Source: a virus. From it: a stretch of DNA of 64,000 nucleotides. Made by a program: the position numbers and the translations under genes. The stretch lies in IMG/VR virus record IMGVR_UViG_3300028840_003497, positions 62,001 through 126,000 of that record. One strand, 5' to 3'. This document shows, one piece after another, positions 1 to 64,000 of the stretch (position 1 is its first letter; the number at the start of each line of letters is the position of its first letter). The notes below the pieces were generated by a model. The model was not told where the DNA came from, did no database searches, and saw nothing but the letters and a program-made list of their open reading frames with translations.

Positions 1-140
1 CGCCTTACAACCTTCCCCTCGGGTATGAACCCTTCCTTATCGTTCACATAGATAGGCTCAGAATCGTCCTCCGGATGATCTCCGTTCTTGAACCACTGCG
101 TAGCATCAATTACAACCGGCTTCTTTCTAAACTTTGACAT
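1..140 (-). CDS. Partial hypothetical protein, N-terminus only
   Basis: The reading frame starts at ATG (140) and runs off the window edge. The N-terminus (MSKFRKKPVVIDATQWF) matches a pattern often seen at the start of small phage proteins that begin with an RKKPVVIEA-like strand. I know of no assigned function. Its start overlaps the end of the upstream gene by 14 bases, so the two are probably translationally coupled. Only 46 residues are visible. Confidence 0.6.
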   Translation of the reverse strand, partial: MSKFRKKPVVIDATQWFKNGDHPEDDSEPIYVNDKEGFIPEGKVVR

Positions 141-480
141 CTTTCGACACTCCCTTTTCATTAATAATCGACATTACCTGATTGCCCTTCTTCTTGATAC
201 TAAGCGACACGGCAAACAACTCTTCGGCAATCCACTTGATCGCCTGATCTCGCGTCTCACACAACCAAAGAGCATTGACTACGTGCACATTGCCATCCGA
301 CTTGAATGCCACTTGAGCCCTCTGGGCATCCCCTTCTTTCGTGGCAATAAAACGAAGGAAAACCACCTCCTTCGGACGATAGTCAGCCTCCCAGATCAGA
401 GAGGGACTATCTGAACCAACATGCATTACCCACATCCGATCCCCAAACTCCATCGCTTTCAATTTCTCTTCACACATCAT
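127..480 (-). CDS. Hypothetical protein, 117 aa
   Basis: Not recognised. It is a soluble alpha/beta-looking protein with no signal peptide or membrane segment. It begins with two consecutive ATG codons preceded by a purine-rich GGAAAGGCAGG. A perfect 16-bp palindrome lies 15 bases upstream of the start, between it and the preceding gene. The downstream gene overlaps its stop codon. Confidence 0.6.
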   Translation of the reverse strand: MMCEEKLKAMEFGDRMWVMHVGSDSPSLIWEADYRPKEVVFLRFIATKEGDAQRAQVAFKSDGNVHVVNALWLCETRDQAIKWIAEELFAVSLSIKKKGNQVMSIINEKGVSKDVKV

Positions 481-494
481 GAGCCTGCCTTTCC

Positions 495-510
495 GCGAAC
501 TTAAGTTCGC
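495..510. repeat. Interspersed palindrome copy 1
   Basis: GCGAACTTAAGTTCGC is a perfect 16-bp palindrome that overlaps the stop codon of the upstream small gene. It is the only copy with a fully symmetric centre. Six other intergenic copies occur in the window, each near the 3-prime end of a gene. As RNA it could form a six-base-pair hairpin with a four-base loop. Confidence 0.75.
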
Positions 511-584
511 TCTTCATTGCTGATTTCAACAATTTTCTGGACTATCTCGTTCGACCGCCCCTCACGCCTCTTGTTCTCCATGAC
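501..584 (-). CDS. Small charged protein, 27 aa
   Basis: A short reading frame starting MENKRREGRS and overlapping the end of the preceding gene by 23 bases. The upstream GGAGCACGGAGTC could serve as ribosome binding site. It is highly charged and not recognised. A longer in-frame start at 689 lies wholly inside the upstream gene and is less likely. Confidence 0.35.
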   Translation of the reverse strand, partial: VMENKRREGRSNEIVQKIVEISNEERT

Positions 585-774
585 TCCGTGCTCCTCTAAT
601 CTTGGGCTTAAATAACGACCTACGTAAGAGATTGATACTAGTAACAACTGCATCTTTAGGCCAACCCCTGTCACGGATGATATCCTCAATATCAGGAACA
701 GGTCCTATTTGGGTATGTATCGAATTCCCTATTTCACTACCATTGCGCCATGCAATAAAATACGTGTACCACAT
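562..774 (-). CDS. Hypothetical protein, 70 aa
   Basis: Starts MWYTYFIAWRNG after a GGAAGG ribosome binding site. The first 45 residues look like a small alpha/beta fold opening with an aromatic strand; the tail is basic. No family is recognised. It lies in a run of short, closely packed accessory genes. Confidence 0.6.
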   Translation of the reverse strand: MWYTYFIAWRNGSEIGNSIHTQIGPVPDIEDIIRDRGWPKDAVVTSINLLRRSLFKPKIRGARSHGEQEA

Positions 775-804
775 CTAAACGCCTTCCTTTCTCATACACA
801 GTCA

Positions 805-1119
805 TCAATCCTCCTTCACAAAATCAGCATCATCTAAGGATCCTGCAAATACGTTACGTCCACGAAGATTCAACGGTGCCCCATTATCCGATGGCATAAA
901 CCATGATTCGCGTGGAACTGTGCCCTTCTGAACGTAGAAGCCGAACCTGTCCGAAAGCTGCATTCCACATGACTTACATTCCCAATGAACGATACTAGCT
1001 GGCGTAGGCAACAATTTTCCCATACGGTTTCCCGTACAGTTCTCCATGCACGTAATTTCGGAGCCGACCCTATTCATCGAGGCACCGCACTTGCACTTTC
1101 TGGTGTCTATCTCAACCAT
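805..1119 (-). CDS. Zinc-ribbon protein, 104 aa
   Basis: Two cysteine pairs are visible: CKC near residue 9 with a second CMENC at about 25, and a CKSC motif near residue 49 followed by G-M-Q-L. This suggests one or two zinc knuckles. The role is unknown; such small ribbons are common in phage accessory regions. The start overlaps the stop of the upstream gene by eight bases. Confidence 0.6.
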   Translation of the reverse strand: MVEIDTRKCKCGASMNRVGSEITCMENCTGNRMGKLLPTPASIVHWECKSCGMQLSDRFGFYVQKGTVPRESWFMPSDNGAPLNLRGRNVFAGSLDDADFVKED

Positions 1120-1405
1120 CTTTCGCCATCGGAACCTCGATGCCGCGCTTCACGCACTCACGCCTACTCTCACTATCGAACATAAGCTGCTCCCCTCTCC
1201 GCGTGACAATGATCGGCTCGCCCTCCGGGAACTGGTCGCCTAAGTTGCGGAGGATCTCCCCGACAATCTTCACGCCTCCCAGCCAGTAGACGTCCGTGTC
1301 CGGATCGTAGTTGAGGCCCCCGTCCCGAACCTCCATTATGCGCTCACGCGCAGCCTCATCGACCATCTCCCCGTACAGTGCGTCGAACTTGGTTCTCTTT
1401 GCCAC
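1112..1405 (-). CDS. Hypothetical protein, 97 aa, GTG start
   Basis: The start is GTG, chosen because it follows a strong GGAGGACACT Shine-Dalgarno sequence. The protein is soluble and acidic, with a central strand-rich segment (DVYWLGGVKIVGEIL). No family is recognised. Its stop overlaps the start of the next zinc-ribbon gene. Confidence 0.6.
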   Translation of the reverse strand: MAKRTKFDALYGEMVDEAARERIMEVRDGGLNYDPDTDVYWLGGVKIVGEILRNLGDQFPEGEPIIVTRRGEQLMFDSESRRECVKRGIEVPMAKDG

Positions 1406-1414
1406 AGTGTCCTC

Positions 1415-1735
1415 CTACCTGCGCCACCCGGCGCGATGGGCTGTGACGATTATCTCGCACAGCTCTCTTGCCGCGTCCCCGGTGAGCGCGGTGATGTTCT
1501 CTTCGCTCGAATGAAAGACGTCCTCGTGTGCGCCCTCGTCGGACACCGCGAAAAACCAGTCGCCAATCAGCGTCGCCCCGCACGACTCACACTCTCCATC
1601 GGGACCTTCATTCTCATGGCCGCACTCGTCGCAGGGGTGGTGCCCCATGCTCTCAACGTGAGCCAGGTACTTGTCTTCGGTAGTGAACGAGCAGTCGTCG
1701 TTCAAGTCCCCGTTCCATTTAAAATCAGTCGCCAT
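1415..1735 (-). CDS. Zinc-ribbon protein, 106 aa
   Basis: CDECGHENEGPDGECESCG at about residues 35-53 provides two CxxC knuckles and so a probable zinc ribbon, followed by an alpha-helical tail. AGGAGGGCTGG precedes the ATG. The function is not recognised; it could be a nucleic-acid-binding or protein-interaction adaptor. Confidence 0.65.
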   Translation of the reverse strand: MATDFKWNGDLNDDCSFTTEDKYLAHVESMGHHPCDECGHENEGPDGECESCGATLIGDWFFAVSDEGAHEDVFHSSEENITALTGDAARELCEIIVTAHRAGWRR

Positions 1736-1744
1736 CCAGCCCTC

Positions 1745-2146
1745 CTAGTCGTCTGCTATTGCCTTATCGACATCCCATCTCAGTAACCAGCATCTGCTCA
1801 TCATGAAATCGGCTGCGTCCACTCGCTCACGACCATAGAGTTCACTAATAGAATCGCCAATGATCTCACAAGCCTCTGCGAGAGTGTCCCTGGTGATATC
1901 TCTATCGCACGTCGGGCGCTCTGGACAAACGGGACACTGGACTTTTTCCGGCACCTGTGAACACTCTGGAAACACCCTATCCCCTCCGACTACCGTCAAC
2001 CCGACTCCAATGGTCAGCGTCAGGATAACACCTAACGATATCAACAATGAAGTCGCTGTAAGAACAACCCCCAGCGATATAACCACCATTGCCCTTGCTC
2101 CTTCAGCCTTCTTGTTTTCCTGTTCTCGTTCTTGCTCTTCATTCAT
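1745..2146 (-). CDS. Small membrane protein with cysteine-rich segment
   Basis: A charged N-terminus is followed by about 35 hydrophobic residues (roughly 20-53) that could form one or two membrane helices. Next comes a short segment with five cysteines (CSQVPEKVQCPVCPERPTC) and a helical tail. The layout suggests a membrane-anchored protein whose cysteine-rich part binds a metal or forms disulfides. AAAGGAGG precedes the start. Function unknown. Confidence 0.6.
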   Translation of the reverse strand: MNEEQEREQENKKAEGARAMVVISLGVVLTATSLLISLGVILTLTIGVGLTVVGGDRVFPECSQVPEKVQCPVCPERPTCDRDITRDTLAEACEIIGDSISELYGRERVDAADFMMSRCWLLRWDVDKAIADD

Positions 2147-2410
2147 CTAGTCCTCCTTTATTATTGCAGACATTTCCAGTTTTATTCGTGACTTCTTCTC
2201 CCGGTACACCACCTCGATCAGATCGCGGTGAATCACCTCGTCTCCGTCCAATTTTGAGGACGCATGCGCGTAGTACTTTAGCTGTCCCAGCTTCTGCCGG
2301 TCGGACAGGATTGCCAGCGCCCCACGGATCGACGCCGTGTTCCAGTTGTGAACCTTCTCTGAAACCACCGGAGCCTCATCCGACCCTATCTTAAAATTAG
2401 ATCCGACCAT
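2147..2410 (-). CDS. Hypothetical protein, 87 aa
   Basis: Soluble, mostly helical, no recognised family. A good ribosome binding site (AAAGGAAGG) precedes the ATG, and the gene joins its neighbours with almost no spacing. Confidence 0.55.
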   Translation of the reverse strand: MVGSNFKIGSDEAPVVSEKVHNWNTASIRGALAILSDRQKLGQLKYYAHASSKLDGDEVIHRDLIEVVYREKKSRIKLEMSAIIKED

Positions 2411-2411
2411 G

Positions 2412-2573
2412 TCATCCTTCCTTTACAACTCTAGACTGACGATGCTTCCGCCACTTCTCGAACGCCTCCAGAAGACCAACATCACTGGGTCGCAGATCAA
2501 AAAGACCATTCGTTTCATCGAACTCGATTTCGGAACCAGTAATCTTCCGTGCCGTGCTTCTTCGTAAACCCAC
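2412..2573 (-). CDS. Possible overlapping small protein, GTG start
   Basis: A frame different from both neighbours encodes about 53 residues. Its second half (GSEIEFDETNGLFDLRPSD and onward) reads like real coding sequence and fills what would otherwise be a gap. It begins inside the zinc-ribbon gene at 2515-2721, from a GTG without an obvious ribosome binding site. A frameshift product of that gene is an alternative. Weakly supported. Confidence 0.4.
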   Translation of the reverse strand: MGLRRSTARKITGSEIEFDETNGLFDLRPSDVGLLEAFEKWRKHRQSRVVKEG

Positions 2574-2721
2574 GATGGTACATCAGTCCACACCCAGGGC
2601 AATGATATGTGTTGTACGCAGCAACTAGCCGGTTGGGGATCTTCGTAAAGCCGCGCAGGGTGTACTCGCACGATACATCCCCGTCGATCCACTCCATCTT
2701 GCCGCCGCACTTACACTTCAC
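2515..2721 (-). CDS. Zinc-ribbon protein, 68 aa, GTG start
   Basis: CKCGGKMEW at the N-terminus and CPGCG near residue 46 form a typical four-cysteine zinc ribbon. The GTG start overlaps the TGA of the upstream gene (GTGA), indicating coupling. Function not recognised. Confidence 0.6.
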   Translation of the reverse strand: MKCKCGGKMEWIDGDVSCEYTLRGFTKIPNRLVAAYNTYHCPGCGLMYHRGFTKKHGTEDYWFRNRVR

Positions 2722-2939
2722 CCCGAAATCCCGCGCAGGATGATGTCATTTTTCGTGATCTTGCGGACCCTGAACCTGCCGCCATTCACCTCGACGATCT
2801 GATTGACACGAAATAGTGCCACGCCCTTGCGGACCGCCGTCCCGTTCCCATGGACCACGCCTTCGACTTCACCCTTTTTCAGCTTATCGTAGATCTCCTG
2901 GTTGATCATCTCCATACGACCCGTCTCCGGATTCTGCAT
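2718..2939 (-). CDS. Hypothetical protein, paralogue of the gene at 5353-5595
   Basis: The C-terminal half (FRVNQIVEVNGGRFRVRKI) clearly matches the product at 5353-5595 (FRVGEEIELKGSLFRVHRI). Both proteins start MQN and end in a strand-rich domain of about 40 residues, perhaps a small SH3-like or KOW-like barrel. AAGGAGGAGATAA precedes the start. The role is unknown. Confidence 0.65.
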   Translation of the reverse strand: MQNPETGRMEMINQEIYDKLKKGEVEGVVHGNGTAVRKGVALFRVNQIVEVNGGRFRVRKITKNDIILRGISG

Positions 2940-3525
2940 TTATCTCCTCCTTATGTATCCATCCCCAGACCTTTTTGGCCCAGCGTTTTCCCTTCCAACG
3001 GCGGACATGAAACCCGCTCACGGACCCCGGCTGAAACTCCACCCGATCAATGGTGCTGAAATAATGACAGTGCGAGTTCTCCTCGATCGTCTTCCGCATT
3101 GAAATCATAAACCCAGCCGTCCCCTCCACCAGCAATGGTGGACCTACCCAGTAGCATTCTTTGCCCCTTAGACGGTACGACAGCGCCCTCACATGCCTCG
3201 CGTAAGTCTTCGGCGGAGTTCGGCACGAGTTCATCCCCAGGGACACCACAACGGCATCCACGCGGCTCTCCGCGAGGTACATCTCGAAGTCGGCATCCTT
3301 GGCCCAGGAACTTGCACGACCACCAATAGTTGCCTTGGTCGTGACGTGCGCCCCGGCATCCTCGAATCTCTTCCGAAGCCCCATCTCCAGACCCGATCCC
3401 TCTCCAACGAGAGAATCGCCCAGGATTAGGATGTCCTCGTTTTTCCACCGGGAAACGTCTCCTGCCAACGCAATGCTGACCGCCAGCATTATCGCCACGC
3501 ACATTACCATACTCAACCGCGTCAT
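2884..3525 (-). CDS. Secreted SGNH/GDSL-family hydrolase
   Basis: An N-terminal signal peptide (about residues 1-22, ending IALAG) precedes an SGNH fold. Visible blocks are GDSL (36-39, nucleophile S38), a glycine block near GGRAS, SLGMN with N99, and a late GFHVRRW histidine (H173). Members of this superfamily remove acyl or acetyl groups from polysaccharides or peptidoglycan. A role in acting on the host envelope is inferred. The last 18 codons overlap the next gene. Confidence 0.65.
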   Translation of the reverse strand: MTRLSMVMCVAIMLAVSIALAGDVSRWKNEDILILGDSLVGEGSGLEMGLRKRFEDAGAHVTTKATIGGRASSWAKDADFEMYLAESRVDAVVVSLGMNSCRTPPKTYARHVRALSYRLRGKECYWVGPPLLVEGTAGFMISMRKTIEENSHCHYFSTIDRVEFQPGSVSGFHVRRWKGKRWAKKVWGWIHKEEINAESGDGSYGDDQPGDLR

Positions 3526-3540
3526 CTCAACACCTCTCTC

Positions 3541-3786
3541 TCAGTACCTAGCGTTTTGCCGTCGAATCATATCGGCCCACGGCTCGTCGTAGAGCACCTT
3601 CTCGATCTCGGCGAGACGCTCCTCGATCGACAGCGCAGCCAACCCGGCAAGATGCATTCTTTTTTCCTTGTCCGCCTTCTCGGCTCGGCACTGGCCACAC
3701 ACCGATGGAGGCGGATAACCAGATCCCACTGGCTCATACTTTGTCTTCCCACACTCCAAGCAGGTTATTTGCACAATCATTGCCAT
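3541..3786 (-). CDS. Zinc-ribbon protein, 81 aa
   Basis: CLECG (residues 9-13) and CGQC (30-33) make a four-cysteine zinc site, followed by a charged helical tail. AGGAGGATTGAG gives a strong ribosome binding site. A palindrome copy lies about 16 bases upstream of the start. Function unknown. Confidence 0.65.
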   Translation of the reverse strand: MAMIVQITCLECGKTKYEPVGSGYPPPSVCGQCRAEKADKEKRMHLAGLAALSIEERLAEIEKVLYDEPWADMIRRQNARY

Positions 3787-3801
3787 CTCAATCCTCCTCT
3801 T

Positions 3802-3817
3802 GCGAACTTGAGTTCGC
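3802..3817. repeat. Interspersed palindrome copy 2
   Basis: GCGAACTTGAGTTCGC has seven-base arms around TG. It lies 39 bases past the stop of the coiled-coil gene and just upstream of the zinc-ribbon gene at 3541-3786. Confidence 0.75.
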
Positions 3818-3855
3818 GTTCACTATCGAAGTGGTGGCCCCAAGACAAAAGAAGG

Positions 3856-4527
3856 TTACTTACGAACCGGCTTGTCGAGCTTCTTTCGGCCAACTCCTCC
3901 ACACTCCTCACAAGGCACACCCTTTTCAAAACCACGCGTCTCGCACTTCGTACAGTCCTCGTGCGTAGCCATGATCCCGTGACGCAACATATAGGCCGCA
4001 AGATCACCGGCCATCTCTTCTATCACGGCCTCCTGCTTGAGAATCTTATCCGTCAGACCGACTTGCTCCGCATCTAGCCGTTGGCTATTCTCGACCTCCT
4101 CCTGGATCCGGTTCCCGAACTCGTGCTTGGCATCCATCCAATCAGCGACGTGAGCCTCAGCCTTGCGCTCTGCAAAGTCCAGCCTCTTCTCCAAATCATA
4201 AATCCTGTCCCGGCGCTCCTCGGCAATCTGCAGGGCATCATCACGGCGCTTCCGGACGATCTCAAGTTCGTTAAGCACCTCAAAATACCTCTTCACGAAA
4301 CCATCCAAATGCTCGGCAGACTTCAAATCAACACGCACTCCTTCGGAGGTCTGGTTGTCTCCAAAGCAGTACACGTTAAAAAACTCTTCAATAAAACCAA
4401 GGTTTCCTGTAGCTACTTCATCCCGTAACTGCCTAAGATGTCCAAGAAGTTCATCGAGAACAAACCTGTTCTCGCTGCTCAATCTCATGTTCCTAATCGA
4501 ATTCTCAATATTGATACGCATGTTCAT
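3856..4527 (-). CDS. Coiled-coil protein with C-terminal zinc site
   Basis: A long heptad-like helix covers about residues 75-175. A cysteine-rich tail follows with CTKC and CEECGG, recalling half of a DnaJ-type zinc repeat (CxxCxGxG). A scaffold or adaptor role is plausible but not shown. TAGGAGGAAAC gives a strong ribosome binding site. Not assigned to a family. Confidence 0.6.
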   Translation of the reverse strand: MNMRINIENSIRNMRLSSENRFVLDELLGHLRQLRDEVATGNLGFIEEFFNVYCFGDNQTSEGVRVDLKSAEHLDGFVKRYFEVLNELEIVRKRRDDALQIAEERRDRIYDLEKRLDFAERKAEAHVADWMDAKHEFGNRIQEEVENSQRLDAEQVGLTDKILKQEAVIEEMAGDLAAYMLRHGIMATHEDCTKCETRGFEKGVPCEECGGVGRKKLDKPVRK

Positions 4528-4535
4528 GTTTCCTC

Positions 4536-5348
4536 CTACAAGTACTTCTTCAGCATCTCCACAACTATCTTGGAAACATTGAGGACGTACTTTTTGTCAT
4601 TCTTTTCTAGGGCCTGGAGCGCGTCCCGATGATCCTTGAGAAAGTCCCCCCGAGCATCATCAATGAAGAACCTGATATACTCCCCCAACTGTGACGGTTT
4701 ATCAATCTCCCCCTCCTTGGAAAATATGCCCTGCAGCCTCTCATCGGTCAGGTAGGACTCGAACTCATCACGGACAACCTGGACCTCGGGAGCAATTTCC
4801 ACCGGAGGTTTCTTTGCCTTGGCTTGCTGTTTTTCCTTAAAGTCCTCGCCCTTCTTCTTGATCATAAAGACCGACCCCTGCTCGGTGGAGAACATCTTGT
4901 GCAGTGGCTTAATCACCACGCCTTCGCACAGGTTCTTCCCAGCCTGAACATCACTTGGCCCCTCCCGAGAATCAAAAGCAATGTCAAACTCCATCGCCTC
5001 CTCCAAACCATCGACCGTCGCCATGATTGGAACAAGAAACTTCTCCAACCCCAGAATTTTCATGATCTCGATCATGTCGCCTGATGGCTGCATCTCCTCG
5101 TCCTTGCAGAGATCATAAAACAGGATCCTTTTCTCGGGACCGTAATCAACACCCTTCTGGACACCAGCACCGAACAACTCCCCGTACAAATGGTAGGTCG
5201 CATCGTCGAAGACCGCCTTGTCACTCCAGGTCCTAATCAAATTCTTGTAATCATCTCTTCCCAGGATGCCACGGGACGGGATTACGCTGCTCCTAATCCC
5301 CTCCCATTTATAGATGGAGTCTTTAATTGCTTCTGTTTCTTTTGACAT
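4536..5348 (-). CDS. Rnl2-like RNA ligase, covalent nucleotidyltransferase fold
   Basis: Several blocks of the RNA ligase/capping-enzyme superfamily are visible in order: a candidate motif I KWEG (lysine 14), GELFG (56-60), a RILFYDL strand (74-80), EGVVIKP (142-148, motif IV) and MIKKKG (162-167, motif V). These enzymes are adenylated on the motif I lysine and seal RNA nicks, as T4 Rnl2 does in tRNA repair. Motif I lies unusually close to the N-terminus, and at 270 aa the protein is shorter than T4 Rnl2 (about 330 aa), so activity is uncertain. Confidence 0.55.
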   Translation of the reverse strand: MSKETEAIKDSIYKWEGIRSSVIPSRGILGRDDYKNLIRTWSDKAVFDDATYHLYGELFGAGVQKGVDYGPEKRILFYDLCKDEEMQPSGDMIEIMKILGLEKFLVPIMATVDGLEEAMEFDIAFDSREGPSDVQAGKNLCEGVVIKPLHKMFSTEQGSVFMIKKKGEDFKEKQQAKAKKPPVEIAPEVQVVRDEFESYLTDERLQGIFSKEGEIDKPSQLGEYIRFFIDDARGDFLKDHRDALQALEKNDKKYVLNVSKIVVEMLKKYL

Positions 5349-5352
5349 TATT

Positions 5353-5595
5353 CTACCTCTCCTTTTTTTTAACCCTTCTCAAAACAATGTCCTTCTTTTT
5401 TATCCTGTGGACGCGAAACAGGCTCCCTTTTAATTCAATCTCTTCTCCAACTCGAAAAGTCACTGTCCCTGCTGGAATTTTTGACACGTCACTGAAAAAA
5501 GCACCTCTTGCATATTGCCCTTCTTGCAGCTTTTCGATTTGGTTGTACAAATCTTCTGATATTCCTTCGAAATTTTTCGTTTTATGATTCTGCAT
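5353..5595 (-). CDS. Hypothetical protein, paralogue of the gene at 2718-2939
   Basis: It shares the MQN start and the C-terminal strand-rich domain (FRVGEEIELKGSLFRVHRI) with the product at 2718-2939. This indicates a duplication within the phage, or a family spread as a cassette. The lysine-rich end is compatible with nucleic-acid binding. GGAGAGAG precedes the ATG. Confidence 0.65.
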   Translation of the reverse strand: MQNHKTKNFEGISEDLYNQIEKLQEGQYARGAFFSDVSKIPAGTVTFRVGEEIELKGSLFRVHRIKKKDIVLRRVKKKER

Positions 5596-5761
5596 TTTCT
5601 CTCTCCTTATTCCGTCTTATTGTATAAAACTTCCCACCAAGACACATATCAATACCTGTCTTAGCTTTGTATTCTATTTCTTGTCTATGACACCAACTGC
5701 AAAAAATCGAAGTGGCCACAAAACCTACCAAAATACCAATTACAAAACATTCAACCATCAT
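5582..5761 (-). CDS. Small single-pass membrane protein, 59 aa
   Basis: The frame starts MMVECFVIGILVGFVATSIF. It encodes one hydrophobic helix (residues 4-22), then a cytosol-like charged tail with cysteines. TTGGAGAGTGT acts as ribosome binding site and the stop overlaps the next start. Function unknown. Confidence 0.55.
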   Translation of the reverse strand: MMVECFVIGILVGFVATSIFCSWCHRQEIEYKAKTGIDMCLGGKFYTIRRNKERENAES

Positions 5762-5793
5762 ACACTCTCCAACTTCTCTTCATACCAAGGTCC

Positions 5794-6306
5794 CTAAACC
5801 TCACCGCATTCACTACATCGCGGCCAACCGTCATAACCCGCATGAACGTCGTCCCCAGACTGAACGGTGTCTGTCGAAAAGCACCTGGGACACTGCTTAT
5901 AGGTATCTATCGCCTCTTTGTGCGGCATCTTGTCTATCTTCTTTTCCAGGCACATGTGTTCCCTGTTAGCGTCCTCCTTGTTGTCAAAGAATTTGGTACC
6001 CGCTTTCAATCTACTTTTATACCAAAACAGATTCCCTTCCTTAACAAAGAAATCCTCACACGCCTCCTCAAATGTCCTAGCAACTTGTTTGCCGTGGAGT
6101 CTTGCTGAGCCTGACTTGCCACAACCGGCAAAGTTATAGCTTTCCTGCCAAATCTCGAAAGTTGGCCACTCCTCGGCGCTTAACGCTTTTTGCTCCTGTA
6201 GAGCGGCACGCAGATCAGCCTTCAGTTTTTCGACTTTAGTATTAACTCCTCGAAGTCGAGGAGATTCTTTGATTTCTTTTCTACCTGTTCTACTTACCAT
6301 CAACAT
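5794..6306 (-). CDS. Hypothetical protein with C-terminal zinc ribbon
   Basis: The start is placed at the ATG in a TGATG overlap with the upstream gene; a longer frame to 6378 would lie inside that gene. The C-terminus carries CPRCFSTDTVQSGDD and then CSECG, a four-cysteine ribbon. The middle is helical and charged. Not recognised. Confidence 0.6.
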   Translation of the reverse strand: MLMVSRTGRKEIKESPRLRGVNTKVEKLKADLRAALQEQKALSAEEWPTFEIWQESYNFAGCGKSGSARLHGKQVARTFEEACEDFFVKEGNLFWYKSRLKAGTKFFDNKEDANREHMCLEKKIDKMPHKEAIDTYKQCPRCFSTDTVQSGDDVHAGYDGWPRCSECGEV

Positions 6307-6521
6307 CACCCATCTGCACGATCCACGAAAGATTTTGAATTGCATCGTCGACAATCGTTCACAAACCTCCGCATCCAATAATGCGACAATCGTTTCGCCT
6401 TCTTGGGATCATTCGTATAGCCCCAGTCAACACCCCCCTCACCCGGAATCTCAGAAACATAATGAATACTATTATCCCCCAAGAACCTGCTGCAAATATA
6501 ACTATCCACTCTTGTTTTCAT
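6306..6521 (-). CDS. Hypothetical protein, 71 aa
   Basis: Start chosen at the ATG preceded by GGAGG with five-base spacing, overlapping the TGA of the upstream gene. It contains a YTNDPKKAKRLSH segment resembling short phage proteins that follow a strand-turn-helix pattern. No family assigned. Confidence 0.55.
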   Translation of the reverse strand: MKTRVDSYICSRFLGDNSIHYVSEIPGEGGVDWGYTNDPKKAKRLSHYWMRRFVNDCRRCNSKSFVDRADG

Positions 6522-6745
6522 CGCTTCCTCCATTTAAGAATGATGTCGCAGGACTCCTCGGGGGTTCCCACATCCCGCACATTCAGTGGCCACAACTCCC
6601 GACACTCGCTCGATGTACCGTCGCCGTTGTCCAGCCACACCTCCGTGTCATCACCCATCCCATTCACCTCGGGCAGATCCTTGACCCACTTTTTGAGCTG
6701 GCGAACTGTAATACAACCGTCAACCTTCAGAAATTCAGGCAACAT
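6518..6745 (-). CDS. Hypothetical protein, 75 aa
   Basis: TVRQLKKWVKDLPE followed by D-D-T-E-V-W-L-D-N-G-D-G is a pattern often found in small uncharacterised phage proteins. It overlaps the genes on both sides by a few bases. No function known. Confidence 0.6.
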   Translation of the reverse strand: MLPEFLKVDGCITVRQLKKWVKDLPEVNGMGDDTEVWLDNGDGTSSECRELWPLNVRDVGTPEESCDIILKWRKR

Positions 6746-7073
6746 TCACTCCCTCTTTATTGTCGCTTTCCTTTTCCTTGTCACTATCCAGAGCAAGCTG
6801 CGCGATACACACTTGCATCATGGCGCATGGCTCGCAAACTGTTACTGTCACCGGTTCCATCAGCGGCATCGTCATCTCCTCATCTGTACCCATGACGCTG
6901 GCAATCGCACTACTGCCAAGCAGTGCAGCCAGCCCGTCTTGACGTTGGATCACGTCGGATTTTAATCCGTGACGTTCTATGCGTACTGTCCAGAACATCG
7001 GCAGTCCCGTATGTCCAATTCTCTTCTTACATACTCCACACTGTGCATGTTTCCGTAGTTCTTTTTCTTTCAT
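6735..7073 (-). CDS. Hypothetical protein with CxxC sites
   Basis: CGVC (residues 12-15) and CEPC (about 85-88) could jointly bind zinc. Between them lies a hydrophobic, glycine-containing stretch (LAALLGSSAIASVMG) that may be a short amphipathic or membrane-associated helix. Function unknown. Confidence 0.55.
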   Translation of the reverse strand: MKEKELRKHAQCGVCKKRIGHTGLPMFWTVRIERHGLKSDVIQRQDGLAALLGSSAIASVMGTDEEMTMPLMEPVTVTVCEPCAMMQVCIAQLALDSDKEKESDNKEGVNVA

Positions 7074-7149
7074 TTTCCCCTCCCCGTGGTTTTCAATGTT
7101 GCATTTGTGATTACTTGCTACAGTCCTCTGTTAGCCCTGCCACACACTG

Positions 7150-7359
7150 CTATTCCCCTCGCCCAAAGATCGCCTTGATCTCTCGCCTCCGTCTCCGCAT
7201 ACGGCGACCACATGCTTTCCGGTCCAAGCACTCGCACGGCTTCCCGTGATGTATGACAGCCTCAATGTTCAGCAAAACTTCTGGATATTTACTACCACAC
7301 CGAGCACACTTCTTTCCTGCATGCACCTCGGACTTGCAAAGATTTTCATTGGACCCCAT
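7150..7359 (-). CDS. Small cysteine-rich basic protein, 69 aa
   Basis: The start is set at the ATG of a TGATG overlap with the upstream gene. It carries CARCG, then CECLDRKACG and a very arginine-rich helix (RRMRRRRREIK). A metal site plus a basic tail suggests nucleic-acid binding. Not assigned. Confidence 0.55.
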   Translation of the reverse strand: MGSNENLCKSEVHAGKKCARCGSKYPEVLLNIEAVIHHGKPCECLDRKACGRRMRRRRREIKAIFGRGE

Positions 7360-7730
7360 CAGATGTCCACATTCGCCAGAAGGCACATCAGCGTATCCTT
7401 CACGTGAACTTCGGCAACATTGCCTGCATACGTGGCGACCTTATCCCGCAGGTCCTGCATGGCCTCTCGGTATCGCTCGATAGTCTTTAGCAACTTGTCG
7501 TTTTCTTTTTCCAGTTCCAAGAACGCATCTGCCAACGGCTCGAAATCATCATAGGCATCACCAATATTATCCCACAACTGCGCATACTTACTGGTACAGT
7601 CAAACTGATCACGGACCACGTCATCATCCCAATCGTCTTCGATTTCCTCTGGATAGTCCTCGCGCAGACCTTGGACATAATCCGCATCTACTAACTTCGG
7701 ATACCAAAATTCTTTTTTATACTTTGACAT
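7359..7730 (-). CDS. Acidic coiled-coil protein, 123 aa
   Basis: A strongly acidic first half (EEIEDDWDDDVV) is followed by a heptad-like helix at about residues 60-105. No family is recognised. The gene abuts its upstream neighbour at base 7730. Confidence 0.55.
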   Translation of the reverse strand: MSKYKKEFWYPKLVDADYVQGLREDYPEEIEDDWDDDVVRDQFDCTSKYAQLWDNIGDAYDDFEPLADAFLELEKENDKLLKTIERYREAMQDLRDKVATYAGNVAEVHVKDTLMCLLANVDI

Positions 7731-8398
7731 TACTTACCTTTCGCAATTGCAAGATCGGCTCGCAGGTTATTGACCGCGTTCTCTACATGCATAACCGCAT
7801 GCACATAGCTCTTGTCCTCCCATTCAAACAAATCAGCCAGTACCCTCACTAATTCGTTCCTCTGCTTCTCGATCTCCCCCCAGGACTCAGCAACCTCTCT
7901 CAAGTGATCCGCAACATACTGTGAACCCTTCCCTCGCATGAAAGCCTGCAGCCCAGCCACATCCATACAGCGCCGTAACCGCTCCACCTCTGCCTCCAGC
8001 CCCGCCACCTCACGCTTTGTAGCGTGGATCTCGTAGTCCATACAGACCGTCGCCGAGCGCCCCTTGCAGAACGGGTTCTTGTCAGTATTTTCATGCTTAC
8101 ACGTTGCACACAGGAACTTTTCAGCCCTCTCTCGGTCCTCGTCCTCCTCAACAGCAGCGACAAACTCATCCTTAGAGACCTGCTTTGGACCGTCCCCCGT
8201 TTCCACGATATGCATCAGAGGCTTGTCGGTAGAGACCCCCTTCATCATGCACGACTCACACTGGAGCGGATCCCCTTCGTTACCGTAGAAGTCGAACGAC
8301 GGAATACACCTGGTAACAATGCCACAATCGGCACACTTACACATCTGGTGCCGCAGATCTCCTGTCCTGTGTGTAAAAATCTTCTCCTCGCTCATCAT
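7730..8398 (-). CDS. Zinc-site and coiled-coil protein, 222 aa
   Basis: Three cysteine groups are seen: CKCADCG (about 20-26), CESCM (48-52), and CATCKHENTDKNPFCKG (96-112). A coiled coil (VAGLEAEVERL) follows. TTACGGAGGCAG precedes a double ATG. It looks like a modular adaptor. Function not recognised. Confidence 0.6.
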   Translation of the reverse strand: MMSEEKIFTHRTGDLRHQMCKCADCGIVTRCIPSFDFYGNEGDPLQCESCMMKGVSTDKPLMHIVETGDGPKQVSKDEFVAAVEEDEDRERAEKFLCATCKHENTDKNPFCKGRSATVCMDYEIHATKREVAGLEAEVERLRRCMDVAGLQAFMRGKGSQYVADHLREVAESWGEIEKQRNELVRVLADLFEWEDKSYVHAVMHVENAVNNLRADLAIAKGK

Positions 8399-8472
8399 CT
8401 GCCTCCGTAAATCAGCTCACAAACCTTCGCGCACTTCGCCACACCGCACCAGCATCTAATCCTCCGCGTCAA
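8395..8472 (-). CDS. Possible 25-aa cysteine-rich peptide, TTG start
   Basis: A short frame fills the gap between two genes. The TTG overlaps the TGA of the upstream gene and the stop overlaps the next ATG. The predicted peptide includes CWCGVAKCAKVC, and GGAGG lies a few bases before the TTG. Too short to be sure. Confidence 0.3.
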   Translation of the reverse strand: MTRRIRCWCGVAKCAKVCELIYGGR

Positions 8473-8912
8473 AAACCCTCCGACCTAATGGCACCCATCA
8501 AATCCTCGATACGGATCCTCTTCTCATTCAAATAGGCCAGCGCACTCACCTTCGCTGATTCGTAAGTCTTGAAGATATGAATATAATCCATGTAGATCCG
8601 CTCCTGAGCATCCATTGACGCCTTCGCCTGCATCGGAACCGTAACCAAAAGATCGGCGTTCCATGAGCGCGCCATCGACTCGTACTCCTTCACCCGATCC
8701 TCAATCTCCTTCCGGATCTTTTCAAGATGCTCTTCGACGCACTCACTGTCGGGCACACTGATCTGCGAGGACGGCACAAAGACAGGCCCCTGCGGAACCC
8801 TCGACACCAGCCGGTACTTGCAAATTACCACCGTCGGCTCGGGCCATCCTCTCACCCTGCGATTCACCACAAACACAATATCGCCAACCTTCAACTCTTC
8901 TTTCCAACTCAT
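8469..8912 (-). CDS. Hypothetical protein, 147 aa
   Basis: The N-terminal 50 residues look like a small strand-rich domain (LKVGDIVFVVNRRVRG). The rest is a long charged helix, probably coiled coil. No family known. The 116 bases between this g and the next gene upstream hold only a short ambiguous frame. Confidence 0.6.
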   Translation of the reverse strand: MSWKEELKVGDIVFVVNRRVRGWPEPTVVICKYRLVSRVPQGPVFVPSSQISVPDSECVEEHLEKIRKEIEDRVKEYESMARSWNADLLVTVPMQAKASMDAQERIYMDYIHIFKTYESAKVSALAYLNEKRIRIEDLMGAIRSEGF

Positions 8913-9028
8913 TCTGCAACCTCCAACACCAACAACATTGCTCCATCTTAGAGCCGTTCATCAACACGATCTTTTTTTTCAGCCCAAACATCCCCTTCTG
9001 GCAGACCCAATTAACAAAAACACTGGTT

Positions 9029-9490
9029 TCAGCCACCTGGGTTTTGTTGTGGTGGCGGAAGTCCCAGGAGGTCTCTTCCTCTTTGCACGAGGTACGCCCT
9101 GACAGACTGAGGCATTGTTCCGTCGGGATAGACCAAGTGATTCTGCTTAATGGTAAGAAGTACTCCACTCTCTAGATTTCTTGGTACGCGCGCAGCTTCC
9201 ATCCAAAGGCCCGGCGCGAACCAGATCATATCCCAGGGGTCCTTCTCGTCCCCCGCATCCACCAGGATCTCCCGGGGCACAGAGGGCCACGCAGAGACCG
9301 CCCGCGCCACCACAGGATCGGTCAACAGATTGACCTGCATCAGGCTCCCTCCGTGCTCGCTCTTGAGCACAGCCACAGCCTCCTTGAAGGCAGCCTCAGC
9401 CCGGTCCCTAATCTCCTTGAGATACTCGGGATCTACTTCAATATCTTCTTCTTCCACCGTGTTGTTTTCCGCAACTTTAGGATCTTCCAT
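9029..9490 (-). CDS. Hypothetical protein, 153 aa
   Basis: Start chosen at the ATG preceded by GGAGGGCATA; the longer frame from a TTG at 9526 lacks a good ribosome binding site. It has an acidic N-terminal segment, a helix, and a C-terminal domain ending in a proline-rich tail. Not recognised. It follows the methyltransferase gene directly. Confidence 0.6.
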   Translation of the reverse strand: MEDPKVAENNTVEEEDIEVDPEYLKEIRDRAEAAFKEAVAVLKSEHGGSLMQVNLLTDPVVARAVSAWPSVPREILVDAGDEKDPWDMIWFAPGLWMEAARVPRNLESGVLLTIKQNHLVYPDGTMPQSVRAYLVQRGRDLLGLPPPQQNPGG

Positions 9491-9532
9491 TATGCCCTCC
9501 ACCACCATCTTGATGGCGTTCGTCAACAGGCT

Positions 9533-11902
9533 CTATTTCTCGGGTTTCCTCGTCTTCGGCTTGCCGGTGTCCTTGTCCTGATCTAATGCAAGATCCACCC
9601 ACTGAGCACTGTCCCCCTCGCGGATCGGGCTCACGCTTGTCAGATCAAAATACCTCTGGCAAATAACGTCACAGTATCTGGGATCCATCTCAGATCCAAA
9701 ACCGCGCCTCCCTGTGCGCTCTGCCGCAATGATCGTCGTGCCACTACCCATAAATGAATCCAGCACAATATCGTCCCGCAAGGAGCTGTTTTTGATCGCC
9801 CGCTCGACCAACTCGATGGGCTTCATGGTATTATGGGACATGCCAATCGCTGTCTGAAACGTATGACATCCTTCAACAACCAAGTTGCACACAACACCAT
9901 TATATGGAGATTTCTCGACGCTCATGATACGCCGCGTGAAACACTCCACACCATCGTATTCGAAGAAATGATACGCTGGACACTTGCTCCGCTGAGGCGA
10001 AACAAAAACAACATAGCAAGGCAGCGTCTCTTTAAAAATCCTATCACCAATTCCAGCCCCAGGAGGAGCATTGTGAATATTTGTCGTCGTCCTGAAACCG
10101 AGAGACTCTGCCAACATAGCCACCTGAGCCGCAAGGAAAGGAGACACTGTCTTGCACACACGGTAGTGCCGTATATTGCTCCCGTCTCCAGCCATATACC
10201 CATCCAACATCGCAGATCGAGTCTCCTCCGACCACTGGTCAAAGCGAGGGAACATCTTATTTGCTGCCCCACGCCCGCACATTTTCTCAAGACGATCCCC
10301 CCAATCACTGTCGAAGAAAACAACATTCATCCCATTGCCGTGATTGTCATACACGGAGGCCTTCGCCTTAAATGCCAACTCCAATAACTTCACCAGATGA
10401 CCCTCTTTGACATGCAACGAAAAACGAGGAAACTGCTTCTTCCCGTTCCCAGCCTTTAGGAATGATCCTTCTGCAGCAAATAATCCTATGGCCCAAGCTT
10501 CATCAACAGAAGGGCTACGCCCAACACCGCACTCTAGTTTCGGCGTCAAAACATAGTCTCCAGCCAGAAGATCCGAAGCCTCAACAAATCTCGGATCATC
10601 ATACTGCCCACTCCCTACACGCCTACGAATCAGGAATGGGTGATTATGTGTTGCCGAAACCGACAAGGAAGACCCAGAAACCGAGATATGAAAAATATCC
10701 TCTTTATACTCGTGCACCGTCACATTCTTTACAGAATGAAACTTGCCATCGTGACCAAACACAGAATCACCAATGCCAACGTCAGATATCGGCTGATATC
10801 CCTTGTCTGTTACAATCATGCTATCCGGAGAGAGACACGGATGTAAATCGTTCTTTCTCGGCTTGTCGTAATTCCAAACGTCCGCCTGATCCCGATCCCC
10901 ACACCAGTGTCGATCCGTAGCTCCCTCTCTCCATCCGTACAAGATCGGCTCGTACTGCCGCTGATAGTCCGAGCGACCTATCGTAAATGTATTCTTGGCC
11001 CAGATGATGAACGTGGACCAGTGTCCACCGGCCTCTCGGAACGTTCCCTGCAAAGTATCCAGCTCCGACGAAGACATGCAAATATAGATCGCGCCTTCAC
11101 AGACCGGCAACATCGCCTGCATAGTCTTCAGCAAGAACGGACGGAATTCCTCACCGAGATCGTCATTCTCGATCTCCCGATGATTCCCGCGCAGTTTATC
11201 CTTCATTGTCTTGCCATAGGCCACGTTATACGGAGGATCCGTGAAAATCATCTTGGCAGCCTCTCCATCCATAACCTTGTCAATCACCGCGCGGTCCGTC
11301 GAGTCTCCACAAATCAACCTGTGAGGCCCCATCTTCCAAACGTCTCCCAGGCTCGTGATAGCAGGGACTGTGTCCGGGTCCGGAGGATCTGGCGGCTCTG
11401 CGCCCCCCTCACCCTGGCCGTCCTTGTACTCGGAGATTAACCATTCGACCTCCTCGCGCTCGAACCCGATCCCAGCAATGGCCTCGTCACCCTCTTTCAA
11501 CATGGCTTGCAAGTGAACCGCCAAAGCATCGTCGTCCCACTCCGACACAATCTCACCTAAGCGGTTGTCAGAGATATTGAACCCGGCAGCCGTCACGTTG
11601 TCATCATCGGCCCAGATCACCGGAATATGCATCAGACCAATGTCCTGACAAGCATACAAACGCTGATGCCCCGCCTCAATAATCCCGGTCCTTTTGTTAA
11701 CCAAAATAGGCCAACGAACTCCAAACCTCTGAATCCCGGCAACCAGCGTCTCCAACGACACAGTCTTCCGGGGATTCGACGGATCAGGCTTCACTTCGCC
11801 AATCGGCTTAAGCAACGGAATCAAATCCGGAAGCACTTCAATGTCACGCTTTGCACCCTTCAAATAAAAACGCTCTCCGCGCTTATCATACGGTTCACCC
11901 AT
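9533..11902 (-). CDS. ParB-like/DNA N6- or N4-methyltransferase fusion, intein-interrupted
   Basis: Residues about 30-115 form a ParB/Srx-like nuclease-fold domain with the characteristic E-A-G-H-Q-R (76-81). A linker leads to a beta-class amino-methyltransferase: DPPYN (222-226) is the catalytic motif and DSFMGSGTT, after the intein, is the S-adenosylmethionine loop. ParB-methyltransferase fusions occur in phages and mobile elements and often protect DNA from restriction. The exteins total 453 aa. The intein splits the HP-TMKP region. A sigma70-like promoter lies about 85 bases upstream. Confidence 0.85.
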   Translation of the reverse strand: MGEPYDKRGERFYLKGAKRDIEVLPDLIPLLKPIGEVKPDPSNPRKTVSLETLVAGIQRFGVRWPILVNKRTGIIEAGHQRLYACQDIGLMHIPVIWADDDNVTAAGFNISDNRLGEIVSEWDDDALAVHLQAMLKEGDEAIAGIGFEREEVEWLISEYKDGQGEGGAEPPDPPDPDTVPAITSLGDVWKMGPHRLICGDSTDRAVIDKVMDGEAAKMIFTDPPYNVAYGKTMKDKLRGNHREIENDDLGEEFRPFLLKTMQAMLPVCEGAIYICMSSSELDTLQGTFREAGGHWSTFIIWAKNTFTIGRSDYQRQYEPILYGWREGATDRHWCGDRDQADVWNYDKPRKNDLHPCLSPDSMIVTDKGYQPISDVGIGDSVFGHDGKFHSVKNVTVHEYKEDIFHISVSGSSLSVSATHNHPFLIRRRVGSGQYDDPRFVEASDLLAGDYVLTPKLECGVGRSPSVDEAWAIGLFAAEGSFLKAGNGKKQFPRFSLHVKEGHLVKLLELAFKAKASVYDNHGNGMNVVFFDSDWGDRLEKMCGRGAANKMFPRFDQWSEETRSAMLDGYMAGDGSNIRHYRVCKTVSPFLAAQVAMLAESLGFRTTTNIHNAPPGAGIGDRIFKETLPCYVVFVSPQRSKCPAYHFFEYDGVECFTRRIMSVEKSPYNGVVCNLVVEGCHTFQTAIGMSHNTMKPIELVERAIKNSSLRDDIVLDSFMGSGTTIIAAERTGRRGFGSEMDPRYCDVICQRYFDLTSVSPIREGDSAQWVDLALDQDKDTGKPKTRKPEK
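9830..10837 (-). mobile_element. Intein in the DNA methyltransferase (LAGLIDADG type)
   Basis: 336 residues from Cys1 (CLSPDSMIVTD) to the terminal His-Asn (GMSHN), with Thr as the first C-extein residue. The N-splicing block B is visible as SATHNHPFL. Two LAGLIDADG-like helices (IGLFAAEGSF and LDGYMAGDGSN) mark a homing endonuclease domain that looks intact. It sits within the conserved HPTMKP region. Removing it restores a normal methyltransferase. Confidence 0.9.
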
Positions 11903-11985
11903 TATGTTCTCCTGTTATTAGAGGGGGGAAGGAACTCAAAAAAAACACAACATAAATCAACATTCAACAATCTCCAGCTTGGAAG

Positions 11986-12014
11986 ACGTTACGCTTCCAC
12001 CGCGCATTTGTCAA
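11986..12014 (-). promoter_or_regulatory. Sigma70-type promoter for the methyltransferase gene
   Basis: TTGACA at 12014-12009, 17-base spacer, TAACGT at 11991-11986. The bases just after the -35 box (AATGCGC) match those at several other promoters in the window. Confidence 0.6.
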
Positions 12015-12035
12015 CAAGAATCAAAAAATGAAGAT

Positions 12036-12050
12036 GCGAACTCAAGTTCG
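12036..12050. repeat. Interspersed palindrome copy 3
   Basis: GCGAACTCAAGTTCG with the final base changed. It begins 8 bases past the stop of the upstream gene and just upstream of the methyltransferase promoter. Confidence 0.7.
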
Positions 12051-12057
12051 TCGCTCA

Positions 12058-12498
12058 TCACTCCTTCTTAGGGATATTCATCTTCTCACGAATCGCAGAC
12101 AGATCGTCTTTCTGGTCATCAATCTTGTCGCCGAGCTTCTTGACGTTCTCTTTTAATTCCCCCTGGACTTCCTTGATGGTGTCGAGCTTCGTCTCGTGGA
12201 CACTTTGATCAGTATGCATCTCCTGTTGCTGATCACCAATCCTCTGAATCCCGTCCGAATTCCTTGAAACGCGAACGTTCATATTTTGAAAACTGAAAAA
12301 CAGCGCTCCAGAAGCAAAAACAATAGGAATAAACCAAACGATTAGCTTGGCCCATGTGTCACGAGACAACCCGAGGGGACCTTTGTCATTCTTTGGAGGG
12401 AGATAGTTGCACGACGTGCAGTGTTCGGAGTTATGGTTTGATTCGTAATGCCCGACATCAGAAGGGGAAAGAGCAACGGATTCTGGGGAACCTTTCAC
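12058..12498 (-). CDS. Single-pass membrane protein with coiled-coil tail
   Basis: The GTG start at 12498 is chosen because AAGGAGGT precedes it; the longer frame lacks such a site. A soluble N-terminus with CTSC is followed by one membrane helix (IVWFIPIVFASGALFF, about residues 57-75) and a long C-terminal coiled coil. The topology recalls XhlA-like or tail-spanning helper proteins of phages, but no clear family match is seen. Role unknown. Confidence 0.6.
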   Translation of the reverse strand: MKGSPESVALSPSDVGHYESNHNSEHCTSCNYLPPKNDKGPLGLSRDTWAKLIVWFIPIVFASGALFFSFQNMNVRVSRNSDGIQRIGDQQQEMHTDQSVHETKLDTIKEVQGELKENVKKLGDKIDDQKDDLSAIREKMNIPKKE

Positions 12499-12607
12499 GT
12501 CGACCTCCTTATCAATAAGAGTATCCACAATTAGATACGAAGTCCACATAAAATATGTATCAGGGAATGATGTTAAGCGCAATCAAAAAAACAGAACAGG
12601 TCGCGAA

Positions 12608-13465
12608 CTACTCCTCGGGCTCGTCACCATCGTATTCGGCATTTTCGGATGTGCCATCGCCTTTGTCCCGACTCTCCAACTCCTCGATCAGACCGGCACC
12701 GTACGCTACACTGTCGTCTTCCTCAACGTATGCGATGAGCCGAACACCGAGGTTCTTCTCCATCTTGCGGAACACGTCTTGGATCGACTCGATTCCGGCA
12801 TTCGTTCCCAAATACTCCGTGCAAATAAGATCGAGGTTGTTGCCTGGCTTCTCGCTTCCCGAGATTTCCCCAGCCTTTTCCAATGCCCGGCTGACGTTCT
12901 TGTGTTGCTCGGGGAAGAGTTTGAAATTCATTGGTTTCGGCTTCTCCTCGCCGCCCTCATCTCCTTCTCCGTCTCCACCTCCGCCACCCTCACCCTTGGC
13001 ATCTTTGAGCATCTTGTCGATCTCGACAACAGATTTCCCGGCGACCTTATTGCGCCATTCAGATGCGTTCTCGACAGTCACAATGTGCATGAGCATACGA
13101 GCTTTCGTCCACCCAAGACCCCGCATCCACTGCTGAATATTGGCTGGCATTTTCTTGAACCACTCCTGCAACTGCACAAGAAACTGAGCCTTTCGGATAT
13201 GAATCTGCAGTTCTTTCTCGACATATTCGCGAAAGGAATCAAAGCCCCAGTCCCGATACATATCCTCGTCGTAAGCGGTCTCCAGCACGACAGCCAGATC
13301 CCAATTCTTGTCTTCGGTCTCAGCAAGTAACCGCAGAATTTTGTCTCTGATCTCCTTGTTACCGTACTTGCTTTCCTCGTTTTCACCCTCACCAACTACA
13401 GCCAGATCCAAACCATCCTTGGTTTCGTCAACCTTAGCTTTCTTTACTTTCTTCTTTGCCACCAT
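12608..13465 (-). CDS. Hypothetical protein with helix-turn-helix-like segment
   Basis: The basic N-terminus is followed by a helical domain (WGFDSFREYVEKELQI then RKAQFLVQLQEWF) resembling phage or plasmid proteins that contain a ParB-like helix-turn-helix. A Gly-rich linker (about 160-172) leads to a second domain with an acidic tail. DNA binding is an inference. ACAAGGAGATAGACA precedes the start. Confidence 0.55.
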   Translation of the reverse strand: MVAKKKVKKAKVDETKDGLDLAVVGEGENEESKYGNKEIRDKILRLLAETEDKNWDLAVVLETAYDEDMYRDWGFDSFREYVEKELQIHIRKAQFLVQLQEWFKKMPANIQQWMRGLGWTKARMLMHIVTVENASEWRNKVAGKSVVEIDKMLKDAKGEGGGGGDGEGDEGGEEKPKPMNFKLFPEQHKNVSRALEKAGEISGSEKPGNNLDLICTEYLGTNAGIESIQDVFRKMEKNLGVRLIAYVEEDDSVAYGAGLIEELESRDKGDGTSENAEYDGDEPEE

Positions 13466-14000
13466 TGTCTATCTCCTTGTTTTGCAACCGTAAACATTCA
13501 GCAATCACATATGCATCTGCAATATTGTCATCGCTTACCTTGAAACCGCGCTCACACACGGCTTTGATTATTTCTTTCTTGCCCTTCCTCCCTTTGGAGA
13601 AGCGGCCCTTTCCAAGCACTCTCTTCCTGGCAGAAGAGGCCACGATCATAGTAGGAATGAGACCCAGAGCAAGCCACAACTGCGATTTGACAGTACCCTG
13701 AATCTCTCCGAGGTCGTTCTGTTTTCCACTCGCACCGAAAGCATACTGCTCAATGGCTATTTCGATGACATCTGCCACACGAACATGCCGTGTCTCCACC
13801 GACCGACACATTTTAACGATACCATTGGCAATATAGACCAGCCTTTCGATTTTTTTCTTGACAGATGCATCCCTCGGAAGCTCCCAGCCCCAGAGCCCAT
13901 GGTCTACAACCTTACCATCCTGGTTAACCACCACCGCAGCAGCTGCCCTGACCGACAAGTCAAGCCCAATGAAAAATCGCTCTTTGCACACCATGATCAT
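13434..14000 (-). CDS. RuvC-like Holliday-junction resolvase, RNase H fold
   Basis: The start is placed at the ATG in a TGATG overlap. The N-terminal FIGLDLSVRAAAAVVV strand holds the first catalytic Asp. IAIEQYAFG supplies the second acidic residue and SDDNIADAYVIAECL the C-terminal pair, as in RuvC. Such enzymes cleave four-way DNA junctions during replication and packaging. At 188 aa it has typical RuvC length. It neighbours other DNA-processing genes. Confidence 0.75.
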   Translation of the reverse strand: MIMVCKERFFIGLDLSVRAAAAVVVNQDGKVVDHGLWGWELPRDASVKKKIERLVYIANGIVKMCRSVETRHVRVADVIEIAIEQYAFGASGKQNDLGEIQGTVKSQLWLALGLIPTMIVASSARKRVLGKGRFSKGRKGKKEIIKAVCERGFKVSDDNIADAYVIAECLRLQNKEIDNGGKEESKES

Positions 14001-14581
14001 CAATACGTCCCGCAAGACAACCGGATACCCTTCGCCAGCACATGCGGCATCCCGCCAGGATCTATGGTCACTCTCTCTAGCAACCGGTGCCAAACAAAAA
14101 CTTGTTCATAAATGTCGTCACTCGGGATCACGCCAACAAAGGCATACCTCGGATCGTTTCTATTGATACGGTCGAGCAGGTTCCGGCGTGCCCTCTCGCG
14201 AGAAAACAATTTCCTGTCCTTGCTCGTGCATACCGAGAAGTATGCGTTGACATATTTTCCGTACAAATCCTCACGCACCACCTTGTAGGCCACAGCGATC
14301 ACAAAGTTACCAACCTCCTCGTAAAAAAGGTTGTATCCCTTGCTCAGGATCGCATCAAACACTGACTTCCTTTCTGCCTTGCGGGCATCACGAGCAACCT
14401 GCACCTCCATGTCACGTTCAATCTTGCGCCGGTAATGGATCAAGGAAAGGATCATCGCCCCTTCCTGCTTATCCTCCGGAACATTGTGGAGCCACAATGG
14501 AACTTCGAAAGGAATCTCCAACTCGTCAGCCTTCTCTCTCCCCGCCGCTATAACGGCATCTCTAATTGTTTGATTCGTCAT
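14000..14581 (-). CDS. Hypothetical protein, 193 aa
   Basis: Start chosen at MTNQTIRDAV after AGGATAGAGACG; the longer frame lies inside the phosphoesterase gene. It is mostly helical with a conserved-looking basic middle (RARRNLLDRINRNDPRYAFVG). No family recognised. It sits between the resolvase and the phosphoesterase and overlaps both by a few bases. Confidence 0.6.
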   Translation of the reverse strand: MTNQTIRDAVIAAGREKADELEIPFEVPLWLHNVPEDKQEGAMILSLIHYRRKIERDMEVQVARDARKAERKSVFDAILSKGYNLFYEEVGNFVIAVAYKVVREDLYGKYVNAYFSVCTSKDRKLFSRERARRNLLDRINRNDPRYAFVGVIPSDDIYEQVFVWHRLLERVTIDPGGMPHVLAKGIRLSCGTY

Positions 14582-15188
14582 CGTCTCTATCCTTATGTCG
14601 AGACGCCGAGATCGCAACCAAATCGTGCCCACCTCGCATCTCAGTACAAATCGCCAGCGCGTCTTCCAGGAGCACCGGCTTGTAATTCCACACGTCGACA
14701 CCAACATCGACGATATTATCGAGAGATCGATACATCCCGTGAAGATGCCCATGAAGTACCGGCTTGTCCTTCGGCCACACAGTCGCGTCCGCAGGATCGT
14801 GTGTCACGAGTATCCCTCCCGGCAAGACGAGCGAAGTCGCAGCCAAAACGAAACCGCGATTCAAATACCACTTCGGCTTGAATCGATCATGGTTTCCAAA
14901 CACAAGCACCTTAACACCTGGCATTTTCGAGATGATCTTCTCCACGTAATTGTCCCGCATGGGGCCAAACAATGTAAGATCCCCAGCAATAATAAACAGA
15001 TCGTTCTCGCCAACACAATCGTTCATATTGCGAATCAGACCCTCATCCATCTTGGCCAAGTTCGCCCACGGACGATTACCCTTCTTCCACACAGTCTCGT
15101 GGCCAAAGTGCAAATCAGCCGTGAGCCAGATCTTATCGAACCCCATCTCTGTATAGTCAAGCGTTGGCAACATCATAGCATCCCCCAT
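14562..15188 (-). CDS. Calcineurin-like metallophosphoesterase
   Basis: The metal-binding blocks appear in order: DLHFGH (25-30), GD (69-70), GNHD (98-101), a middle His in VTHDP, and HGHLHG (146-151). The family hydrolyses phosphoesters in nucleic acids, nucleotides or proteins. Small standalone phage members are common but their substrates are mostly unknown. The start at 15188 is used because the upstream gene ends at 15190. Confidence 0.85.
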   Translation of the reverse strand: MGDAMMLPTLDYTEMGFDKIWLTADLHFGHETVWKKGNRPWANLAKMDEGLIRNMNDCVGENDLFIIAGDLTLFGPMRDNYVEKIISKMPGVKVLVFGNHDRFKPKWYLNRGFVLAATSLVLPGGILVTHDPADATVWPKDKPVLHGHLHGMYRSLDNIVDVGVDVWNYKPVLLEDALAICTEMRGGHDLVAISASRHKDRDDDESNN

Positions 15189-15189
15189 A

Positions 15190-16257
15190 TCAACCTGCCT
15201 TTTTCTTTCGCTTTCTGACACCAAAACAAAGATCACGCCCGTCGCAGAACTTTGGTTTTCCCTTCGATTTCATCTGGCATTCCGTAAGCCGAGGCATCTC
15301 CTCTGCCGCAGCCCGCATAACAAGACGCACGCTTTCCATTGCCTCGGACTCAAGATCCTTAAAGGCCACCGTGTTCTCATCACAAACCAACGCAGTCTGA
15401 TCATCACGGATCCTGTCAATAGCCGCGACCGCCAAGATGCAAGACCGAAACCTGTCCTGGATCTCCTCGATGATCGACTCGTCACGATTGACGAGATGTT
15501 CGATCATCCCAGATGCCAAACTGCGATCTCCTTTAAAAATGTAAATAATCCTAGCCTTCTGGATCCCAGTCGCCCACATCCCAATGTGAGCCTGCTCGAT
15601 ATGCTGAGACCTCGGCCTCCCTCCGAACTTCGGATTCAGGTCATCCTTAGCATCCAACTTCTCCGTCTTGATCTCAACAACCTCCAAGCCTTCATCAGGC
15701 CAATCGAAAATAGCGTCGATCTTCACAACCGCCCTGTAACCAGGAATCCTCAATTTCGGCTCGTCGTACTCCCACCCATCACCGGCTGGTCTCGGACCCC
15801 ATCCACGCTCCAGAGATACACCATCAGGGACCTTGTTCTCAAAACCAACTACTTCCCTCTTAAATTTAGAGGTGTCATCTTCGTCGATCTGCACCCAGCG
15901 CTTCCAACGACCAAGCATGACACCATCCGGGAAGGACGCCAGAGCCTTTTGCTGCATCAGATCGTGATAAGCATGCCCCTGGTCGAAGTTCCAGAGTGTC
16001 TCAGATCGAAACATCACCTTCGGAGCATCAGCCTTCTCCTGTTGAGACGCCATCAGCGCAAACATTCTCGGACACACTTTGTGAACACCCGAGGCTCCGA
16101 TCCACCATTCTTTCCAGATCGGATCGTTCTTGTCGAGGGTGACATTCGCAGCCCCTCTCTCCTCGATCCAATGCTCCTTGAGGGCCTCCACAACTTTGGT
16201 CGAGGCAATACTAATCGGTGGCAGCTCTCTTTGCTGCCTCATATGCTGACCCAACAT
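15190..16257 (-). CDS. Cas4/RecB-like PD-(D/E)XK nuclease with probable Fe-S cluster
   Basis: The nuclease core shows a His near residue 98 (HAYHDL), KIDAIFD (D181), VVEIKTEK (E195, K197) and a QAHIGMW motif. Cysteines at about 62 and at 327, 338 and 344 match the split four-cysteine arrangement that holds a 4Fe-4S cluster in Cas4 and AddB enzymes. Phage homologues probably process DNA ends in recombination. No CRISPR array is nearby. Confidence 0.75.
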   Translation of the reverse strand: MLGQHMRQQRELPPISIASTKVVEALKEHWIEERGAANVTLDKNDPIWKEWWIGASGVHKVCPRMFALMASQQEKADAPKVMFRSETLWNFDQGHAYHDLMQQKALASFPDGVMLGRWKRWVQIDEDDTSKFKREVVGFENKVPDGVSLERGWGPRPAGDGWEYDEPKLRIPGYRAVVKIDAIFDWPDEGLEVVEIKTEKLDAKDDLNPKFGGRPRSQHIEQAHIGMWATGIQKARIIYIFKGDRSLASGMIEHLVNRDESIIEEIQDRFRSCILAVAAIDRIRDDQTALVCDENTVAFKDLESEAMESVRLVMRAAAEEMPRLTECQMKSKGKPKFCDGRDLCFGVRKRKKKAG

Positions 16258-16302
16258 TCAACCTCCTCCGGCAATCTATGCCGACATCAACTCTACATTT
16301 TT

Positions 16303-16686
16303 TCAACCGGACTTCTGCATCCCAGCCTTTTTGTCAATTTCATTAACCCGGAAAGTAATATGACATACGGATTCGTCATCACTGATTCCTCCGTAAAACT
16401 GCGAGAGATGCCCGAACCACACCTCACCATTGGCAAATCCATCCGTAATAGGTAGCCTTTTGTCCTTGCGAAACTGTGCCACCGTACCCGGACGCACACT
16501 GACTACTGTTGCCTTCCCAAAGGGGATCGGCTTGCCATCATCCGGGGTCCATGGAAGAAACTTCGAGGTGAAAACCAACTCTCCATTCGCAGAATGCGGA
16601 CATGTGCCTTTGGGATATCTTCTAACAATCCCAGCACATTTTCCTTCCATGATTAAGCGAGTTTCGGTACGTGTGCAACTAAACAT
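16303..16686 (-). CDS. Possible ASCH/PUA-like protein
   Basis: Two short strand-rich regions surround KATVVSVRPGTVAQFRK, which recalls the RNA-binding pocket strand of ASCH domains. The resemblance is by eye only. AAGGAGTTGATAG precedes the start and a palindrome copy lies 19 bases upstream. Could also be an unrelated small beta protein. Confidence 0.4.
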   Translation of the reverse strand: MFSCTRTETRLIMEGKCAGIVRRYPKGTCPHSANGELVFTSKFLPWTPDDGKPIPFGKATVVSVRPGTVAQFRKDKRLPITDGFANGEVWFGHLSQFYGGISDDESVCHITFRVNEIDKKAGMQKSG

Positions 16687-16704
16687 CTATCAACTCCTTC
16701 ATCT

Positions 16705-16720
16705 GCGAACTTGAGTTCGC
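16705..16720. repeat. Interspersed palindrome copy 4
   Basis: GCGAACTTGAGTTCGC lies 36 bases past the stop of the upstream coiled-coil gene and before the gene at 16303-16686. Confidence 0.75.
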
Positions 16721-16755
16721 AGCAGCGGGATCGTAATCCCCAACAAAAAACCAGC

Positions 16756-17469
16756 TTAACTCTTTCCGCTCAGCCTGTCCAGACCTAGAAACCTCGATCC
16801 AACCTTACTCAGCAAACGCACAAACGCCAAATCATTCTCCAGCGCATCAAGCCTAGCATCAGCCCCAATGTTAGTACGCGACACACTGGGCGCACCAAAA
16901 GGAGGAGCATCTTCGTGTTCTCTTACCCCAGGATTGGCCTCACATGCCCGCATTCGCTCCAACTCGGCCAAGCGTCCCCGCATACGCTCTAGCTCGGCCT
17001 CTGCGGCCTGCATCAGCGGAGCCTGCGACTGAAGGCGAACCAGCGCCCCTGTAGTGCGTTCCACTACATTCTCCCAGTTCAGATCGTCCCCGTATGCGGC
17101 TTGCATCTTGGACAGCGCCTTGGAAGCCCTTACAACAACGTCCGAGCCTGAAAGGCTTTTCTGTCTGGACTGGATCAGTTCAGTTTGAATCCTGTCCACA
17201 TTCGTATTAGCAACTCCAATCTGAGTCTTCAAATCTGTGTTTTCTAATTGGAGCTTCTGGGATCTCTCTATAAGGAGAGTCAATTCTGCAAGAACAAGTG
17301 CCTGGTTAATTGCCCCATCCTCCGGACAAGTCCCAAGCACCAGCTTCGTTACATCCGAGACAAACGCCTCCAGCCCAGACTGATCACAGCACTTATCATC
17401 CGAGCAATCATTACGATCGCATGAGTGATCCACACCAGATTCACTTCCACATTCAACTTTGTTCTTCAT
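16756..17469 (-). CDS. Coiled-coil protein with cysteine-rich N-terminus
   Basis: The first 30 residues contain five cysteines spaced CDRNDCSDDKCC, a possible metal site. Long helices follow at about 55-105 and 145-175. No family recognised. The start overlaps the gene encoding a membrane-anchored coiled coil. Confidence 0.55.
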   Translation of the reverse strand: MKNKVECGSESGVDHSCDRNDCSDDKCCDQSGLEAFVSDVTKLVLGTCPEDGAINQALVLAELTLLIERSQKLQLENTDLKTQIGVANTNVDRIQTELIQSRQKSLSGSDVVVRASKALSKMQAAYGDDLNWENVVERTTGALVRLQSQAPLMQAAEAELERMRGRLAELERMRACEANPGVREHEDAPPFGAPSVSRTNIGADARLDALENDLAFVRLLSKVGSRFLGLDRLSGKS

Positions 17470-17695
17470 TATTCAACCCTTCCACAATCTTTTCCAGCAA
17501 TGAGCAGATAACCTCTGCCTGTGTCTTGTTTTTCATATCCACCGAATCAACGTAATTGGCAACTGAAGCAAAAATGTTGTCAATATCATTCTGAAGTTCC
17601 TTTATCTTGCCACCCTGCACGTACCACCCAGCCCAGAACCCTAACAATACTGACAAAATAAAGAAAACAACCACTACGATAGCAACTACTCCCAT
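17453..17695 (-). CDS. Small membrane-anchored protein, paralogue of 36571-36798
   Basis: Start chosen at the ATG after AGGAGGTACC. One N-terminal membrane helix (VVAIVVVVFFILSVLLGFW) is followed by a short soluble helix ending AEVICSLLEKI. The other copy at 36571-36798 has the same plan and ends ADVICSLLEK. Orientation is probably N-out/C-in. The role is unknown; duplication suggests different partners. Confidence 0.65.
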   Translation of the reverse strand: MGVVAIVVVVFFILSVLLGFWAGWYVQGGKIKELQNDIDNIFASVANYVDSVDMKNKTQAEVICSLLEKIVEGLNNEEQS

Positions 17696-18474
17696 GGTAC
17701 CTCCTGCACACGCGCCCACTCGGGCCACGTTTCCATATCCTTGCCCTTACCTTTTTCTCCGTTCGACTTGGCCCAGCCAGATCCGAACTGCTTCATGAAC
17801 ACTTTCACACCCGCCATTTGGCACTGTTCAATGATGTCAAGAGCCCAATGCGGATACATCATCCGCGCCCCAGGTCCAGACTCTCCACCAATAATGACCC
17901 AATTCAAACTATCCGAATCCAGCCACTGCCAGCGCCCCGGCATCACCCCTCCAAAGCCAATGTCCAACTCCTCCAAGAGGGGCTCGCAGCTGAGAAAACG
18001 AACCTGCGACGGACAGTCCAACAGCACGGGCACCCGCGCCATGGCCACCTCGTTGTTCTCCACCGTTGCCCCGTGATAGATGTGCCCGTAGTCCTGCGGG
18101 TAGCCCTGGCGACCCTTCAAGAAGTCCCGCATCCGCTCCGGACGCTTCGTGAGAACCTGAAAGATGTGCCTCGGGTTATTCTCCATCTCGACGTACACGT
18201 CCTCGATGAAGCTCGTCGGGATCGCCCGGTGGAACAGGTCCCCCATCGAGCAAACGAACACCTTCCTCGGCCTCGTCCACCTCGACGGCTGGTCGAGCCG
18301 ATCCGGATGCGTCGTGGGCTTGAACCCGTTCTTGTAGCCCTCCTGCCCCATCGCCTTCAGCCGCCTGGACATCTTCTCGGCGTAGCAGTTGTCGCACCCG
18401 GGGCTGACCTTCGTGCAACCGGTCACCGGGTTCCATGTCGCATCCGTCCACTCAATATTGCTCTTGTCACCCAT
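17686..18474 (-). CDS. Phage Gp37/Gp68-family protein (DUF5131)
   Basis: The N-terminus IEWTDATWNPVTGC with CTKVSPGCDNCYAEKMSRR is the hallmark of the Gp37/Gp68 family, whose three-cysteine cluster resembles a radical-SAM iron-sulfur site. Later blocks VFVCSMGDLFH and VIIGGESGPGAR are also typical. The biochemical function is not established. The gene is somewhat more GC-rich than its neighbours, which might mean recent acquisition. Confidence 0.85.
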   Translation of the reverse strand: MGDKSNIEWTDATWNPVTGCTKVSPGCDNCYAEKMSRRLKAMGQEGYKNGFKPTTHPDRLDQPSRWTRPRKVFVCSMGDLFHRAIPTSFIEDVYVEMENNPRHIFQVLTKRPERMRDFLKGRQGYPQDYGHIYHGATVENNEVAMARVPVLLDCPSQVRFLSCEPLLEELDIGFGGVMPGRWQWLDSDSLNWVIIGGESGPGARMMYPHWALDIIEQCQMAGVKVFMKQFGSGWAKSNGEKGKGKDMETWPEWARVQEVPWE

Positions 18475-18727
18475 CTACATGCCTCATCATTGTCCTCATA
18501 AAAATCGTAGAATACGCATCTTCAAGAATCAGCCTCAATTCATCCTTAGTATTAGCTCTTCCAATCTCCATCTTCTCACCACGTTCAATAAGACTGAGCA
18601 CGTACAGATCGCCATCCATAACAACCTCCACACCTAATCCCATCTTGTCTTCAATTTCGAACAAGGCCCACCATAACTTAGATAGTCGTTCAACGTGGGG
18701 GCCGAAATTAGGTGTCTTGTCACCCAT
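18467..18727 (-). CDS. Hypothetical protein, 86 aa
   Basis: Start set at MGDKTPNFGPHVERL, which overlaps the end of the upstream gene; the longer frame would lie inside that gene. Small helical protein with no recognised family. Confidence 0.5.
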   Translation of the reverse strand: MGDKTPNFGPHVERLSKLWWALFEIEDKMGLGVEVVMDGDLYVLSLIERGEKMEIGRANTKDELRLILEDAYSTIFMRTMMRHVDG

Positions 18728-18989
18728 TATGACAGCCAGAAATCGGGACAGCATCAACACACCTTTTCTCAGAGCACGGATGGATCTCTCTATCACCGCT
18801 CCACGGATGAGGATCACTCATGGCTATGAACTCAGCCTCCGCTCCGTTCTTTCCTTTCCAGTAAACAGGCTTAGTCTTATCTGAGTCCTCAAACATACGG
18901 AAAACATCGCCTTTTTTCACGTCACAGATCCCTTTGACACTAATCCATCCGTCACCATTCTTTACCTCAACAATACGTTTTTCACTCAT
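18720..18989 (-). CDS. Hypothetical protein, 89 aa
   Basis: The N-terminal part (DVKKGDVFRMFE) is strand-rich, like other small phage proteins that begin with a KGD turn. CGAGGAGCAGAG precedes the ATG. Not assigned. Confidence 0.55.
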   Translation of the reverse strand: MSEKRIVEVKNGDGWISVKGICDVKKGDVFRMFEDSDKTKPVYWKGKNGAEAEFIAMSDPHPWSGDREIHPCSEKRCVDAVPISGCHNG

Positions 18990-19038
18990 CTCTGCTCCTC
19001 GATTCCTTTAGCCTCAGCACCCACGGATCGCACTCCAT
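18982..19038 (-). CDS. Possible 18-aa peptide
   Basis: The frame MECDPWVLRLKESRSRDE ends in an overlap with the next gene. Upstream in-frame codons up to the previous stop also look protein-like (QIGFDPENK), so the true start may be a non-standard codon further upstream. Tentative. Confidence 0.3.
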   Translation of the reverse strand: MECDPWVLRLKESRSRDE

Positions 19039-19058
19039 CTTATTCTCTGGATCAAAAC

Positions 19059-19328
19059 CTATTTGATACTCCTACACGGCGGTGGCTCAGGAGGCTCGGG
19101 TGGATCTAGCAACTTTGATCTGCCTTCTACGTCATATCCGTTATTCGGGGCTCCACACTCTGAGCATCTGTCTCTGTTCAGATTGAACTTCTCGCAATAC
19201 GGACACTTCCACGGATTGTTTTCTTCCCGCGTATCAACGTAGAAAACAACCCTACTCGGCCTATGAGCCTGTAGAGGTTTCGGTCGCGGAACCATTGGTG
19301 GTCCATTTATACCCATATCGACTCCCAT
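19059..19328 (-). CDS. Zinc-ribbon protein with proline-rich tail
   Basis: CPYCEKFNLNRDRCSECG (about 42-59) is a zinc ribbon of the RanBP2/rubredoxin-like kind. The tail (PPEPPEPPPC) is proline-rich. An internal ATG at 19316 with GGGAG ahead of it is an equally good start. Function unknown. Confidence 0.6.
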   Translation of the reverse strand: MGVDMGINGPPMVPRPKPLQAHRPSRVVFYVDTREENNPWKCPYCEKFNLNRDRCSECGAPNNGYDVEGRSKLLDPPEPPEPPPCRSIK

Positions 19329-19337
19329 CTCATCATC

Positions 19338-19973
19338 TTAGATGCCAGATTCCACGCCACGACTGAGAACAGCTCTTCGCTGCCATTCAGCCGCTACTTT
19401 CAAAAACACCATGTACTCCTCAATTTGACTAGTAGTGTACCCGTATCCAACTGCAAGGTTTTCAAAATTTTTCAACCATTCTTCCGTGTCGTGTAAAATG
19501 CTATTTACTATAATCTGTGTCGAACTCACGACGCAGAGCGGCCCATTCGACGCAATGATGCACAAAGGACGAATCTTCCAATGATCATCAATTACCTCGG
19601 ACTCGCCGCATACCACTACTTTTCCTGAAACACGTGCCTGCCCGGAAACACGTGCCTGCCCACATATCCGAACTGCCCCAGAGATCCTCGCCTGGTCGCA
19701 CACCCAAGACATGCCTGAAACCCAGACTGAGCCAGAAATACTAGCTTCGCCAGAAACACGCGCCAAGTTGTACACACTCACGTCATCAGAAATCCAAGCA
19801 GAACCTTCCTGGGACAAATTGTGCTCAGACTCAATCCAACCACCAAGATCACCAGCCTTTACACCAACGGATGGAATATCAATCAACGCCTGAATTCGGT
19901 GCAATGTACGAGACTTCATATCACCAACAATAATTTTATACTCTTCAGTGAGAGTATACTTTCTATTTTCCAT
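19338..19973 (-). CDS. Left-handed beta-helix-like repeat protein
   Basis: Residues about 45-120 contain short repeats with the spacing of a left-handed beta helix (hexapeptide) coil, for example ARISGAVRICGQARVSGQA. Phage proteins of this type are common, and the upstream GDLGGWIESE motif is characteristic of them. They are thought to bind nucleotides or surfaces, but no activity is established. A helical C-terminal domain follows. Confidence 0.7.
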   Translation of the reverse strand: MENRKYTLTEEYKIIVGDMKSRTLHRIQALIDIPSVGVKAGDLGGWIESEHNLSQEGSAWISDDVSVYNLARVSGEASISGSVWVSGMSWVCDQARISGAVRICGQARVSGQARVSGKVVVCGESEVIDDHWKIRPLCIIASNGPLCVVSSTQIIVNSILHDTEEWLKNFENLAVGYGYTTSQIEEYMVFLKVAAEWQRRAVLSRGVESGI

Positions 19974-20394
19974 CAGAATCTTCCTCCTTAGCCATTCGAC
20001 AGCGAGGATCTACCAATTGATCTTCGCTCACAACACTTACCGTCTTTAATTCAAAATCTTCGATCACGCGAATCCCATCTTCTCGCATGTGCGACTTTTT
20101 GATCGTTCCACTTGGCGCGAACATCGGCTGAACAGGAATAATGTCTTCAGTCTTCACCGGCATCTTCACCTCATCACACTTGGCAATTTCTTCTGGCGTC
20201 ATCGGGCGACTTTCAAAAAAATCTTCTACGAAATTATGATGCCTGATCAGTGGCCTAATCAAACTCCTCGCAAACGCACGCTTCTTTGGAGAAAGATGCT
20301 GTAACGATTCGCGCAATTCTTTCCACTTCTTACGACGAATCTTGCGCTTTACCTTGTCACGCATTCTCTGATTAGAGGTTCTACGTCTCATCTC
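19963..20394 (-). CDS. Basic hypothetical protein, 143 aa
   Basis: Start chosen at MRRRTSNQRMRD after AAGGAGGCCAGAG. The first 45 residues are very basic (KVKRKIRRKKWKELR), suggesting RNA or DNA binding; the rest is mixed. No family known. Confidence 0.55.
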   Translation of the reverse strand, partial: EMRRRTSNQRMRDKVKRKIRRKKWKELRESLQHLSPKKRAFARSLIRPLIRHHNFVEDFFESRPMTPEEIAKCDEVKMPVKTEDIIPVQPMFAPSGTIKKSHMREDGIRVIEDFELKTVSVVSEDQLVDPRCRMAKEEDSDGK

Positions 20395-20569
20395 TGGCCT
20401 CCTTGCTATCAAACTCATCCAGTAAGTCGTCGTCCATTGATTTTCCGTATAGCTTTATGAAACTCCTCACCTCATCTCTCGTGGCCATCCCAGGCTTTCC
20501 CCTGCGAGCGTTTATTGCCTTTCGATATCTATCAGGGACTTCAACGGTGTAACTAATCCTAATCTTCAT
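20381..20569 (-). CDS. Small protein resembling a regulator N-arm, 62 aa
   Basis: MKIRISYTVEVPDRYRKAIN followed by a helix recalls short ribbon-helix-helix or phage accessory proteins. No strong family match. It overlaps the genes on both sides. Confidence 0.5.
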   Translation of the reverse strand: MKIRISYTVEVPDRYRKAINARRGKPGMATRDEVRSFIKLYGKSMDDDLLDEFDSKEARDET

Positions 20570-21053
20570 CGCTTGCCTCTTCCAACACTTTTATGACTCG
20601 TTTCATTTGCGCTCCCCTAACTTCTTCCCAGGCTGCTTCCCAGGCTGCTCCCCAGGCTGCTCTCCTGGCTGCTTCCCAGGCTACTTCCCAGGCTGCTTTC
20701 CTGGCTGCTACCCTGGCTATTTCCAACTCTCTATCGGTGATCTTGCCAGCTACCCAGTCTCGTTTAGCCTGTATAGCCACTAGACTGCGAGGATCAGGAT
20801 TCTTCACAGAAGCCAGTGCATCGTCGGCAAAATCGCAGGCAAGCAAATGAAGCTTTTTCTCAGGGATTATTTCGTTGCGTAGCAGTACCCAAAGCCGATC
20901 TTTTGCCGGTATATCCAAGGCGGCGATTTCAAGCGGTGCTAGACTCTTACGCCCTGCCCATAATTTCTCTACTATTTTTCGGGTGTATTCTGCACATGGT
21001 TTCCATTTCATTATTTGTTTAACTGTAATTTCTTTTAGCGTGGACCTATTCAT
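20559..21053 (-). CDS. Protein with tandem Ala-Trp helical repeats
   Basis: The ATG at 21053 overlaps the upstream stop. The N-terminal half (CAEYTRKIVEKL, DRLWVLLRNE) and the C-terminal tandem AAWEVAWEAARRAAW units resemble a widespread family loosely annotated as putative immunity proteins. The repeats arise from direct DNA repeats (GGCTGCTTCCCA-like units at about 20628-20715). Function unknown. Confidence 0.5.
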   Translation of the reverse strand: MNRSTLKEITVKQIMKWKPCAEYTRKIVEKLWAGRKSLAPLEIAALDIPAKDRLWVLLRNEIIPEKKLHLLACDFADDALASVKNPDPRSLVAIQAKRDWVAGKITDRELEIARVAARKAAWEVAWEAARRAAWGAAWEAAWEEVRGAQMKRVIKVLEEASDED

Positions 21054-21795
21054 CAACACTCCCTATCCCTACCATCGGGCGATTCTTTATGCTCTGTCTG
21101 CTAGTAGCTTTAAGTCTCTCTACCTCGGCCTCCAACTCCTTCACGCGAACCCTCTCCTGTTCCAAGAGCCTGTCCATTCCCCGGTAGTGTTTACCGGCAC
21201 AAAGCCAACACATCCATTCGTCCTTATAAATATCTGGTTTGAAGGCATTCTTAGCCAACCTTGCCTGGCCACAACGACAACACGTCACAGGATCATCACT
21301 CCAACCACCTGAACGCTCAGTCTTGGCGTTCAGTTCAGTCTCTAACCGCTCCACCTCGGCCTTGAGATCGTCGCGTTCACAGACCAGTTCCACCTTTTCT
21401 ATGAGCAATTCGTTGCGTTCTTCTTCTAGCAGTTGATGCTCATGCGGATTGTCTTCACCCCAAACAAATTCTTTGCAAAACGCCCTAAGTCTCTCCACCT
21501 CAGCCTTTAGTTGCTCATCATCACACTCAAGACTTGTTTCAGATCCCAATGCCCTAATGTTTTTGACACCCCATCCGGGCACATCCGCATCCATTTCCCA
21601 CCCTATATATGGTTTCATCTTTGGTGGTAAAAAATGATTCAAATGAAAACGCTTCTTTTCGCCATCTGGCAAGTAAACGGAAGCACAACAACCTTCTTCG
21701 TAATCTTCGGCTATCATGCACCTGAGCATGATTTCTTTACCTTTTTTTATTCTTGCATCAGGACTGTATTGCCTATGTCTTTCTTCTGCCTTCAT
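21046..21795 (-). CDS. Coiled-coil protein with zinc ribbon, 249 aa
   Basis: A beta-rich first third (CCASVYLPDGEKKRFHL) is followed by coiled coil (about 98-155), a four-cysteine site CCRCGQARLAKNAF plus CWLC (about 172-200), and a second coiled coil. Not recognised. Confidence 0.6.
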   Translation of the reverse strand: MKAEERHRQYSPDARIKKGKEIMLRCMIAEDYEEGCCASVYLPDGEKKRFHLNHFLPPKMKPYIGWEMDADVPGWGVKNIRALGSETSLECDDEQLKAEVERLRAFCKEFVWGEDNPHEHQLLEEERNELLIEKVELVCERDDLKAEVERLETELNAKTERSGGWSDDPVTCCRCGQARLAKNAFKPDIYKDEWMCWLCAGKHYRGMDRLLEQERVRVKELEAEVERLKATSRQSIKNRPMVGIGSVDE

Positions 21796-21798
21796 CTC

Positions 21799-22059
21799 TC
21801 AGTTCCCCTTGTAATGTGGACATGTATTTAAGTGACTCGACTCAGGAACGACTATCCCGTCAGGATCCACTAATGTTACAAATCCGCACTCGGGACAGTA
21901 TTTGCCCTCAATATCGACATGTTCTGGAGGCTCGATTCGTACCGGATCTATGGTGCGTGGGTTTCCTCCTAGAACCTTGTCAACTAAAGCAGTAACACTT
22001 TCGACCCCGTTCCCCTCCAACACAATATGAATATCAACTCTGTTATTATCGTCGCTCAT
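21799..22059 (-). CDS. Hypothetical protein with zinc site
   Basis: The ATG at 22059 is preceded by GAGGAGGATTG. CPECGFVTL (about 55) and a late CPHYKG could bind a metal with intervening His. Function unknown. Confidence 0.55.
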   Translation of the reverse strand: MSDDNNRVDIHIVLEGNGVESVTALVDKVLGGNPRTIDPVRIEPPEHVDIEGKYCPECGFVTLVDPDGIVVPESSHLNTCPHYKGN

Positions 22060-22089
22060 CAATCCTCCTCAATCCGGCCCACTGGCTAA

Positions 22090-22311
22090 TTATTCTTCTC
22101 CACGTTTATAATCGCGCATCGCCTGCGCCATATCCTTCAGCGCCTCGGAAAGCGCCATACATCCTGCTGGACTCGTAGCCACAATTGGAGGTGTCTGCCC
22201 GTTCCCCTTGCGATCGTCCACGACAACCACGCTCCGCCCCAGTTCGTTAACGCGCAGGACCAGGGTTAAAGGGCCACCTGTGCCGACTGGAATTGTAGTA
22301 ATCGTTCCCAT
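22090..22311 (-). CDS. Hypothetical protein, 73 aa
   Basis: Strand-rich N-terminal half with an alternating valine pattern, ending in a helix (LSEALKDMAQAMRDY). GAGGAGGACTGAA precedes the start. Not recognised. Confidence 0.5.
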   Translation of the reverse strand: MGTITTIPVGTGGPLTLVLRVNELGRSVVVVDDRKGNGQTPPIVATSPAGCMALSEALKDMAQAMRDYKRGEE

Positions 22312-22312
22312 T

Positions 22313-22723
22313 TCAGTCCTCCTCTATCTCATCGGAACAGATCGGTCTCTCGGCCTTAACGGACCTGTACGCTATGCTACTCTCCACAAAGCACACCTGA
22401 TCGCAAGCGGAACAATCCTGAAGACCGGCCAGCAAATGATGAGGGATCCCGACCTTCTCTCCACACCACGGACAGACCGGATGAAAGCGCCACGCGTTCT
22501 TCTTCGGTGCCCCCTTGATTTCCGTAACCTGCAACCCGACTATCGGCGCAACGTGATCGCCCATGCCGCTCATCTCAATTCCATCGATCACGAATATCGT
22601 GTTTTCGTGAGACACATGCATCCCGGCGGTGAACGGTACCGGGTACTTGCGCGTATCCACAGCGATCACGGTCCCGCGACCATTGATCTGGTCAATACTC
22701 TCAACATCGTGTAAATTAATCAT
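22313..22723 (-). CDS. Hypothetical protein with two CxxC sites, 136 aa
   Basis: Start set at MINLHDVESID. A beta-rich first half (NTIFVIDGIEMSG) precedes CPWCG and CSACDQVC, a probable zinc ribbon. The general plan resembles other small phage beta proteins with a zinc module. Not assigned. Confidence 0.55.
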   Translation of the reverse strand: MINLHDVESIDQINGRGTVIAVDTRKYPVPFTAGMHVSHENTIFVIDGIEMSGMGDHVAPIVGLQVTEIKGAPKKNAWRFHPVCPWCGEKVGIPHHLLAGLQDCSACDQVCFVESSIAYRSVKAERPICSDEIEED

Positions 22724-22727
22724 TGAC

Positions 22728-23204
22728 TTAACGCTCCACCTTATATACCACGTCAACTTTTTTTGATAATTGCATCCCGGCATCTAGGCATTCCACAGAC
22801 GCCCTGTCATCATCAAGACTTGTGAGATCACACCCACTCTTGCCCCCCGATAACAACCTGTCGGCTAAATCAATCTCCTGCTGGGGAGACATGACAAGCA
22901 AAGTTCTCCCGTTTATCAATTCAGCATCTCTTTCAAGACGGGCCTTCAGCTCCTCTTTATTGACATATTCTCTCCGTCGAATAACGGCCTCAAACTCCGC
23001 ATGACGCCTATCTGATTCCTTCTTAATCTCCCGATCAACCTCCTCCGCTGTCCCCATAATAACAACAGAACTAAAACAACGAAACTGACCCTCGTTGCTC
23101 CACTGCTTCGCCTCCTCTTCGCTCGAAACAGCATATCCGACAGGCTCCGGAGATGATCTCATTGTCAGATCCTGGTCCTCCATCAAAACATAAACTTCAT
23201 TCAT
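22728..23204 (-). CDS. Hypothetical protein, 158 aa
   Basis: Start set at MNEVYVLMEDQDL, just past the upstream stop. An N-terminal small domain with the GYAVSSEEEAKQW pattern recalls phage proteins that read like enzyme-independent small folds. A charged helix follows. Unknown. Confidence 0.55.
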   Translation of the reverse strand: MNEVYVLMEDQDLTMRSSPEPVGYAVSSEEEAKQWSNEGQFRCFSSVVIMGTAEEVDREIKKESDRRHAEFEAVIRRREYVNKEELKARLERDAELINGRTLLVMSPQQEIDLADRLLSGGKSGCDLTSLDDDRASVECLDAGMQLSKKVDVVYKVER

Positions 23205-23205
23205 C

Positions 23206-23475
23206 TCATAACCCCGCTTTCTTGATCCGCTCACATAAGGCTACAAGCTCATTTTGCAGTTTGAACAATTCCCTAGAGTGCTCGGCAAGCTCTTTAGAAT
23301 ATTCAGACAATTCTGTCTTGAGATCATCCCGTTCCGCCTCCGCTTTATCAGCCCTGGCAGTCTCTGCGTCGATATCCCTTGCATCGTTAATCGCCAAAAG
23401 AAGCAGCATTTGCTCCGCCACGGGCTCAAGCTCGTCTGCCCACTCTTCCAGTTCTTTTATATCCCTTTCAAGCAT
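23206..23475 (-). CDS. Coiled-coil protein, 89 aa
   Basis: Almost entirely heptad-patterned helix (AETARADKAEAERDDLKTEL). It lies immediately downstream of rtcB, but no functional link is visible. Confidence 0.55.
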   Translation of the reverse strand: MLERDIKELEEWADELEPVAEQMLLLLAINDARDIDAETARADKAEAERDDLKTELSEYSKELAEHSRELFKLQNELVALCERIKKAGL

Positions 23476-23488
23476 CTCCCACCTCTCG

Positions 23489-24838
23489 TCACCCCGCCTT
23501 CATGTTGAGGATCGGCTTCACCCGCTCAATAATCTTCGCCGTCGGGCCAATGGCCGCCTCTATCACCTCAGAGGGCTTGTACGCTCCCGGAGATTCGTCC
23601 AGAGGAAGCACCGAGGAGTAGATGCCCTCCATCTGCTTCTTGGCGTCAGAAAGCGCCAGGGTTCGCTTAGCCTCGGACCTGGAGAACAACCGTCCGGCCC
23701 CATGGGGAGCTGATCGATTCCACTCATGGTTTCCGAGCCCCTCGCAGATCAACGTGCCGTCCCGCATATTGAAAGGCAGGATCACCTGTTCACCCTCGTG
23801 CGCGCGTATGGCCCCTTTCCGAATTACCAAATCCTTGAAGTCAATATAATTGTGGACCGTCTCGATCCGGGCCTGTCTATTGTCACTCTTAACGCCAAGA
23901 ATATCGAGGCATTCGCGCATGATGCAGTCACGGTTACGCTCTGCATACGCCTGCGCGAAAACCATATCCCAAAGGTACCCGTAAAAATCATCGCCCTCTA
24001 AGAAATCAAGAGTGGATCCCTTCACATTGTGCAAGCCCAGACTCTCGCGAAGATCCTTGATCGCCTTCGGGATCGCTGACCGTGGCTTCGTCGTTTCTCG
24101 GATCTTGGCAATCTTAGCCTCGTAGTCCGGTGTCATTTTTGTCTTGCGGTTCTCGGTCGCTTTCTTTTGCCAATACCGACAGATCTTCTCGCCCAGCTGC
24201 CGCGACCCGCAGTGAACAATCAGCCAGTAATCATCCCCGCCATCGACACGTCCCAGCTCAATGAAGTGATTACCTCCGCCGAGGGTTCCCTGGCTGGCCT
24301 GCGCCCGAGTAAAATCCATCCCTACTCGCTTACACATCTGCTCGAACCAAAAAGCGTTCATCTCGGGAGGGTTCGGCACATCAACAGACTCGTCCCTCGC
24401 CACCAACCCTCGCCGAAGACTATGAACCGCCCCATCGACCAAACTCCAAAACACCTCCCGTGGCCCACGAACAAGGAAACCATGAGTCCGCGAATCCTCA
24501 TGAACATTAAACCCCATCGGAACACGCTCCCGAATCTCATTGTCCAGATGCGCCATTTCAAATTGACCACTGTGGCGAAATCGTGTGCCCAACATTCCGC
24601 ACCCGATATCAACGCCAACAACAGAAGCAACAACTAGGTTCTGCAATGGCATTGTAAATCCAATGACAGAACCTTTACCAGCATGGGTATCAGGCATTAT
24701 TGCAATATGATCACCCGTATCACGAAGATCAAAAGCAGGATGATTTGTCATGGCAGTAATCTGCGAAACGCACCCCGGATCAACCTGATCTGCAAAAACC
24801 TTCGCAGATGAATATTTTCCATCTATCTCAAACATCAT
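23489..24838 (-). CDS. rtcB: RNA 3-prime-phosphate ligase RtcB
   Basis: RtcB joins RNA 2,3-cyclic-phosphate or 3-prime-phosphate ends to 5-prime-hydroxyl ends using GTP and manganese. Visible features are VGVDIGCGM (metal-binding Asp and Cys), GGGNHFIE, a VHCGSRQLG block and SAPHGAGRLFSR, whose His carries the covalent guanylate. About 449 aa is normal length. The start is the ATG after AGAGGAAG. In bacteria, rtcB is often in the same operon as Ro60 and Y RNA genes; here a Ro60-like gene lies about 5 kb upstream. Confidence 0.93.
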   Translation of the reverse strand: MMFEIDGKYSSAKVFADQVDPGCVSQITAMTNHPAFDLRDTGDHIAIMPDTHAGKGSVIGFTMPLQNLVVASVVGVDIGCGMLGTRFRHSGQFEMAHLDNEIRERVPMGFNVHEDSRTHGFLVRGPREVFWSLVDGAVHSLRRGLVARDESVDVPNPPEMNAFWFEQMCKRVGMDFTRAQASQGTLGGGNHFIELGRVDGGDDYWLIVHCGSRQLGEKICRYWQKKATENRKTKMTPDYEAKIAKIRETTKPRSAIPKAIKDLRESLGLHNVKGSTLDFLEGDDFYGYLWDMVFAQAYAERNRDCIMRECLDILGVKSDNRQARIETVHNYIDFKDLVIRKGAIRAHEGEQVILPFNMRDGTLICEGLGNHEWNRSAPHGAGRLFSRSEAKRTLALSDAKKQMEGIYSSVLPLDESPGAYKPSEVIEAAIGPTAKIIERVKPILNMKAG

Positions 24839-24904
24839 CTTCCTCTCCATCCGCCATCTTAGCGACGATCACACAAGGGACATTACCATGCTACGCAGGG
24901 TTTA

Positions 24905-25261
24905 TCAACCTACCTGCTCAAAGTTTACGGTCACCATTTCCCCCTCCCAAACGAGACCGACACGCGATAAGTCGAGAGAGTCCTGTTCGAAGTGGAACGG
25001 TGGAATATCTCCACTGACCCACCCAGTGCTGCACGCCTCTAACCACGCATTTTGCATGATCTGTGGGAGTCTCCCGTGGAGAAAGGCCGTTGTGATTAAA
25101 TCGTACCGGAAGCCAGCGTCGTTCAGCTTCTGCTCGAACAGATGGAACATCTTCCACAACTCGCCAGGATGTAAGAGCCACTGATCGAGGAGCGCCGCAG
25201 GGACCGACATGACCCCACGCACTCTCGTTTTTCCGTCCAGTATTTCATCCATCGTCGGCAT
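24905..25261 (-). CDS. Hypothetical protein, 118 aa
   Basis: Soluble, mixed alpha/beta, aromatic-rich (WLLHPGELWKMFHLFEQ). Not recognised. It immediately precedes rtcB in transcription order. Confidence 0.55.
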   Translation of the reverse strand: MPTMDEILDGKTRVRGVMSVPAALLDQWLLHPGELWKMFHLFEQKLNDAGFRYDLITTAFLHGRLPQIMQNAWLEACSTGWVSGDIPPFHFEQDSLDLSRVGLVWEGEMVTVNFEQVG

Positions 25262-25481
25262 CGACTACCCCTTTCCTTAAGGCCCGCATATGCGCGAGCC
25301 TCTTCGAGAATTGCATCTTTCTTTCATCCGGCCAATCCGCGCTCACAGTCCGAAGATGCTGATGCACTGAATTAAACAGAACTGCATACACATCCACGTT
25401 TGCGATCTCGGCAAACGCTACAATATTCTCAAACACATCACGCGGTATCATTAAATACGGCTGGTCATTAACATAGGCCAT
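25245..25481 (-). CDS. Hypothetical protein, 78 aa
   Basis: Helical small protein (IPRDVFENIVAFAEIANVDVY). GGAGGTTGG precedes the ATG, and a palindrome copy lies 11 bases upstream. No family. Confidence 0.55.
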   Translation of the reverse strand: MAYVNDQPYLMIPRDVFENIVAFAEIANVDVYAVLFNSVHQHLRTVSADWPDERKMQFSKRLAHMRALRKGVVDADDG

Positions 25482-25491
25482 CCAACCTCCA

Positions 25492-25507
25492 GCGAACTCA
25501 AGTTCGC
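25492..25507. repeat. Interspersed palindrome copy 5
   Basis: GCGAACTCAAGTTCGC fills most of the 28-base gap between the stop of the nuclease gene and the next start. Confidence 0.75.
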
Positions 25508-25509
25508 AG

Positions 25510-25893
25510 TTATTTATTGGTCAAACGCTCAAAAACCCTCAAGGGAATCGCAATCCAGTTCCGATCACACATGGGATCGTTGTACCCGCCCTGGATCTCG
25601 ATCGCCAGCGCAGGCTCCTTCTGGACCGCATTCGCCTCGCGCGTAATTTTTCTCAGCCATTCCCACTTGATCGGAAGACTTGCATGGATTGTTTTCTTGC
25701 ATTCGATCAGGAATCCGATCGAATCCTCCTCACAGACGGCCTCTACGCCTCTTACATCCCCCTTGGAAAAGACAGAAGATCCAGACCCGGCAACCTTCTT
25801 ACCGCCCAGCCTGCGCGCTACACGAGCCTCCTGATCATCCGGAGTTCCGTCGTCCTTCGGTAGAAACCTGTTCGGTTTGTGTCTCGCCATCAT
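25510..25893 (-). CDS. PD-(D/E)XK nuclease, Hjc-like Holliday-junction resolvase candidate
   Basis: Start set at MMARHKPNRF after GGAGCA; longer frames lie inside the upstream gene. RRLGGKKVAGSGSSVFSKGDVRG with the later FLIECKKT (E-x-K) is the layout of archaeal-type junction-resolving enzymes found in phages. With the RuvC-like protein it gives the phage two possible resolvases. It sits just downstream of recA. Confidence 0.65.
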   Translation of the reverse strand: MMARHKPNRFLPKDDGTPDDQEARVARRLGGKKVAGSGSSVFSKGDVRGVEAVCEEDSIGFLIECKKTIHASLPIKWEWLRKITREANAVQKEPALAIEIQGGYNDPMCDRNWIAIPLRVFERLTNK

Positions 25894-26107
25894 TGCTCCA
25901 AACATCCGCCTCATACGGATCATCATTGTCGCCACACTTCTCAACTGCAACCAGCAGATCACTCTTGCGGATATATGTCCTGGGACCGTTGTTCTGCTGA
26001 ATAATCACCCCATCCTCTGGGGCCAAAAAAGAAACAAAAGATTGCCCTTCCAGTTTCCTAACAATCGAGTCCCCCTTCTTTACACCCTTAATACATGTAT
26101 TCATCAT
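25835..26107 (-). CDS. Hypothetical protein, 90 aa
   Basis: A strand-rich N-terminal segment (GVKKGDSIVRKLEGQ) suggests a small barrel. AAAGGATGG precedes a double ATG. Its end overlaps the nuclease gene by about 60 bases. Not assigned. Confidence 0.5.
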   Translation of the reverse strand: MMNTCIKGVKKGDSIVRKLEGQSFVSFLAPEDGVIIQQNNGPRTYIRKSDLLVAVEKCGDNDDPYEADVWSNDGETQTEQVSTEGRRNSG

Positions 26108-26304
26108 CCATCCTTTTCAATATCCACGAGCGATACCGTGACCGAAGAAGGAAATTCGCTACTGGGATTTAGCGCCTTTAAAACCACCATCCTGCGAGAC
26201 GGAAATCTCTCGATTATATACTTATCTGTCGTTCCGATATTCTTCACGACAACCTTGTCATCGACCGAAAAATCACCAACACGCTTCCTTCTGCCTTTCG
26301 TCAT
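26104..26304 (-). CDS. Small beta-rich protein, 66 aa
   Basis: FSVDDKVVVKNIGTTDKYIIE and later strands look like a small SH3/Tudor-like barrel. It starts in a TAATG overlap with the recA stop. Unknown role. Confidence 0.5.
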   Translation of the reverse strand: MTKGRRKRVGDFSVDDKVVVKNIGTTDKYIIERFPSRRMVVLKALNPSSEFPSSVTVSLVDIEKDG

Positions 26305-28499
26305 TACTCCTCCGCGTCTATGCCCTCCAGCATATACTTCATAAGAACCTTCTTCATTTTATCGAACACCTCTGGATTCTCAATTCTCGCGAGCGCCGAA
26401 CCCTTTTTCTGGAACTCCTCGTCACCTACAAACCATGTTTTTTTACTACCATCCTTCTTCTCACGAAAGAGGCCGTACTTCATGGCCTGATCAAGCACGT
26501 ATTTTAATTCCTCTACCATCCCCTGTCGAGCCCCGACAACACGCATAACGTAACTACCGGTAGCCTGCGAAGCCGCAGTCTTGTTCTTGATAATCTTAAA
26601 GTTCATCTGAACTTCCTTGCCAACCTCCAGTTGAAAGTTTTTCTTAAGATCTGAGTCAAACGTCTCCTTCTCCCAATTCGACGGCCACATCGAAACGATC
26701 ACTGAGGATCCAAACTTCTGCCCCATCCCAGCTGGCATGATGCTCCCTGGGCCAAACTTCGCCATCGACATACGCTCCTGGTTGATCCATATTTGTGTAA
26801 CAAGCTTTCCAAAATCACGTTTCACATCAATAACTGACGCCGTAACCTTTCTCACGAATTTATTAATCAGCTTGGCCTGCGCCGCTCTCTGCTCGTCCTC
26901 CGTGCTTGCCTCCACCTCGATGCTCGGTGTCATCGCCGCTACCGAATCCAAGATAAAGAGATCAATCGCTCCAGTTCTCATCATTTCGTCGTAGAGGTCG
27001 ATTCCCTCCTCTGCCGTCGAAGGGTCAACGACAAGCAGAAGCCGCGTATCCACTCCAACGCGCTTAGCCCATGCAAGATCTAGGGTACCCTCGTGATCGA
27101 AGAACGCAACTCGAAACTCCTCGTAACTGTTTTCCTCGTACCGCTTGATGCGCTCCTTGAACGCAGTGGTCTTTTTATTCTTGGTCTTTCCGGTTTTCTC
27201 GTCGGTGACCTCGACCTCGATCTGCTTATGAGTCCCTTTCTCCCGGTTGGAGAAATCCTCCGGATACGGTACCGGCTTGAAGATTCCATTTTTATAACAG
27301 TCGCATGTTCCATGCGCCTCGTATTCAATCTCTCCTGTGTCCTCGTCAAAGCCGGTCTCCACAACCGTAATGTCATCGACGAACCGAAGGCAATTCGCAC
27401 ACAGCTTCTGAGCTATGGCACCAACGCGAAGCGCCTGCGTAGTCTTCCCAGAATTATGAACAACCAGACCATTAGCCACGTAATTATTATAGGGATATGC
27501 ACACTTGAGATCATAGGTTTCAAACTCACCCACTCTCTCGATTTTAGTAATTTCAGACTCGGCAACAACAAAACTCAAATTAGCCAGTCGATCCACTATG
27601 TGCAACGCCCCATGCTCGGACGGATCAATCAACCTAAGATTGTCAATACCATTATTATTGAAATCCTCATCCTCATGATGAACATGAATATGATCAGGAA
27701 GAACAACCAATCCATCGATCTCTGTTTTGGATTTTGTATTTAAGAAATCACGATATTTCTCAAAAGACATGCCATTCAAAAACGCCTCATATACCATCCT
27801 GGACTTCTGGATACGACGGTATGGATAATCCTTGCCCATCTTGGAACAATGAACAATCTTCACGGGAGCAATCGGGTGATACTTGACACATACACCATTC
27901 CTCGTTGTCGCTTTTTTTCTACCAACTTTTCTTGTATTATTATGCACAAAAACTTTCGAACCAACCTTTAATTCACCCAATGGACTAAACCCATCTGGCG
28001 TCATATATTTGTGATCCATTGTGCTTATCAAAAATTCCCCTGTTGACACCTCAACTCGATAGCACATTTTAACACCTGTCCTGACCACATCCAACACCTT
28101 GTTTCTCACAATACAACCATCGTGGTTCACGGACTTCACATAAAAATCAACATCCCCCCTCAGTGCAACCTTGCCGCGCATGTCCGATGCATCCACAAGT
28201 TCACCACTGAACCTCTCGTATAACCTCCGAATCGTGCCCCCTTTTTTGTTTACTACCTCCCCATCCATGGAAACAACATCATATCTCAAAAAACTATCTC
28301 CAGAGATGCACGACTCAGCACCACGAAAAATAGTCAACCTGCCAACAGGGACACCACCACCAAGAGCTACGTCAAAATTCAAGCTACCGGTCAGAAGACG
28401 ATCCATGTCATGAGGCTTCATATTAGCAGCCAACCCAATGGTTCGACCGAGCTTGTTGTTGACGGATTTTTTGAACGCTTTCAGTATCTTACCACGCAT
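26304..28499 (-). CDS. recA: RecA/UvsX-like recombinase, intein-interrupted
   Basis: The exteins (445 aa) contain Walker A GAES-SGKTT (split by the intein after residue 63), a FFDHEGT block, Walker B LFILDSVAAMTP, and a loop region with NQERMSM. It catalyses strand exchange in replication and repair. Between Walker A and the ATPase core is an unusual insert with CANC and a CDC pair that may hold zinc. The gene starts after GAGGAGTTGTA. Confidence 0.88.
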   Translation of the reverse strand: MRGKILKAFKKSVNNKLGRTIGLAANMKPHDMDRLLTGSLNFDVALGGGVPVGRLTIFRGAESCISGDSFLRYDVVSMDGEVVNKKGGTIRRLYERFSGELVDASDMRGKVALRGDVDFYVKSVNHDGCIVRNKVLDVVRTGVKMCYRVEVSTGEFLISTMDHKYMTPDGFSPLGELKVGSKVFVHNNTRKVGRKKATTRNGVCVKYHPIAPVKIVHCSKMGKDYPYRRIQKSRMVYEAFLNGMSFEKYRDFLNTKSKTEIDGLVVLPDHIHVHHEDEDFNNNGIDNLRLIDPSEHGALHIVDRLANLSFVVAESEITKIERVGEFETYDLKCAYPYNNYVANGLVVHNSGKTTQALRVGAIAQKLCANCLRFVDDITVVETGFDEDTGEIEYEAHGTCDCYKNGIFKPVPYPEDFSNREKGTHKQIEVEVTDEKTGKTKNKKTTAFKERIKRYEENSYEEFRVAFFDHEGTLDLAWAKRVGVDTRLLLVVDPSTAEEGIDLYDEMMRTGAIDLFILDSVAAMTPSIEVEASTEDEQRAAQAKLINKFVRKVTASVIDVKRDFGKLVTQIWINQERMSMAKFGPGSIMPAGMGQKFGSSVIVSMWPSNWEKETFDSDLKKNFQLEVGKEVQMNFKIIKNKTAASQATGSYVMRVVGARQGMVEELKYVLDQAMKYGLFREKKDGSKKTWFVGDEEFQKKGSALARIENPEVFDKMKKVLMKYMLEGIDAEE
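27453..28310 (-). mobile_element. Intein in RecA (HNH type)
   Basis: 286 residues, Cys1 (CISGDSFLRYD) to VVHN, with Ser as the next extein residue, inserted inside the ATP-binding P-loop. The endonuclease part is not LAGLIDADG; it shows HVHHEDEDFNNNGIDNLRLI with a trailing SEHGALH, a pattern of HNH nucleases. Block B is the STMDHKYMT motif. Confidence 0.88.
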
Positions 28500-28590
28500 T
28501 ACAACTCCTCCGTTTTGGGGAAAACCATCTTACCTCCATGGGCTGTGTTTTAGCAAGAAAATGATAAATAGAATTGGTCATAAATGATTG

Positions 28591-29574
28591 TCAGACCTTT
28601 ACACAAACCGACAAGTATGGCGCTGTCTTTGCCGCTTCGGACAAGACCATCTGGCCTGCCATAGCAGTCGAGCCTGGCGACCCGACCGTCAAAAACTTGT
28701 AGCCCTGCATCTGATCGTCGACGGTTCCGAGCAAGAACTTATCCTCGCGCAACTTTCCGACCAGCCGTTTGGTCCTGTCCTCGGCCACGCGCATCGACGC
28801 CTGCAACGCCGCACGAATACCGTCAAGGCTCTTTTCTTCGATCTCCAAAGGCCCCCTACCCGGCTGCGACTCTCCGGCGTACCGAATCGCAAACGATCCG
28901 TAGCACACTCGAACCAGCGGGTTCCACAGGGCCTTCCAGAATTCGACCGTAGGAGCCATCTCGACACCAACAAGCTTCCCGTTGACCAGAATTACCGCAC
29001 CGATCTGATTAGGCACCAGTTCAAACTCAGCAACGAACTCGTCAAGCTGCTTTGAATAATTATTCAGAAACAGGACAAGGTTCGAGGATCCGTGTGAGAG
29101 ACCATACCCATGGATAAACTCACCTATGGCACCCCACAGCTTGTTGTACTGCTTCTGCTTCCGCATGGCGAGAGCACTCGCACGCAACTGCGCCGGAAGA
29201 ATGAGCATATCGTGATCACCGTGAGAGATCAGACCTCCCTGGCTCTGCTGGATACACATCGCTGTGTCGATTCGCTTGGACGAGTTCCCATCCACAAATC
29301 CACCACTCCCCAGCGCGTGATCCTGCGCGGCCTGCTTAACAACCCAACCAGCCCCTGTCGGGATGATCGTCGGATTCTCACCAGGATGACGCAAATCTAC
29401 GGTACCATAATCGGATGTTCCGACACTTATTCCGCTGGGAGGATCGAAACTATCGTCCTGTACTCCACCCTCGTCAACCAGCGGAATCACCTCCATGTTT
29501 CCTACGCTCTGAGAACGCCCATGTCCGACTCCGAACAGGATGTCTTCCATCGATACGCTTTGACGTGTCGTCAT
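28591..29574 (-). CDS. Hypothetical protein next to the Ro60-like gene, 327 aa
   Basis: The start overlaps the stop of the Ro60-like gene (spacing minus 4) after GGAGGTGAGTC, so the pair is probably co-translated. The first half is beta-rich and glycine-rich, with FVDGNSSKRIDTAMCIQQ, loosely recalling ARPP-1-type proteins. The second half is mixed with helices. No confident family. The tight coupling suggests a role with the Ro60-like protein. Confidence 0.55.
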   Translation of the reverse strand: MTTRQSVSMEDILFGVGHGRSQSVGNMEVIPLVDEGGVQDDSFDPPSGISVGTSDYGTVDLRHPGENPTIIPTGAGWVVKQAAQDHALGSGGFVDGNSSKRIDTAMCIQQSQGGLISHGDHDMLILPAQLRASALAMRKQKQYNKLWGAIGEFIHGYGLSHGSSNLVLFLNNYSKQLDEFVAEFELVPNQIGAVILVNGKLVGVEMAPTVEFWKALWNPLVRVCYGSFAIRYAGESQPGRGPLEIEEKSLDGIRAALQASMRVAEDRTKRLVGKLREDKFLLGTVDDQMQGYKFLTVGSPGSTAMAGQMVLSEAAKTAPYLSVCVKV

Positions 29575-31175
29575 GACTCACCTCCAATCAGGGCTAGACT
29601 CTCGATGGTCGAGCCCTTCAAAGCATTCCTGACCAGGGTGTTAATGCCTGTCTCTGGATCCGTCTCCAACAGCCCGCGCAACATAGTCGTTGCGAGCGCC
29701 GCCGGGGTCCTCACCGGCATCGTAGTTGCACCCTCGATCTTATCACATAATTGCCGCACTGCGCCTCCCTCGGCAGCGAACACCGGGTTCATATGAAACA
29801 CTGGTGTCTTGATCCCGACACCACGAGCCGCCACCAGAACATCCTGGAAGCGCCCTGCAGGCGCGTTCTCGTACCCGTCCGACAGGACGTAAACCACCTC
29901 GGGCTCTCGCCCCAGAACGGCCAGGAGACCCTCAGCAAGCGAAGTGTCTCCTTGCGGCCTAACGATCCGATGATCCTCTCCAAGAACCCCTCCGCAGTAC
30001 ACAACCTCGCACTGAGACGCCGTCTTCTCCAGCATATCCCGCAGCGCCAGAGTGGCAGCCAACGGACGCAGATGCTGAGTCCTGTCCCCAGCCATAGATG
30101 CCGAACCGTCAACCACAATACCTACTCGATCATATTTGACCGGCAGAGCAGCCGCAGCAGCCTCCGCCTTCGTATCCAACGCATCGAACACCTTCTTGTC
30201 CGCTCCGTTTTCGAAAGCATATATGTATAAATCCACCGGATCGTACCGGGTGGGATCCATCTTAACTTCGACACCAGCAGCCTTGGCCCGCTTCTGAACC
30301 GTCCTACGCTCACCAGTTGTCATCGTGCCAGACGCAGCCTTCACCTTCAGAATATCCTCCGGCTTCACGCCCGGGTGGTACATGCTCCGAATACCCTCCA
30401 ACACCTCGGTCGGCAACTTCTCACCAGCCTTTATATCTATCTTCGCGTCCACGAATGCCTGGAACAACCGGATTGAAAGATCGACCCGCTTCCCGCTCAG
30501 AAAGGCCAAACACTCAACTACATACGGTTCCTTGTTCAATCCACGAAACTTGAACACGTGATCCTTGAAAATCGCTTTTTCCTTCGCCGTCCAGCGACGC
30601 CGATCCTTCTGAGCAATCGAACCGATGATACTGAACCGACGCTGCCCCCACGCATGCGCGAGTGCCCGTGCCATTTTGCCCCGGTACTTGAGCGTCCAAA
30701 GATCGAGCCGCTTCGCACCAATCAGCGAGGACAGAATAAGCTTCCGCGTCCTGGCATTGTTCGCCTTCGTGACGCCAAATTCATCTCCCTGTCCACGAAA
30801 CGCATCGAACAAACGAAACATCCTCGGTGCCGGAAGGTGATCGACCAAATGGACTAGTACTTCCCTCTCCAACTTCGGATTCAGAAAAACATCCGCATCT
30901 GGAGTACGCGGATTCGAAAGCAGCCTCCCAATTCCAATCTGACGGGCGTGGTCGGCCACCCCTGGCAGCAACAACATCGCCAAGTAAATGTCCCGGCTCA
31001 TCACGAACAACTCGCCGTGGACCGCCATCTCGGCAGCCTTCTGTTCTTCTTTCGTGTTGTAATGGGTCGCCCGGCCAAACGAAGTAGTCGCCGTGTCCAG
31101 AAAATTACACACTTTCTGGCTCGCCTCGACCGGCTGAATTTCATTCCCGCTTTTCCACAATGTGACGCTATTCAT
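29571..31175 (-). CDS. Ro60-like RNA-binding protein (TROVE-like plus vWA)
   Basis: 534 aa, close to the length of human Ro60 (538) and Deinococcus Rsr (531). The N-terminal 340 residues are alpha-helical repeats with basic patches. The C-terminus is a von Willebrand A domain with a full MIDAS: DGSAS (356-360), T411 and SDG (432-434). The junction (KVFDALD...VGIVVDGSASM) parallels Ro60. Ro60 rings bind misfolded RNA ends and Y RNAs. A Y-like RNA gene lies immediately upstream under one promoter. TROVE assignment is by eye and should be tested. Confidence 0.65.
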   Translation of the reverse strand: MNSVTLWKSGNEIQPVEASQKVCNFLDTATTSFGRATHYNTKEEQKAAEMAVHGELFVMSRDIYLAMLLLPGVADHARQIGIGRLLSNPRTPDADVFLNPKLEREVLVHLVDHLPAPRMFRLFDAFRGQGDEFGVTKANNARTRKLILSSLIGAKRLDLWTLKYRGKMARALAHAWGQRRFSIIGSIAQKDRRRWTAKEKAIFKDHVFKFRGLNKEPYVVECLAFLSGKRVDLSIRLFQAFVDAKIDIKAGEKLPTEVLEGIRSMYHPGVKPEDILKVKAASGTMTTGERRTVQKRAKAAGVEVKMDPTRYDPVDLYIYAFENGADKKVFDALDTKAEAAAAALPVKYDRVGIVVDGSASMAGDRTQHLRPLAATLALRDMLEKTASQCEVVYCGGVLGEDHRIVRPQGDTSLAEGLLAVLGREPEVVYVLSDGYENAPAGRFQDVLVAARGVGIKTPVFHMNPVFAAEGGAVRQLCDKIEGATTMPVRTPAALATTMLRGLLETDPETGINTLVRNALKGSTIESLALIGGES

Positions 31176-31302
31176 AACGCACCTCCAGCTCTGAAACTGT
31201 CATCAGATGTTGTGGGGATTGATAAATCCGAGGGAGCGTGGAAGTCGATCTATGTTTTAATGTAACTGAAACGACTTCTCAGTCCTCGAACGTTTAATCA
31301 GA

Positions 31303-31436
31303 AAAAAAGCGCCGAGAGAGTGGGTGAGGCATTGTGGTTGACAAAACAAGATTTGAACTTGCTACTGTCGGATTTAATGTCCGATGCTCTACCAAATGAG
31401 CTATTCGCCTGAAATGTCTCTCTAGTCCTCAGCGCC
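31303..31436 (-). ncRNA. Y-RNA-like RNA 1 with tRNA-like body in canonical order
   Basis: The 5-prime end GGCGCTGAGGACTAGAGAGA pairs with the 3-prime CTCGGCGC, and seven Ts follow (31308-31302), which would stop transcription. Inside is a tRNA-like body in normal order: D-arm GCTC/GAGC, an anticodon-like hairpin with loop CATTAAA, T-arm GCAAG/CTTGT with loop TTCAAAT, and ACCA. The acceptor has one A-A mismatch, and U33 is A, so decoding is unlikely. The outer ends match those of the RNA at 34702-34851. Confidence 0.6.
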
Positions 31437-31441
31437 TGGGG

Positions 31442-31470
31442 AATCTAACTCCGCCCACAGCATTTGTCAA
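31442..31470 (-). promoter_or_regulatory. Sigma70-type promoter for Y-like RNA 1 and the Ro60-like gene
   Basis: TTGACA at 31470-31465, 17-base spacer, TAGATT at 31447-31442. It places +1 at the first G of the RNA (31436). The -35 is followed by AATGCT, as at other promoters in the window. Confidence 0.65.
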
Positions 31471-31521
31471 CATGTTTTTTTGTTTTTTCTCCTAATCAAC
31501 TGAGCGCACGCTCTCCGCTCA

Positions 31522-32550
31522 TCATCCAGCCTTCCAACTCTTCGACATCTTCAACAGGGCTTTAGCATCAGCCTTCCCCTCCGGGGTGAGCCTGTGCATG
31601 TGTTTGTCCAGAAAGTCTTTCAATATCGAATTCGGTTTCTTCTTTCGGACAAGGCTAAACTTCAGTTTTGCCACCCGATTCTGATTCACCGGCATCTCCA
31701 TCAATTTATCAGTAACCCTCTGTGGAGCTTGGATCGCGCCAGACCGAAAAACAACCTGGCCACTAACCATCGAAGGCTTGAATTTCTTCGCGATCCGCAT
31801 GGGCACTTTGTCCATGTACCCAGCGTCCTTGGCAACCACATCCTTGACCTTCAACTTATCCCAACTCTCCAAAATCTTGGACGCCGTGTACACCACATCG
31901 AAATCCCTCGGAACCTTCCGATCCCGGTCCAACTCGATAAATTCCGGCTTGAAGTTGTACGCATACTGCAGCCCATCCACCACCGACACAAAGTGGCCTC
32001 CGACGTAGACCTCACCCCTGGGTCGATCCAAAACATCTCCGTATTCGGTCGAGTGCAAAACGTCAATTTCAGGATCCAACTGCTTCTCCCTGTAGACTAT
32101 GAAATCATTACGAGGAACCTGAAACTCAATCTCGAATCCATGCAAAGTATGATCCATATCATAGACCCTGTACCCGAAACACTCGCCGAGATACGGATCG
32201 TCGTAGAACATACCGGCCAGCTTTGTGGACCCGTACCGAATAATAACATTGCAATCGTTCCGCAACAGAACCATGGAGGCCATCTTGAGACCCTCACCAT
32301 GCTTCCCGACGGCACTCGCATCTCCGCGCTTCCCGGATTCTCCGATCTTCATAAACCCGTGATCGTCAGGCAAATAGTCGTTTATCATCTTGACGCTGCA
32401 CAGTTTTGGATCCCCATCGACATCATTAACCCTCTGATCGAACGATCCAAAGTCCATAAAGTTCTGGTTAATCTCCCGAAGTGCCTCAGAAAAACCCCAG
32501 TCGGGGAGGTAGTTCCTGCTCATCCCGTACTTTATAACGTGATCATCCAA
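31522..32550 (-). CDS. GHKL-family ATPase (Hsp90/MutL/histidine-kinase fold)
   Basis: The TTG at 32550 follows AAGGAGTAGGAC and is the likely start; an ATG at 32523 is the alternative. ALREINQNFMDFG is the N-box with its conserved Glu and Asn. GESGKRGDASAVGKHGEGLK holds the glycine boxes that form the ATP lid. Such folds drive ATP-dependent clamp movements. No MutL, gyrase or Hsp90 C-terminal domain is recognised in the remaining 200 residues. The gene overlaps an Hsp20-like gene. Confidence 0.7.
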   Translation of the reverse strand: MDDHVIKYGMSRNYLPDWGFSEALREINQNFMDFGSFDQRVNDVDGDPKLCSVKMINDYLPDDHGFMKIGESGKRGDASAVGKHGEGLKMASMVLLRNDCNVIIRYGSTKLAGMFYDDPYLGECFGYRVYDMDHTLHGFEIEFQVPRNDFIVYREKQLDPEIDVLHSTEYGDVLDRPRGEVYVGGHFVSVVDGLQYAYNFKPEFIELDRDRKVPRDFDVVYTASKILESWDKLKVKDVVAKDAGYMDKVPMRIAKKFKPSMVSGQVVFRSGAIQAPQRVTDKLMEMPVNQNRVAKLKFSLVRKKKPNSILKDFLDKHMHRLTPEGKADAKALLKMSKSWKAG

Positions 32551-32554
32551 AGTC

Positions 32555-32890
32555 CTACTCCTTGTCAATACTGATCTCGGTGATCCGATCCTTGGACGCC
32601 TTGATCTTGAGAAAAACCAACCCGTCCCGGATACCTGCCTTGATCGTCCGCAGGTCGAACTGCGGAGAAACCGATATCTTCTCCGTAATGGAGAGGTCAA
32701 CCTTCTCCTCAAACTCCTCGGGAAGATCCGGAACACCGACCTCTAAATGGATCGTTCCACCACAAACCTCACTCGTCTTCGGACCGACATCCGTGTGAAT
32801 CGTCGTGTTGTCCTTGGTCGCTCCAGGCGCGGCCACCATAATTGTCAGCTCCTTGAGAGTCTCCACCCTCACCACATTGCTGTCGCTCAT
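32555..32890 (-). CDS. Hsp20-like small heat-shock protein
   Basis: Start chosen at MSDSNVVRVE after AAAGGAG; upstream in-frame codons are also protein-like, so a longer form is possible. The sequence alternates strands with a late DGLVFLKIKASK segment that recalls the end of an alpha-crystallin domain. Bacterial small heat-shock proteins hold unfolded proteins. It forms a small unit with the GHKL gene, which it overlaps by a few bases. Confidence 0.55.
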   Translation of the reverse strand: MSDSNVVRVETLKELTIMVAAPGATKDNTTIHTDVGPKTSEVCGGTIHLEVGVPDLPEEFEEKVDLSITEKISVSPQFDLRTIKAGIRDGLVFLKIKASKDRITEISIDKE

Positions 32891-33009
32891 CTTTTTCTCC
32901 TTTGGAAACGTTTTGTTTTCGTAGTCAATTGATTCATGATCATATCGCGGCATCTCACCGCGCCTCTTTGTATCCAGCCAGCAGTATCTCACTGCGATCT
33001 ACAACGGTC

Positions 33010-33037
33010 ATGTTACTCACATGCGGGAGTTTGTCAA
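33010..33037 (-). promoter_or_regulatory. Sigma70-type promoter for the Hsp20/GHKL unit
   Basis: TTGACA at 33037-33032, 16-base spacer, TAACAT at 33015-33010. Confidence 0.55.
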
Positions 33038-33038
33038 C

Positions 33039-33605
33039 CTATTTTATAACTGCCGTCAACTCAGGCGTCAACTCCTCGTATTCAATCTCACAGCAATCAA
33101 ACGCTCCGCATTTCGGACACACCCTGTCCGACCAAGTATCGTCGTCAATTTCATCCGAATCCAACTCCGAATGATCAAACCGCTCGTGGCATTCTTTACA
33201 CTCCACAACCGCCTGAACGTATTGAAACAGGAAATCAGGATCCGGAGTCATCGTCCGGCACATATTCACTGTCTGCTCCAGTTTAGATTCGATTGACATG
33301 TAGATCATGTGTGGATCGTTGTCGATCTCCCTCTTGATCCGATCACAGATTTCATTGGCATCGATCCAAGAGCCCAAACCCGCATCAATGTTAACAATTA
33401 AATTCTCGCACCCGTAGGATTTCATACAACACTCCTCGTATTCCATCAACTTGATAAGATGCTCAGCCTTCTCTTGCGCCTTGTCTGAACAGCATCCGAA
33501 CCGAACCGAAATTGAACCATGCTGCACCCCGGGAACAAGAAATTCCGTACGCCCGGCAGTCGGGTTCTTACGAATCGAAAAACGATCGATTTTAACTAGT
33601 GTCAT
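33039..33605 (-). CDS. Hypothetical protein with C-terminal zinc ribbon
   Basis: Start set at MTLVKIDRFSI after CAGGAGGTTGCA; the longer frame would run through tRNA-Ile. A basic, aromatic N-terminal half is followed by CKECHERF and CPKCGAFDCC, a four-cysteine ribbon. Not recognised. Confidence 0.6.
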   Translation of the reverse strand: MTLVKIDRFSIRKNPTAGRTEFLVPGVQHGSISVRFGCCSDKAQEKAEHLIKLMEYEECCMKSYGCENLIVNIDAGLGSWIDANEICDRIKREIDNDPHMIYMSIESKLEQTVNMCRTMTPDPDFLFQYVQAVVECKECHERFDHSELDSDEIDDDTWSDRVCPKCGAFDCCEIEYEELTPELTAVIK

Positions 33606-33640
33606 TGCAACCTCCTGCGCCATCATTAGCGCCATCTTTG

Positions 33641-33716
33641 TGCACTGAGTTGGAATTGAACCAACGACCTGTCGATTATCGATCGACTGCTCTAAACCTA
33701 TCTGAGCTACCAGTGC
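33641..33716 (-). tRNA. tRNA-Ile (GAT anticodon)
   Basis: The acceptor GCACTGG/TCAGTGC pairs fully (one GT wobble). The D-arm is AGCTC/GAGC, the anticodon stem GTCGA/TCGAC with loop TCGATAA gives GAT, and the T-arm is GTTGG/CCAAC with loop TTCAATT. Position 33 is C rather than U, which is unusual. No CCA is encoded. The gene for a small protein ends inside it. Confidence 0.75.
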
Positions 33717-33885
33717 ATTCTGCCAAATCCTCTGCCAAATCACGACGCTGAAACTGCCTCCGCTTGTAGTCTGAAAACGCCTCTGACCCTTGCGCGTTTT
33801 TCCCGACACCATTGATCTTCCAAGGCTTGCACTGTTTGCATCCAGCTCGTTGATTTCTTGGCCTACGCCTCTTGTGGTGTGACAT
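33676..33885 (-). CDS. Small basic zinc-motif protein, 69 aa
   Basis: CKQCKPWKING is a motif found in small basic phage proteins of unknown function; the N-terminus is Arg/Lys-rich. AAAAAGGAGAAGG precedes the ATG. The frame reads into the 5-prime half of tRNA-Ile before stopping, so the real C-terminus may differ or the overlap is genuine. Confidence 0.5.
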   Translation of the reverse strand: MSHHKRRRPRNQRAGCKQCKPWKINGVGKNAQGSEAFSDYKRRQFQRRDLAEDLAECTGSSDRFRAVDR

Positions 33886-33900
33886 GACCTTCTCCTTTTT

Positions 33901-33972
33901 CTAGTCGGCCATGTGATCCTCCTTTCGCAATAGAAGCGGATGCTCCCTACACGGCAATCTTAGCGCTTTCAT
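33901..33972 (-). CDS. Possible 23-aa peptide
   Basis: A frame starting MKALRLPCREHP and ending before the zinc-motif gene at 33885. GAGGGGCAG precedes the ATG. It fills part of the space between tRNA-Met and the next gene. Tentative. Confidence 0.3.
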   Translation of the reverse strand: MKALRLPCREHPLLLRKEDHMAD

Positions 33973-34045
33973 CTGCCCCTCTACCTCGTGGGATTCTATT
34001 CCGGGCGTGTCAGCCCGGCTCCCCCTCATCCTCGGGAGCATCCTA

Positions 34046-34118
34046 TAGCGGGAGCCGGACTCGAACCGGCGACTCTAGGCTTATGAGACCTAACGGCTAC
34101 CAACTGCCACATCCCGCT
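34046..34118 (-). tRNA. tRNA-Met or tRNA-Ile2 (CAT anticodon)
   Basis: Fully paired acceptor AGCGGGA/TCCCGCT, D-arm TGGC/GCCG, anticodon stem TAGGT/GCCTA with loop CTCATAA, and T-arm GCCGG/CCGGC. The paired first base rules out a typical initiator. The choice between elongator Met and lysidine-modified Ile2 cannot be made here. No CCA is encoded. The next 200 bases upstream hold no gene I can support. Confidence 0.85.
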
Positions 34119-34318
34119 ATGCCGACGGGCCTTCCACCCGCCTCGTCCGCTCAAAAACGGATCTCCCGGTCCTATTTTGGGTGACCGAGCCGAATATCCC
34201 CCATACCTCTTGTGGCTGAACCTCTCGGTCCGCCAGCCATGGGACGCGGCATGGTCACGCTACCCCAGAGCTAATCAACGCCTCCACCAGTACGAGTTTA
34301 AGGTCATCCCAGGACCAT

Positions 34319-34693
34319 TGGAGATGCCCGGGATCGAACCGGGGTCCATTGAAGCTTCATATGCGAATCGTCACGTGCATAGTCTGCCTTCGTTCAACCG
34401 GGGACTTCCAGCAGACGAGTCATCCCAAGCTTACCCCGCTTTTGTTGTTCTCAGGAGGCCGCGAGGTGCCTCCACTGAGTTTGTCCGTGTAATTATGCCC
34501 GCCTAGCTACTCAGACTCCTCACTAGGTGGACACCCATCAAGCAGCCTTGGCGACTGGAGTCACTTTGGCCTTCGGGAAGGGAATTACATTATTGGTAAT
34601 TCATTTTTGAAAATCCTTTTTAACCCGCCGAACTTCCAAGGCGGGACACGCATCACACACTCCGTTCATCAATGTCGAAACCATATCATCCCC
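34319..34693 (-). ncRNA. ssrA: tmRNA (ribosome rescue RNA)
   Basis: The 5-prime end GGGGATG pairs with the 3-prime CATCTCC, including the G3-U70 wobble used by alanyl-tRNA synthetase. The D-like loop block ATGGTTTCGACATTGATG is diagnostic of tmRNA. The 3-prime end has the T-arm CCCGG/CCGGG with loop TTCGATC. The tag frame (34597-34538) reads TNNVIPFPKAKVTPVAKAA then TGA, close to cyanobacterial and plastid tags and ending in AA for proteolysis. No CCA is encoded. The resume codon is inferred. Confidence 0.92.
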
Positions 34694-34701
34694 TAAATCA
34701 A

Positions 34702-34851
34702 AAAAAATGCGCCGAGTGAATTTGCAAGAGACGATGCACGACGCTCTACCGTTGAGCCAATCCCCCGTAAATTGGGGGATCCAGGATTCGAACCTGGAAC
34801 CTTCGGATTATCATTCCAAAATGCTGAAGTCTCTCTCTAGTTCTCAGCGCC
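34702..34851 (-). ncRNA. Y-RNA-like RNA 2 with circularly permuted tRNA-like body
   Basis: The same outer ends as RNA 1 (GGCGCTGAGAACTAGAGAGAG pairing with CTCGGCGC, then eight Ts). Inside, the order is reversed compared with a tRNA. First comes an anticodon-like hairpin (loop ATGATAA), then a T-arm (CCAGG/CCTGG), the 3-prime acceptor ATCCCCC, a seven-base loop AATTTAC, the 5-prime acceptor GGGGGAT and last a D-arm (GCTC/GAGC). A closed acceptor with no free CCA is the hallmark of bacterial YrlA-type Y RNAs. A permuted tRNA precursor is the alternative. Confidence 0.65.
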
Positions 34852-34855
34852 AAGA

Positions 34856-34888
34856 GTTATACTGCCATTCTCACCTCGCGTTTGTCAA
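34856..34888 (-). promoter_or_regulatory. Probable promoter for Y-like RNA 2 and tmRNA
   Basis: TTGACA at 34888-34883 with AACGCG after it, and TATAAC at 34861-34856 just before the RNA start. The 21-base spacer is longer than normal. It lies inside the 3-prime end of the upstream protein gene. Confidence 0.45.
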
Positions 34889-35225
34889 CATCTTTTGTTC
34901 TTTTATCCTTCATATAGGCACTGGCCTCATTAATCCAGGCCGACACCTCGTCGTCTGTCGCTCCGAACCTACGGGCATGAGCCTCGACCTTGGAAAGCCT
35001 CGGAGGGTTCGCCGTGTGCGGCTCCATGGCCGCGTAAGACACTCCACGCAGGAGTCCATAGGCCAGCAAGTTCTCACGGGCAGCTTGCCGCACCACCGTC
35101 TTCCGATGATGGTTGAGATTCCACTTCGCCTTGCCGCTGACCTTCGCGGCCTCTTCTCGGATTGTTCTCGCCTCGTCAGCGAGGTTTTTGATCTTTATTT
35201 TTAGATGAATCAGTCGTTCGTTCAT
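34857..35225 (-). CDS. Helical hypothetical protein, 122 aa
   Basis: Start set at MNERLIHLKIK after AAGGAGGAAGACA. Mostly helical and basic (KAKWNLNHHRKTVVRQ). It encloses the promoter of the downstream RNA unit near its 3-prime end. No family. Confidence 0.55.
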   Translation of the reverse strand: MNERLIHLKIKIKNLADEARTIREEAAKVSGKAKWNLNHHRKTVVRQAARENLLAYGLLRGVSYAAMEPHTANPPRLSKVEAHARRFGATDDEVSAWINEASAYMKDKRTKDVDKREVRMAV

Positions 35226-35322
35226 TGTCTTCCTCCTTAGATTGTTAATAGACAGCACAAAGGAAGACTGTGGGGTGGGGCTCTAGCTCCGGCGCATTCA
35301 GGTAAAACGTGTCATGCCAACC

Positions 35323-35351
35323 AACGTAATCATGCAAATCTGGGGTGTCAA
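35323..35351 (-). promoter_or_regulatory. Sigma70-type promoter upstream of the 34857-35225 gene
   Basis: TTGACA at 35351-35346, 17-base spacer, TACGTT at 35328-35323. The -35 lacks the AAAYGC extension. Confidence 0.4.
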
Positions 35352-35355
35352 CCGC

Positions 35356-35544
35356 CTACTTGTTTTTTTTGAATGCATTTGTGATGGCTTTCTTTAGAGT
35401 CTCGGCATCGTCGTGCAATTCTTCTTTCAATTGACTATATTGCCATTCCGGCATTCTAAAAACACAGTTCAACCCGGCGATCTCCACACTCACAGCAAGG
35501 TACGTCTCTTGGGTTATAGTTCCTTGTTGTTCAATAATTTCCAT
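35356..35544 (-). CDS. Hypothetical protein, 62 aa
   Basis: MEIIEQQGTITQETYLAVSVEIAG is strand-rich, and the second half is a charged helix. GAAGGATCC precedes the ATG. Unknown. Confidence 0.5.
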   Translation of the reverse strand: MEIIEQQGTITQETYLAVSVEIAGLNCVFRMPEWQYSQLKEELHDDAETLKKAITNAFKKNK

Positions 35545-35605
35545 GGATCCTTCTTTGCTGTTTTTTCTTTACCATCTGCGCCACTCCGGGAGTCGAACCC
35601 AGGAT

Positions 35606-35678
35606 TGGCGAGAGCGGCGAGAGTCGAACTCGCAACTTCGGGATTGAAAGCCCTAGCCTGCCCGCGCAGAACGCTCTC
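35606..35678 (-). tRNA. Probable tRNA-Glu (TTC anticodon)
   Basis: A fully paired acceptor GAGAGCG/CGCTCTC, T-arm GCGAG/CTCGC with loop TTCGACT, and an encoded GCCA end are convincing. The anticodon loop CTTTCAA gives TTC. The D-arm is short and the anticodon stem has a mismatch, so it may be degenerate. A second T-arm-like hairpin (CTGGG/CCCGG, about 35582-35604) follows directly, which looks like the remnant of another tRNA. Confidence 0.6.
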
Positions 35679-35684
35679 TTTTTC

Positions 35685-35933
35685 TCAGTTTTTCCCATTA
35701 TTCTCCATCTTGAGCTTTATGCTCTTGAGAGTATTTCCAATATCAAAACACTGCGCTAAAATTCCGACCAAGAATCCGATCACAGCATGCTCAAAGCCGC
35801 CCTCGTCAACAAAAACCGAGGCGACAAGAAGTACACTCCCACATAAGAGCAGCAGGATTTGCGATAACCTCCAAAGAATGTCTCGAACCATCCTGTTTAT
35901 TATCTTTCTGTTTATTATCTTTCTGTTTTTCAT
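35685..35933 (-). CDS. Small membrane protein, 82 aa
   Basis: Start set after AGGAGGTTGGAT. A tandem repeat encodes MKNRKIINRKIINR, then two hydrophobic helices (ILLLLCGSVLLVASVF and AVIGFLVGILAQCF). Function unknown; holin-like topology is possible but not distinctive. Confidence 0.55.
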   Translation of the reverse strand: MKNRKIINRKIINRMVRDILWRLSQILLLLCGSVLLVASVFVDEGGFEHAVIGFLVGILAQCFDIGNTLKSIKLKMENNGKN

Positions 35934-35943
35934 ATCCAACCTC

Positions 35944-36381
35944 CTACTCAACCCTGATACTGAACTTCCCAAGAACCTCGTACTCGACATTGAACACAAT
36001 CTCCCCTTTGTCACTATTTGACGATTCCTCATCACAATCTACAGACATGGGCCGGACCATCCATATCTCATCGTCTGGAACTTGCTCGTTAACTATCACA
36101 GGAATGTCCAGCGCATCGCACACAGATTTAGAAGCCGCAAAGACACCCTTCTTGGATTCAATAAACCCAGACTCCTCCGCTGCATGAAGATGCTTCTCAA
36201 TGACATTCTTAATACGCATCTTTATTTCGTCATCGTATTCCATCTCTCCAACTCGACATTCATCCAGTGACTTCTTCAGACTCTTGGACAAATATGAAAA
36301 CAATCTGCTAACGTTCAGTTCATATGACGAAGATTCAAGCGTGCGCTGCCCCCACAATTTTTGAGATTCGTCAACCATCAT
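35944..36381 (-). CDS. Hypothetical protein, 145 aa
   Basis: Start set at the ATG just past the upstream overlap. Helical first half, acidic second half with strands (WMVRPMSVDCDEE). Not assigned. Confidence 0.55.
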   Translation of the reverse strand: MMVDESQKLWGQRTLESSSYELNVSRLFSYLSKSLKKSLDECRVGEMEYDDEIKMRIKNVIEKHLHAAEESGFIESKKGVFAASKSVCDALDIPVIVNEQVPDDEIWMVRPMSVDCDEESSNSDKGEIVFNVEYEVLGKFSIRVE

Positions 36382-36571
36382 AGGGAATCTCTGCGTCAAA
36401 GACTTGATCTCCGCAAACTTTACGCATTATCAAATAGATCGCACGCCGCATCCTCTTCTCGTTGCCACCCTTAACAGCCACCCCAAAAACAACCGGATCT
36501 TTCATCGTCTGCTCGACAATCTGATCCATCGAGTGTTCAAGGATCGGCCTGAGATACTTTTCCAAATCCAT
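36371..36571 (-). CDS. Hypothetical protein, 66 aa
   Basis: The ATG overlaps the upstream TGA (TGATG). Helical protein (MDLEKYLRPILEHSMDQIVE). Its end overlaps the next gene. Not assigned. Confidence 0.55.
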   Translation of the reverse strand: MDLEKYLRPILEHSMDQIVEQTMKDPVVFGVAVKGGNEKRMRRAIYLIMRKVCGDQVFDAEIPYDG

Positions 36572-36798
36572 CAACACCCCTCCTTCTCTCTTGTTTTTTC
36601 CAGCAGCGAACAGATCACATCCGCGTGCGTCACGTTGCTACGTTCCAACTTGTCTACTCGATCAGACGCAGCAGCGAATATATTGTCTAGCTGCGCTTCC
36701 AACTTCTTAACCTCACGCCCCCTGGCGAGCCAACCGAACACAAACCCGATAACCAGCTCAATAACGACCCAGAGCACTGCAAGCAAAAACAAATTCAT
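36571..36798 (-). CDS. Small membrane-anchored protein, paralogue of 17453-17695
   Basis: One N-terminal membrane helix (FLLAVLWVVIELVIGFVFGW) and a soluble helix ending THADVICSLLEK, as in the copy at 17453-17695. ATGA overlap with the upstream stop. Duplicated membrane-anchored coiled coils may interact with each other or a host complex; this is inference. Confidence 0.65.
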   Translation of the reverse strand: MNLFLLAVLWVVIELVIGFVFGWLARGREVKKLEAQLDNIFAAASDRVDKLERSNVTHADVICSLLEKTREKEGC

Positions 36799-36992
36799 AA
36801 CTTTACTGCCTCCCTAGCCTTGACGAACTCGACTGGAGTCCACATCCCACGTTGCGCACCGTCATACAGTACGAGACACGTTCCCTCGCTCACAAAGCAC
36901 TTTCTGATTACTTCTCCATCAACCTTAAGACCCATGAAACCATCGACGTGGACACGATCACCTTCGCTGAATCTAACTTCAATACTTTTCAT
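36795..36992 (-). CDS. Small beta-rich protein, 65 aa
   Basis: Start set at MKSIEVRFSEGDRVHV; a longer frame extends into the tRNA-like locus upstream. Alternating strands and glycines suggest an SH3-like barrel. Unknown. Confidence 0.55.
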   Translation of the reverse strand: MKSIEVRFSEGDRVHVDGFMGLKVDGEVIRKCFVSEGTCLVLYDGAQRGMWTPVEFVKAREAVKL

Positions 36993-37013
36993 AATCACTC
37001 CCAGATTAACCAA

Positions 37014-37126
37014 TGAACAAGGCAGGACTCGAACCTGCAATACAGCCTTTCACGTCAACGATATAACCGGCATGATGACGCTCCACGAAACGCAAACTAA
37101 AATAGAGTATCGCTGTAGCCTTATTC
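37014..37126 (-). tRNA. Atypical tRNA-like gene or remnant
   Basis: The 3-prime part is clear: T-arm GCAGG/CCTGC with loop TTCGAGT and acceptor CTTGTTC. A fully pairing 5-prime acceptor GAATAAG (one wobble) lies 113 bases from the 3-prime end. The intervening sequence is too long and shows no normal D- or anticodon arm, though CGTCA/TGACG could pair. Options are a degenerate tRNA, a large insertion or a tRNA mimic. Confidence 0.4.
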
Positions 37127-37157
37127 AGCACTCTATGACGACGGCCTTTATACGTTT

Positions 37158-37364
37158 TCATCCGTCCACGTTATCGCTGTCCCTCGTAGTTGGGGCGTTT
37201 ACCTGCTTCGCCACTTGTTCCAATACCACCGTCGTACAACAACGCCGGGCAACCCCGGTGGCCCTCCTCATCCCGTCCAGTCGAGCGTCCCCGACCATGC
37301 TCTCCACGACCTCAGCCGTCGCCAAACCCGCGATACCCGAAGGCTTTCCTTGATCGCCACGCAT
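37158..37364 (-). CDS. Possible small protein, 68 aa
   Basis: Begins MRGDQGKPSGIAGLATAEVV. No strong ribosome binding site, but coding-like composition, and a palindrome copy lies 28 bases upstream. Uncertain. Confidence 0.35.
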   Translation of the reverse strand: MRGDQGKPSGIAGLATAEVVESMVGDARLDGMRRATGVARRCCTTVVLEQVAKQVNAPTTRDSDNVDG

Positions 37365-37391
37365 ATCACATAACCGAGAATCGCCCGGATT

Positions 37392-37406
37392 GCGAACTCA
37401 AGTTCG
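37392..37406. repeat. Interspersed palindrome copy 6
   Basis: GCGAACTCAAGTTCG, 27 bases past the stop of the gene at 37433-38026; the final base of the full motif is changed. Confidence 0.7.
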
Positions 37407-37432
37407 TTTCTCGGACTATCGTATTCCACATC

Positions 37433-38026
37433 TTAAAACCCCACATCTCCATCGGTGCCGAGGATCATCGATTTGTACTCTCCGAACCTCTTGCCAACCT
37501 CATCGACCAACGTCTCCAGCTGCTCCTCAAAGTCAGATCCGTCGGAAAGCCTCCTGGACGCAGAAACGTCCACTTTATTAGAATCCTTCCCCTTCTTTTT
37601 GAATGTTCCACCGTAGTCAAGCCAAATAGCCATCTTAACGCCTAGACCATTTAGGTTGATCGGACTGAACTCGCGGTCCTCTCCTCTTATGAAAGCTTCC
37701 TCCCGATCGAGCACTTCCTCTATGGCAGCCCGCATCCGAGAATAGGCTGCGTCGCGCTCCTCTTGAGATGGTTCACCCTCGATCCCCACTTTGATCCCAA
37801 TTGCAAACCGAGCAAATTCGAAATTCTTCAATGAAATAGTCCGTCCAGCATGAACCATCAAATTCTCTGTATCCTCGTCTGTCTGGATCGCAGGCTTCCC
37901 ATCACTCGTCACATCCTCTTTTACAAGTCTTGCCGGGTTTTTCCCAACAGTGTGAACAAGACCATCTTTACCCTCAACGATTTGTTTTCCCATCTCAGCC
38001 CCCCGCGACATCTTGCCGCGTTTCAT
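37433..38026 (-). CDS. Hypothetical protein, 197 aa
   Basis: Soluble mixed protein. The stretch ENLMVHAGRTISLKNFEFARF followed by an amphipathic helix suggests a small-molecule or nucleic-acid fold resembling the R3H/DUF family seen in some phages, but the match is not firm. A nearby promoter puts +1 only a few bases before the ATG at 38026, so an internal ATG at 37993 with GGGGGG upstream may be the real start. Confidence 0.5.
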   Translation of the reverse strand: MKRGKMSRGAEMGKQIVEGKDGLVHTVGKNPARLVKEDVTSDGKPAIQTDEDTENLMVHAGRTISLKNFEFARFAIGIKVGIEGEPSQEERDAAYSRMRAAIEEVLDREEAFIRGEDREFSPINLNGLGVKMAIWLDYGGTFKKKGKDSNKVDVSASRRLSDGSDFEEQLETLVDEVGKRFGEYKSMILGTDGDVGF

Positions 38027-38032
38027 TTAGAC

Positions 38033-38061
38033 ACATTACGCACTAAAGCGCGTTTAGTCAA
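38033..38061 (-). promoter_or_regulatory. Sigma70-type promoter for 37433-38026
   Basis: TTGACT at 38061-38056, 17-base spacer, TAATGT at 38038-38033, with AAACGCG following the -35. Confidence 0.6.
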
Positions 38062-38579
38062 CAAGAATAAACGCCTACTTCCATCCAACCATCCTCTATT
38101 TCTTTTCTGAAGGACTCGTCCCGCAGTGCAACCTTGCCGCGTCGAGAAATGGCCATTTGCATGATCAATATCATTGAATCCGTAAAAAGCCGATCTCCGC
38201 GTTTCGATCTGATCGGCGTCATAGGAAGCAACCCAACCTTCGTCCAGTAGTTGATAGTGTCCACAGACCTGTTCAACCGCTGAGCCGTCACCGTCACAGT
38301 GTACGCCTGGCACATCTCCCCGTTGACCATCACATCCACGGGCTTACGAGGCCCTGTGGGGCGCGCTGGAGGCAACTTGCCTGCCGCACGCAGCTTCTCC
38401 CGCTCTTCCTTCTTCCTCCGCCTGTAATCCCGAGCCGCCGCCTTGGCTTTTTCTCGGTAACTCGGGTCAGTGTGGTATTTGTCGTGCCGCTTCTTAGAAA
38501 GCTCCGCCTTGTGATCCAGGTAATAGTCCTGAAAATACGCTTTTCGGCCATCTTTTGTATTATCGTCAGATCCCAGCAT
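38058..38579 (-). CDS. MerR-like DNA-binding protein, 173 aa
   Basis: A basic helical N-terminus (YREKAKAAARDYRRRKK) precedes a winged-helix segment (VTAQRLNRSVDTINYWTKV then TDSMILIMQMAI) typical of MerR-family regulators, which bind and distort operators. It is just upstream of the gene at 37433 and downstream of the helicase gene. GAGAGGGAATTC precedes the ATG. Confidence 0.65.
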   Translation of the reverse strand: MLGSDDNTKDGRKAYFQDYYLDHKAELSKKRHDKYHTDPSYREKAKAAARDYRRRKKEEREKLRAAGKLPPARPTGPRKPVDVMVNGEMCQAYTVTVTAQRLNRSVDTINYWTKVGLLPMTPIRSKRGDRLFTDSMILIMQMAISRRGKVALRDESFRKEIEDGWMEVGVYSC

Positions 38580-38637
38580 GAATTCCCTCTCGCAGAAGAA
38601 TCACTTTAAACCCTACTCTGCATTTTCACAACATTAT

Positions 38638-41600
38638 TCAAAGCGTCCCCAGTTTCTTATAAAAACGCATCCTCCTCCGGTACTTTGGATTCAATTGAAC
38701 AATCATTTCGTCAACTACATCAACCACAATCGGCTGTGGTTTCTGCTTGCATTTCCCAGCACGCCAGGGACATGCCACCTCGCACTTTCCATCCTGCGGA
38801 AAGCACCACCTCTGAATACGACCCACTATTTGCTCAACATCGCTAATCGGAGTCGCCATCACCAGAACATCGATCGACGGAATGTCGAGGCCCTCCTCAC
38901 AATTATGCACAACAAAACCATCGCATAAAAAGTTAGACTCGCCCTCCATGGTAAAATCATAAACGTCCCTAGATCTAACACTTTCTACAGACACAACACG
39001 AACCCATAAAGCATCAGAATTAGACCACTCAAGCAACATTTCGTTATTGGTTGCATCTGCTACGGATTTCAACAGACTGCGATGGACACCGTTGCGATGA
39101 ATACTTCCACCCACCGGAACAGCCACGCTTCCTATGATATCTTTCTTTCGAAGACCCTGAGAACGCAAAACCCTCATCGCATGAATCCACTGCTCCTCTG
39201 GAATACGCAACCCAACTCCGTCTTCTGCTCTGTCAAGTTTGCACAGATCTGAAAGCATCTTCCTCTTTCGAGGCATCAAATAAGGACCAACAAAATCCAT
39301 CATTTTTTTAATCCAAAACATGCCAGCAACCTTAACAGTCCAATATCTCCTCCTTCTGACAGAATTAGAACGCTTCGCAGATCTAACAAAAGAAATAATC
39401 CCGTGCCCAAGTAACATATGTTGAACCTGATACGCCAATTTCCTACTTGAACTACAGTGAGAAATCTCAAGTTTTTTACGACCAACATTTCCATCGGTAT
39501 CTATAAGGGCCGCAATTAATGCACCGGCACTTTCTCGGTCACAAAACAGCAATCTATCCGACAACTTCTTCTCCCACGCCCGACATCCGTCCAAGCCATG
39601 ACTTTCGGCCAATTTGCGAAACTTAGACTTAACCCCACCACCATTCTTGCCACCCAAAACTACACGATATTTCCCAGGCTCCTTGTCCTTTTCGCATAAC
39701 GCTGCATTATATTCAGAAAGCAAAAACGACACATTATCCACAATATCTTTATCTATATTAAAAAAAGCAGCCTGACCACTAGCCAACTGAGAAGTGTTCC
39801 CATCGCCTATAAAATAACCCATCAATGCAGCCTCATTCACCTCCACATCACTTTTTCCGTCCAGTTGAGCATTGCCCGGAATCATAAGCCAATCCCCAAC
39901 CACAATCTCATCAGATCTCACCCACCCTCGCTGCGACATAACACGATGATCTCCGCTCACAGATAAAGACATCACAGATCTATTATCACCACCTCTCCCG
40001 CATGATATTTTAAGAACATCTTTCACCCCCGTTTTCCATGCCTTAACAATCTTATTCGGAACAAAATCTCCAACACCCTCCCTGTAAGATAACAGCCTAA
40101 CACCCTCCTCCCCGCACAAATCCCTTACGAAGAGAGGTTCGCCAGTATCGGCATCGACAACAATACTATCGCCATCAACACACATCTGTTTTGTAGCAAA
40201 AATAACATTCGCAGATTCGGCATGCGCCAACTCTTCGGACGTCCTGTTTTTGAGCTTCATCTCTCCTTTACGATGCAGAATATTCCCACGCTTCCCACGC
40301 TTCGTTTCCTTCCACACCTCGCCACTGAACCACTGCCCGGTGTAGAAATCGATCCTCGGAACGAAGTCCAAATCGAGCCCGAACAGAATGCCGCCAAGCT
40401 GCTCGGCCATCTCCTTGAGGTGTTCCAGCCGCTCACTGACGACCATGAGCTTCCGACCGGCCTGGACCGCCTTCACCATGTCGTCCACGATGTGCCGCGT
40501 CCTGAATTTGTCGGCAGCGAGCTGGTTAACGATCTGGCCACTGTTTAAATTGTCGATCGATACTTGGTACTTGCCACGGGAGATCCTCTTAAGAGTTGAA
40601 TCCGTGATAACCCTCCGCAGCTTCGGACGCATCATCTTCGTATGTACCGAGTATGTGATCGGAGATATGTGCTTAAAGAAAACGTCCTGCGAGCCGTCCT
40701 TGCGACGTGGAGTCGCCGTAACACCCAATCTCCATGCTGCCTTGAACCGAGGAATGATACCAGCCCACGATCCAGCCCCGACGCGGTGGCAATTATGAAC
40801 GACCGCCCCTGTTTCAAGGATGTAAGAAGGATGCCCAGAAACATTCAGGTTGTAAACACGGACTCGATCTCCCTCAGTACAGATGGCAAATCGCTCAAGA
40901 TCCTCTCGTTTGAGAACCTCAACACTTTCCACCCTAATCCCATTAAGCATCGACCTTTTTTTGCATCCTGCTCCCGACGACTGAGAAGTTTGTGTGACCG
41001 ACCGTCCACCTCCACAGCCACCATCCTCTTCCTGTTCGCCAAGTCCACTTTGTAGGACGCGGGATATCTGTCTGGATTCACGCGCTTGACCATCGTTCTG
41101 ATCGCCACCTCTGGCTTCCACCCTTTCCCGAGAGCATCCAAGAGCATCAATTGAGGAACGGTCATTCCGGTCCCGTTTCCACCCCTCACCGGAGGACGAT
41201 GCCCCATGCTCCTCAAAGAACGAGACACCTTCCTTCTCACCTTTTCTAATGACATCGGATTCGACACTTTCATCCGACGCGAAGCTTCCTCTCGCACCTG
41301 CGGATTCTTCTTGTGCCATTTTAATACAGCGTCGGAAAGCTTCTTCGTAAAAAGGCTGGAATTCTCCGACATCCATTTCCGCTGACAGGATGTCGAACAA
41401 AATCTTGTCCTCTTCTGCTTCGTCTCCACCACCCCGCAGTACTCGCACATCGCCTGCCGCTTGCGCCTCGCCGCTCCAGAACACTTCCTCGAACAATACT
41501 TCCGACCGGCCCTCACAGAATTCGGCTTCCTGCACATCTGACACGACTGAGTTTTTGCACGTCCCATATCTCCGCATCATACCAATGCACTCTGAGTGCG

Positions 41601-42531
41601 TCAATACAGAACACCCAGCAAGATCCTTGGCATGGACCCACCCATTGTTCGTCAAAAATGGATGTTCTGCTGTGCAAATTACCTCTGTACTATCAGCAAA
41701 CGAAACCACCCGTAAATCTGACACATCGATAAGCCTGCTCCCGACGCTTTTAACACGCCCGTGACCAACAGCATTCAGCACCACATCGCCATCACGAATT
41801 TCCTCGATGGGAACTTCTTCATCTGGCGTAAGAACATGAGTCCCCTTCACAAAACATTCGTCCGAGACTATTGTACCAAAGTGAGAGTACATCGATTCTG
41901 GATACTTGAACCCATCATCACGAGATAGAGACTGTAACAACGCGATAACGAAGTCCGGCGGATCCCCATTGCTCTCCAGCTCATCGAACTCGCAGCGCGA
42001 CTGCTTGATGATCCCCACACGCGCGTCCGGCATCATCCCGAGAATTCGATTCTTCCACTGCTGAACCAAGAAGTCTTTATGAACAAGGATCAGCGTTCTC
42101 CGCCCCATTCTCCGAGCAAACTCTAAAGCCATTATTGTCTTACCCGCACCAGGAGGAGCCTGAAGAAGAGCGCCGCCCCACTTCCTGTTCTCCAGGGCAA
42201 GTGCTAGTTCATCTAGAGCATCCGCCTGCTCAGCAAACGGACCCTCGGCTTTGAAATTCGTCTGAAGATCTTGCATGGGCTTGCCGTATGAGACGTCCAG
42301 AACCTCCTCATGATCCCCAGAACGTCGCTCCAGATAGTAGTATCTCGGAACACCGATGAGACCCCTTTCGTCGTCCTCCTCGAACAAAAAAATGGGTTTC
42401 GGATCCTCCTTGGTCTGGATGTCCGTCGTCTTCCGTGGCTGAATCGTCAGTTCCTGCTTGATATTGTCAACCTGATACTTGTTCAACTCATCAAGCTGGA
42501 GCCAAGCCATACCAGAAATAATAACCTTCAA
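38638..42531 (-). CDS. UvsW/DEAD-type SF2 helicase with two inteins
   Basis: Exteins total 515 aa. Visible motifs are Q-like PPGAGKT (Walker A, 126-132), TATP (motif III-like), DE-CHR (motif II split by intein 1 after residue 225) and IVGRIQRW (motif VI). The C-terminal half has CEVACPW and CKQK cysteines that may bind zinc. T4 UvsW-like enzymes remodel branched DNA and RNA-DNA hybrids. It sits among SSB, DnaB and DnaC genes. A stem-loop lies just upstream. Confidence 0.85.
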   Translation of the reverse strand: MKVIISGMAWLQLDELNKYQVDNIKQELTIQPRKTTDIQTKEDPKPIFLFEEDDERGLIGVPRYYYLERRSGDHEEVLDVSYGKPMQDLQTNFKAEGPFAEQADALDELALALENRKWGGALLQAPPGAGKTIMALEFARRMGRRTLILVHKDFLVQQWKNRILGMMPDARVGIIKQSRCEFDELESNGDPPDFVIALLQSLSRDDGFKYPESMYSHFGTIVSDECFVKGTHVLTPDEEVPIEEIRDGDVVLNAVGHGRVKSVGSRLIDVSDLRVVSFADSTEVICTAEHPFLTNNGWVHAKDLAGCSVLTHSECIGMMRRYGTCKNSVVSDVQEAEFCEGRSEVLFEEVFWSGEAQAAGDVRVLRGGGDEAEEDKILFDILSAEMDVGEFQPFYEEAFRRCIKMAQEESAGARGSFASDESVESDVIRKGEKEGVSFFEEHGASSSGEGWKRDRNDRSSIDALGCSRERVEARGGDQNDGQARESRQISRVLQSGLGEQEEDGGCGGGRSVTQTSQSSGAGCKKRSMLNGIRVESVEVLKREDLERFAICTEGDRVRVYNLNVSGHPSYILETGAVVHNCHRVGAGSWAGIIPRFKAAWRLGVTATPRRKDGSQDVFFKHISPITYSVHTKMMRPKLRRVITDSTLKRISRGKYQVSIDNLNSGQIVNQLAADKFRTRHIVDDMVKAVQAGRKLMVVSERLEHLKEMAEQLGGILFGLDLDFVPRIDFYTGQWFSGEVWKETKRGKRGNILHRKGEMKLKNRTSEELAHAESANVIFATKQMCVDGDSIVVDADTGEPLFVRDLCGEEGVRLLSYREGVGDFVPNKIVKAWKTGVKDVLKISCGRGGDNRSVMSLSVSGDHRVMSQRGWVRSDEIVVGDWLMIPGNAQLDGKSDVEVNEAALMGYFIGDGNTSQLASGQAAFFNIDKDIVDNVSFLLSEYNAALCEKDKEPGKYRVVLGGKNGGGVKSKFRKLAESHGLDGCRAWEKKLSDRLLFCDRESAGALIAALIDTDGNVGRKKLEISHCSSSRKLAYQVQHMLLGHGIISFVRSAKRSNSVRRRRYWTVKVAGMFWIKKMMDFVGPYLMPRKRKMLSDLCKLDRAEDGVGLRIPEEQWIHAMRVLRSQGLRKKDIIGSVAVPVGGSIHRNGVHRSLLKSVADATNNEMLLEWSNSDALWVRVVSVESVRSRDVYDFTMEGESNFLCDGFVVHNCEEGLDIPSIDVLVMATPISDVEQIVGRIQRWCFPQDGKCEVACPWRAGKCKQKPQPIVVDVVDEMIVQLNPKYRRRMRFYKKLGTL
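38902..40182 (-). mobile_element. Intein 2 of the helicase (LAGLIDADG type)
   Basis: 427 residues from CVDGDSIVVDA to FVVHN with Cys as the next extein residue. Two endonuclease helices, LMGYFIGDGNTS and LIAALIDTDGNVG, show a canonical LAGLIDADG pair. It splits the TKQM-CEEGLDIP region of the second RecA-like domain. Confidence 0.9.
40792..41856 (-). mobile_element. Intein 1 of the helicase, whose linker overlaps a homing endonuclease gene
   Basis: 355 residues from CFVKGTHVLTPDEE to AVVHN, with Cys next in the extein. Block B is CTAEHPFLT. The last 50 residues (VYNLNVSGHPSYILETGAVVHN) form the C-splicing region. The middle (about 97-305) is low-complexity and charged with no in-frame endonuclease motif. 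That stretch is exactly the region overlapped by the nested gene at 40845-41567. The intein frame stays open throughout. Confidence 0.88.
40845..41567 (-). CDS. Nested Vsr-like (EDxHD-type) homing endonuclease with zinc fingers, out of frame in intein 1
   Basis: A 240-aa gene in the +1 frame of the intein. The N-terminus has two zinc-finger-like units (CQMCRKPNSVRAGRKYCSRKC and CEYCGVV...CSTSCQ). A helical middle follows, then YKVDLANRKRMVAVEVDGRSH and KGRCLMGLGWKVLRFSNERI, the EVDG and WKVLRF pattern of Vsr/EDxHD homing nucleases. GGAGAT just before the ATG may allow translation. It would cut the intein-free site. Confidence in coding is high from its composition. Confidence 0.85.
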   Translation of the reverse strand: MGRAKTQSCQMCRKPNSVRAGRKYCSRKCSGAARRKRQAMCEYCGVVETKQKRTRFCSTSCQRKWMSENSSLFTKKLSDAVLKWHKKNPQVREEASRRMKVSNPMSLEKVRRKVSRSLRSMGHRPPVRGGNGTGMTVPQLMLLDALGKGWKPEVAIRTMVKRVNPDRYPASYKVDLANRKRMVAVEVDGRSHKLLSRREQDAKKGRCLMGLGWKVLRFSNERILSDLPSVLREIESVFTT

Positions 42532-42559
42532 CCTTCAACCTCCAACAAACCGGACCGCG

Positions 42560-42579
42560 CAGTGACCAAAAGGCCACTG
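42560..42579 (-). promoter_or_regulatory. Stem-loop upstream of the helicase gene
   Basis: CAGTGGCC TTTT GGTCACTG forms an 8-bp hairpin with one wobble pair. No T run follows, so a terminator is unlikely. A translation or mRNA-stability role is possible. Tandem GGTTGAA units follow before the start codon. Confidence 0.45.
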
Positions 42580-42594
42580 TCGATCCTTCATTTT

Positions 42595-43482
42595 CTAAAA
42601 TGGAAGATCTCCGTCATCCTGATTGTTTCCAGGACTGAATCTTCCACTACTATCCTGACCACCACCGTAACCGGCCCCCTCGGACCGAGCACCACCACCT
42701 TTTTGACCACTACCGCCACCCATTCCGACGATCTTTGCCATCGTCTCGTAGGAAAGCGGTCTACAAATGTCGTGCCAGTTGCTAATGGGTTCCACATTCA
42801 AGGCATCCGGATCCGCGCCGTGCTGCTGCAGGAATTTAACATAATCCTCTGGAGCAACCCGATCAATGTACTCCCAGGTCTCACCGATACCGGCCTCTTT
42901 ATCGCCGCTTCGGCTCGTATCCCAAACCGTACCCTCCAGACTCTTGCCACGTCGCTCTGCCTGCCACAACAGTTTCTTAAGGACGCCAGGACTCTTCTTG
43001 CTACCCTTCTTCGCGCCAAGAACAACCCGAGGGAAAGCGTCCTCGTGGATCGTGCCTTCCTTGTCCTCCCAAGTTCGATGATGGAGCTTGATACTTCCAT
43101 CATCCAGATACTCAACCTGACCCATGTCAATACCACTGAACATTCCAATGAACGAAGGCCAGTCGTCTCCACCCTCTTTCATGCAAAGCGGGCATCCTCG
43201 ATCATCAATGTTGTTCTTTGCCAAGCATAACGCGTTCCAGTACCCACAACCACGCCACTTGTATAGCCCGTGCTCGTAGTAAGAGAATGGAGATCCATCC
43301 AAAAACAAAAACCGATGTGTAACCGGCTTGCCAGGGAATAGTGGATTTTCCGAAGCGTCCTGCATCCTGAAGCGAAAACGGTAAAGTCGTTCCTCTTCCG
43401 AGAACTTGCCTCCGCCTTCTCCATCTCCGGTGTCTTCGTCGGGAGGAAGATCCCAACCTCTCTGTCCATAATTGCCAATCAT
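42595..43482 (-). CDS. Single-stranded DNA-binding protein, T4 gp32-like
   Basis: Start chosen at MIGNYGQRGW after GGAGAGAGAC. The acidic C-terminal tail DDGDLPF is the partner-binding tail typical of SSB. CGYWNALCLAKNNIDDRGCPLC gives a zinc site like that in gp32. The middle is rich in strands and aromatics. It protects single-stranded DNA and recruits replication and recombination proteins. Its promoter lies about 85 bases upstream. Confidence 0.8.
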   Translation of the reverse strand: MIGNYGQRGWDLPPDEDTGDGEGGGKFSEEERLYRFRFRMQDASENPLFPGKPVTHRFLFLDGSPFSYYEHGLYKWRGCGYWNALCLAKNNIDDRGCPLCMKEGGDDWPSFIGMFSGIDMGQVEYLDDGSIKLHHRTWEDKEGTIHEDAFPRVVLGAKKGSKKSPGVLKKLLWQAERRGKSLEGTVWDTSRSGDKEAGIGETWEYIDRVAPEDYVKFLQQHGADPDALNVEPISNWHDICRPLSYETMAKIVGMGGGSGQKGGGARSEGAGYGGGQDSSGRFSPGNNQDDGDLPF

Positions 43483-43566
43483 GTCTCTCTCCTTCTGTGC
43501 TCTTAGCACTAATTAAAGTCTTACAGATCTCTCTGAGATCAGGCGACTAACCTCCTGCGACTCGCG

Positions 43567-43595
43567 ATAATGCACCATCCGTTGCCGTTTGTCAA
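43567..43595 (-). promoter_or_regulatory. Sigma70-type promoter for the SSB gene
   Basis: TTGACA at 43595-43590, 17-base spacer, CATTAT at 43572-43567, with AACGG after the -35. It overlaps the end of the dnaB gene upstream. Confidence 0.6.
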
Positions 43596-43600
43596 CAGGA

Positions 43601-46204
43601 TCAGAACGGCACTTCCTCACTATCCTCGTACTCATCCGTGTCGTCAGGGATCTCGTCATATTTCATCGAGTCGAAATCCCAGTCAGACAAAACCACATCT
43701 TTCGAAATCTGTCCTCGTCGGAGCTTGAGAGCTTTGAATTTCAAAACCTTGTCATCCCTGTCATCCTTCGACTGCTCCAACGCAAAGACAGCATGAGCAT
43801 CCTGGCCAATCTCGTCAGCAAGCGCAATCGTTCCCAGACGAGCACCTCCCCCTTTTTTCTCGCTCAACTCCGCTGTTCTGTTCTGTTGGGCAAATCCACA
43901 ACAAGCAAATCCAAGCCGTTTAGCAGCACTCTTCATCCACTCCAGAGCACCAATTGCTCTCTCTCGCCTGTCGCCACTGATTTTCAGATCATAGATAGAG
44001 TCTACGGCGACCATATCTGGCTGACACGCACGGATAGCTGCTTCGATGCCTTTTGGTGAAAGATCATCATCAGAATCCATGATCCACAGGTTCTTCAACG
44101 AGCGACTTTTTACAATAGTATTCTCAAGACTTGGAATAGCGAAATCCGATAACTGCCCATGAATAAGATCCTTGTAACTGACGTTCGCTTCGACCACGAA
44201 GAACCTCTCAGCAATCTCCTCTTTGCTCATCTCCGGAGACACGATGAGCGTACGATAACCTTCGGACCATGCGTGCCGGGCGGCAATAACCGCCACGAAT
44301 GTGTTGTGAACAACCATATCATTTGCCACGAACGCATGCCCATCCATAACCGTTAAATCGAACACCCTTTGGACACCGTCATATTTTATCGATTCAACTC
44401 TATCCCAATGATTAACTGTCAAATGTCTCAAGTGTTCTGCGTCAAACGCATCCAGGAAAGCTTCAAATATTCTTCTACTTACAGTTTTTCGTCTATACAA
44501 CTTATTAACGCTGATTCGAGTTGTCATACCTAAGACTGACGACATCGAATCATACCTAGCAACTCTTGGAGCATCAGGAAAACTATTCACTATTCTAAGC
44601 AACTCTTCCTTCAATACAGGTGTCACCGGTATATTGTCAATATTGGGATTAGTAGCATTCTCAAGCAACCCAACCTTGCTGCTTTTACCACCGACTATCG
44701 GGATATTGTTTTTGAACGCATCGTGGGATGTCGAGTAGATCCTGTACACCCAAGAATCAAACATCTCCCCGTTTAGCCTGACTGCTTTATACCGCACTCT
44801 CCCCTGTATCCCGAAGCGCAAGAACAATCGCTGCAACTGATCAATAAGCGTTTTAGATGCCAATCCCACTTCAGCAGTACAATGATCACGTCTGCCATTC
44901 TTGCCCTTGACAAGTGGAAATGACCCATCACAACTCCAAAATGCCCCGAGAAATTTCGCCAATGACTCATTATCATACTGAAATACTCTGTCTGGAATAG
45001 TCTTATTTTTAGACAATGATCTATCACACCCCCAACTATCCCACTTTTCCCAAAAGCTACGACCATTAATCCTGTAACGACCATCATCCTTTCCACGCGT
45101 CATCGGAACAAGTTCACTACCATATATTCGACAAAACCTTTGCACATGACCTATAATTACATTGTCAGCTTTTGTGAAGGTTGGTAGATCTTGCGTCACC
45201 CCACCATCTGCCAACATCATACCTATCAGCATGGATTCTTCATCTCTTACACTAATAGATTCAGTTGGCTCTGGAATCAATCCAGCAGACTCAACATAAT
45301 CTCCAACAACAAGTTCATCGGTTCTTTTCCATCCGTCAACAGTCATCATCGGATGCTCTGGCGTTTGAGACATCTCACGCCCACTATACAATCCAACCCT
45401 TAAACATTCCTTTGTTCCCATATCCAACCACGCATCTGGCGTAACAGGAACAATAGAGCCATCTGATTTTCTGGTAAGCACACAATCTTTGTCCTTTACA
45501 ATCTGTCCAATCGTCTTATACTTCCCCGTAGTTGAAATGTAGGATAATGTATCCATGTGTAGGCATTTGCCAACTCCGGGGCGGGCCACAAACATGGTCA
45601 GTGTCTTTGGCCACATCCCAGCTGTCATATGATCCAGTGTCGGCCATGGAAGCGGCACCCCACGATACCCTCCGGCAACCTTCTTGTACATATCCATTAC
45701 GCCGTCACCAAGAGCGGACATGGATTTTGGCATGCGCGTGCGCGCTAAATATTGGGAAGCCTCCACAATGGCCGTGACACCATTGGAAATCTCTTCCGGA
45801 TTCTCCTTTGTAAACGCGCTGGAAACCACATCCTGAGACACGTAGATGACATGACGAATCGCAGCAGCCTCACGAACAATTCCAGCGTAATGATCAACAT
45901 TAGCCACCGTGGCAACTGCATCAGTAAGATTCGCCAGAGCTATCCCCCCCCCGATCTTCTCTAGGTCGCCATTCTTTTTCAGGCGCTCCCCGAGAGTAAC
46001 GTGATCGACAGGCATGCCATCTGCATCCAAGGATGTCATCGCCTTGAAGATTCTGCGATGTGCTTCTACATAAAAATCCGCCTGCGTAATAACACCCTCG
46101 ATAACCCGAAGTGAATTATTATCCAGCAATATGGACCCCAGAACAGACACCTCGGCTTCATAATTGTAAGGCGGCACTCTCCCTCCAACATCAACCTCTT
46201 TCAA
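43601..46204 (-). CDS. dnaB: DnaB-type replicative helicase, intein-interrupted
   Basis: Exteins total 446 aa, normal for DnaB. The N-terminal domain (YNYEAEVSVLGSILLD) is typical. ARPGVGK-T is the Walker A, split by the intein after residue 213. LIVSPEMSKEEIAERFF, Walker B MVAVDSIYDLK and the C-terminal KALKLRRGQ blocks follow. It unwinds DNA at the phage fork and is loaded by the DnaC-like protein encoded just upstream. Confidence 0.93.
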   Translation of the reverse strand: MKEVDVGGRVPPYNYEAEVSVLGSILLDNNSLRVIEGVITQADFYVEAHRRIFKAMTSLDADGMPVDHVTLGERLKKNGDLEKIGGGIALANLTDAVATVANVDHYAGIVREAAAIRHVIYVSQDVVSSAFTKENPEEISNGVTAIVEASQYLARTRMPKSMSALGDGVMDMYKKVAGGYRGVPLPWPTLDHMTAGMWPKTLTMFVARPGVGKCLHMDTLSYISTTGKYKTIGQIVKDKDCVLTRKSDGSIVPVTPDAWLDMGTKECLRVGLYSGREMSQTPEHPMMTVDGWKRTDELVVGDYVESAGLIPEPTESISVRDEESMLIGMMLADGGVTQDLPTFTKADNVIIGHVQRFCRIYGSELVPMTRGKDDGRYRINGRSFWEKWDSWGCDRSLSKNKTIPDRVFQYDNESLAKFLGAFWSCDGSFPLVKGKNGRRDHCTAEVGLASKTLIDQLQRLFLRFGIQGRVRYKAVRLNGEMFDSWVYRIYSTSHDAFKNNIPIVGGKSSKVGLLENATNPNIDNIPVTPVLKEELLRIVNSFPDAPRVARYDSMSSVLGMTTRISVNKLYRRKTVSRRIFEAFLDAFDAEHLRHLTVNHWDRVESIKYDGVQRVFDLTVMDGHAFVANDMVVHNTFVAVIAARHAWSEGYRTLIVSPEMSKEEIAERFFVVEANVSYKDLIHGQLSDFAIPSLENTIVKSRSLKNLWIMDSDDDLSPKGIEAAIRACQPDMVAVDSIYDLKISGDRRERAIGALEWMKSAAKRLGFACCGFAQQNRTAELSEKKGGGARLGTIALADEIGQDAHAVFALEQSKDDRDDKVLKFKALKLRRGQISKDVVLSDWDFDSMKYDEIPDDTDEYEDSEEVPF
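44303..45565 (-). mobile_element. Intein in DnaB (LAGLIDADG type)
   Basis: 421 residues, CLHMDTLSYIST to MVVHN, followed by Thr. The endonuclease helices are MLIGMMLADGGV and KFLGAFWSCDGSF. Insertion in the P-loop of DnaB is a common intein site in bacteria and phages. Confidence 0.9.
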
Positions 46205-46231
46205 TATTCTACCTCCACTAATTTTGGAATT

Positions 46232-46882
46232 TCATATGTTACGAATTGCCTGCCGAGCTATCTCTTCGCGCTTATCCTCCCCGTACACATGGATAGCCAT
46301 AACATGCTCCTTGAGAGAATGTAGTGTGGACGGCTTGAGAATATCCGACATGGCTTCGCCCTTACCCTTGAGAACCGCATTGGTCGTGATGATCGTCACC
46401 AACTGATTCGCATTTCTCGTACGAATAAGTTCATCAAACAGACGCTCCCCGAAACCAGTTCGGTCCAGTGTGCCCTTGCCAAGATCGTCCAGCACAAGAA
46501 CATCAACCTTCATCGCACGATCCCAGTACGTATCATCTTCGTCAAAGTGATCCTTGCTAATTACAAGACTTTTCAGTGAAGCCGCCTCAATAAACATTAC
46601 CGTGCTGAATCTCCGACGGAACTCCTTGGCGATTATCGCCGCCATCGAAGTCTTACCAGTACCATTCGCTCCCCACAGAAGCATGCCGAGTCCCTGCTCG
46701 CGCATATCCTCCATTTTACGAATGTAACTCTTTAAGATATCGCGCGGGCTCTTCGACTCGCGCTCATCGGCAATATCCGAAACGCCATCACAGTCGACGT
46801 TCCAGTACCGCTTCGGAAGCCGCATCCGAACAAGATCATCCTTCGTTAATTTTCTACGTCTCAGTGTCACAACCTGACCCAT
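46232..46882 (-). CDS. DnaC/IstB-like helicase loader, AAA+ ATPase
   Basis: Start set at MGQVVTLRRRK; the longer frame lies in the preceding gene. GANGTGKTS is Walker A, VLVLDDLGK Walker B, and TIITTNA a sensor region. The protein loads DnaB onto DNA in an ATP-dependent manner. At 216 aa it is short but within range for DnaC-like loaders. Confidence 0.85.
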   Translation of the reverse strand: MGQVVTLRRRKLTKDDLVRMRLPKRYWNVDCDGVSDIADERESKSPRDILKSYIRKMEDMREQGLGMLLWGANGTGKTSMAAIIAKEFRRRFSTVMFIEAASLKSLVISKDHFDEDDTYWDRAMKVDVLVLDDLGKGTLDRTGFGERLFDELIRTRNANQLVTIITTNAVLKGKGEAMSDILKPSTLHSLKEHVMAIHVYGEDKREEIARQAIRNI

Positions 46883-46887
46883 AATAA

Positions 46888-47457
46888 TCACCAGCCATGC
46901 CCAAACGCTTCGTCCTCCGGCTCCTTGTACTCGTCCGAATCGCTCCGCACCTGGGACACGCTCCTTGATGCTACAAACGGCAACCCGCGCTCCGCCATGG
47001 GGAAGATTCGGTCTCGACCACCCCAGAGAAGCTCGACTGTTGGAATCCCAGTCAAGCCACCCTGCCTGCTCTTGACCATCTCTTCCCAATTATCACAGAG
47101 GTAAAAGATCGCCTTCTTTACAAGTTCGCCTCCATACGCCTCTAACAACTTCTTCGCCAACACTCTCTGCTTCACACCCCACCATACTTGGCTTGATGGC
47201 AGTGTCACACTCCAACTGATGCGCTTCGTGATTGCCTCACGAAACCATCCCTGAACATGCTTAGATGTTAACACCTTCCCGAAGGTTTGTCCACATTCAG
47301 TGTTTTCTAGCTCTAACTCTGGCAGTCTGACCTTCGCCGATTTTGCATCCCTCTCGGCCTTTCGGGACCGCTTGGCAATCCTCGACTTCTCGGTCTCTGC
47401 CTTCACCTGTGGAATACGTTTTTTCAACGCACCAAGGCTAAACCTTTTTGTCATCAC
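46888..47457 (-). CDS. Possible replication-associated protein, 189 aa
   Basis: The basic N-terminus (KSRIAKRSRKAERDAKSAK) and helical core, with WWGVKQRVLAKKLLEAYGG, lie directly upstream of the dnaC-like gene. This suggests an origin-binding or loader-partner role, but no motif proves it. Confidence 0.5.
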   Translation of the reverse strand: MMTKRFSLGALKKRIPQVKAETEKSRIAKRSRKAERDAKSAKVRLPELELENTECGQTFGKVLTSKHVQGWFREAITKRISWSVTLPSSQVWWGVKQRVLAKKLLEAYGGELVKKAIFYLCDNWEEMVKSRQGGLTGIPTVELLWGGRDRIFPMAERGLPFVASRSVSQVRSDSDEYKEPEDEAFGHGW

Positions 47458-47701
47458 GACCCTCCATGACTGTAACCATATGACCCAACACTCGCCGCTT
47501 CATCCCCTTCACAAGAACGAGCAGTTCGACCCATGTCTCCTGGTAATCTCTACCAACCTCAACCTGACAACGATCCGAAAATTCCCGCGCCTCGTAGTCA
47601 TTCATGTCAGTAATTGTCTCACGCCAAGATCGCGCATCATGAACAATGCCGACCCCCCAAACAGTCCTTACTTTATCTCCGATGAAGATCGTGCGAGCCA
47701 A
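47438..47701 (-). CDS. Hypothetical protein, 87 aa, TTG start
   Basis: ARTIFIGDKVRTVWGVGIVH is strand-rich and the rest helical. The TTG is used because no upstream ATG exists. Weak ribosome binding site. Unknown. Confidence 0.5.
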   Translation of the reverse strand: MARTIFIGDKVRTVWGVGIVHDARSWRETITDMNDYEAREFSDRCQVEVGRDYQETWVELLVLVKGMKRRVLGHMVTVMEGRDDKKV

Positions 47702-48099
47702 CCTAATACCTCAAACTTCCTAGCCACTACAGGCCGAAGTATTTCATCATGATCCAACATCCACATAGGCGTCCGAAATGTCACCCGCGTCCAGGACCAC
47801 CCGTCAGCCCGCAGGATCGCCTTGCAAACCTCGTCGGCATCCAAACCCGGATGATTACTCACAACGGCACACACGGCCTCCTGTAGCCTGCAGATCCGAT
47901 CCTGCCAGGGCTGTCCTGCATCCTGATCCTCAATCGTTATCGTAACGCCATCTCCGAGTTCAACGAAGGGCCTGTCTGTCCCTGTCAAAAATCTCAGTTT
48001 CTGAACGGTCTGCCCCATTTCATAAAGAATCAACCCGCCCAGATCCAGATCAGAATCCTGGGACATAACGATAGAAACACCTTCGTTTGTCACTTCCAC
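47668..48099 (-). CDS. Hypothetical protein, 143 aa, GTG start
   Basis: Mixed alpha/beta (VSIVMSQDSDLDLGGLIL). Possible small fold similar to phage proteins with a HHxH-free zinc site; none visible. Not recognised. Confidence 0.5.
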   Translation of the reverse strand: MEVTNEGVSIVMSQDSDLDLGGLILYEMGQTVQKLRFLTGTDRPFVELGDGVTITIEDQDAGQPWQDRICRLQEAVCAVVSNHPGLDADEVCKAILRADGWSWTRVTFRTPMWMLDHDEILRPVVARKFEVLGWLARSSSEIK

Positions 48100-48485
48100 C
48101 TCTGCTTCGCTTGCTGAAAGACATCCGCTGCATGCCGTGAAGAAATATCGTCATCGTACAGCGCCCAGTTCAATAGGGCTGTCACATACATTGTTCCCTC
48201 TTCACCGAGATCCTCCCCCCATTTCTCCGCCACAAAACTATGATGATACAACCCGGTCAGATTCCCTGGGTACATCGTGTAGCAACGACCATCGCGTCTC
48301 ATGATCGACAACGTTACACCACCACCAATGACTTTTTTTATCTCATCGGAAACCGGTGTCGCGAGCAACTGGTAAACCAACCCGTTTCCCGGTGCCCAGC
48401 GGATCATTGACGTAGGACCAGTGACCTGCGCCTCTACTTTTCCCTCCGGTGGAACATTTAATTTGATCAAATTATTGCTTTCCAT
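48090..48485 (-). CDS. Hypothetical protein, 131 aa
   Basis: Beta-rich with GRCYTMYPGNLTGLYHH. GGAGGTTGA precedes the ATG. No family. Confidence 0.5.
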   Translation of the reverse strand: MESNNLIKLNVPPEGKVEAQVTGPTSMIRWAPGNGLVYQLLATPVSDEIKKVIGGGVTLSIMRRDGRCYTMYPGNLTGLYHHSFVAEKWGEDLGEEGTMYVTALLNWALYDDDISSRHAADVFQQAKQRWK

Positions 48486-48557
48486 TCAACCTCCTCCCGG
48501 ATCCCCCGGGTGATCTTGGTTTAACAATGGAGATGATCGCTCAATCTGCGATCAGAG

Positions 48558-48872
48558 TCAACTTCCGGATGCCCTATTCTTGGGAGAACCTCTAGCATTG
48601 TCCTCCTCCGTCACGTAATCCAAGTCTATCTTGATTCTATACTTGCCAGCTATAGCAGCCAGAAACGCTCGCAACGATGAAGCCACGTATCCATTCCTTC
48701 CTACAACCTGACCGACATCTTTTGGATTAGTGTACAACTCCGCCGTAATCCTGTACGGACCAGGGCGAATATTCACTTCTACATCGTCCGGATGATCCAC
48801 GAAGTGGCGAACAATCCCGACAACTTCTTGAACCGCTAATATAATTTCTGGCCCAACCCGTGTGCTACCCAT
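48558..48872 (-). CDS. KhpA-like KH-domain RNA-binding protein
   Basis: PKDVGQVVGRNGYVASSLRAFL is a KH domain with the GxxG loop (GRNG, 58-61) flanked by helices. VEVNIRPGPYRITAE precedes it. Bacterial KhpA binds RNA and affects sRNA, translation and cell elongation. About 104 aa, near KhpA length. Here it probably assists phage RNA metabolism. Confidence 0.8.
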   Translation of the reverse strand: MGSTRVGPEIILAVQEVVGIVRHFVDHPDDVEVNIRPGPYRITAELYTNPKDVGQVVGRNGYVASSLRAFLAAIAGKYRIKIDLDYVTEEDNARGSPKNRASGS

Positions 48873-48881
48873 GACAACCTC

Positions 48882-49199
48882 TCAAAAACCGACGTCTCTT
48901 TTCATCTCCGCCTCATGCTCACGTCTTGCCTCAACAAGTCTAGATGCTTCTTCCATAGAGATGCCACGAGATCTTAGACCGTTAGTTCTGCGCGCCCGAG
49001 CCCGCGCCGCATGCAACTCTTTAACCTGCTGGCTGTATCTCTTAAAAATCCGACGCAGTTTCATTTTGACATCAGCAGGAATATTACCCTCGGACTCAAA
49101 ATACATGCGTGTCCTATCGATAAAATCCCGCGTTTTAGGTGTAACCTTGATACTTCGAAGATCTCTGAGAATCTCCCCAACAGTCATCGTCTCAAACAT
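48882..49199 (-). CDS. Hypothetical protein, 105 aa
   Basis: Basic helical protein (KTRDFIDRTRMYFES then RARARRTNGLRSR). AAAGGTTGAC precedes the ATG, and the promoter is about 35 bases upstream. No family. Confidence 0.5.
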   Translation of the reverse strand: MFETMTVGEILRDLRSIKVTPKTRDFIDRTRMYFESEGNIPADVKMKLRRIFKRYSQQVKELHAARARARRTNGLRSRGISMEEASRLVEARREHEAEMKRDVGF

Positions 49200-49232
49200 G
49201 TCAACCTTTCAGCATTCTGATCAGACCCTCCC

Positions 49233-49262
49233 TTTATAAACCATAACGATGACCGTTGTCAA
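49233..49262 (-). promoter_or_regulatory. Sigma70-type promoter for the KH-protein unit
   Basis: TTGACA at 49262-49257, 18-base spacer, TATAAA at 49238-49233. The best -10 match in the window. Confidence 0.65.
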
Positions 49263-49283
49263 ACGCGAGCTGGTCGGAGTCTT

Positions 49284-49299
49284 GCGAACTCAAGTTCGC
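49284..49299. repeat. Interspersed palindrome copy 7
   Basis: GCGAACTCAAGTTCGC, 43 bases past the stop of the DUF932 gene and just upstream of the next promoter. Confidence 0.75.
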
Positions 49300-49341
49300 G
49301 GGAATATTCGACTCAATTGTTAGGGTAAGTATTGGGAGGGG

Positions 49342-50388
49342 CTAGAGGACTGTCTCGACCTGGATCGCGTTATCAACCAAGAATCCGTTCAAAATCCCGG
49401 CGGCCTCAGTGATCATCTTGGCACTCTGCCCAAAGAGAGTGCTCCTGAATCGGTTGCCCTGCTTCGTCAGTTCGTCCTTGCCTCGGCTGCTGCGCTTGAA
49501 ATTCGTGTATTCGGTGACCGCGTTAAATGCCGCGTAGCCAGTTCCTGCGACACCAGGAATGTCCTGCCCCCTGCCGGTAACAGCGAGGCTCAGCAGCTCG
49601 TTCCTGGCCTTTTCTGCGCGAGTATTACGTTTACCATCTGGCGGGTCCGGGATCAGTTGTTTTCCGAAATCTTCCCACATCGTCGAAGTCATGTTCATCC
49701 GGGAGAGGGCCTTCATGAAATTGTCGGTCCGCTTGCTGCGCTCGTGAGCCTGGCTAATCGCCTGCTGCGCGGCCTCGATCTTCTCCTTCATCGTCTGGGT
49801 ATGCCGGATCCGGATTTCCTTCATAACGTTCTCCTCGCGCGCCGCATCAATAAGAGCCATCCTGATTGTGTTGTAGCAAGCAATCCGAATGTCCGTCTCG
49901 CCGATCCGAACTGAGAAGGTCCCGTCAAATGCGCTGACCAACATCAGGTACTTCTTATGGACGTCTCCGGGCACAATCTCGCTCTCGTCGAACTCGGCCT
50001 GGATCCAGATCACCTTGCCGTCCTTAAAGGAACCCGCGCTGTGGTACTTGAGTGCGCCCGCTTCGATCAGTTTGTCCACAAAATCGAAGGCTTCATAGTT
50101 CTGCAAAGGGGTCCAGCCAATTCCTACAACCCCGAGCGGAGCCTCGTCGGTCTCGCGCATGATCATCTTGTGAGTACCAACCAAGACCTCGCGCATCGGG
50201 GTGGCCGGATCGGGTGTGAAGCTCAGTGGACGCTCAACGACCTTCCAATCCAGATCCGCCTCACGCATGAGGTCCTGTGCAGTCTTTACCTCCTCTTCAC
50301 TAACGTCCACACCGGTCCCTTGCCATGGCATCTCGATCACGATGTCGTCGGTCTTTTGTGTTAATTTTTTTTCGATTTCTTTTGTCAT
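49342..50388 (-). CDS. DUF932-family phage/plasmid-like protein
   Basis: VVGIGWTPLQNYEAFDFVD and the later TDIRIACYNTIRMAL match DUF932 proteins (TIGR03299, phage/plasmid-like). These are widespread in phages and plasmids; an anti-restriction or DNA-metabolism role has been proposed without proof. AGGAGCCAATC precedes the ATG; a promoter is about 60 bases upstream. Confidence 0.75.
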   Translation of the reverse strand: MTKEIEKKLTQKTDDIVIEMPWQGTGVDVSEEEVKTAQDLMREADLDWKVVERPLSFTPDPATPMREVLVGTHKMIMRETDEAPLGVVGIGWTPLQNYEAFDFVDKLIEAGALKYHSAGSFKDGKVIWIQAEFDESEIVPGDVHKKYLMLVSAFDGTFSVRIGETDIRIACYNTIRMALIDAAREENVMKEIRIRHTQTMKEKIEAAQQAISQAHERSKRTDNFMKALSRMNMTSTMWEDFGKQLIPDPPDGKRNTRAEKARNELLSLAVTGRGQDIPGVAGTGYAAFNAVTEYTNFKRSSRGKDELTKQGNRFRSTLFGQSAKMITEAAGILNGFLVDNAIQVETVL

Positions 50389-50442
50389 GATTGGCTCCTT
50401 TTTTCTCCGGCATCTTACCGGGATCGTTTACGGCCTAAAAAC

Positions 50443-50471
50443 AGCTTAAATCCGAAGCACTGCATAGTCAA
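50443..50471 (-). promoter_or_regulatory. Sigma70-type promoter for the DUF932 gene
   Basis: TTGACT at 50471-50466, 17-base spacer, TAAGCT at 50448-50443. Confidence 0.5.
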
Positions 50472-50524
50472 CCATAATTAGGGCGTTTTTAAAACTAATC
50501 AAAAATAACTGCGTATTTAAAAAA

Positions 50525-51115
50525 TCACACAGGAGTTGTGGATATCATAAACGACGTGAATATCTCAGGATCATTGAGATCGAATTCGAATTCGGCCCCA
50601 CGGACAGCGACAATCCCGGACAGTTCACCGACCTCAGATCGGTCGACGCGCACGCGAAAACCTTTCATCTCTCGGAATTCCCCATGCTCTCCAGTTATCA
50701 AGTATTCGTCCTCTACCACGAACTTGCGTTCACCGAATTTATCGAACCACCCGATCACATCCTCTGGGGAATCTCCGTACCCGCAGGTCAGCAAGCAAAC
50801 CGCGTGGCGCATCAGGGCGTTCACAAAATCATCAAAGTGCTGGAGGCAAGACATAACTACCATTTCATCGACCATCTTAATCGACCCTGCGAGACGCCAC
50901 TCCTCTCCCCAGTCTATAATCGATCCATGGACCTTCTCCTGGATTTCTCCGTTGAAGTCGAAGATGATCACATTCGTATTATCGTACTCAAACCGAGGCT
51001 TCCAATAGATATCAATGGCCTCGTCAGTCCGAACCCCCTTGATCCACAGACCTCTTCGACTTCGAGCCAAATACTCCGATGGCCCGAGTCCGTTCGCTAT
51101 TTCTGACTTTTTCAT
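50525..51115 (-). CDS. Hypothetical protein, 196 aa
   Basis: The ATG at 51115 has the strong site GGAGGAGGAAT, although it overlaps the end of the upstream gene by 92 bases. Beta-rich with FEYDNTNVIIFDFNGEI and an acidic C-terminal region. Not recognised. Confidence 0.55.
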   Translation of the reverse strand: MKKSEIANGLGPSEYLARSRRGLWIKGVRTDEAIDIYWKPRFEYDNTNVIIFDFNGEIQEKVHGSIIDWGEEWRLAGSIKMVDEMVVMSCLQHFDDFVNALMRHAVCLLTCGYGDSPEDVIGWFDKFGERKFVVEDEYLITGEHGEFREMKGFRVRVDRSEVGELSGIVAVRGAEFEFDLNDPEIFTSFMISTTPV

Positions 51116-51362
51116 ATTCCTCCTCCGTCAGAACATCAGTGCGCCACACGTATCGAAAGATCCCCATTAAATATACACAGACAGCTTTTACATCCGGACC
51201 CGGACGTCTGTTGCTCTTCTCCTCCATCCGGTCCAGATGAGATCTGATCTTCTTTGTATAAGCTGGCTTTTTACAAGGCGTAAATCTAGGAATCTTCCTG
51301 ATCCCCTTCTCTCGATTGATCACGAAGTTCATATCTTTGGCCGTCCATAAATCTATTTTCAT
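51024..51362 (-). CDS. Hypothetical protein, 112 aa
   Basis: Start uncertain; MKIDLWTAKDMNF at 51362 is used, but a GTG at 51407 is possible. The 92-base overlap with the next gene is unusually long. Basic, mixed composition (KKIRSHLDRMEEKSNRRPG). Not assigned. Confidence 0.45.
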   Translation of the reverse strand: MKIDLWTAKDMNFVINREKGIRKIPRFTPCKKPAYTKKIRSHLDRMEEKSNRRPGPDVKAVCVYLMGIFRYVWRTDVLTEEEYEKVRNSERTRAIGVFGSKSKRSVDQGGSD

Positions 51363-51390
51363 CTTATCAATATTGGACAGCACCCCACCA

Positions 51391-52464
51391 CTATTTCTTT
51401 TGGGATTCACGATCTTTCCGCATTTTCTCGCGCATTTCATCCAGATCGTTCTTGGCCTCCTCCTCGGACTTGGCCTCCTTCTCAGCATCCTTTTCTACTT
51501 CCTCGTCACTCTTTTGCTGATCGATCATGCGCTGCTCAAGGGTATCGACTGCAGACGAAACCGAGGCGATACGCTTACGCTTCATCTCTTCGACGCCCAT
51601 TGCCATAAACTCTGGCATCATAACGTTCTCCTCGTCGCCATTCGGAGACTCGTCGACAACACCCATTTCATTTTCCAACTCATCCTGGTCGTTCTCCGGT
51701 CCGTTCGTGTTGATTCGATTCTCACTTGGATCTTCATCCGGAATCCCGCCAAGAAGTCGTTCTAACATCGAAGCCTTCTCCAGGATGTTACCGATCTTGA
51801 CTTTCGCCATGTTCGACCACACAGCACCTTCCTCCTCCGTCGGGACCGATCCGATGCGACCAACATCTCCATCCGGCATCGCGTTCCCGGCCTCCTCGTA
51901 GGAACTCGCTGCCTCAGCCAACGATCCGAATACCTGTGTAACATCCCCATCTTTAATCACGAACACATCCAATTCTTCTGCACTAACAGTGAATTTCTCT
52001 AATGCGTCCTCGCGCTGCAATTCCTGCATCGCCTTCGGGATCATGCCGATTGGAAATGTCGCCCCCGGAGGAAGCACCCAAAGGTGCGCCTGATGATCGG
52101 CGATCTGACCCATGCGGCGCATCTCGGACGGAAACAGTTCGACACCCTCCGCCATTCCGCTGAGCAACTCACTCTTGATAGCCTGCTTTTCGGCCCACGG
52201 AATCTCAATTTTTTTCCTGTCATGACGAGCAATGATGAGGTGGATAACTTCCATCGGCTGCGGACGACCATCAGGCCCTGGAACAGAGAACGCATCCGAC
52301 ATTGTCTTCTTCAGAAAAACGCCGTATTTATTGTTCTCGAACGTGGCGATGACTCCCATCTCCTCAGCCCCCTCCGGATTCTTGATCCGAAAGAACTCCG
52401 TCATTGGACCACTCATCTTGTTGCGATCGATCCTGTGAACTTTTCTTGTTTTTTTGCCAGCCAT
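51391..52464 (-). CDS. Hypothetical acidic protein, 357 aa
   Basis: The first 150 residues are folded; VIHLIIARHDRKKIEIPWAEKQ and HLWVLPPG recall DUF7694-type phage proteins. The rest is helical and strongly acidic with long Glu/Asp stretches (EEVEKDAEKEAKSEEE). GGAGAAGAATA precedes the ATG. A scaffold or DNA-mimic role is possible but unproven. Confidence 0.55.
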   Translation of the reverse strand: MAGKKTRKVHRIDRNKMSGPMTEFFRIKNPEGAEEMGVIATFENNKYGVFLKKTMSDAFSVPGPDGRPQPMEVIHLIIARHDRKKIEIPWAEKQAIKSELLSGMAEGVELFPSEMRRMGQIADHQAHLWVLPPGATFPIGMIPKAMQELQREDALEKFTVSAEELDVFVIKDGDVTQVFGSLAEAASSYEEAGNAMPDGDVGRIGSVPTEEEGAVWSNMAKVKIGNILEKASMLERLLGGIPDEDPSENRINTNGPENDQDELENEMGVVDESPNGDEENVMMPEFMAMGVEEMKRKRIASVSSAVDTLEQRMIDQQKSDEEVEKDAEKEAKSEEEAKNDLDEMREKMRKDRESQKK

Positions 52465-52658
52465 TATTCTTCTCCTTCAATATCCATGCGCTCACATTCG
52501 AGCGTTGTGATTCTCTTCGTCATCAGAAAGTTTCCGTTCTTCTCATTCTCCCAAAGGATCTGAAACATCCGAACTTTCTTCCTCATGGACAGCCATGAGA
52601 TCAGGGTACCAACAAGCATTCCCCCAGCGAACAATCCCACATTTAAAACCCAGTACAT
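52464..52658 (-). CDS. Small single-pass membrane protein, 64 aa
   Basis: Start placed at the ATG of a TGATG overlap. MYWVLNVGLFAGGMLVGTLIS is one membrane helix, and a charged cytoplasmic helix follows. Unknown role. Confidence 0.55.
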   Translation of the reverse strand: MYWVLNVGLFAGGMLVGTLISWLSMRKKVRMFQILWENEKNGNFLMTKRITTLECERMDIEGEE

Positions 52659-53191
52659 CACTTGTCTTTCATCTCCTCGGACCACCGTACAAGATTACGA
52701 CGTAGAATCATCGCAGAAGCGTGCAATGGACCCCTCTGAAAAGTCGGCCCCGATTCACCTGTTTCCGGGTTTACACCGCATATCTGAGGACAATACCCCG
52801 ACGGATACCCTTCCACCATAATCCACTCATCTATAATTGTGCCAATACCAGCCTTCCCTGTCTGAAGCAGGTTTGATGCCATCCGGCACTCGTTCTCTAC
52901 CCAAGACCGCGCCAAATCAAATCTGGTTGTTTCCAAATTGACCATATGCTCGGACTTGGGGAGATCTTCAACTATCCCGCGACCATGCGATAGAGTTATG
53001 TCTATCCGAACAATACGCCCCTTGAACCACGCAGTTTTCAGATAAAGATCATGCTGTCCGATTTCGATCTTTGCACTAATACCAGAGAGTCCGACCCCGC
53101 GCATCGCAGCATCGATCTCCCGCCATTCCTTGTTTTCCGAAAGGGACGGTCCATCTGCAAGCAATTCCTGTAACTTGTTTTCTTGGTTCAT
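52658..53191 (-). CDS. Hypothetical protein sharing a GYCP motif with 59048-59605
   Basis: The motif EGYPSGYCPQICG resembles ELPNGYCPNSCC in the product at 59048-59605. Both are about 180 aa and otherwise dissimilar. The C-terminal region LHASAMILRRNLVRW is helical. Role unknown. It starts after AGAGGTTCCACAGAT. Confidence 0.55.
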   Translation of the reverse strand: MNQENKLQELLADGPSLSENKEWREIDAAMRGVGLSGISAKIEIGQHDLYLKTAWFKGRIVRIDITLSHGRGIVEDLPKSEHMVNLETTRFDLARSWVENECRMASNLLQTGKAGIGTIIDEWIMVEGYPSGYCPQICGVNPETGESGPTFQRGPLHASAMILRRNLVRWSEEMKDK

Positions 53192-53511
53192 ATCTGTGGA
53201 ACCTCTCTTATATCCTCTGGGACATTTTTCATAGCCTCAAGAAACATCCGTGTGGCCTCACACTCCCCTACAACTCCAACCAGCGCGTTCATCGCACCCA
53301 TATAGCGTCTCATAAACTGAAGGCAGTTCTGTTCCAGCATCCCGTGCCTGAGACGAATATACTCTACCGATAACATGTGGGATATTTGTCCATGATTCGC
53401 TGGATCATCGAGGCCAAGGATTTTCTTGGCAGTGTCCGGAATTTGTTCAATCCGGGCCTCTATATAATCCTGCGGCTCCATCGTCGCAATATTCGGTTTT
53501 CCATCAGTCAT
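53188..53511 (-). CDS. Hypothetical helical protein, 107 aa
   Basis: The ATG at 53511 follows a TTG. Helical with EYIRLRHGMLEQNCLQFMRR. It begins just beyond a strong terminator hairpin and so probably has its own promoter, which I could not place. Not assigned. Confidence 0.5.
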   Translation of the reverse strand: MTDGKPNIATMEPQDYIEARIEQIPDTAKKILGLDDPANHGQISHMLSVEYIRLRHGMLEQNCLQFMRRYMGAMNALVGVVGECEATRMFLEAMKNVPEDIREVPQI

Positions 53512-53532
53512 CAAATATCAGCCTTCAACAAC

Positions 53533-53602
53533 AAAAAAACTGCCGACTGCCCGGGTTCGGATGTGGGGGGGGACATCCGGGAGACCCGGGTCAGCCGGGC
53601 AG
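53533..53602 (-). terminator. Strong intrinsic terminator after the lytic transglycosylase gene
   Basis: On the minus strand a long GC-rich hairpin (CCCGGGT pairing with ACCCGGG, with outer CTGCC/GGCAG and an upper CGGATGT/ACATCCG stem around a C8 loop) is followed by seven Ts at 53539-53533. It separates the transglycosylase unit from the next gene. Confidence 0.85.
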
Positions 53603-53607
53603 CAAGA

Positions 53608-54459
53608 CTAAATCTCGTTAGACTGCGCTCCTAGCTGCCGAGCCCACCGAGTTATTTTAGCATCATACCATTCACAACGGTAACCACGCCAGTATAACCA
53701 TGGCCTTTTCGACTTAAAAATGCGCCCTCTCTTCCTCATTGCATAAGCCGCCTCCGTAGCGCTCCCACGAACAGACAGCATATTCGCAAAATCCCGTGGG
53801 TTCGAATAAAACCTCGACAGCAATTGCGCCGTCCCGAGATCGAACCCCGATTTATTGTAATACGTGTTCATGTCTTCATTCTGAACCACGGCAAGAATCT
53901 CATCCTCTGTGTGCGATATGCATCGCTTCTTCTTCTTAAGGATCCCTAGCCGATATGCCGTCTTCCTCGGATGCGTGCCGAGAGCACATCTGTCGAACTG
54001 AGACTCGTTTCGGATCGTCCCGGCCAACCCCCAAGGATTAAGAGTGAACCCTGCATCATCGGATTCATCGGAGACCTCGTCAGCGGCTCTCACAATTTCA
54101 TATGCATAGAACAGCGCCCTATCCTCGATCTCCTTTTCTCCATCCATCAACTCTCCGCACTCCCACCATCCATCCTTTTTATAATTGGCAATACCATCTG
54201 CCAAACGACCAATGATCTGCAATTGATGCTTGCTCAGTGGATCAATGGTTACCTTCTCTTGTCCTGTATCTTTCTTCACATTCGCCAATGTTACAGGAAG
54301 CTCATCTGGTTCAAAAATATCGCTCCCACAAAACGGCACATAATCTCCCCCTCGATCCTGCGCCTCCAAAACAATATCAGAACTCGGCCACGCCACGGCA
54401 GCCAATGCTCCGATGGCCAATATAGAGGCCATTACAATCAATCTAATAATCTTTTTCAT
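53608..54459 (-). CDS. Secreted lytic transglycosylase-like protein
   Basis: Start set at MKKIIRLIVMAS after GAGGAGGAAGAG. The first 25 residues form a signal peptide. WGLAGTIRNESQFDRCALG resembles the catalytic Glu region of soluble lytic transglycosylases (E-S-x-F-D), and the later GFDLGTAQLLSRFY fits the same fold. It would cleave peptidoglycan in the periplasm or envelope. Eight cysteines may form disulfides. A terminator follows it. Confidence 0.7.
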   Translation of the reverse strand: MKKIIRLIVMASILAIGALAAVAWPSSDIVLEAQDRGGDYVPFCGSDIFEPDELPVTLANVKKDTGQEKVTIDPLSKHQLQIIGRLADGIANYKKDGWWECGELMDGEKEIEDRALFYAYEIVRAADEVSDESDDAGFTLNPWGLAGTIRNESQFDRCALGTHPRKTAYRLGILKKKKRCISHTEDEILAVVQNEDMNTYYNKSGFDLGTAQLLSRFYSNPRDFANMLSVRGSATEAAYAMRKRGRIFKSKRPWLYWRGYRCEWYDAKITRWARQLGAQSNEI

Positions 54460-54544
54460 CTCTTCCTCCTCGCCAGACACTGCACAATCCAATAAATGTT
54501 CCGGCTTTAGAACAAGACATTATACCCTTTATCTCTATTAATCG

Positions 54545-54952
54545 TCAAAAGTCCCCTCGCAGAGAATCCACAGTATGGCTCCCGCATCTCGGACAGACAT
54601 GATTTTCTTTCTGATCCAACGTCTGAGGCTCTGGGGAATCCAGACCGTTCCACCCGCATTCTTCTACCTCCAAGCGGAGATGTTTGCACGTCTCCCGGAA
54701 CTTAAACCCAGGGCATGTGCATCCTATTTCTCCCTGAACAAAAGACCCGCTAACCTCGTACATAGTTTCTGGATCCGACGAAGACGGAATAGAAATCACA
54801 AACGTCTTTCGATCAGCTTGGCACGCCTGGAACGTCCTTATCTTACGTTGATGATCCTCTTCTTTTTTTACAGTATCAAACACCTGGTCCTCCCTGCCGC
54901 AATCCTCGCAGCCATCGATCAACATACTGCCGTCTTTACACCGATTTGTCAA
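54545..54952 (-). CDS. SWIM-type zinc-finger protein, TTG start
   Basis: GEIGCTCPGFKFRETCKHLRL is a SWIM zinc finger (CxC...CxH) that can bind DNA or proteins. A second ribbon CPRCGSHT lies near the C-terminus. The TTG at 54952 follows GGAGG at a good distance; longer frames start earlier. Function in the phage unknown. Confidence 0.65.
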   Translation of the reverse strand: MTNRCKDGSMLIDGCEDCGREDQVFDTVKKEEDHQRKIRTFQACQADRKTFVISIPSSSDPETMYEVSGSFVQGEIGCTCPGFKFRETCKHLRLEVEECGWNGLDSPEPQTLDQKENHVCPRCGSHTVDSLRGDF

Positions 54953-55367
54953 CAGCATCCTCCGGATCAATCCCATAGATCTTACACGATCCTTTTGCAA
55001 AAATAATAGCCCGTTCACATTGCTTCTTTGTGAATCGCCCGATGTGACAATCGCTCTCCGTCATCCGCATATGAGATTGCAACTTACGATACGCTCCCCC
55101 GCGCGAGAGGTTCCCTGTCTTCCATAAAGCATCGAACCAACGATGCAATTCCCTCCTGGCATCGCGAGTTTCCTTATTAGCCGGAATCCCCAGCGGAGAT
55201 CCGTCAGGATGACACCCGTGGAAACACTTGCATTTAGGAAAGTTGTCACAGCTATAAAAACGTCCACTCCTCATGTCAACAAGATGCATCTGCCCACCGC
55301 ACTGTGGACACTCCAATACCGTCTCGCCATCATTCGACTCACCAGTAAACGCATTAACTATCCTCAT
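54936..55367 (-). CDS. Topoisomerase-type zinc-finger protein (DUF3268-like)
   Basis: CPQCGGQMHLVDMRSGRFYSC is a topoisomerase-type C4 zinc finger. The region ARRELHRWFDALWKTGN then ESDCHIGRFTKKQCERAI matches DUF3268 proteins. Probably nucleic-acid binding. TAATG overlap with the kinase gene upstream. Confidence 0.7.
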   Translation of the reverse strand: MRIVNAFTGESNDGETVLECPQCGGQMHLVDMRSGRFYSCDNFPKCKCFHGCHPDGSPLGIPANKETRDARRELHRWFDALWKTGNLSRGGAYRKLQSHMRMTESDCHIGRFTKKQCERAIIFAKGSCKIYGIDPEDAVDKSV

Positions 55368-57046
55368 TAATTTCTCATCGACAGCTTGAATAACTGACTA
55401 CCGCGTGCAAACAAGACCTCATTTCCACGTTTAAACAGACGCATATCGCCTCCTATCATCGGATCCGAGATGCGCTTCACACCGTCTACTGTCGGCGTCG
55501 CCCCGAAGAGTACCAGATCCTCCACCTCGTCGATATGAGCACAGACCCCCTTGTCCAGGGTCACGAAGTTGATCCCGGAGTAGGCGACGTCCTCGTCCTT
55601 CCAAAACAGGATCGCATTCACGTAATCGCGCTCGAAACGATAGACAAACTTGTCGTACTGGCCGTTCTTCGTACCGATCACAATCATCACCCGGTGATCA
55701 TGTTTGGCATCAACAATCCGGTACCCGTCCAACTCTTTTAGCCGAACCTGATTACACATCTGCGATCCAGGAAACACCGAGGCATACCAGGATCCCAGCA
55801 TGTTTTGGATCGCCACTCCATCAAACAGTTGTGTTGCCATCGGCATCACATTCGCCACAGGATGTGGGAAGACCTGCGTGTTATTCCCGACCTTCCTGAT
55901 CATCAACTCGATCACGTTCTCGTCGTAATGAATGTAAAAACGGCCATCGTAGGCCATCATTGATTGACAGGGCGCACGTTGCCCCACAGGGAGCAGCGTC
56001 TTTGCATTGACCAAGTATGCCTCCCCACCTTCACGTCGCCCGTACAAGGGATCCTGATCGCTCGTGTGGCCGAAACATCCGTCCCCCTGGATGGAGAACG
56101 GTGTCCCTCGATCCTTCGTGAGGCACACGACAGACCCGTCCATCGCAATAAGGTCGAACCCATCAATCCTATCGTATCGAAAGATATTCCGTTCGAGGCC
56201 GAACACCTCGGATATCTTGAGTCGGTCCGTACTCGAAATATTTCGAGGAGCTACAAAGACCACCCCCAATCCTAAACCCTTCGGCGGAGGCACCCGACGA
56301 CCATCCTCGAACACTGCCTTATACCAGCGCCTGTACGCCTCCGGGATCGTCTCGAAGCTCGGGACCATCTTCGGGACCTTCACGTCGTCGTTGAACACCG
56401 AGAGGTTCTGCAGCATCCGATCTGCCATCTTCTTCACCGACGGGTGCTTGCCCTTAAACGGATGAATCCCGGTGAACAACTGAAATGTCACAATGCCCCA
56501 GGAAAACCAGTCGGTCTCCCGCGTCCAACTCTTGGCCTGCCAGTCCCGGATGCTGTCCATGATCGCCGTCGCCGGATAACTCTTAGTCTGATAACTATCG
56601 ACATCGATCCAGAAAACATCGCTCCCTTTCAGAAGCAGATTCATCTCGTTCAAATCGACCACTAGAACATCGGCGGAGTGGATCCCCTCTAATCCGTCCT
56701 GCATATCGCGGACGATACCGAACACATCGTCGGGGCCGATTCCATTCCTCTTCTTGTACGCCTTCGTGAATAACTGACAAATGGGGGACGCATCCTTCAC
56801 AAATCTCATCGAATATCCAACCGGTTTGTTGCGTGAATCCAATAGCACATTGAGAGGCTTTATGACGTTCTTGTTTCTGATCTTCGACAACTCCTCGATT
56901 TTTTGCTCTGGGATCATTTTTTTTGGGTTTGCATAGATCTTGTATGCCGTGCTGCCACGGACATACACACTACCTTCGCCACCCGAACCCACAAAATCAC
57001 GCTTCGACAGACTAACCTGACCGCCCCCCAGGATCTTGATTTTCAT
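55367..57046 (-). CDS. Protein kinase-like protein, YegI-type
   Basis: The N-lobe has the Gly loop GSGGEGSVY (20-28) and K36. The catalytic loop appears as VVDLNEMNLLL (D131, N136), and WIDVDSYQ (D148/D150) is the metal-binding site. TDWFSWGIVTFQLFTG (178-193) fits subdomain IX. The C-terminal half (about 270-559) looks like beta-repeat or WD-like sequence. Kinases of this type form a triad with PP2C and vWA proteins. The fold is clear, substrates are unknown. Confidence 0.75.
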   Translation of the reverse strand: MKIKILGGGQVSLSKRDFVGSGGEGSVYVRGSTAYKIYANPKKMIPEQKIEELSKIRNKNVIKPLNVLLDSRNKPVGYSMRFVKDASPICQLFTKAYKKRNGIGPDDVFGIVRDMQDGLEGIHSADVLVVDLNEMNLLLKGSDVFWIDVDSYQTKSYPATAIMDSIRDWQAKSWTRETDWFSWGIVTFQLFTGIHPFKGKHPSVKKMADRMLQNLSVFNDDVKVPKMVPSFETIPEAYRRWYKAVFEDGRRVPPPKGLGLGVVFVAPRNISSTDRLKISEVFGLERNIFRYDRIDGFDLIAMDGSVVCLTKDRGTPFSIQGDGCFGHTSDQDPLYGRREGGEAYLVNAKTLLPVGQRAPCQSMMAYDGRFYIHYDENVIELMIRKVGNNTQVFPHPVANVMPMATQLFDGVAIQNMLGSWYASVFPGSQMCNQVRLKELDGYRIVDAKHDHRVMIVIGTKNGQYDKFVYRFERDYVNAILFWKDEDVAYSGINFVTLDKGVCAHIDEVEDLVLFGATPTVDGVKRISDPMIGGDMRLFKRGNEVLFARGSQLFKLSMRN

Positions 57047-57177
57047 CTCAACCCCTTGTCAGGATGTTCGATCAGGACAAACTTTGAAATATCATCTTGA
57101 AAATGATTCCCGTATTCTGGGCTGTCGTCGATCATCAGATCAATCTCGTATTCCTTGCAAATCTTCGCCTTCCCCAT
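57043..57177 (-). CDS. Fragment of a HAD-like phosphatase (C-terminal piece)
   Basis: A 44-aa frame MGKAKICKEYEIDLMIDDSP that overlaps the truncated phosphoribosyltransferase gene. The IDLMIDDSP pattern matches the C-terminal Asp pair of HAD nucleotidases. The rest of the enzyme is missing, so it is probably a decayed remnant, although the start codon and overlap with the kinase gene look intact. Confidence 0.45.
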   Translation of the reverse strand: MGKAKICKEYEIDLMIDDSPEYGNHFQDDISKFVLIEHPDKGLR

Positions 57178-57484
57178 GAATTAAGATTTCACCAGGATCC
57201 GGACGATAACTCTCCAGCCACTCCAGGTAATACCGATAAAAATAAGGACACTTGCTCCGAAGGAAGTCTATCTCGTCCTTGGTGAACTTGAGTTCGCAAT
57301 ATGCCTGAATCTGTTCCTTGAGCCGATCCACGAAGGATGACCCCCAAGGCGTCTCGCCCCTGTCGATGAAACGGTATTCGACAACCGCGTCCGGGAAGAG
57401 CCGGAACACGGCGTTCTGCATGCTAAATTTATAGAGATCATCGTCTAAAAGGCTACTAATAATACAACTATCAATATTGCTCAT
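57140..57484 (-). pseudogene. Truncated nicotinate phosphoribosyltransferase (N-terminal part)
   Basis: Start set at MSNIDSCII; LLDDDLYKFSMQNAVFRLFPD is the unmistakable start of PncB-type enzymes, and EIDFLRSKCPYFYRYYLEWL also fits. The 114-aa product stops at about a quarter of the normal 400 aa, just past YLEWLESYR, before the active site. The following bases encode a HAD fragment in another frame, so a deletion probably fused two genes. Nicotinamidase is intact nearby. Confidence 0.75.
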
Positions 57485-57488
57485 TTTG

Positions 57489-58094
57489 TTAACACTCCAC
57501 GCCAAACTCGCGCTCGGCCATCCTCTGGTTGTCGATCGGAATCAGAGCACCAAGATTCGATTCGTAAAGCGCCACGTAGACATCCCCTGCCCACTCCCCC
57601 AGTGCATTGTACGGCATATTGGCGATATAGAATAGCTGGCTCATCGAGTGCTGCCCGGTCGGACCTGAGTGGCAAAGAACACCCTCCACGAATTCCGTCG
57701 CGTTCCCGAAGTCCACCTCCTTATGCATCTCATCCTTCGAGTACGACGGGAGCGGCTTGACTATGTGCATCTGCTCCCTGAACCGGTTACCACCCTCGTC
57801 GTAGTCGGCGTCGTCCCCGACGTAAATGTACGGCCCATTGGCTTCGAACTGCCATCTGGTTGGATCGAAGATCGTCCCGTCCGGCATCAGCACCCAGCCA
57901 TGAACAACAAGGGTCTTGTTACCACACCGCTCGTCCCACGGAGATCCATCCTCGATGTACCCGAGAAAGTGCCCGTAGACCGGATGCCCATCGACAACCC
58001 CGGCCTTTACGCACTCGCACGCAATCCCGTAACACTGAGCCACCCAGTCCTCGACCGGAATACCAATTTCCTCCGCCACTTTGTTAATATCCAT
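57489..58094 (-). CDS. Papain/transglutaminase-like fold protein, 201 aa
   Basis: A Cys in VAQCYGIACE (about 21) and the later VVHGWVLMPDGTIFDPT are reminiscent of the Cys-His-Asp triad of NlpC/transglutaminase-like enzymes. No substrate is evident. Its promoter lies about 45 bases upstream. Family assignment is tentative. Confidence 0.5.
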   Translation of the reverse strand: MDINKVAEEIGIPVEDWVAQCYGIACECVKAGVVDGHPVYGHFLGYIEDGSPWDERCGNKTLVVHGWVLMPDGTIFDPTRWQFEANGPYIYVGDDADYDEGGNRFREQMHIVKPLPSYSKDEMHKEVDFGNATEFVEGVLCHSGPTGQHSMSQLFYIANMPYNALGEWAGDVYVALYESNLGALIPIDNQRMAEREFGVEC

Positions 58095-58135
58095 TTGTAT
58101 CCTCCCGCCGTCATCTCGACGGCTATCTTACAGAC

Positions 58136-58164
58136 ACCTTAGTCCGTCCAGTAGCGTTTGTCAA
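58136..58164 (-). promoter_or_regulatory. Sigma70-type promoter for 57489-58094
   Basis: TTGACA at 58164-58159, 17-base spacer, TAAGGT at 58141-58136. The -35 overlaps the stop of the PP2C gene and is followed by AACGCT. Confidence 0.6.
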
Positions 58165-59048
58165 CCTACATGAACCGCTCCCATAGACAGATCGTCGTCG
58201 TGGCTCCACCCGCGCTTCTCACATTCGCGCAGGAAGCCCTGCATTCGCCGCTTAACGAACTCTCCCTTGTACCCTTTGAACTCCATCATCTCGCGGACCA
58301 CGTCCAGCCAGGGAACGCTCTGGCGATCCTGATCGACGAAGCTTTTCACTCCGTCCGAAAATACAGCCACTGTCTCGATGAAATCATCATCGTCCACGCA
58401 ACCCGGATCTTCGCCATCGGTCGTCAGATCCCTCACCCCATCCGGATATCCCCGGAAATAATCCTGGCGGAACAAGTCCAGATCGTTGCTCCAGAAACAT
58501 CTCTCGTCTTGCTCAATCGTGTCTCCGTTCTCGTGAACGTAGTCCACCCTCCACCCCTTCTCGGGATCCTCTCGCATCCTCTGCTGGACCGCCATCAAAC
58601 GGGACCGGCTCAAAAAATAGGACGGGTAGAGAGGAAATCCCGACGGTGAAACGATGTCAAAAATCGCGATCCCTCCTAAATGCATCCGGAACGCAATCGT
58701 CCCGTCGCCCATCCCGAAAACGTTAATCCTGTGATCGACAAACACCCCGAGCAACGTCGCATCAAGCATCTCCTCCGGCATCCCCATTAGACGCTGGATC
58801 GCAGCTGCCGAAGCGACGATATGACGCATGTCATGTGCGTCCTCGATTCCGAGCCGCCGCAGAAGAAACTGCTCCGCCGAAGACACAATCACCCGGGCTC
58901 CCACATCCGAGTCCTGGCTACCGGAACACCCGTCCGACACGAAGGCATACCCGAGCCCCTTTGCGCGCCCGGCAACCTCCCCAGATCTCGCGTAGTCCTC
59001 GCAGACCTTGTGCGAGTGCCCTATCGTAAATGCGTGATCAGCTTGCAT
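58161..59048 (-). CDS. PP2C-family protein phosphatase
   Basis: Blocks in order: SHKVCEDYA, YAFVSDGCSG (D40-G41 metal site), LDATLLGVF, VFGMGDGTIAFR, VAVFSDGVKSF and HDDDLSMG. These match the metal-binding and structural motifs of PP2C Ser/Thr phosphatases such as YegK. It would reverse the phosphorylation carried out by the kinase encoded 1 kb downstream. The start is the ATG in a TGATG overlap. Confidence 0.85.
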   Translation of the reverse strand: MQADHAFTIGHSHKVCEDYARSGEVAGRAKGLGYAFVSDGCSGSQDSDVGARVIVSSAEQFLLRRLGIEDAHDMRHIVASAAAIQRLMGMPEEMLDATLLGVFVDHRINVFGMGDGTIAFRMHLGGIAIFDIVSPSGFPLYPSYFLSRSRLMAVQQRMREDPEKGWRVDYVHENGDTIEQDERCFWSNDLDLFRQDYFRGYPDGVRDLTTDGEDPGCVDDDDFIETVAVFSDGVKSFVDQDRQSVPWLDVVREMMEFKGYKGEFVKRRMQGFLRECEKRGWSHDDDLSMGAVHVG

Positions 59049-59605
59049 CAACCACCTCCGTTGGCGGCCAGGACCTTCAGGTACTCGACCACCTTCTCGT
59101 CGGTCCAGGCATGAATACCAGTTTCCAACTTGGTAACGTTCTCATCCGGAAACAGTTCTCTACCGCTCTTCTCGATCAGCGTGTCCTTCCAATCGATACT
59201 CGTCACCCTCTTGCGGTCGCCGATCTCTATGTGACCGAGGCGTGTCATCACCTTGAACCATGGTCTGTGGAGGCAGCACGAATTGGGGCAGTAGCCGTTC
59301 GGTAGTTCCTCCATAAAAATTGGACCAAGCCCAGCATCGAGAAACATCCCCATGAACCGATCTCGCATCGCCTTCTTCTTGACCTCCGTCTCCGGGTCCA
59401 ACATCACCGTCGTAGCTTCCAAACCTTCTAAGAGAGCACTCCTGGCTTCACGGAGAGTATTCCAGTCAGCGTCATTATCCAATGAACGCTGTGACATCTT
59501 CACGTAGATCATCACGCCTATCATGTCAGATCCTAAGCGCTCCTCGTAGGTGGCCAATTCGTACCCATCGTCCAGTGGCCTCGCAGGGTCAAGTCCAGCA
59601 CGCAT
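59048..59605 (-). CDS. Hypothetical protein between PP2C and vWA genes
   Basis: The GYCPNSCC motif is shared with the product at 52658-53191. Mostly helical otherwise, with an EEYL-like C-terminus. It is overlapped by and co-transcribed with the PP2C gene, so it may be part of the triad complex; that is inference. Confidence 0.55.
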   Translation of the reverse strand: MRAGLDPARPLDDGYELATYEERLGSDMIGVMIYVKMSQRSLDNDADWNTLREARSALLEGLEATTVMLDPETEVKKKAMRDRFMGMFLDAGLGPIFMEELPNGYCPNSCCLHRPWFKVMTRLGHIEIGDRKRVTSIDWKDTLIEKSGRELFPDENVTKLETGIHAWTDEKVVEYLKVLAANGGG

Positions 59606-60360
59606 CAGATACTCAGCGACGTTGGCTGCGACGCTCCTCCTGTGCCCAACGCCTGACTTTGAGCACTAATGCTCTTGCTTACAAACTCGGCCAACTTAGC
59701 GAGCGTCTTTGCATTGGCATCTTTGGTCTCGACATACTGAGTAATGCCAGCCGCATCTTTGAAATCATTCAAGTACTTGTCAATGTCTGGGTAACTGCCC
59801 ACGCCCACGCCGACAAGGATCGACACCATGCTCTCTGTCGCCTCGGATCTGGTCGCATCAATCAACGCTTTTTTGACCGCGCTTGCGCTCACCGCCGAAC
59901 TGTTGTCGTCTCCGTCCGTGAGGATGAAGACGATGCTGTTCACCGCGAAATCGCTGTCGGTGAGACTCTTGGCGTAGTCGACCGCCGAGAGGACCGCGTT
60001 CTCCGACGCATCGAACAGGGCTGTCCCGCCTCCGCAATTCAGGATCCCGTCGTAGTCTCCGATATTGCAGTTTTCCAACAGCTTGTATCCGTGAATCTCA
60101 TCCATCCGCTGGTTAAATGTCACCAGTCGGATCATCAGGTTGTCAGCCCTTGGCGAGAGTTTACAAGCATTGACGATCTCCTGAATCGCCTTCTCCAGAT
60201 CGACACTGAACCGATCAACACTCCCGCTCACATCCACGATTAGATCGACGGTAGTGTACTCGGTCGCACCCAACTCATCGATCCTGGTCGCGCTGTATCC
60301 GAAGGAAGTGTTCGGGAGCGACTTCTCCTCCATCATGGATTCATCATTTAGTTTCGGCAT
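59605..60360 (-). CDS. von Willebrand A (TerY/YegL-like) protein
   Basis: A vWA domain with a complete MIDAS: DVSGS (43-47), GGTALFDA (T in the second loop), and LTDGDDN. TerY/YegL-type proteins occur in a phosphorylation triad with PP2C and a kinase, where the vWA protein is thought to be the substrate or scaffold. AGGATAAGAAT precedes the ATG. It may bind the partner through the MIDAS metal. Confidence 0.8.
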   Translation of the reverse strand: MPKLNDESMMEEKSLPNTSFGYSATRIDELGATEYTTVDLIVDVSGSVDRFSVDLEKAIQEIVNACKLSPRADNLMIRLVTFNQRMDEIHGYKLLENCNIGDYDGILNCGGGTALFDASENAVLSAVDYAKSLTDSDFAVNSIVFILTDGDDNSSAVSASAVKKALIDATRSEATESMVSILVGVGVGSYPDIDKYLNDFKDAAGITQYVETKDANAKTLAKLAEFVSKSISAQSQALGTGGASQPTSLSI

Positions 60361-60393
60361 ATTCTTATCCTTTCCACAGGCTCATCTGGAACC

Positions 60394-60447
60394 ATTTTAA
60401 AATTTTCAGACCTAAATTTTAATCCGCCACCGACGTTTTAAAATTTA
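60394..60447. repeat. Three AT-rich palindromic repeats between vWA and nicotinamidase genes
   Basis: ATTTTAAAATTTT (60394-60406), TAAATTTTAAT (60413-60423) and GTTTTAAAATTTA (60435-60447) are similar palindromes, about 20 bases apart; the last overlaps the nicotinamidase stop. The even spacing suggests a protein-binding site or promoter-like region. No -35/-10 pair is clear. Confidence 0.5.
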
Positions 60448-61245
60448 CCTCAAAACCTCTGCCGCCGTTGTCGTCCGCATCCCTCTCCCTGTCATCTCCG
60501 TGATGAAATCATCCTGAAGGCTCTCGAACCCTGGGACCGGGCTCGTGCCATCAGTCAAGAGCACGAACTTGGCAATGTAACTGTCATCCGAGAATCCGTT
60601 GGCGATGTCGAGAACAGTATTGGCCAGGCAATGTGAGCCAGCCTCTCCGGCGATCAACACCTCATCTGCATCCTCCAGAGTCTGGATCAGTCGAGTGTTC
60701 AACTGCGTGCTCGGGTCGCCTGGATCGGGCACCTCGGCCTTCACACCCGAGTAGTGCTCGGTCCAGATATTTGATCCCTTGGACACGAAATCAATAATCG
60801 CCGGACTATCCTTAACCCAAAGATCCAGAGCTTCCCGGATCGGCTCGACGATGCAGGCCCCCGGAGTCCCGATCATGCAGTGTGGCGGCCAGATACAGAG
60901 AGGGTATCGCCCACTGAACTCCAACCCCTTCGCGTACTCGATCATCTTGCGAGTAAAGGATGGCCGCACCGGCGTCCAATTGCCCTCCTCGATGTCCTTT
61001 GCTGTGATGATCGTAAAAGGATCCGGAGGGTTGCCGTCCTTGTCGCGCCACATCAATGGATGGGCAACGTCGAGGAGGTGATGCTGGTCCAGTGTGACGT
61101 GGATATCCTCCAGCTTGCTCCCGAGCCGAACAATCATATCAGCCACTCGCTGCATGTCCGCGTCCGCGCCAGGCACGGACAAAGCCCCCGCCGGGTCTGC
61201 GAAGTCAAATTGAGGGTCTATCAATAATAAATGCACCTTCTTCAT
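60445..61245 (-). CDS. Nicotinamidase/isochorismatase-like hydrolase (PncA type)
   Basis: Start set at MKKVHLLLIDPQ. LLIDPQFDF holds the catalytic Asp, DQHH the metal-binding site typical of nicotinamidase, and AGEAGSHCLANTV the nucleophilic Cys. It converts nicotinamide to nicotinate in NAD salvage. The gene for the next enzyme, the phosphoribosyltransferase, is truncated at 57140-57484. Length about 266 aa fits the family. Confidence 0.82.
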   Translation of the reverse strand: MKKVHLLLIDPQFDFADPAGALSVPGADADMQRVADMIVRLGSKLEDIHVTLDQHHLLDVAHPLMWRDKDGNPPDPFTIITAKDIEEGNWTPVRPSFTRKMIEYAKGLEFSGRYPLCIWPPHCMIGTPGACIVEPIREALDLWVKDSPAIIDFVSKGSNIWTEHYSGVKAEVPDPGDPSTQLNTRLIQTLEDADEVLIAGEAGSHCLANTVLDIANGFSDDSYIAKFVLLTDGTSPVPGFESLQDDFITEMTGRGMRTTTAAEVLR

Positions 61246-61249
61246 TTCA

Positions 61250-61330
61250 TCACTCCTTTGCCGGACTGTCATCGTCCGGATCGTTATCGTTATCCGCCGT
61301 TTTCCCTACTGGTTCTTCTGGTCTGCCCAT
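61250..61330 (-). CDS. Small acidic peptide, 26 aa
   Basis: MGRPEEPVGKTADND follows an excellent AGAAGGAGGACAAG ribosome binding site and ends just before the nicotinamidase start. Possibly a leader or a small protein. Confidence 0.5.
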   Translation of the reverse strand: MGRPEEPVGKTADNDNDPDDDSPAKE

Positions 61331-61377
61331 CTTGTCCTCCTTCTCGCCATCTCGGCAAGTATCATGCAGCCACTGCT

Positions 61378-61405
61378 GTATTACCTACTAATCCGCGTTA
61401 GTCAA
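61378..61405 (-). promoter_or_regulatory. Sigma70-type promoter for the nicotinamidase unit
   Basis: TTGACT at 61405-61400, 16-base spacer, TAATAC at 61383-61378, with AACGCG following the -35. Confidence 0.6.
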
Positions 61406-62080
61406 CTTCTTTCTGGCAACAAAAACGAGCGTCTTCCCGTTGTTGAACTTGTCATACTGCACCTCTTCAAAATGCTCATGAAGCGTCAACATAAAACTCT
61501 GCGGAGGTATCCATTGGAATGTCGACTTGTGAGTATCAGCACCACACTTCTGCAGATGGACTATCTTGTCGCCAACCATCCACACTTCCTCAGAGTACCT
61601 GCGCCCATCTATCTGATACTCGTACCGGCTCGGAGCATCCCCTGGCCTCTGAATGAAGGTGTTAAAAACGAACGATCCAGTGTCTTTCAGCCCCTTAGAT
61701 ATCCTCTCAACAGCATCCTCATTCCACCAGTAGTTCACCGCCTGCTGACAAATCGCCAAATCAAACTCGCCGGTCCCTAGAAAAAAATTGGTCTTACTGC
61801 AGCGCGTGAGATCGGAAACAACACACCGGTCAGGAGCGTTCTCCATTTTCTTGGCCCGGCTCATCATTTTTCTTGAGATATCAACAGCAAGGACAAACTT
61901 TGCCCCTAGCTCTTTCGCTCGCACGCTCGCACGCAACCCTCCAGCACACAAATCCACCATTATCTTCCCACTTATTGGACCTGCAGCTAAAAGTAAATCG
62001 TCTACCGGCCTCTTGAGGAACCGAGCATACATTCGATCATACTCATCCCCACACATTTTAGAAAAATCGTGTACTCCCAT
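61388..62080 (-). CDS. Class I SAM-dependent methyltransferase
   Basis: MVDLCAGGLRASVRA is the glycine-rich motif I that binds S-adenosylmethionine, and FVLAVDISRKMM the acidic motif II. FDLAICQQAVNYWW is motif IV-like. The substrate is not evident; such enzymes methylate small molecules, RNA or proteins. It is directly downstream of the CoaB-like gene. Confidence 0.75.
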   Translation of the reverse strand: MGVHDFSKMCGDEYDRMYARFLKRPVDDLLLAAGPISGKIMVDLCAGGLRASVRAKELGAKFVLAVDISRKMMSRAKKMENAPDRCVVSDLTRCSKTNFFLGTGEFDLAICQQAVNYWWNEDAVERISKGLKDTGSFVFNTFIQRPGDAPSRYEYQIDGRRYSEEVWMVGDKIVHLQKCGADTHKSTFQWIPPQSFMLTLHEHFEEVQYDKFNNGKTLVFVARKKLTNAD

Positions 62081-62082
62081 GA

Positions 62083-63288
62083 TTACCTCACCACCAGAAA
62101 TTCACCGTGCCCAGCAATCGTGAATCGAATTTGGCCATTTTCATTCCACTCGACCGGGAAATCCCTGTCAGTATCTCGCACCGTCCCAGGTTGAGCATAT
62201 GGAAGAGTATGCATCGGCGTCATCCTCCTCTTGTCATGCTCATGCCAGTGTATCACGGCATTAGCTTCCGGGACCTTTTTAAAGATCCTGTCAATCAGCG
62301 GCGCATTGAGAGATGCCTTGTTGATTTTAATTCTTTTGCTCGTGTATTTGTTCTCAGGGACCACCAGCGTCCTATCTTTGTGATCAACTCGACAAACCAC
62401 CGTCCAGTCTAGCAGTTGAGTCTTTCCCCTCGCTGAGATCACGAATCGCCCAGTATTATCAGCCACCCGTACCGCAACACATCCAAAGAATATACCACTC
62501 TCCTGCTTGCCGAGTTCCAAATCACATCGGTAACGCGCGACCTCCTCAATGAGCCGCTTGGCCGCATCCCGCACCGGCTCCTCTTTCGGGAGTCCGGGAT
62601 GGTCTTCATAACAGAACTCTCTCCTATCCGAAATTGACTTATAGTGCTCGTCCGTTGCCATGTCGAAAATAATCTGGGCAAGGTCCTCGACGAAGAACTC
62701 GCCTCCTTCCGGCGTAACTCCAAACCTCTTATGAAGGTCCGTCGCGTCGTTGGCAAAAACGAGATTCGCCTTGGACTCGCGCTGTGTCAGTTGCGCGGCC
62801 CGGATAAGAGAATCATGATCGACCCCGCTGAGCAGCTTGAACCCGATCAGTTTCGTCTTTGGAGCGTGCTTCCGAACCGTATTGATAACCCTCGGAGCGA
62901 TCCGCATAAGGACCGGCACCGGATCTCCCTCCTCGTAATTGTGAGAAGGAAACTTGCCATCCTGTAGCGTCAGCTCCTGCCACCTTTTGTCCAGTATCAG
63001 ATTCGCTACCGCCGCCCCCAAGACAACCGCATCGCACGATTTCGACAATAACTGGACTTTCTCCATGTAGTCGTCGAACCCGGAATGCTTCACCCATTCC
63101 ACACCCTCTAATTGAGCATCATACCTTGGAAGATCGCTGGCGAGGTAATTAACCCGAGCACCCAGTTTGCTCAGAGAATGAGCAAGACTCAACATCCAAC
63201 CGCCTTTGAATTTGTTTGTGATAAGCTTGACCGCGTCCAGTTTGGCCGCTACAGCTCCGCCTGTGACCAAAATACGTGGCCTACTCAT
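62083..63288 (-). CDS. CoaB-like/class II aldolase-like fusion, 401 aa
   Basis: Residues about 1-200 resemble phosphopantothenoylcysteine synthetase CoaB: ILVTGGAVAAKLDAV, then AVVLGAAVANL, KTKLIGFKLLSG and LVFANDATD. The second half has AVIHWHEHD and other His blocks reminiscent of class II aldolase/adducin-like metal sites. This combination is unusual. It may act in coenzyme A or sugar-phosphate metabolism. Start at 63288 to match the upstream overlap. Confidence 0.55.
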   Translation of the reverse strand: MSRPRILVTGGAVAAKLDAVKLITNKFKGGWMLSLAHSLSKLGARVNYLASDLPRYDAQLEGVEWVKHSGFDDYMEKVQLLSKSCDAVVLGAAVANLILDKRWQELTLQDGKFPSHNYEEGDPVPVLMRIAPRVINTVRKHAPKTKLIGFKLLSGVDHDSLIRAAQLTQRESKANLVFANDATDLHKRFGVTPEGGEFFVEDLAQIIFDMATDEHYKSISDRREFCYEDHPGLPKEEPVRDAAKRLIEEVARYRCDLELGKQESGIFFGCVAVRVADNTGRFVISARGKTQLLDWTVVCRVDHKDRTLVVPENKYTSKRIKINKASLNAPLIDRIFKKVPEANAVIHWHEHDKRRMTPMHTLPYAQPGTVRDTDRDFPVEWNENGQIRFTIAGHGEFLVVR

Positions 63289-63850
63289 CGGATGCATCCT
63301 CATCATCGCTCAAAGCAGCATCCGGGTTCACATAGCCGTTCTCGTCGCGCTCAGCGACTCCTTCGCCGGGATCTCCACCACCGGACTGCGGAACATCGAT
63401 CCAATACTTGATTTTTCGACCGACATGCTCCTTGTCCACGATTAAACGATTCCCAGGGCGATCCACATAAAGATCCCGTAAACCGCTGGAAATAACCCTA
63501 TGAACCTGCCAGTCGTGATACCCCTCGGTCTCGCTCGGAAACACCGACCGAAACCTCTCCACCATATCCTCCGTCAGGGATCGGTTCGAATACCCAACAT
63601 TCTCCATCTGCATGAACCGCAGAAGAGCATACCGACGGTCGGCCCTATCAAACATTTTCTTCGAACGCCTCACGTCGTTCCGTGGAGGAGAATGCTCCGT
63701 GGTATCTGGCACACCGTCAATACCAACCTCTGCCTCCATCTCCTCGATGTCCTTGATCCGACGATCTATATCCTCGATCGCCACCACATGTTCGGATCTC
63801 TCCCGAAGAAGATCCTTCTTCTTTTTCTGAAAATACTCGCTCGCAATCAT
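63281..63850 (-). CDS. Hypothetical protein, 189 aa
   Basis: Start set at MIASEYFQKK after GGGGAGGCGACC. An N-terminal coiled coil, a central region that may be winged-helix-like (NRSLTEDMVERFRSVFP) and an acidic disordered tail. Possible transcription or packaging accessory; not assigned. Confidence 0.5.
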   Translation of the reverse strand: MIASEYFQKKKKDLLRERSEHVVAIEDIDRRIKDIEEMEAEVGIDGVPDTTEHSPPRNDVRRSKKMFDRADRRYALLRFMQMENVGYSNRSLTEDMVERFRSVFPSETEGYHDWQVHRVISSGLRDLYVDRPGNRLIVDKEHVGRKIKYWIDVPQSGGGDPGEGVAERDENGYVNPDAALSDDEDASDE

Positions 63851-63894
63851 GGTCGCCTCCCCTCGTCGCATCCTGCGACGTATCTGGGAAGAAA

Positions 63895-64000
63895 CTAGCT
63901 TATCAGTCCAGCAGCCCTCATTACTGCCTCGCTGTCGTCGAATTCTAATTCCGACTTCTGCGCCAGTTCTTCATCTGTTTTAATCTCAATCTCTGTTTTG
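63895..64000 (-). CDS. Partial protein, C-terminal end only
   Basis: A frame open from the window edge to a TAG at 63897-63895 encodes a strongly acidic tail (ELAQKSELEFDDSEAVM). Acidic ends are common in phage proteins. The rest lies outside the window. Confidence 0.55.
   Translation of the reverse strand, partial: KTEIEIKTDEELAQKSELEFDDSEAVMRAAGLIS

What the first reader, a model, noticed from the sequence alone, without database searches (positions are those of the whole stretch)
40792..41856. Homing endonuclease gene lies out of frame inside an intein, whose own frame also stays open
In the helicase, intein 1 has normal splicing ends (Cys1 with CTAEHPFLT, and a YILETGAVVHN end). Its middle 200 residues show no endonuclease motif. 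In the +1 frame, a 240-aa gene (41567-40845) with zinc fingers and a Vsr/EDxHD-type nuclease fold fills precisely that space. The intein frame stays open across about 720 bases while the other frame encodes an enzyme. Normally an intein endonuclease is in frame and freed by splicing. Here it may be a separate gene translated from an internal start, leaving the intein a mini-intein with an odd linker. I do not recall a described case.
Basis: partly seen in the sequence, partly recalled or inferred. Interest (0 to 1): 0.92.

Follow-up and report, generated by a model that had tools for sequence, protein, structure and literature searches.

The report
Homing enzyme gene hidden inside intein
A phage helicase carries a self-splicing protein insert (an intein) whose middle also encodes, in a second reading frame, a DNA-cutting enzyme of the kind that spreads such inserts; the same double-coded design is kept in 185 of 199 distinct relatives, so it is an old, stable way to build a mobile intein and not an accident.

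Summary
Confirmed and extended. Intein 1 (41856-40792, minus) has complete splicing ends. Its middle is overprinted in the +1 frame by a 240-aa gene (41567-40845) with two zinc fingers and an EDxHD/Vsr-type nuclease domain; the best PDB fold match is the homing endonuclease I-Bth0305I.

I collected 199 non-redundant homologues from phages, IMG/VR and bacterial genomes. In 185 the nuclease gene lies in this same frame inside an open intein frame; none uses the third frame. About 10-11 stops per locus are expected in the intein frame, and none is seen in the 166 tested. Free-standing copies have 5-30.

Substitutions switch phase at the overlap: the nuclease frame is under purifying selection, and the intein-frame linker is predicted disordered and drifts.

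The element is mobile. Near-identical Vibrio phage helicases are empty, carry a 150-aa mini-intein, or carry the full element; the element is 94% identical where its flanks are 76% identical.

Exceptions in the family are fractured split inteins, in-frame fusions of the N-half to the nuclease, and free-standing genes.

Splicing, cutting and internal translation are inferred. A preprint I could not read may partly anticipate this. New variant of intein plus homing endonuclease.

The parts
38638..42531 (-). DNA helicase gene (DEAD/DECH-type, ResIII) carrying two inteins
   Evidence: ORF 1297 aa, Pfam ResIII 8.9e-18, two Intein_splicing regions
40792..41856 (-). Intein 1, 355 aa, C1...HN355, inserted between DE and CH of the Walker B (DECH) motif
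   Evidence: Pfam Hint_2 and Intein_splicing; AF2 splicing domain pLDDT about 97; Foldseek gp41-1 intein 4e-6
41611..41856 (-). Intein N-terminal splicing region (IntN)
   Evidence: family HMM E 1.6e-29
40792..40935 (-). Intein C-terminal splicing region (IntC); its first ~30 codons overlap the end of the nuclease gene
   Evidence: family HMM E 8e-20
40845..41567 (-). Nested EDxHD/DUF559 homing endonuclease gene, 240 aa, frame +1 relative to the intein
41481..41543 (-). Zinc finger 1 of the nested protein (C9 C12 C25 C29)
   Evidence: sequence
41385..41447 (-). Zinc finger 2 (C41 C44 C57 C61), the four Cys invariant in 51 homologues
   Evidence: zf-FCS_1 sub-threshold
40851..41159 (-). Nuclease domain (D175, E186, D188, H192, D201, K204 invariant in 51 homologues)
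41577..41579 (-). In-frame TGA stop 9 nt upstream of the nested ATG
   Evidence: sequence
41570..41573 (-). Candidate Shine-Dalgarno GGAG of the nested gene (2 nt from the ATG, weak)
   Evidence: sequence; family-wide enrichment
38902..40182 (-). Intein 2 of the same helicase, conventional in-frame LAGLIDADG: an internal contrast

Best explanation
The element is a mobile intein made of two overlapping genes. Read in the helicase frame it is a cis-splicing mini-intein whose two splicing regions are joined by about 205 residues of disordered, evolutionarily unconstrained linker. Read in the +1 frame the same DNA encodes a separate zinc-finger EDxHD homing endonuclease, most likely made by internal initiation. 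The enzyme would cut intein-less Walker B (DE|C/S) sites in helicase, SNF2-like or terminase genes, so that repair copies in the whole element; the intein then splices out and hides the insertion. Selection keeps the nuclease sequence and, on top of it, keeps stop codons out of the intein frame. Shown here: anatomy, fold class, conserved frame, stop avoidance, phase switch of substitutions, empty, mini and full alleles, transfer into diverged hosts. Inferred: splicing, DNA cleavage, internal initiation.
For: Same +1 nesting in 185 of 199 non-redundant homologues, never in the third frame. Splicing ends and DE|C/S site found in nearly all. 0 intein-frame stops versus 1649-1843 expected over 166 loci; nuclease codons ending in T before AA/AG/GA codons 0/6440 versus 31% before other codons, against 37.6% and 42.9% in stop-bearing copies. 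In 28 close pairs, substitutions by intein codon position 1/2/3 are .27/.20/.53 in exteins.30/.21/.50 in splicing regions and .53/.25/.22 in the overlap. AF2: nuclease frame pLDDT 92.3; intein splicing regions about 97, linker mostly below 50. Foldseek: I-Bth0305I, NGO0050, Vsr; inteins. Pfam DUF559 51/51 and Intein_splicing 26/27. Mobility: K391 full element, 141O35-1 empty (flanks 95.0% id), K389 450-nt mini-intein without the nuclease (94.4%); element 94.4% identical between K391 and 1.088.O whose flanks are 76.1% identical. Starts: ATG available in 126/131 start zones; SD matches of 5 nt or more 20% versus 5% at internal ATGs. HEG and intein distances correlate, Mantel r 0.62.
Against: No experiment on splicing, cleavage or translation. 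The Shine-Dalgarno candidate in the window copy is very close to the ATG. The census was seeded from nuclease homologues and keeps the best 80 per scan, so 93% is not an unbiased rate. The 'nested' class is defined by absence of stops; its weight comes from only 14 of 199 falling outside it. Foldseek E-values for the nuclease are modest (5e-3), though profile and Pfam matches agree.
Confidence: 0.87

Rival explanations
1. The nuclease is made not by internal initiation but by +1 ribosomal frameshifting from the intein frame, giving an IntN-nuclease fusion.
For: Two relatives, L358 and L359, encode N-extein, IntN and nuclease in one frame with IntC in a separate ORF, so such a fusion is tolerated.
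Against: An in-frame TGA lies 9 nt before the ATG here. ATG in 126 of 131 start zones and enriched SD matches. Seven Vibrio/Pseudomonas copies have a GAGG 6 or 9 nt before the ATG. No slippery site was sought systematically.
Confidence: 0.1
2. Sequencing or assembly error: the nuclease is really in frame with the intein, or the open intein frame is chance.
For: None found beyond the general possibility in a metagenomic contig.
Against: Same relation in isolate genomes (CP-T1, phi673, MR14, Vibrio lentus phages) and in 185 lineages. Expected stops 13-19 in this copy.
Confidence: 0.01
3. The nuclease frame is a dead relic and the intein frame is the only functional one.
For: Homing genes often decay after fixation (general knowledge).
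Against: More than half of substitutions in the overlap fall at nuclease third positions. Cys and catalytic residues invariant in 51 divergent copies. Recent transfer between diverged phages.
Confidence: 0.02
4. The nested protein acts as a DNA-binding regulator or other nuclease, not as the homing enzyme of the intein.
For: DUF559 proteins have varied or unknown functions; zinc fingers could bind DNA for regulation.
Against: Nearest fold is a homing endonuclease. Tied to one kind of insertion site. Full and empty alleles and transfer with the intein. Some free-standing copies sit directly beside apparently uninterrupted target genes.
Confidence: 0.06
5. The intein-frame linker has its own function, such as control of splicing, and is the reason the frame stays open.
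For: The frame is kept open in nearly all intein-borne copies.
Against: A natural allele at the same site has no such linker. Linker residues drift at intein position 1 and are predicted disordered. The near-invariant LQ (268-269) of the linker overlaps the conserved YK of the nuclease frame, so it is probably its shadow.
Confidence: 0.05

Closest known systems
Fractured genes: split inteins with a free-standing endonuclease gene between the halves (Dassa et al. 2009 NAR 37:2560; not readable here, known from memory and citations)
   Same: Phage inteins; about half of those loci were reported to carry a Vsr-related nuclease family (memory). Our own family contains three such loci (L107, L334, L338).
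   Different: Here the intein is continuous and cis-splicing; the nuclease gene overlaps it in a second frame instead of breaking it.
[quoted passage not shown]
   Same: Endonuclease in a second frame of an insertion whose host frame stays open; disjunct distribution suggesting homing.
   Different: HNH rather than EDxHD; no intein or other splicing domain was found there, so the insert was thought to stay in the protein; no codon-level selection test was seen in the parts of that paper read here.
EDxHD homing endonucleases, type I-Bth0305I (PMC3943268; PDB 3r3p)
   Same: Catalytic fold and association with a self-splicing element.
   Different: I-Bth0305I is treated among homing endonucleases of mobile group I introns; here the partner is an intein, and the enzyme carries two N-terminal Cys4 zinc fingers.
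Canonical mobile inteins with in-frame LAGLIDADG endonuclease (intein 2 of this helicase and the DnaB intein of this phage)
   Same: Splicing domain and inferred homing logic.
   Different: Their endonuclease is a domain of the intein in the same frame and is released by splicing.
Actinobacteriophage inteins with 'non-canonical architecture' (bioRxiv 10.1101/2025.01.02.630785; not readable here)
   Same: Cited in PMC11855218 for overlapping reading frames in actinobacteriophages; may describe a related architecture.
   Different: Content unknown to me; host range and nuclease family cannot be compared.

Membership tests
Intein (cis-splicing) | Cys/Ser1, block B TxxH, terminal HN, Cys/Ser/Thr +1 | tested here: met
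   C1, TAEH, HN355, C+1 in the window copy; across the family mostly C1 and HNC/HNS/SNC ends
Intein (cis-splicing) | HINT fold | tested here: met
   AF2 splicing regions pLDDT about 97, Foldseek gp41-1 and DnaB inteins
Intein (cis-splicing) | Protein splicing occurs | not testable with these tools
   needs expression
EDxHD homing endonuclease | Vsr/I-Bth0305I-like nuclease fold with conserved acidic and His residues | tested here: met
   Foldseek 3r3p, 3hrl, 1vsr; hmmsearch 3hrl 1.5e-13 and 3r3p 0.0024; D175 E186 D188 H192 D201 K204 invariant in 51 sequences
EDxHD homing endonuclease | Linked to a mobile, site-specific element with empty alleles | tested here: met
   empty, mini and full alleles and transfer
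EDxHD homing endonuclease | Site-specific cleavage of the insertless target | not testable with these tools
   needs biochemistry
Fractured gene / split intein | Host ORF broken, intein halves on separate ORFs | tested here: not met
   window ORF is continuous; met in relatives L107, L334, L338
ShiLan-type hidden HNH insertion | HNH nuclease and no splicing domain | tested here: not met
   DUF559-type nuclease and intact intein
Group I or II intron with HEG | Intron RNA structure | tested here: not met
   no Rfam match at the gathering threshold in 38000-46500

The most novel reading that the evidence does not exclude
Overprinted inteins are a separate, ancient and mostly unannotated class of mobile intein, built from two genes in two frames of one DNA, and they are a source of natural split inteins: once stops accumulate in the intein frame, the nuclease's own start and stop already separate the halves. 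The fractured copies (L107, L334, L338), which keep the original register of both halves, would be snapshots of that step.
Probability: 0.45. Interest if true: 0.92.

Novelty: new variant of a known kind. Interest (0 to 1): 0.86.

Why it matters
Inteins are normally thought to carry their endonuclease as an in-frame domain, lack it, or be split around it. This is a fourth arrangement, kept over deep divergence (median nuclease identity 36%) in phages and bacterial genomes, mainly at the Walker B motif of P-loop NTPases. It offers a long +1 overlapping gene pair in which one frame is a folded enzyme and the other an expendable linker, usable as a natural test case for overlap evolution. It suggests how split inteins could arise, and it shows that endonuclease genes are missed by annotation: in the eight phage regions inspected, the nuclease had no gene of its own. 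It also gives a source of inteins that tolerate roughly 200-residue linkers, and of uncharacterised site-specific nucleases.

Tried and rejected
Chance open frame, frameshift artefact and dead relic were rejected. Group I/II intron: no Rfam match. Defence-system nuclease: no PADLOC match. Plasmids: one weak partial match. A first shuffle test timed out and was replaced by an analytic one. Empty-site relatives of the window's own helicase were too distant (about 30% identity), so homing was tested in the Vibrio phages. Dassa 2009, Gorbalenya 1998 and the 2025 preprint are not held. Distant DUF559 hits (L003-L006, most of L119-L152) were set aside as outside the family. The second nested ORF of the window (10326-9925) has no Pfam domain and was not pursued.
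Full report
OBSERVATION. The helicase ORF runs 42531-38638 on the minus strand (1297 aa). Intein 1 is 41856-40792: C1 FVKGTHVLT, block B TAEHPFLT, end YILETGAVVHN, followed by C+1. The extein join would be VSDE|CHRVG, in the middle of the DECH box. Inside it an ORF of 240 aa (41567-40845) lies in the +1 frame. Pfam gives Hint_2 and Intein_splicing for the intein frame (Intein_splicing below its cut-off in this member) and DUF559 (1.8e-12) with sub-threshold REase_MTES_1575 and zf-FCS_1 for the nested frame. The same helicase carries a second, conventional intein (40182-38902) with an in-frame LAGLIDADG domain, a useful internal contrast.

IDENTITY OF THE TWO PRODUCTS. The nested protein has two Cys4 zinc fingers (residues 9-29 and 41-61) and a C-terminal nuclease domain. 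AlphaFold2 gives mean pLDDT 92.3. The best PDB fold matches are the I-Bth0305I catalytic domain (3r3p), the DUF559 protein NGO0050 (3hrl) and Vsr (1vsr); profile search agrees (3hrl 1.5e-13, 3r3p 0.0024). I-Bth0305I is the exemplar of the EDxHD family (PMC3943268). The intein frame folds as a HINT domain from residues 1-90 and about 310-355 (pLDDT about 97), matching gp41-1 and DnaB inteins, while most of residues 110-305 is below 50.

RECURRENCE. tblastn against annotated phages found 40 records, 31-39% identical; the eight examined (Vibrio, Pseudomonas and Corynebacterium phages) all have the homologue inside one open helicase ORF in the same +1 relation, and in none of those eight regions is the nuclease annotated as its own gene. 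Scans of IMG/VR and of bacterial genomes gave 199 non-redundant homologues: 185 nested in an open intein frame in this relation, none in the third frame, 14 otherwise. Most intein-borne copies sit at Walker B, DE|C or DE|S, of SF2 helicases, SNF2-like proteins or terminases.

STATISTICS. Given the nuclease proteins, 9.9 (host codon usage) to 11.1 (base composition) stops per locus are expected in the intein frame; 0 are seen in 166 loci tested. Nuclease codons ending in T never precede AA/AG/GA codons (0/6440), against 31% before other codons; in the seven stop-bearing copies then in hand the figures are 37.6% and 42.9%. The nested class is defined by lack of stops, so the weight lies in how few homologues fall outside it. 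In 28 close pairs (some share a sequence, so they are not all independent) the substitution phase switches at the overlap: intein positions 1/2/3 take .27/.20/.53 in exteins.30/.21/.50 in splicing regions.53/.25/.22 in the overlap. Position 1 of the intein frame is position 3 of the nuclease frame, so the nuclease is under purifying selection and the linker is not.

EXPRESSION. An ATG lies in the start zone of 126 of 131 copies; SD matches of 5 nt or more precede 20% of candidate ATGs versus 5% of internal ATGs. In seven Vibrio/Pseudomonas copies a GAGG 6 or 9 nt upstream of the ATG is part of the intein's DEV codons. In the window copy an in-frame TGA lies 9 nt before the ATG and the SD candidate is only 2 nt from it. 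Internal initiation is likely but not shown.

MOBILITY. In near-identical Vibrio phage helicases the site is empty (141O35-1), holds a 450-nt mini-intein with no nuclease (K389), or holds the 1068-nt element (K391); extein flanks are 94-95% identical. The element of K391 is 94.4% identical to that of phage 1.088.O although the flanks are only 76.1% identical: transfer into a diverged gene. The mini-intein also shows that a related splicing domain at this site does without the linker.

EVOLUTION. The 14 exceptions are informative. L107, L334 and L338 are fractured: IntN ends in a stop where the nuclease begins, IntC sits in an ORF that opens inside its end, both still in the original register, with 23-30 stops between. 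L358 and L359 fuse N-extein, IntN and nuclease in one frame, with IntC in a separate overlapping ORF. L002 is an intein with a single in-frame TGA. L068 keeps a possible IntC remnant. The others are free-standing; L051 and L314 lie directly before helicase genes that show no intein (L314 with an apparent frameshift in the contig at that point). On a midpoint-rooted FastTree the nested state is reconstructed as ancestral with 10 changes; rooting is weak. HEG and intein distances correlate (Mantel r 0.62) but each also correlates with extein distance (0.70 and 0.57), so joint descent is supported without being isolated from host relatedness.

COMPARISON AND NOVELTY. It works like a mobile intein, and both of its parts belong to known families, but their arrangement, a continuous intein with its endonuclease in a second frame, was not found in any paper I could read. 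The nearest published case, ShiLan (PMC11855218), has an out-of-frame HNH gene in an insertion without any splicing domain. That paper cites a 2025 preprint on actinobacteriophage inteins of non-canonical architecture, and Gorbalenya 1998, for overlapping frames; neither is held, so priority is open. I therefore file it as a new variant of a known kind.

LIMITS. No wet-lab evidence; census seeded by homology and capped per scan; the start site of the window copy is uncertain; the direction of change between nested and fractured forms is not settled.

Noticed in passing
38902-40182 (-): Second intein in the same helicase, 427 aa, with an in-frame LAGLIDADG endonuclease: two inteins with different endonuclease strategies in one gene.
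   Followed up: partly
44303-45565 (-): Intein with in-frame LAGLIDADG in the DnaB-like replicative helicase (46204-43601), right after GVGK of the P-loop.
   Followed up: partly
9536-11902 (-): N6_N4 methylase ORF (with a sub-threshold ParB_N match) holding a probable intein (sub-threshold splicing and LAGLIDADG matches); it contains a 134-aa second-frame ORF (10326-9925) with no Pfam domain, probably chance.
   Followed up: partly
L307, L310, L311: Vibrio phage helicases with 143-150-aa mini-inteins at the same DE|CHH site as the full element. L310 and L311 also show what looks like the end of another intein near the P-loop (...GDFTVTHN|TVVA).
   Followed up: partly
L358:1975-3444, L359:1876-3312: N-extein, IntN and nuclease in one frame, with IntC and C-extein in an overlapping separate ORF: an unusual split-intein arrangement.
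   Followed up: partly
L107, L334, L338: Fractured split inteins with the same nuclease; IntN and IntC ORFs both overlap the nuclease gene and keep the register of the continuous form.
   Followed up: partly
L051:3355-3996, L314:2950-3594: Free-standing homologue directly upstream of a helicase gene without an intein at the site: a candidate for intronless homing.
   Followed up: partly
L002:4991-4993: Intein with nested nuclease but one in-frame TGA in the intein frame: recent inactivation, readthrough or the start of splitting.
   Followed up: no
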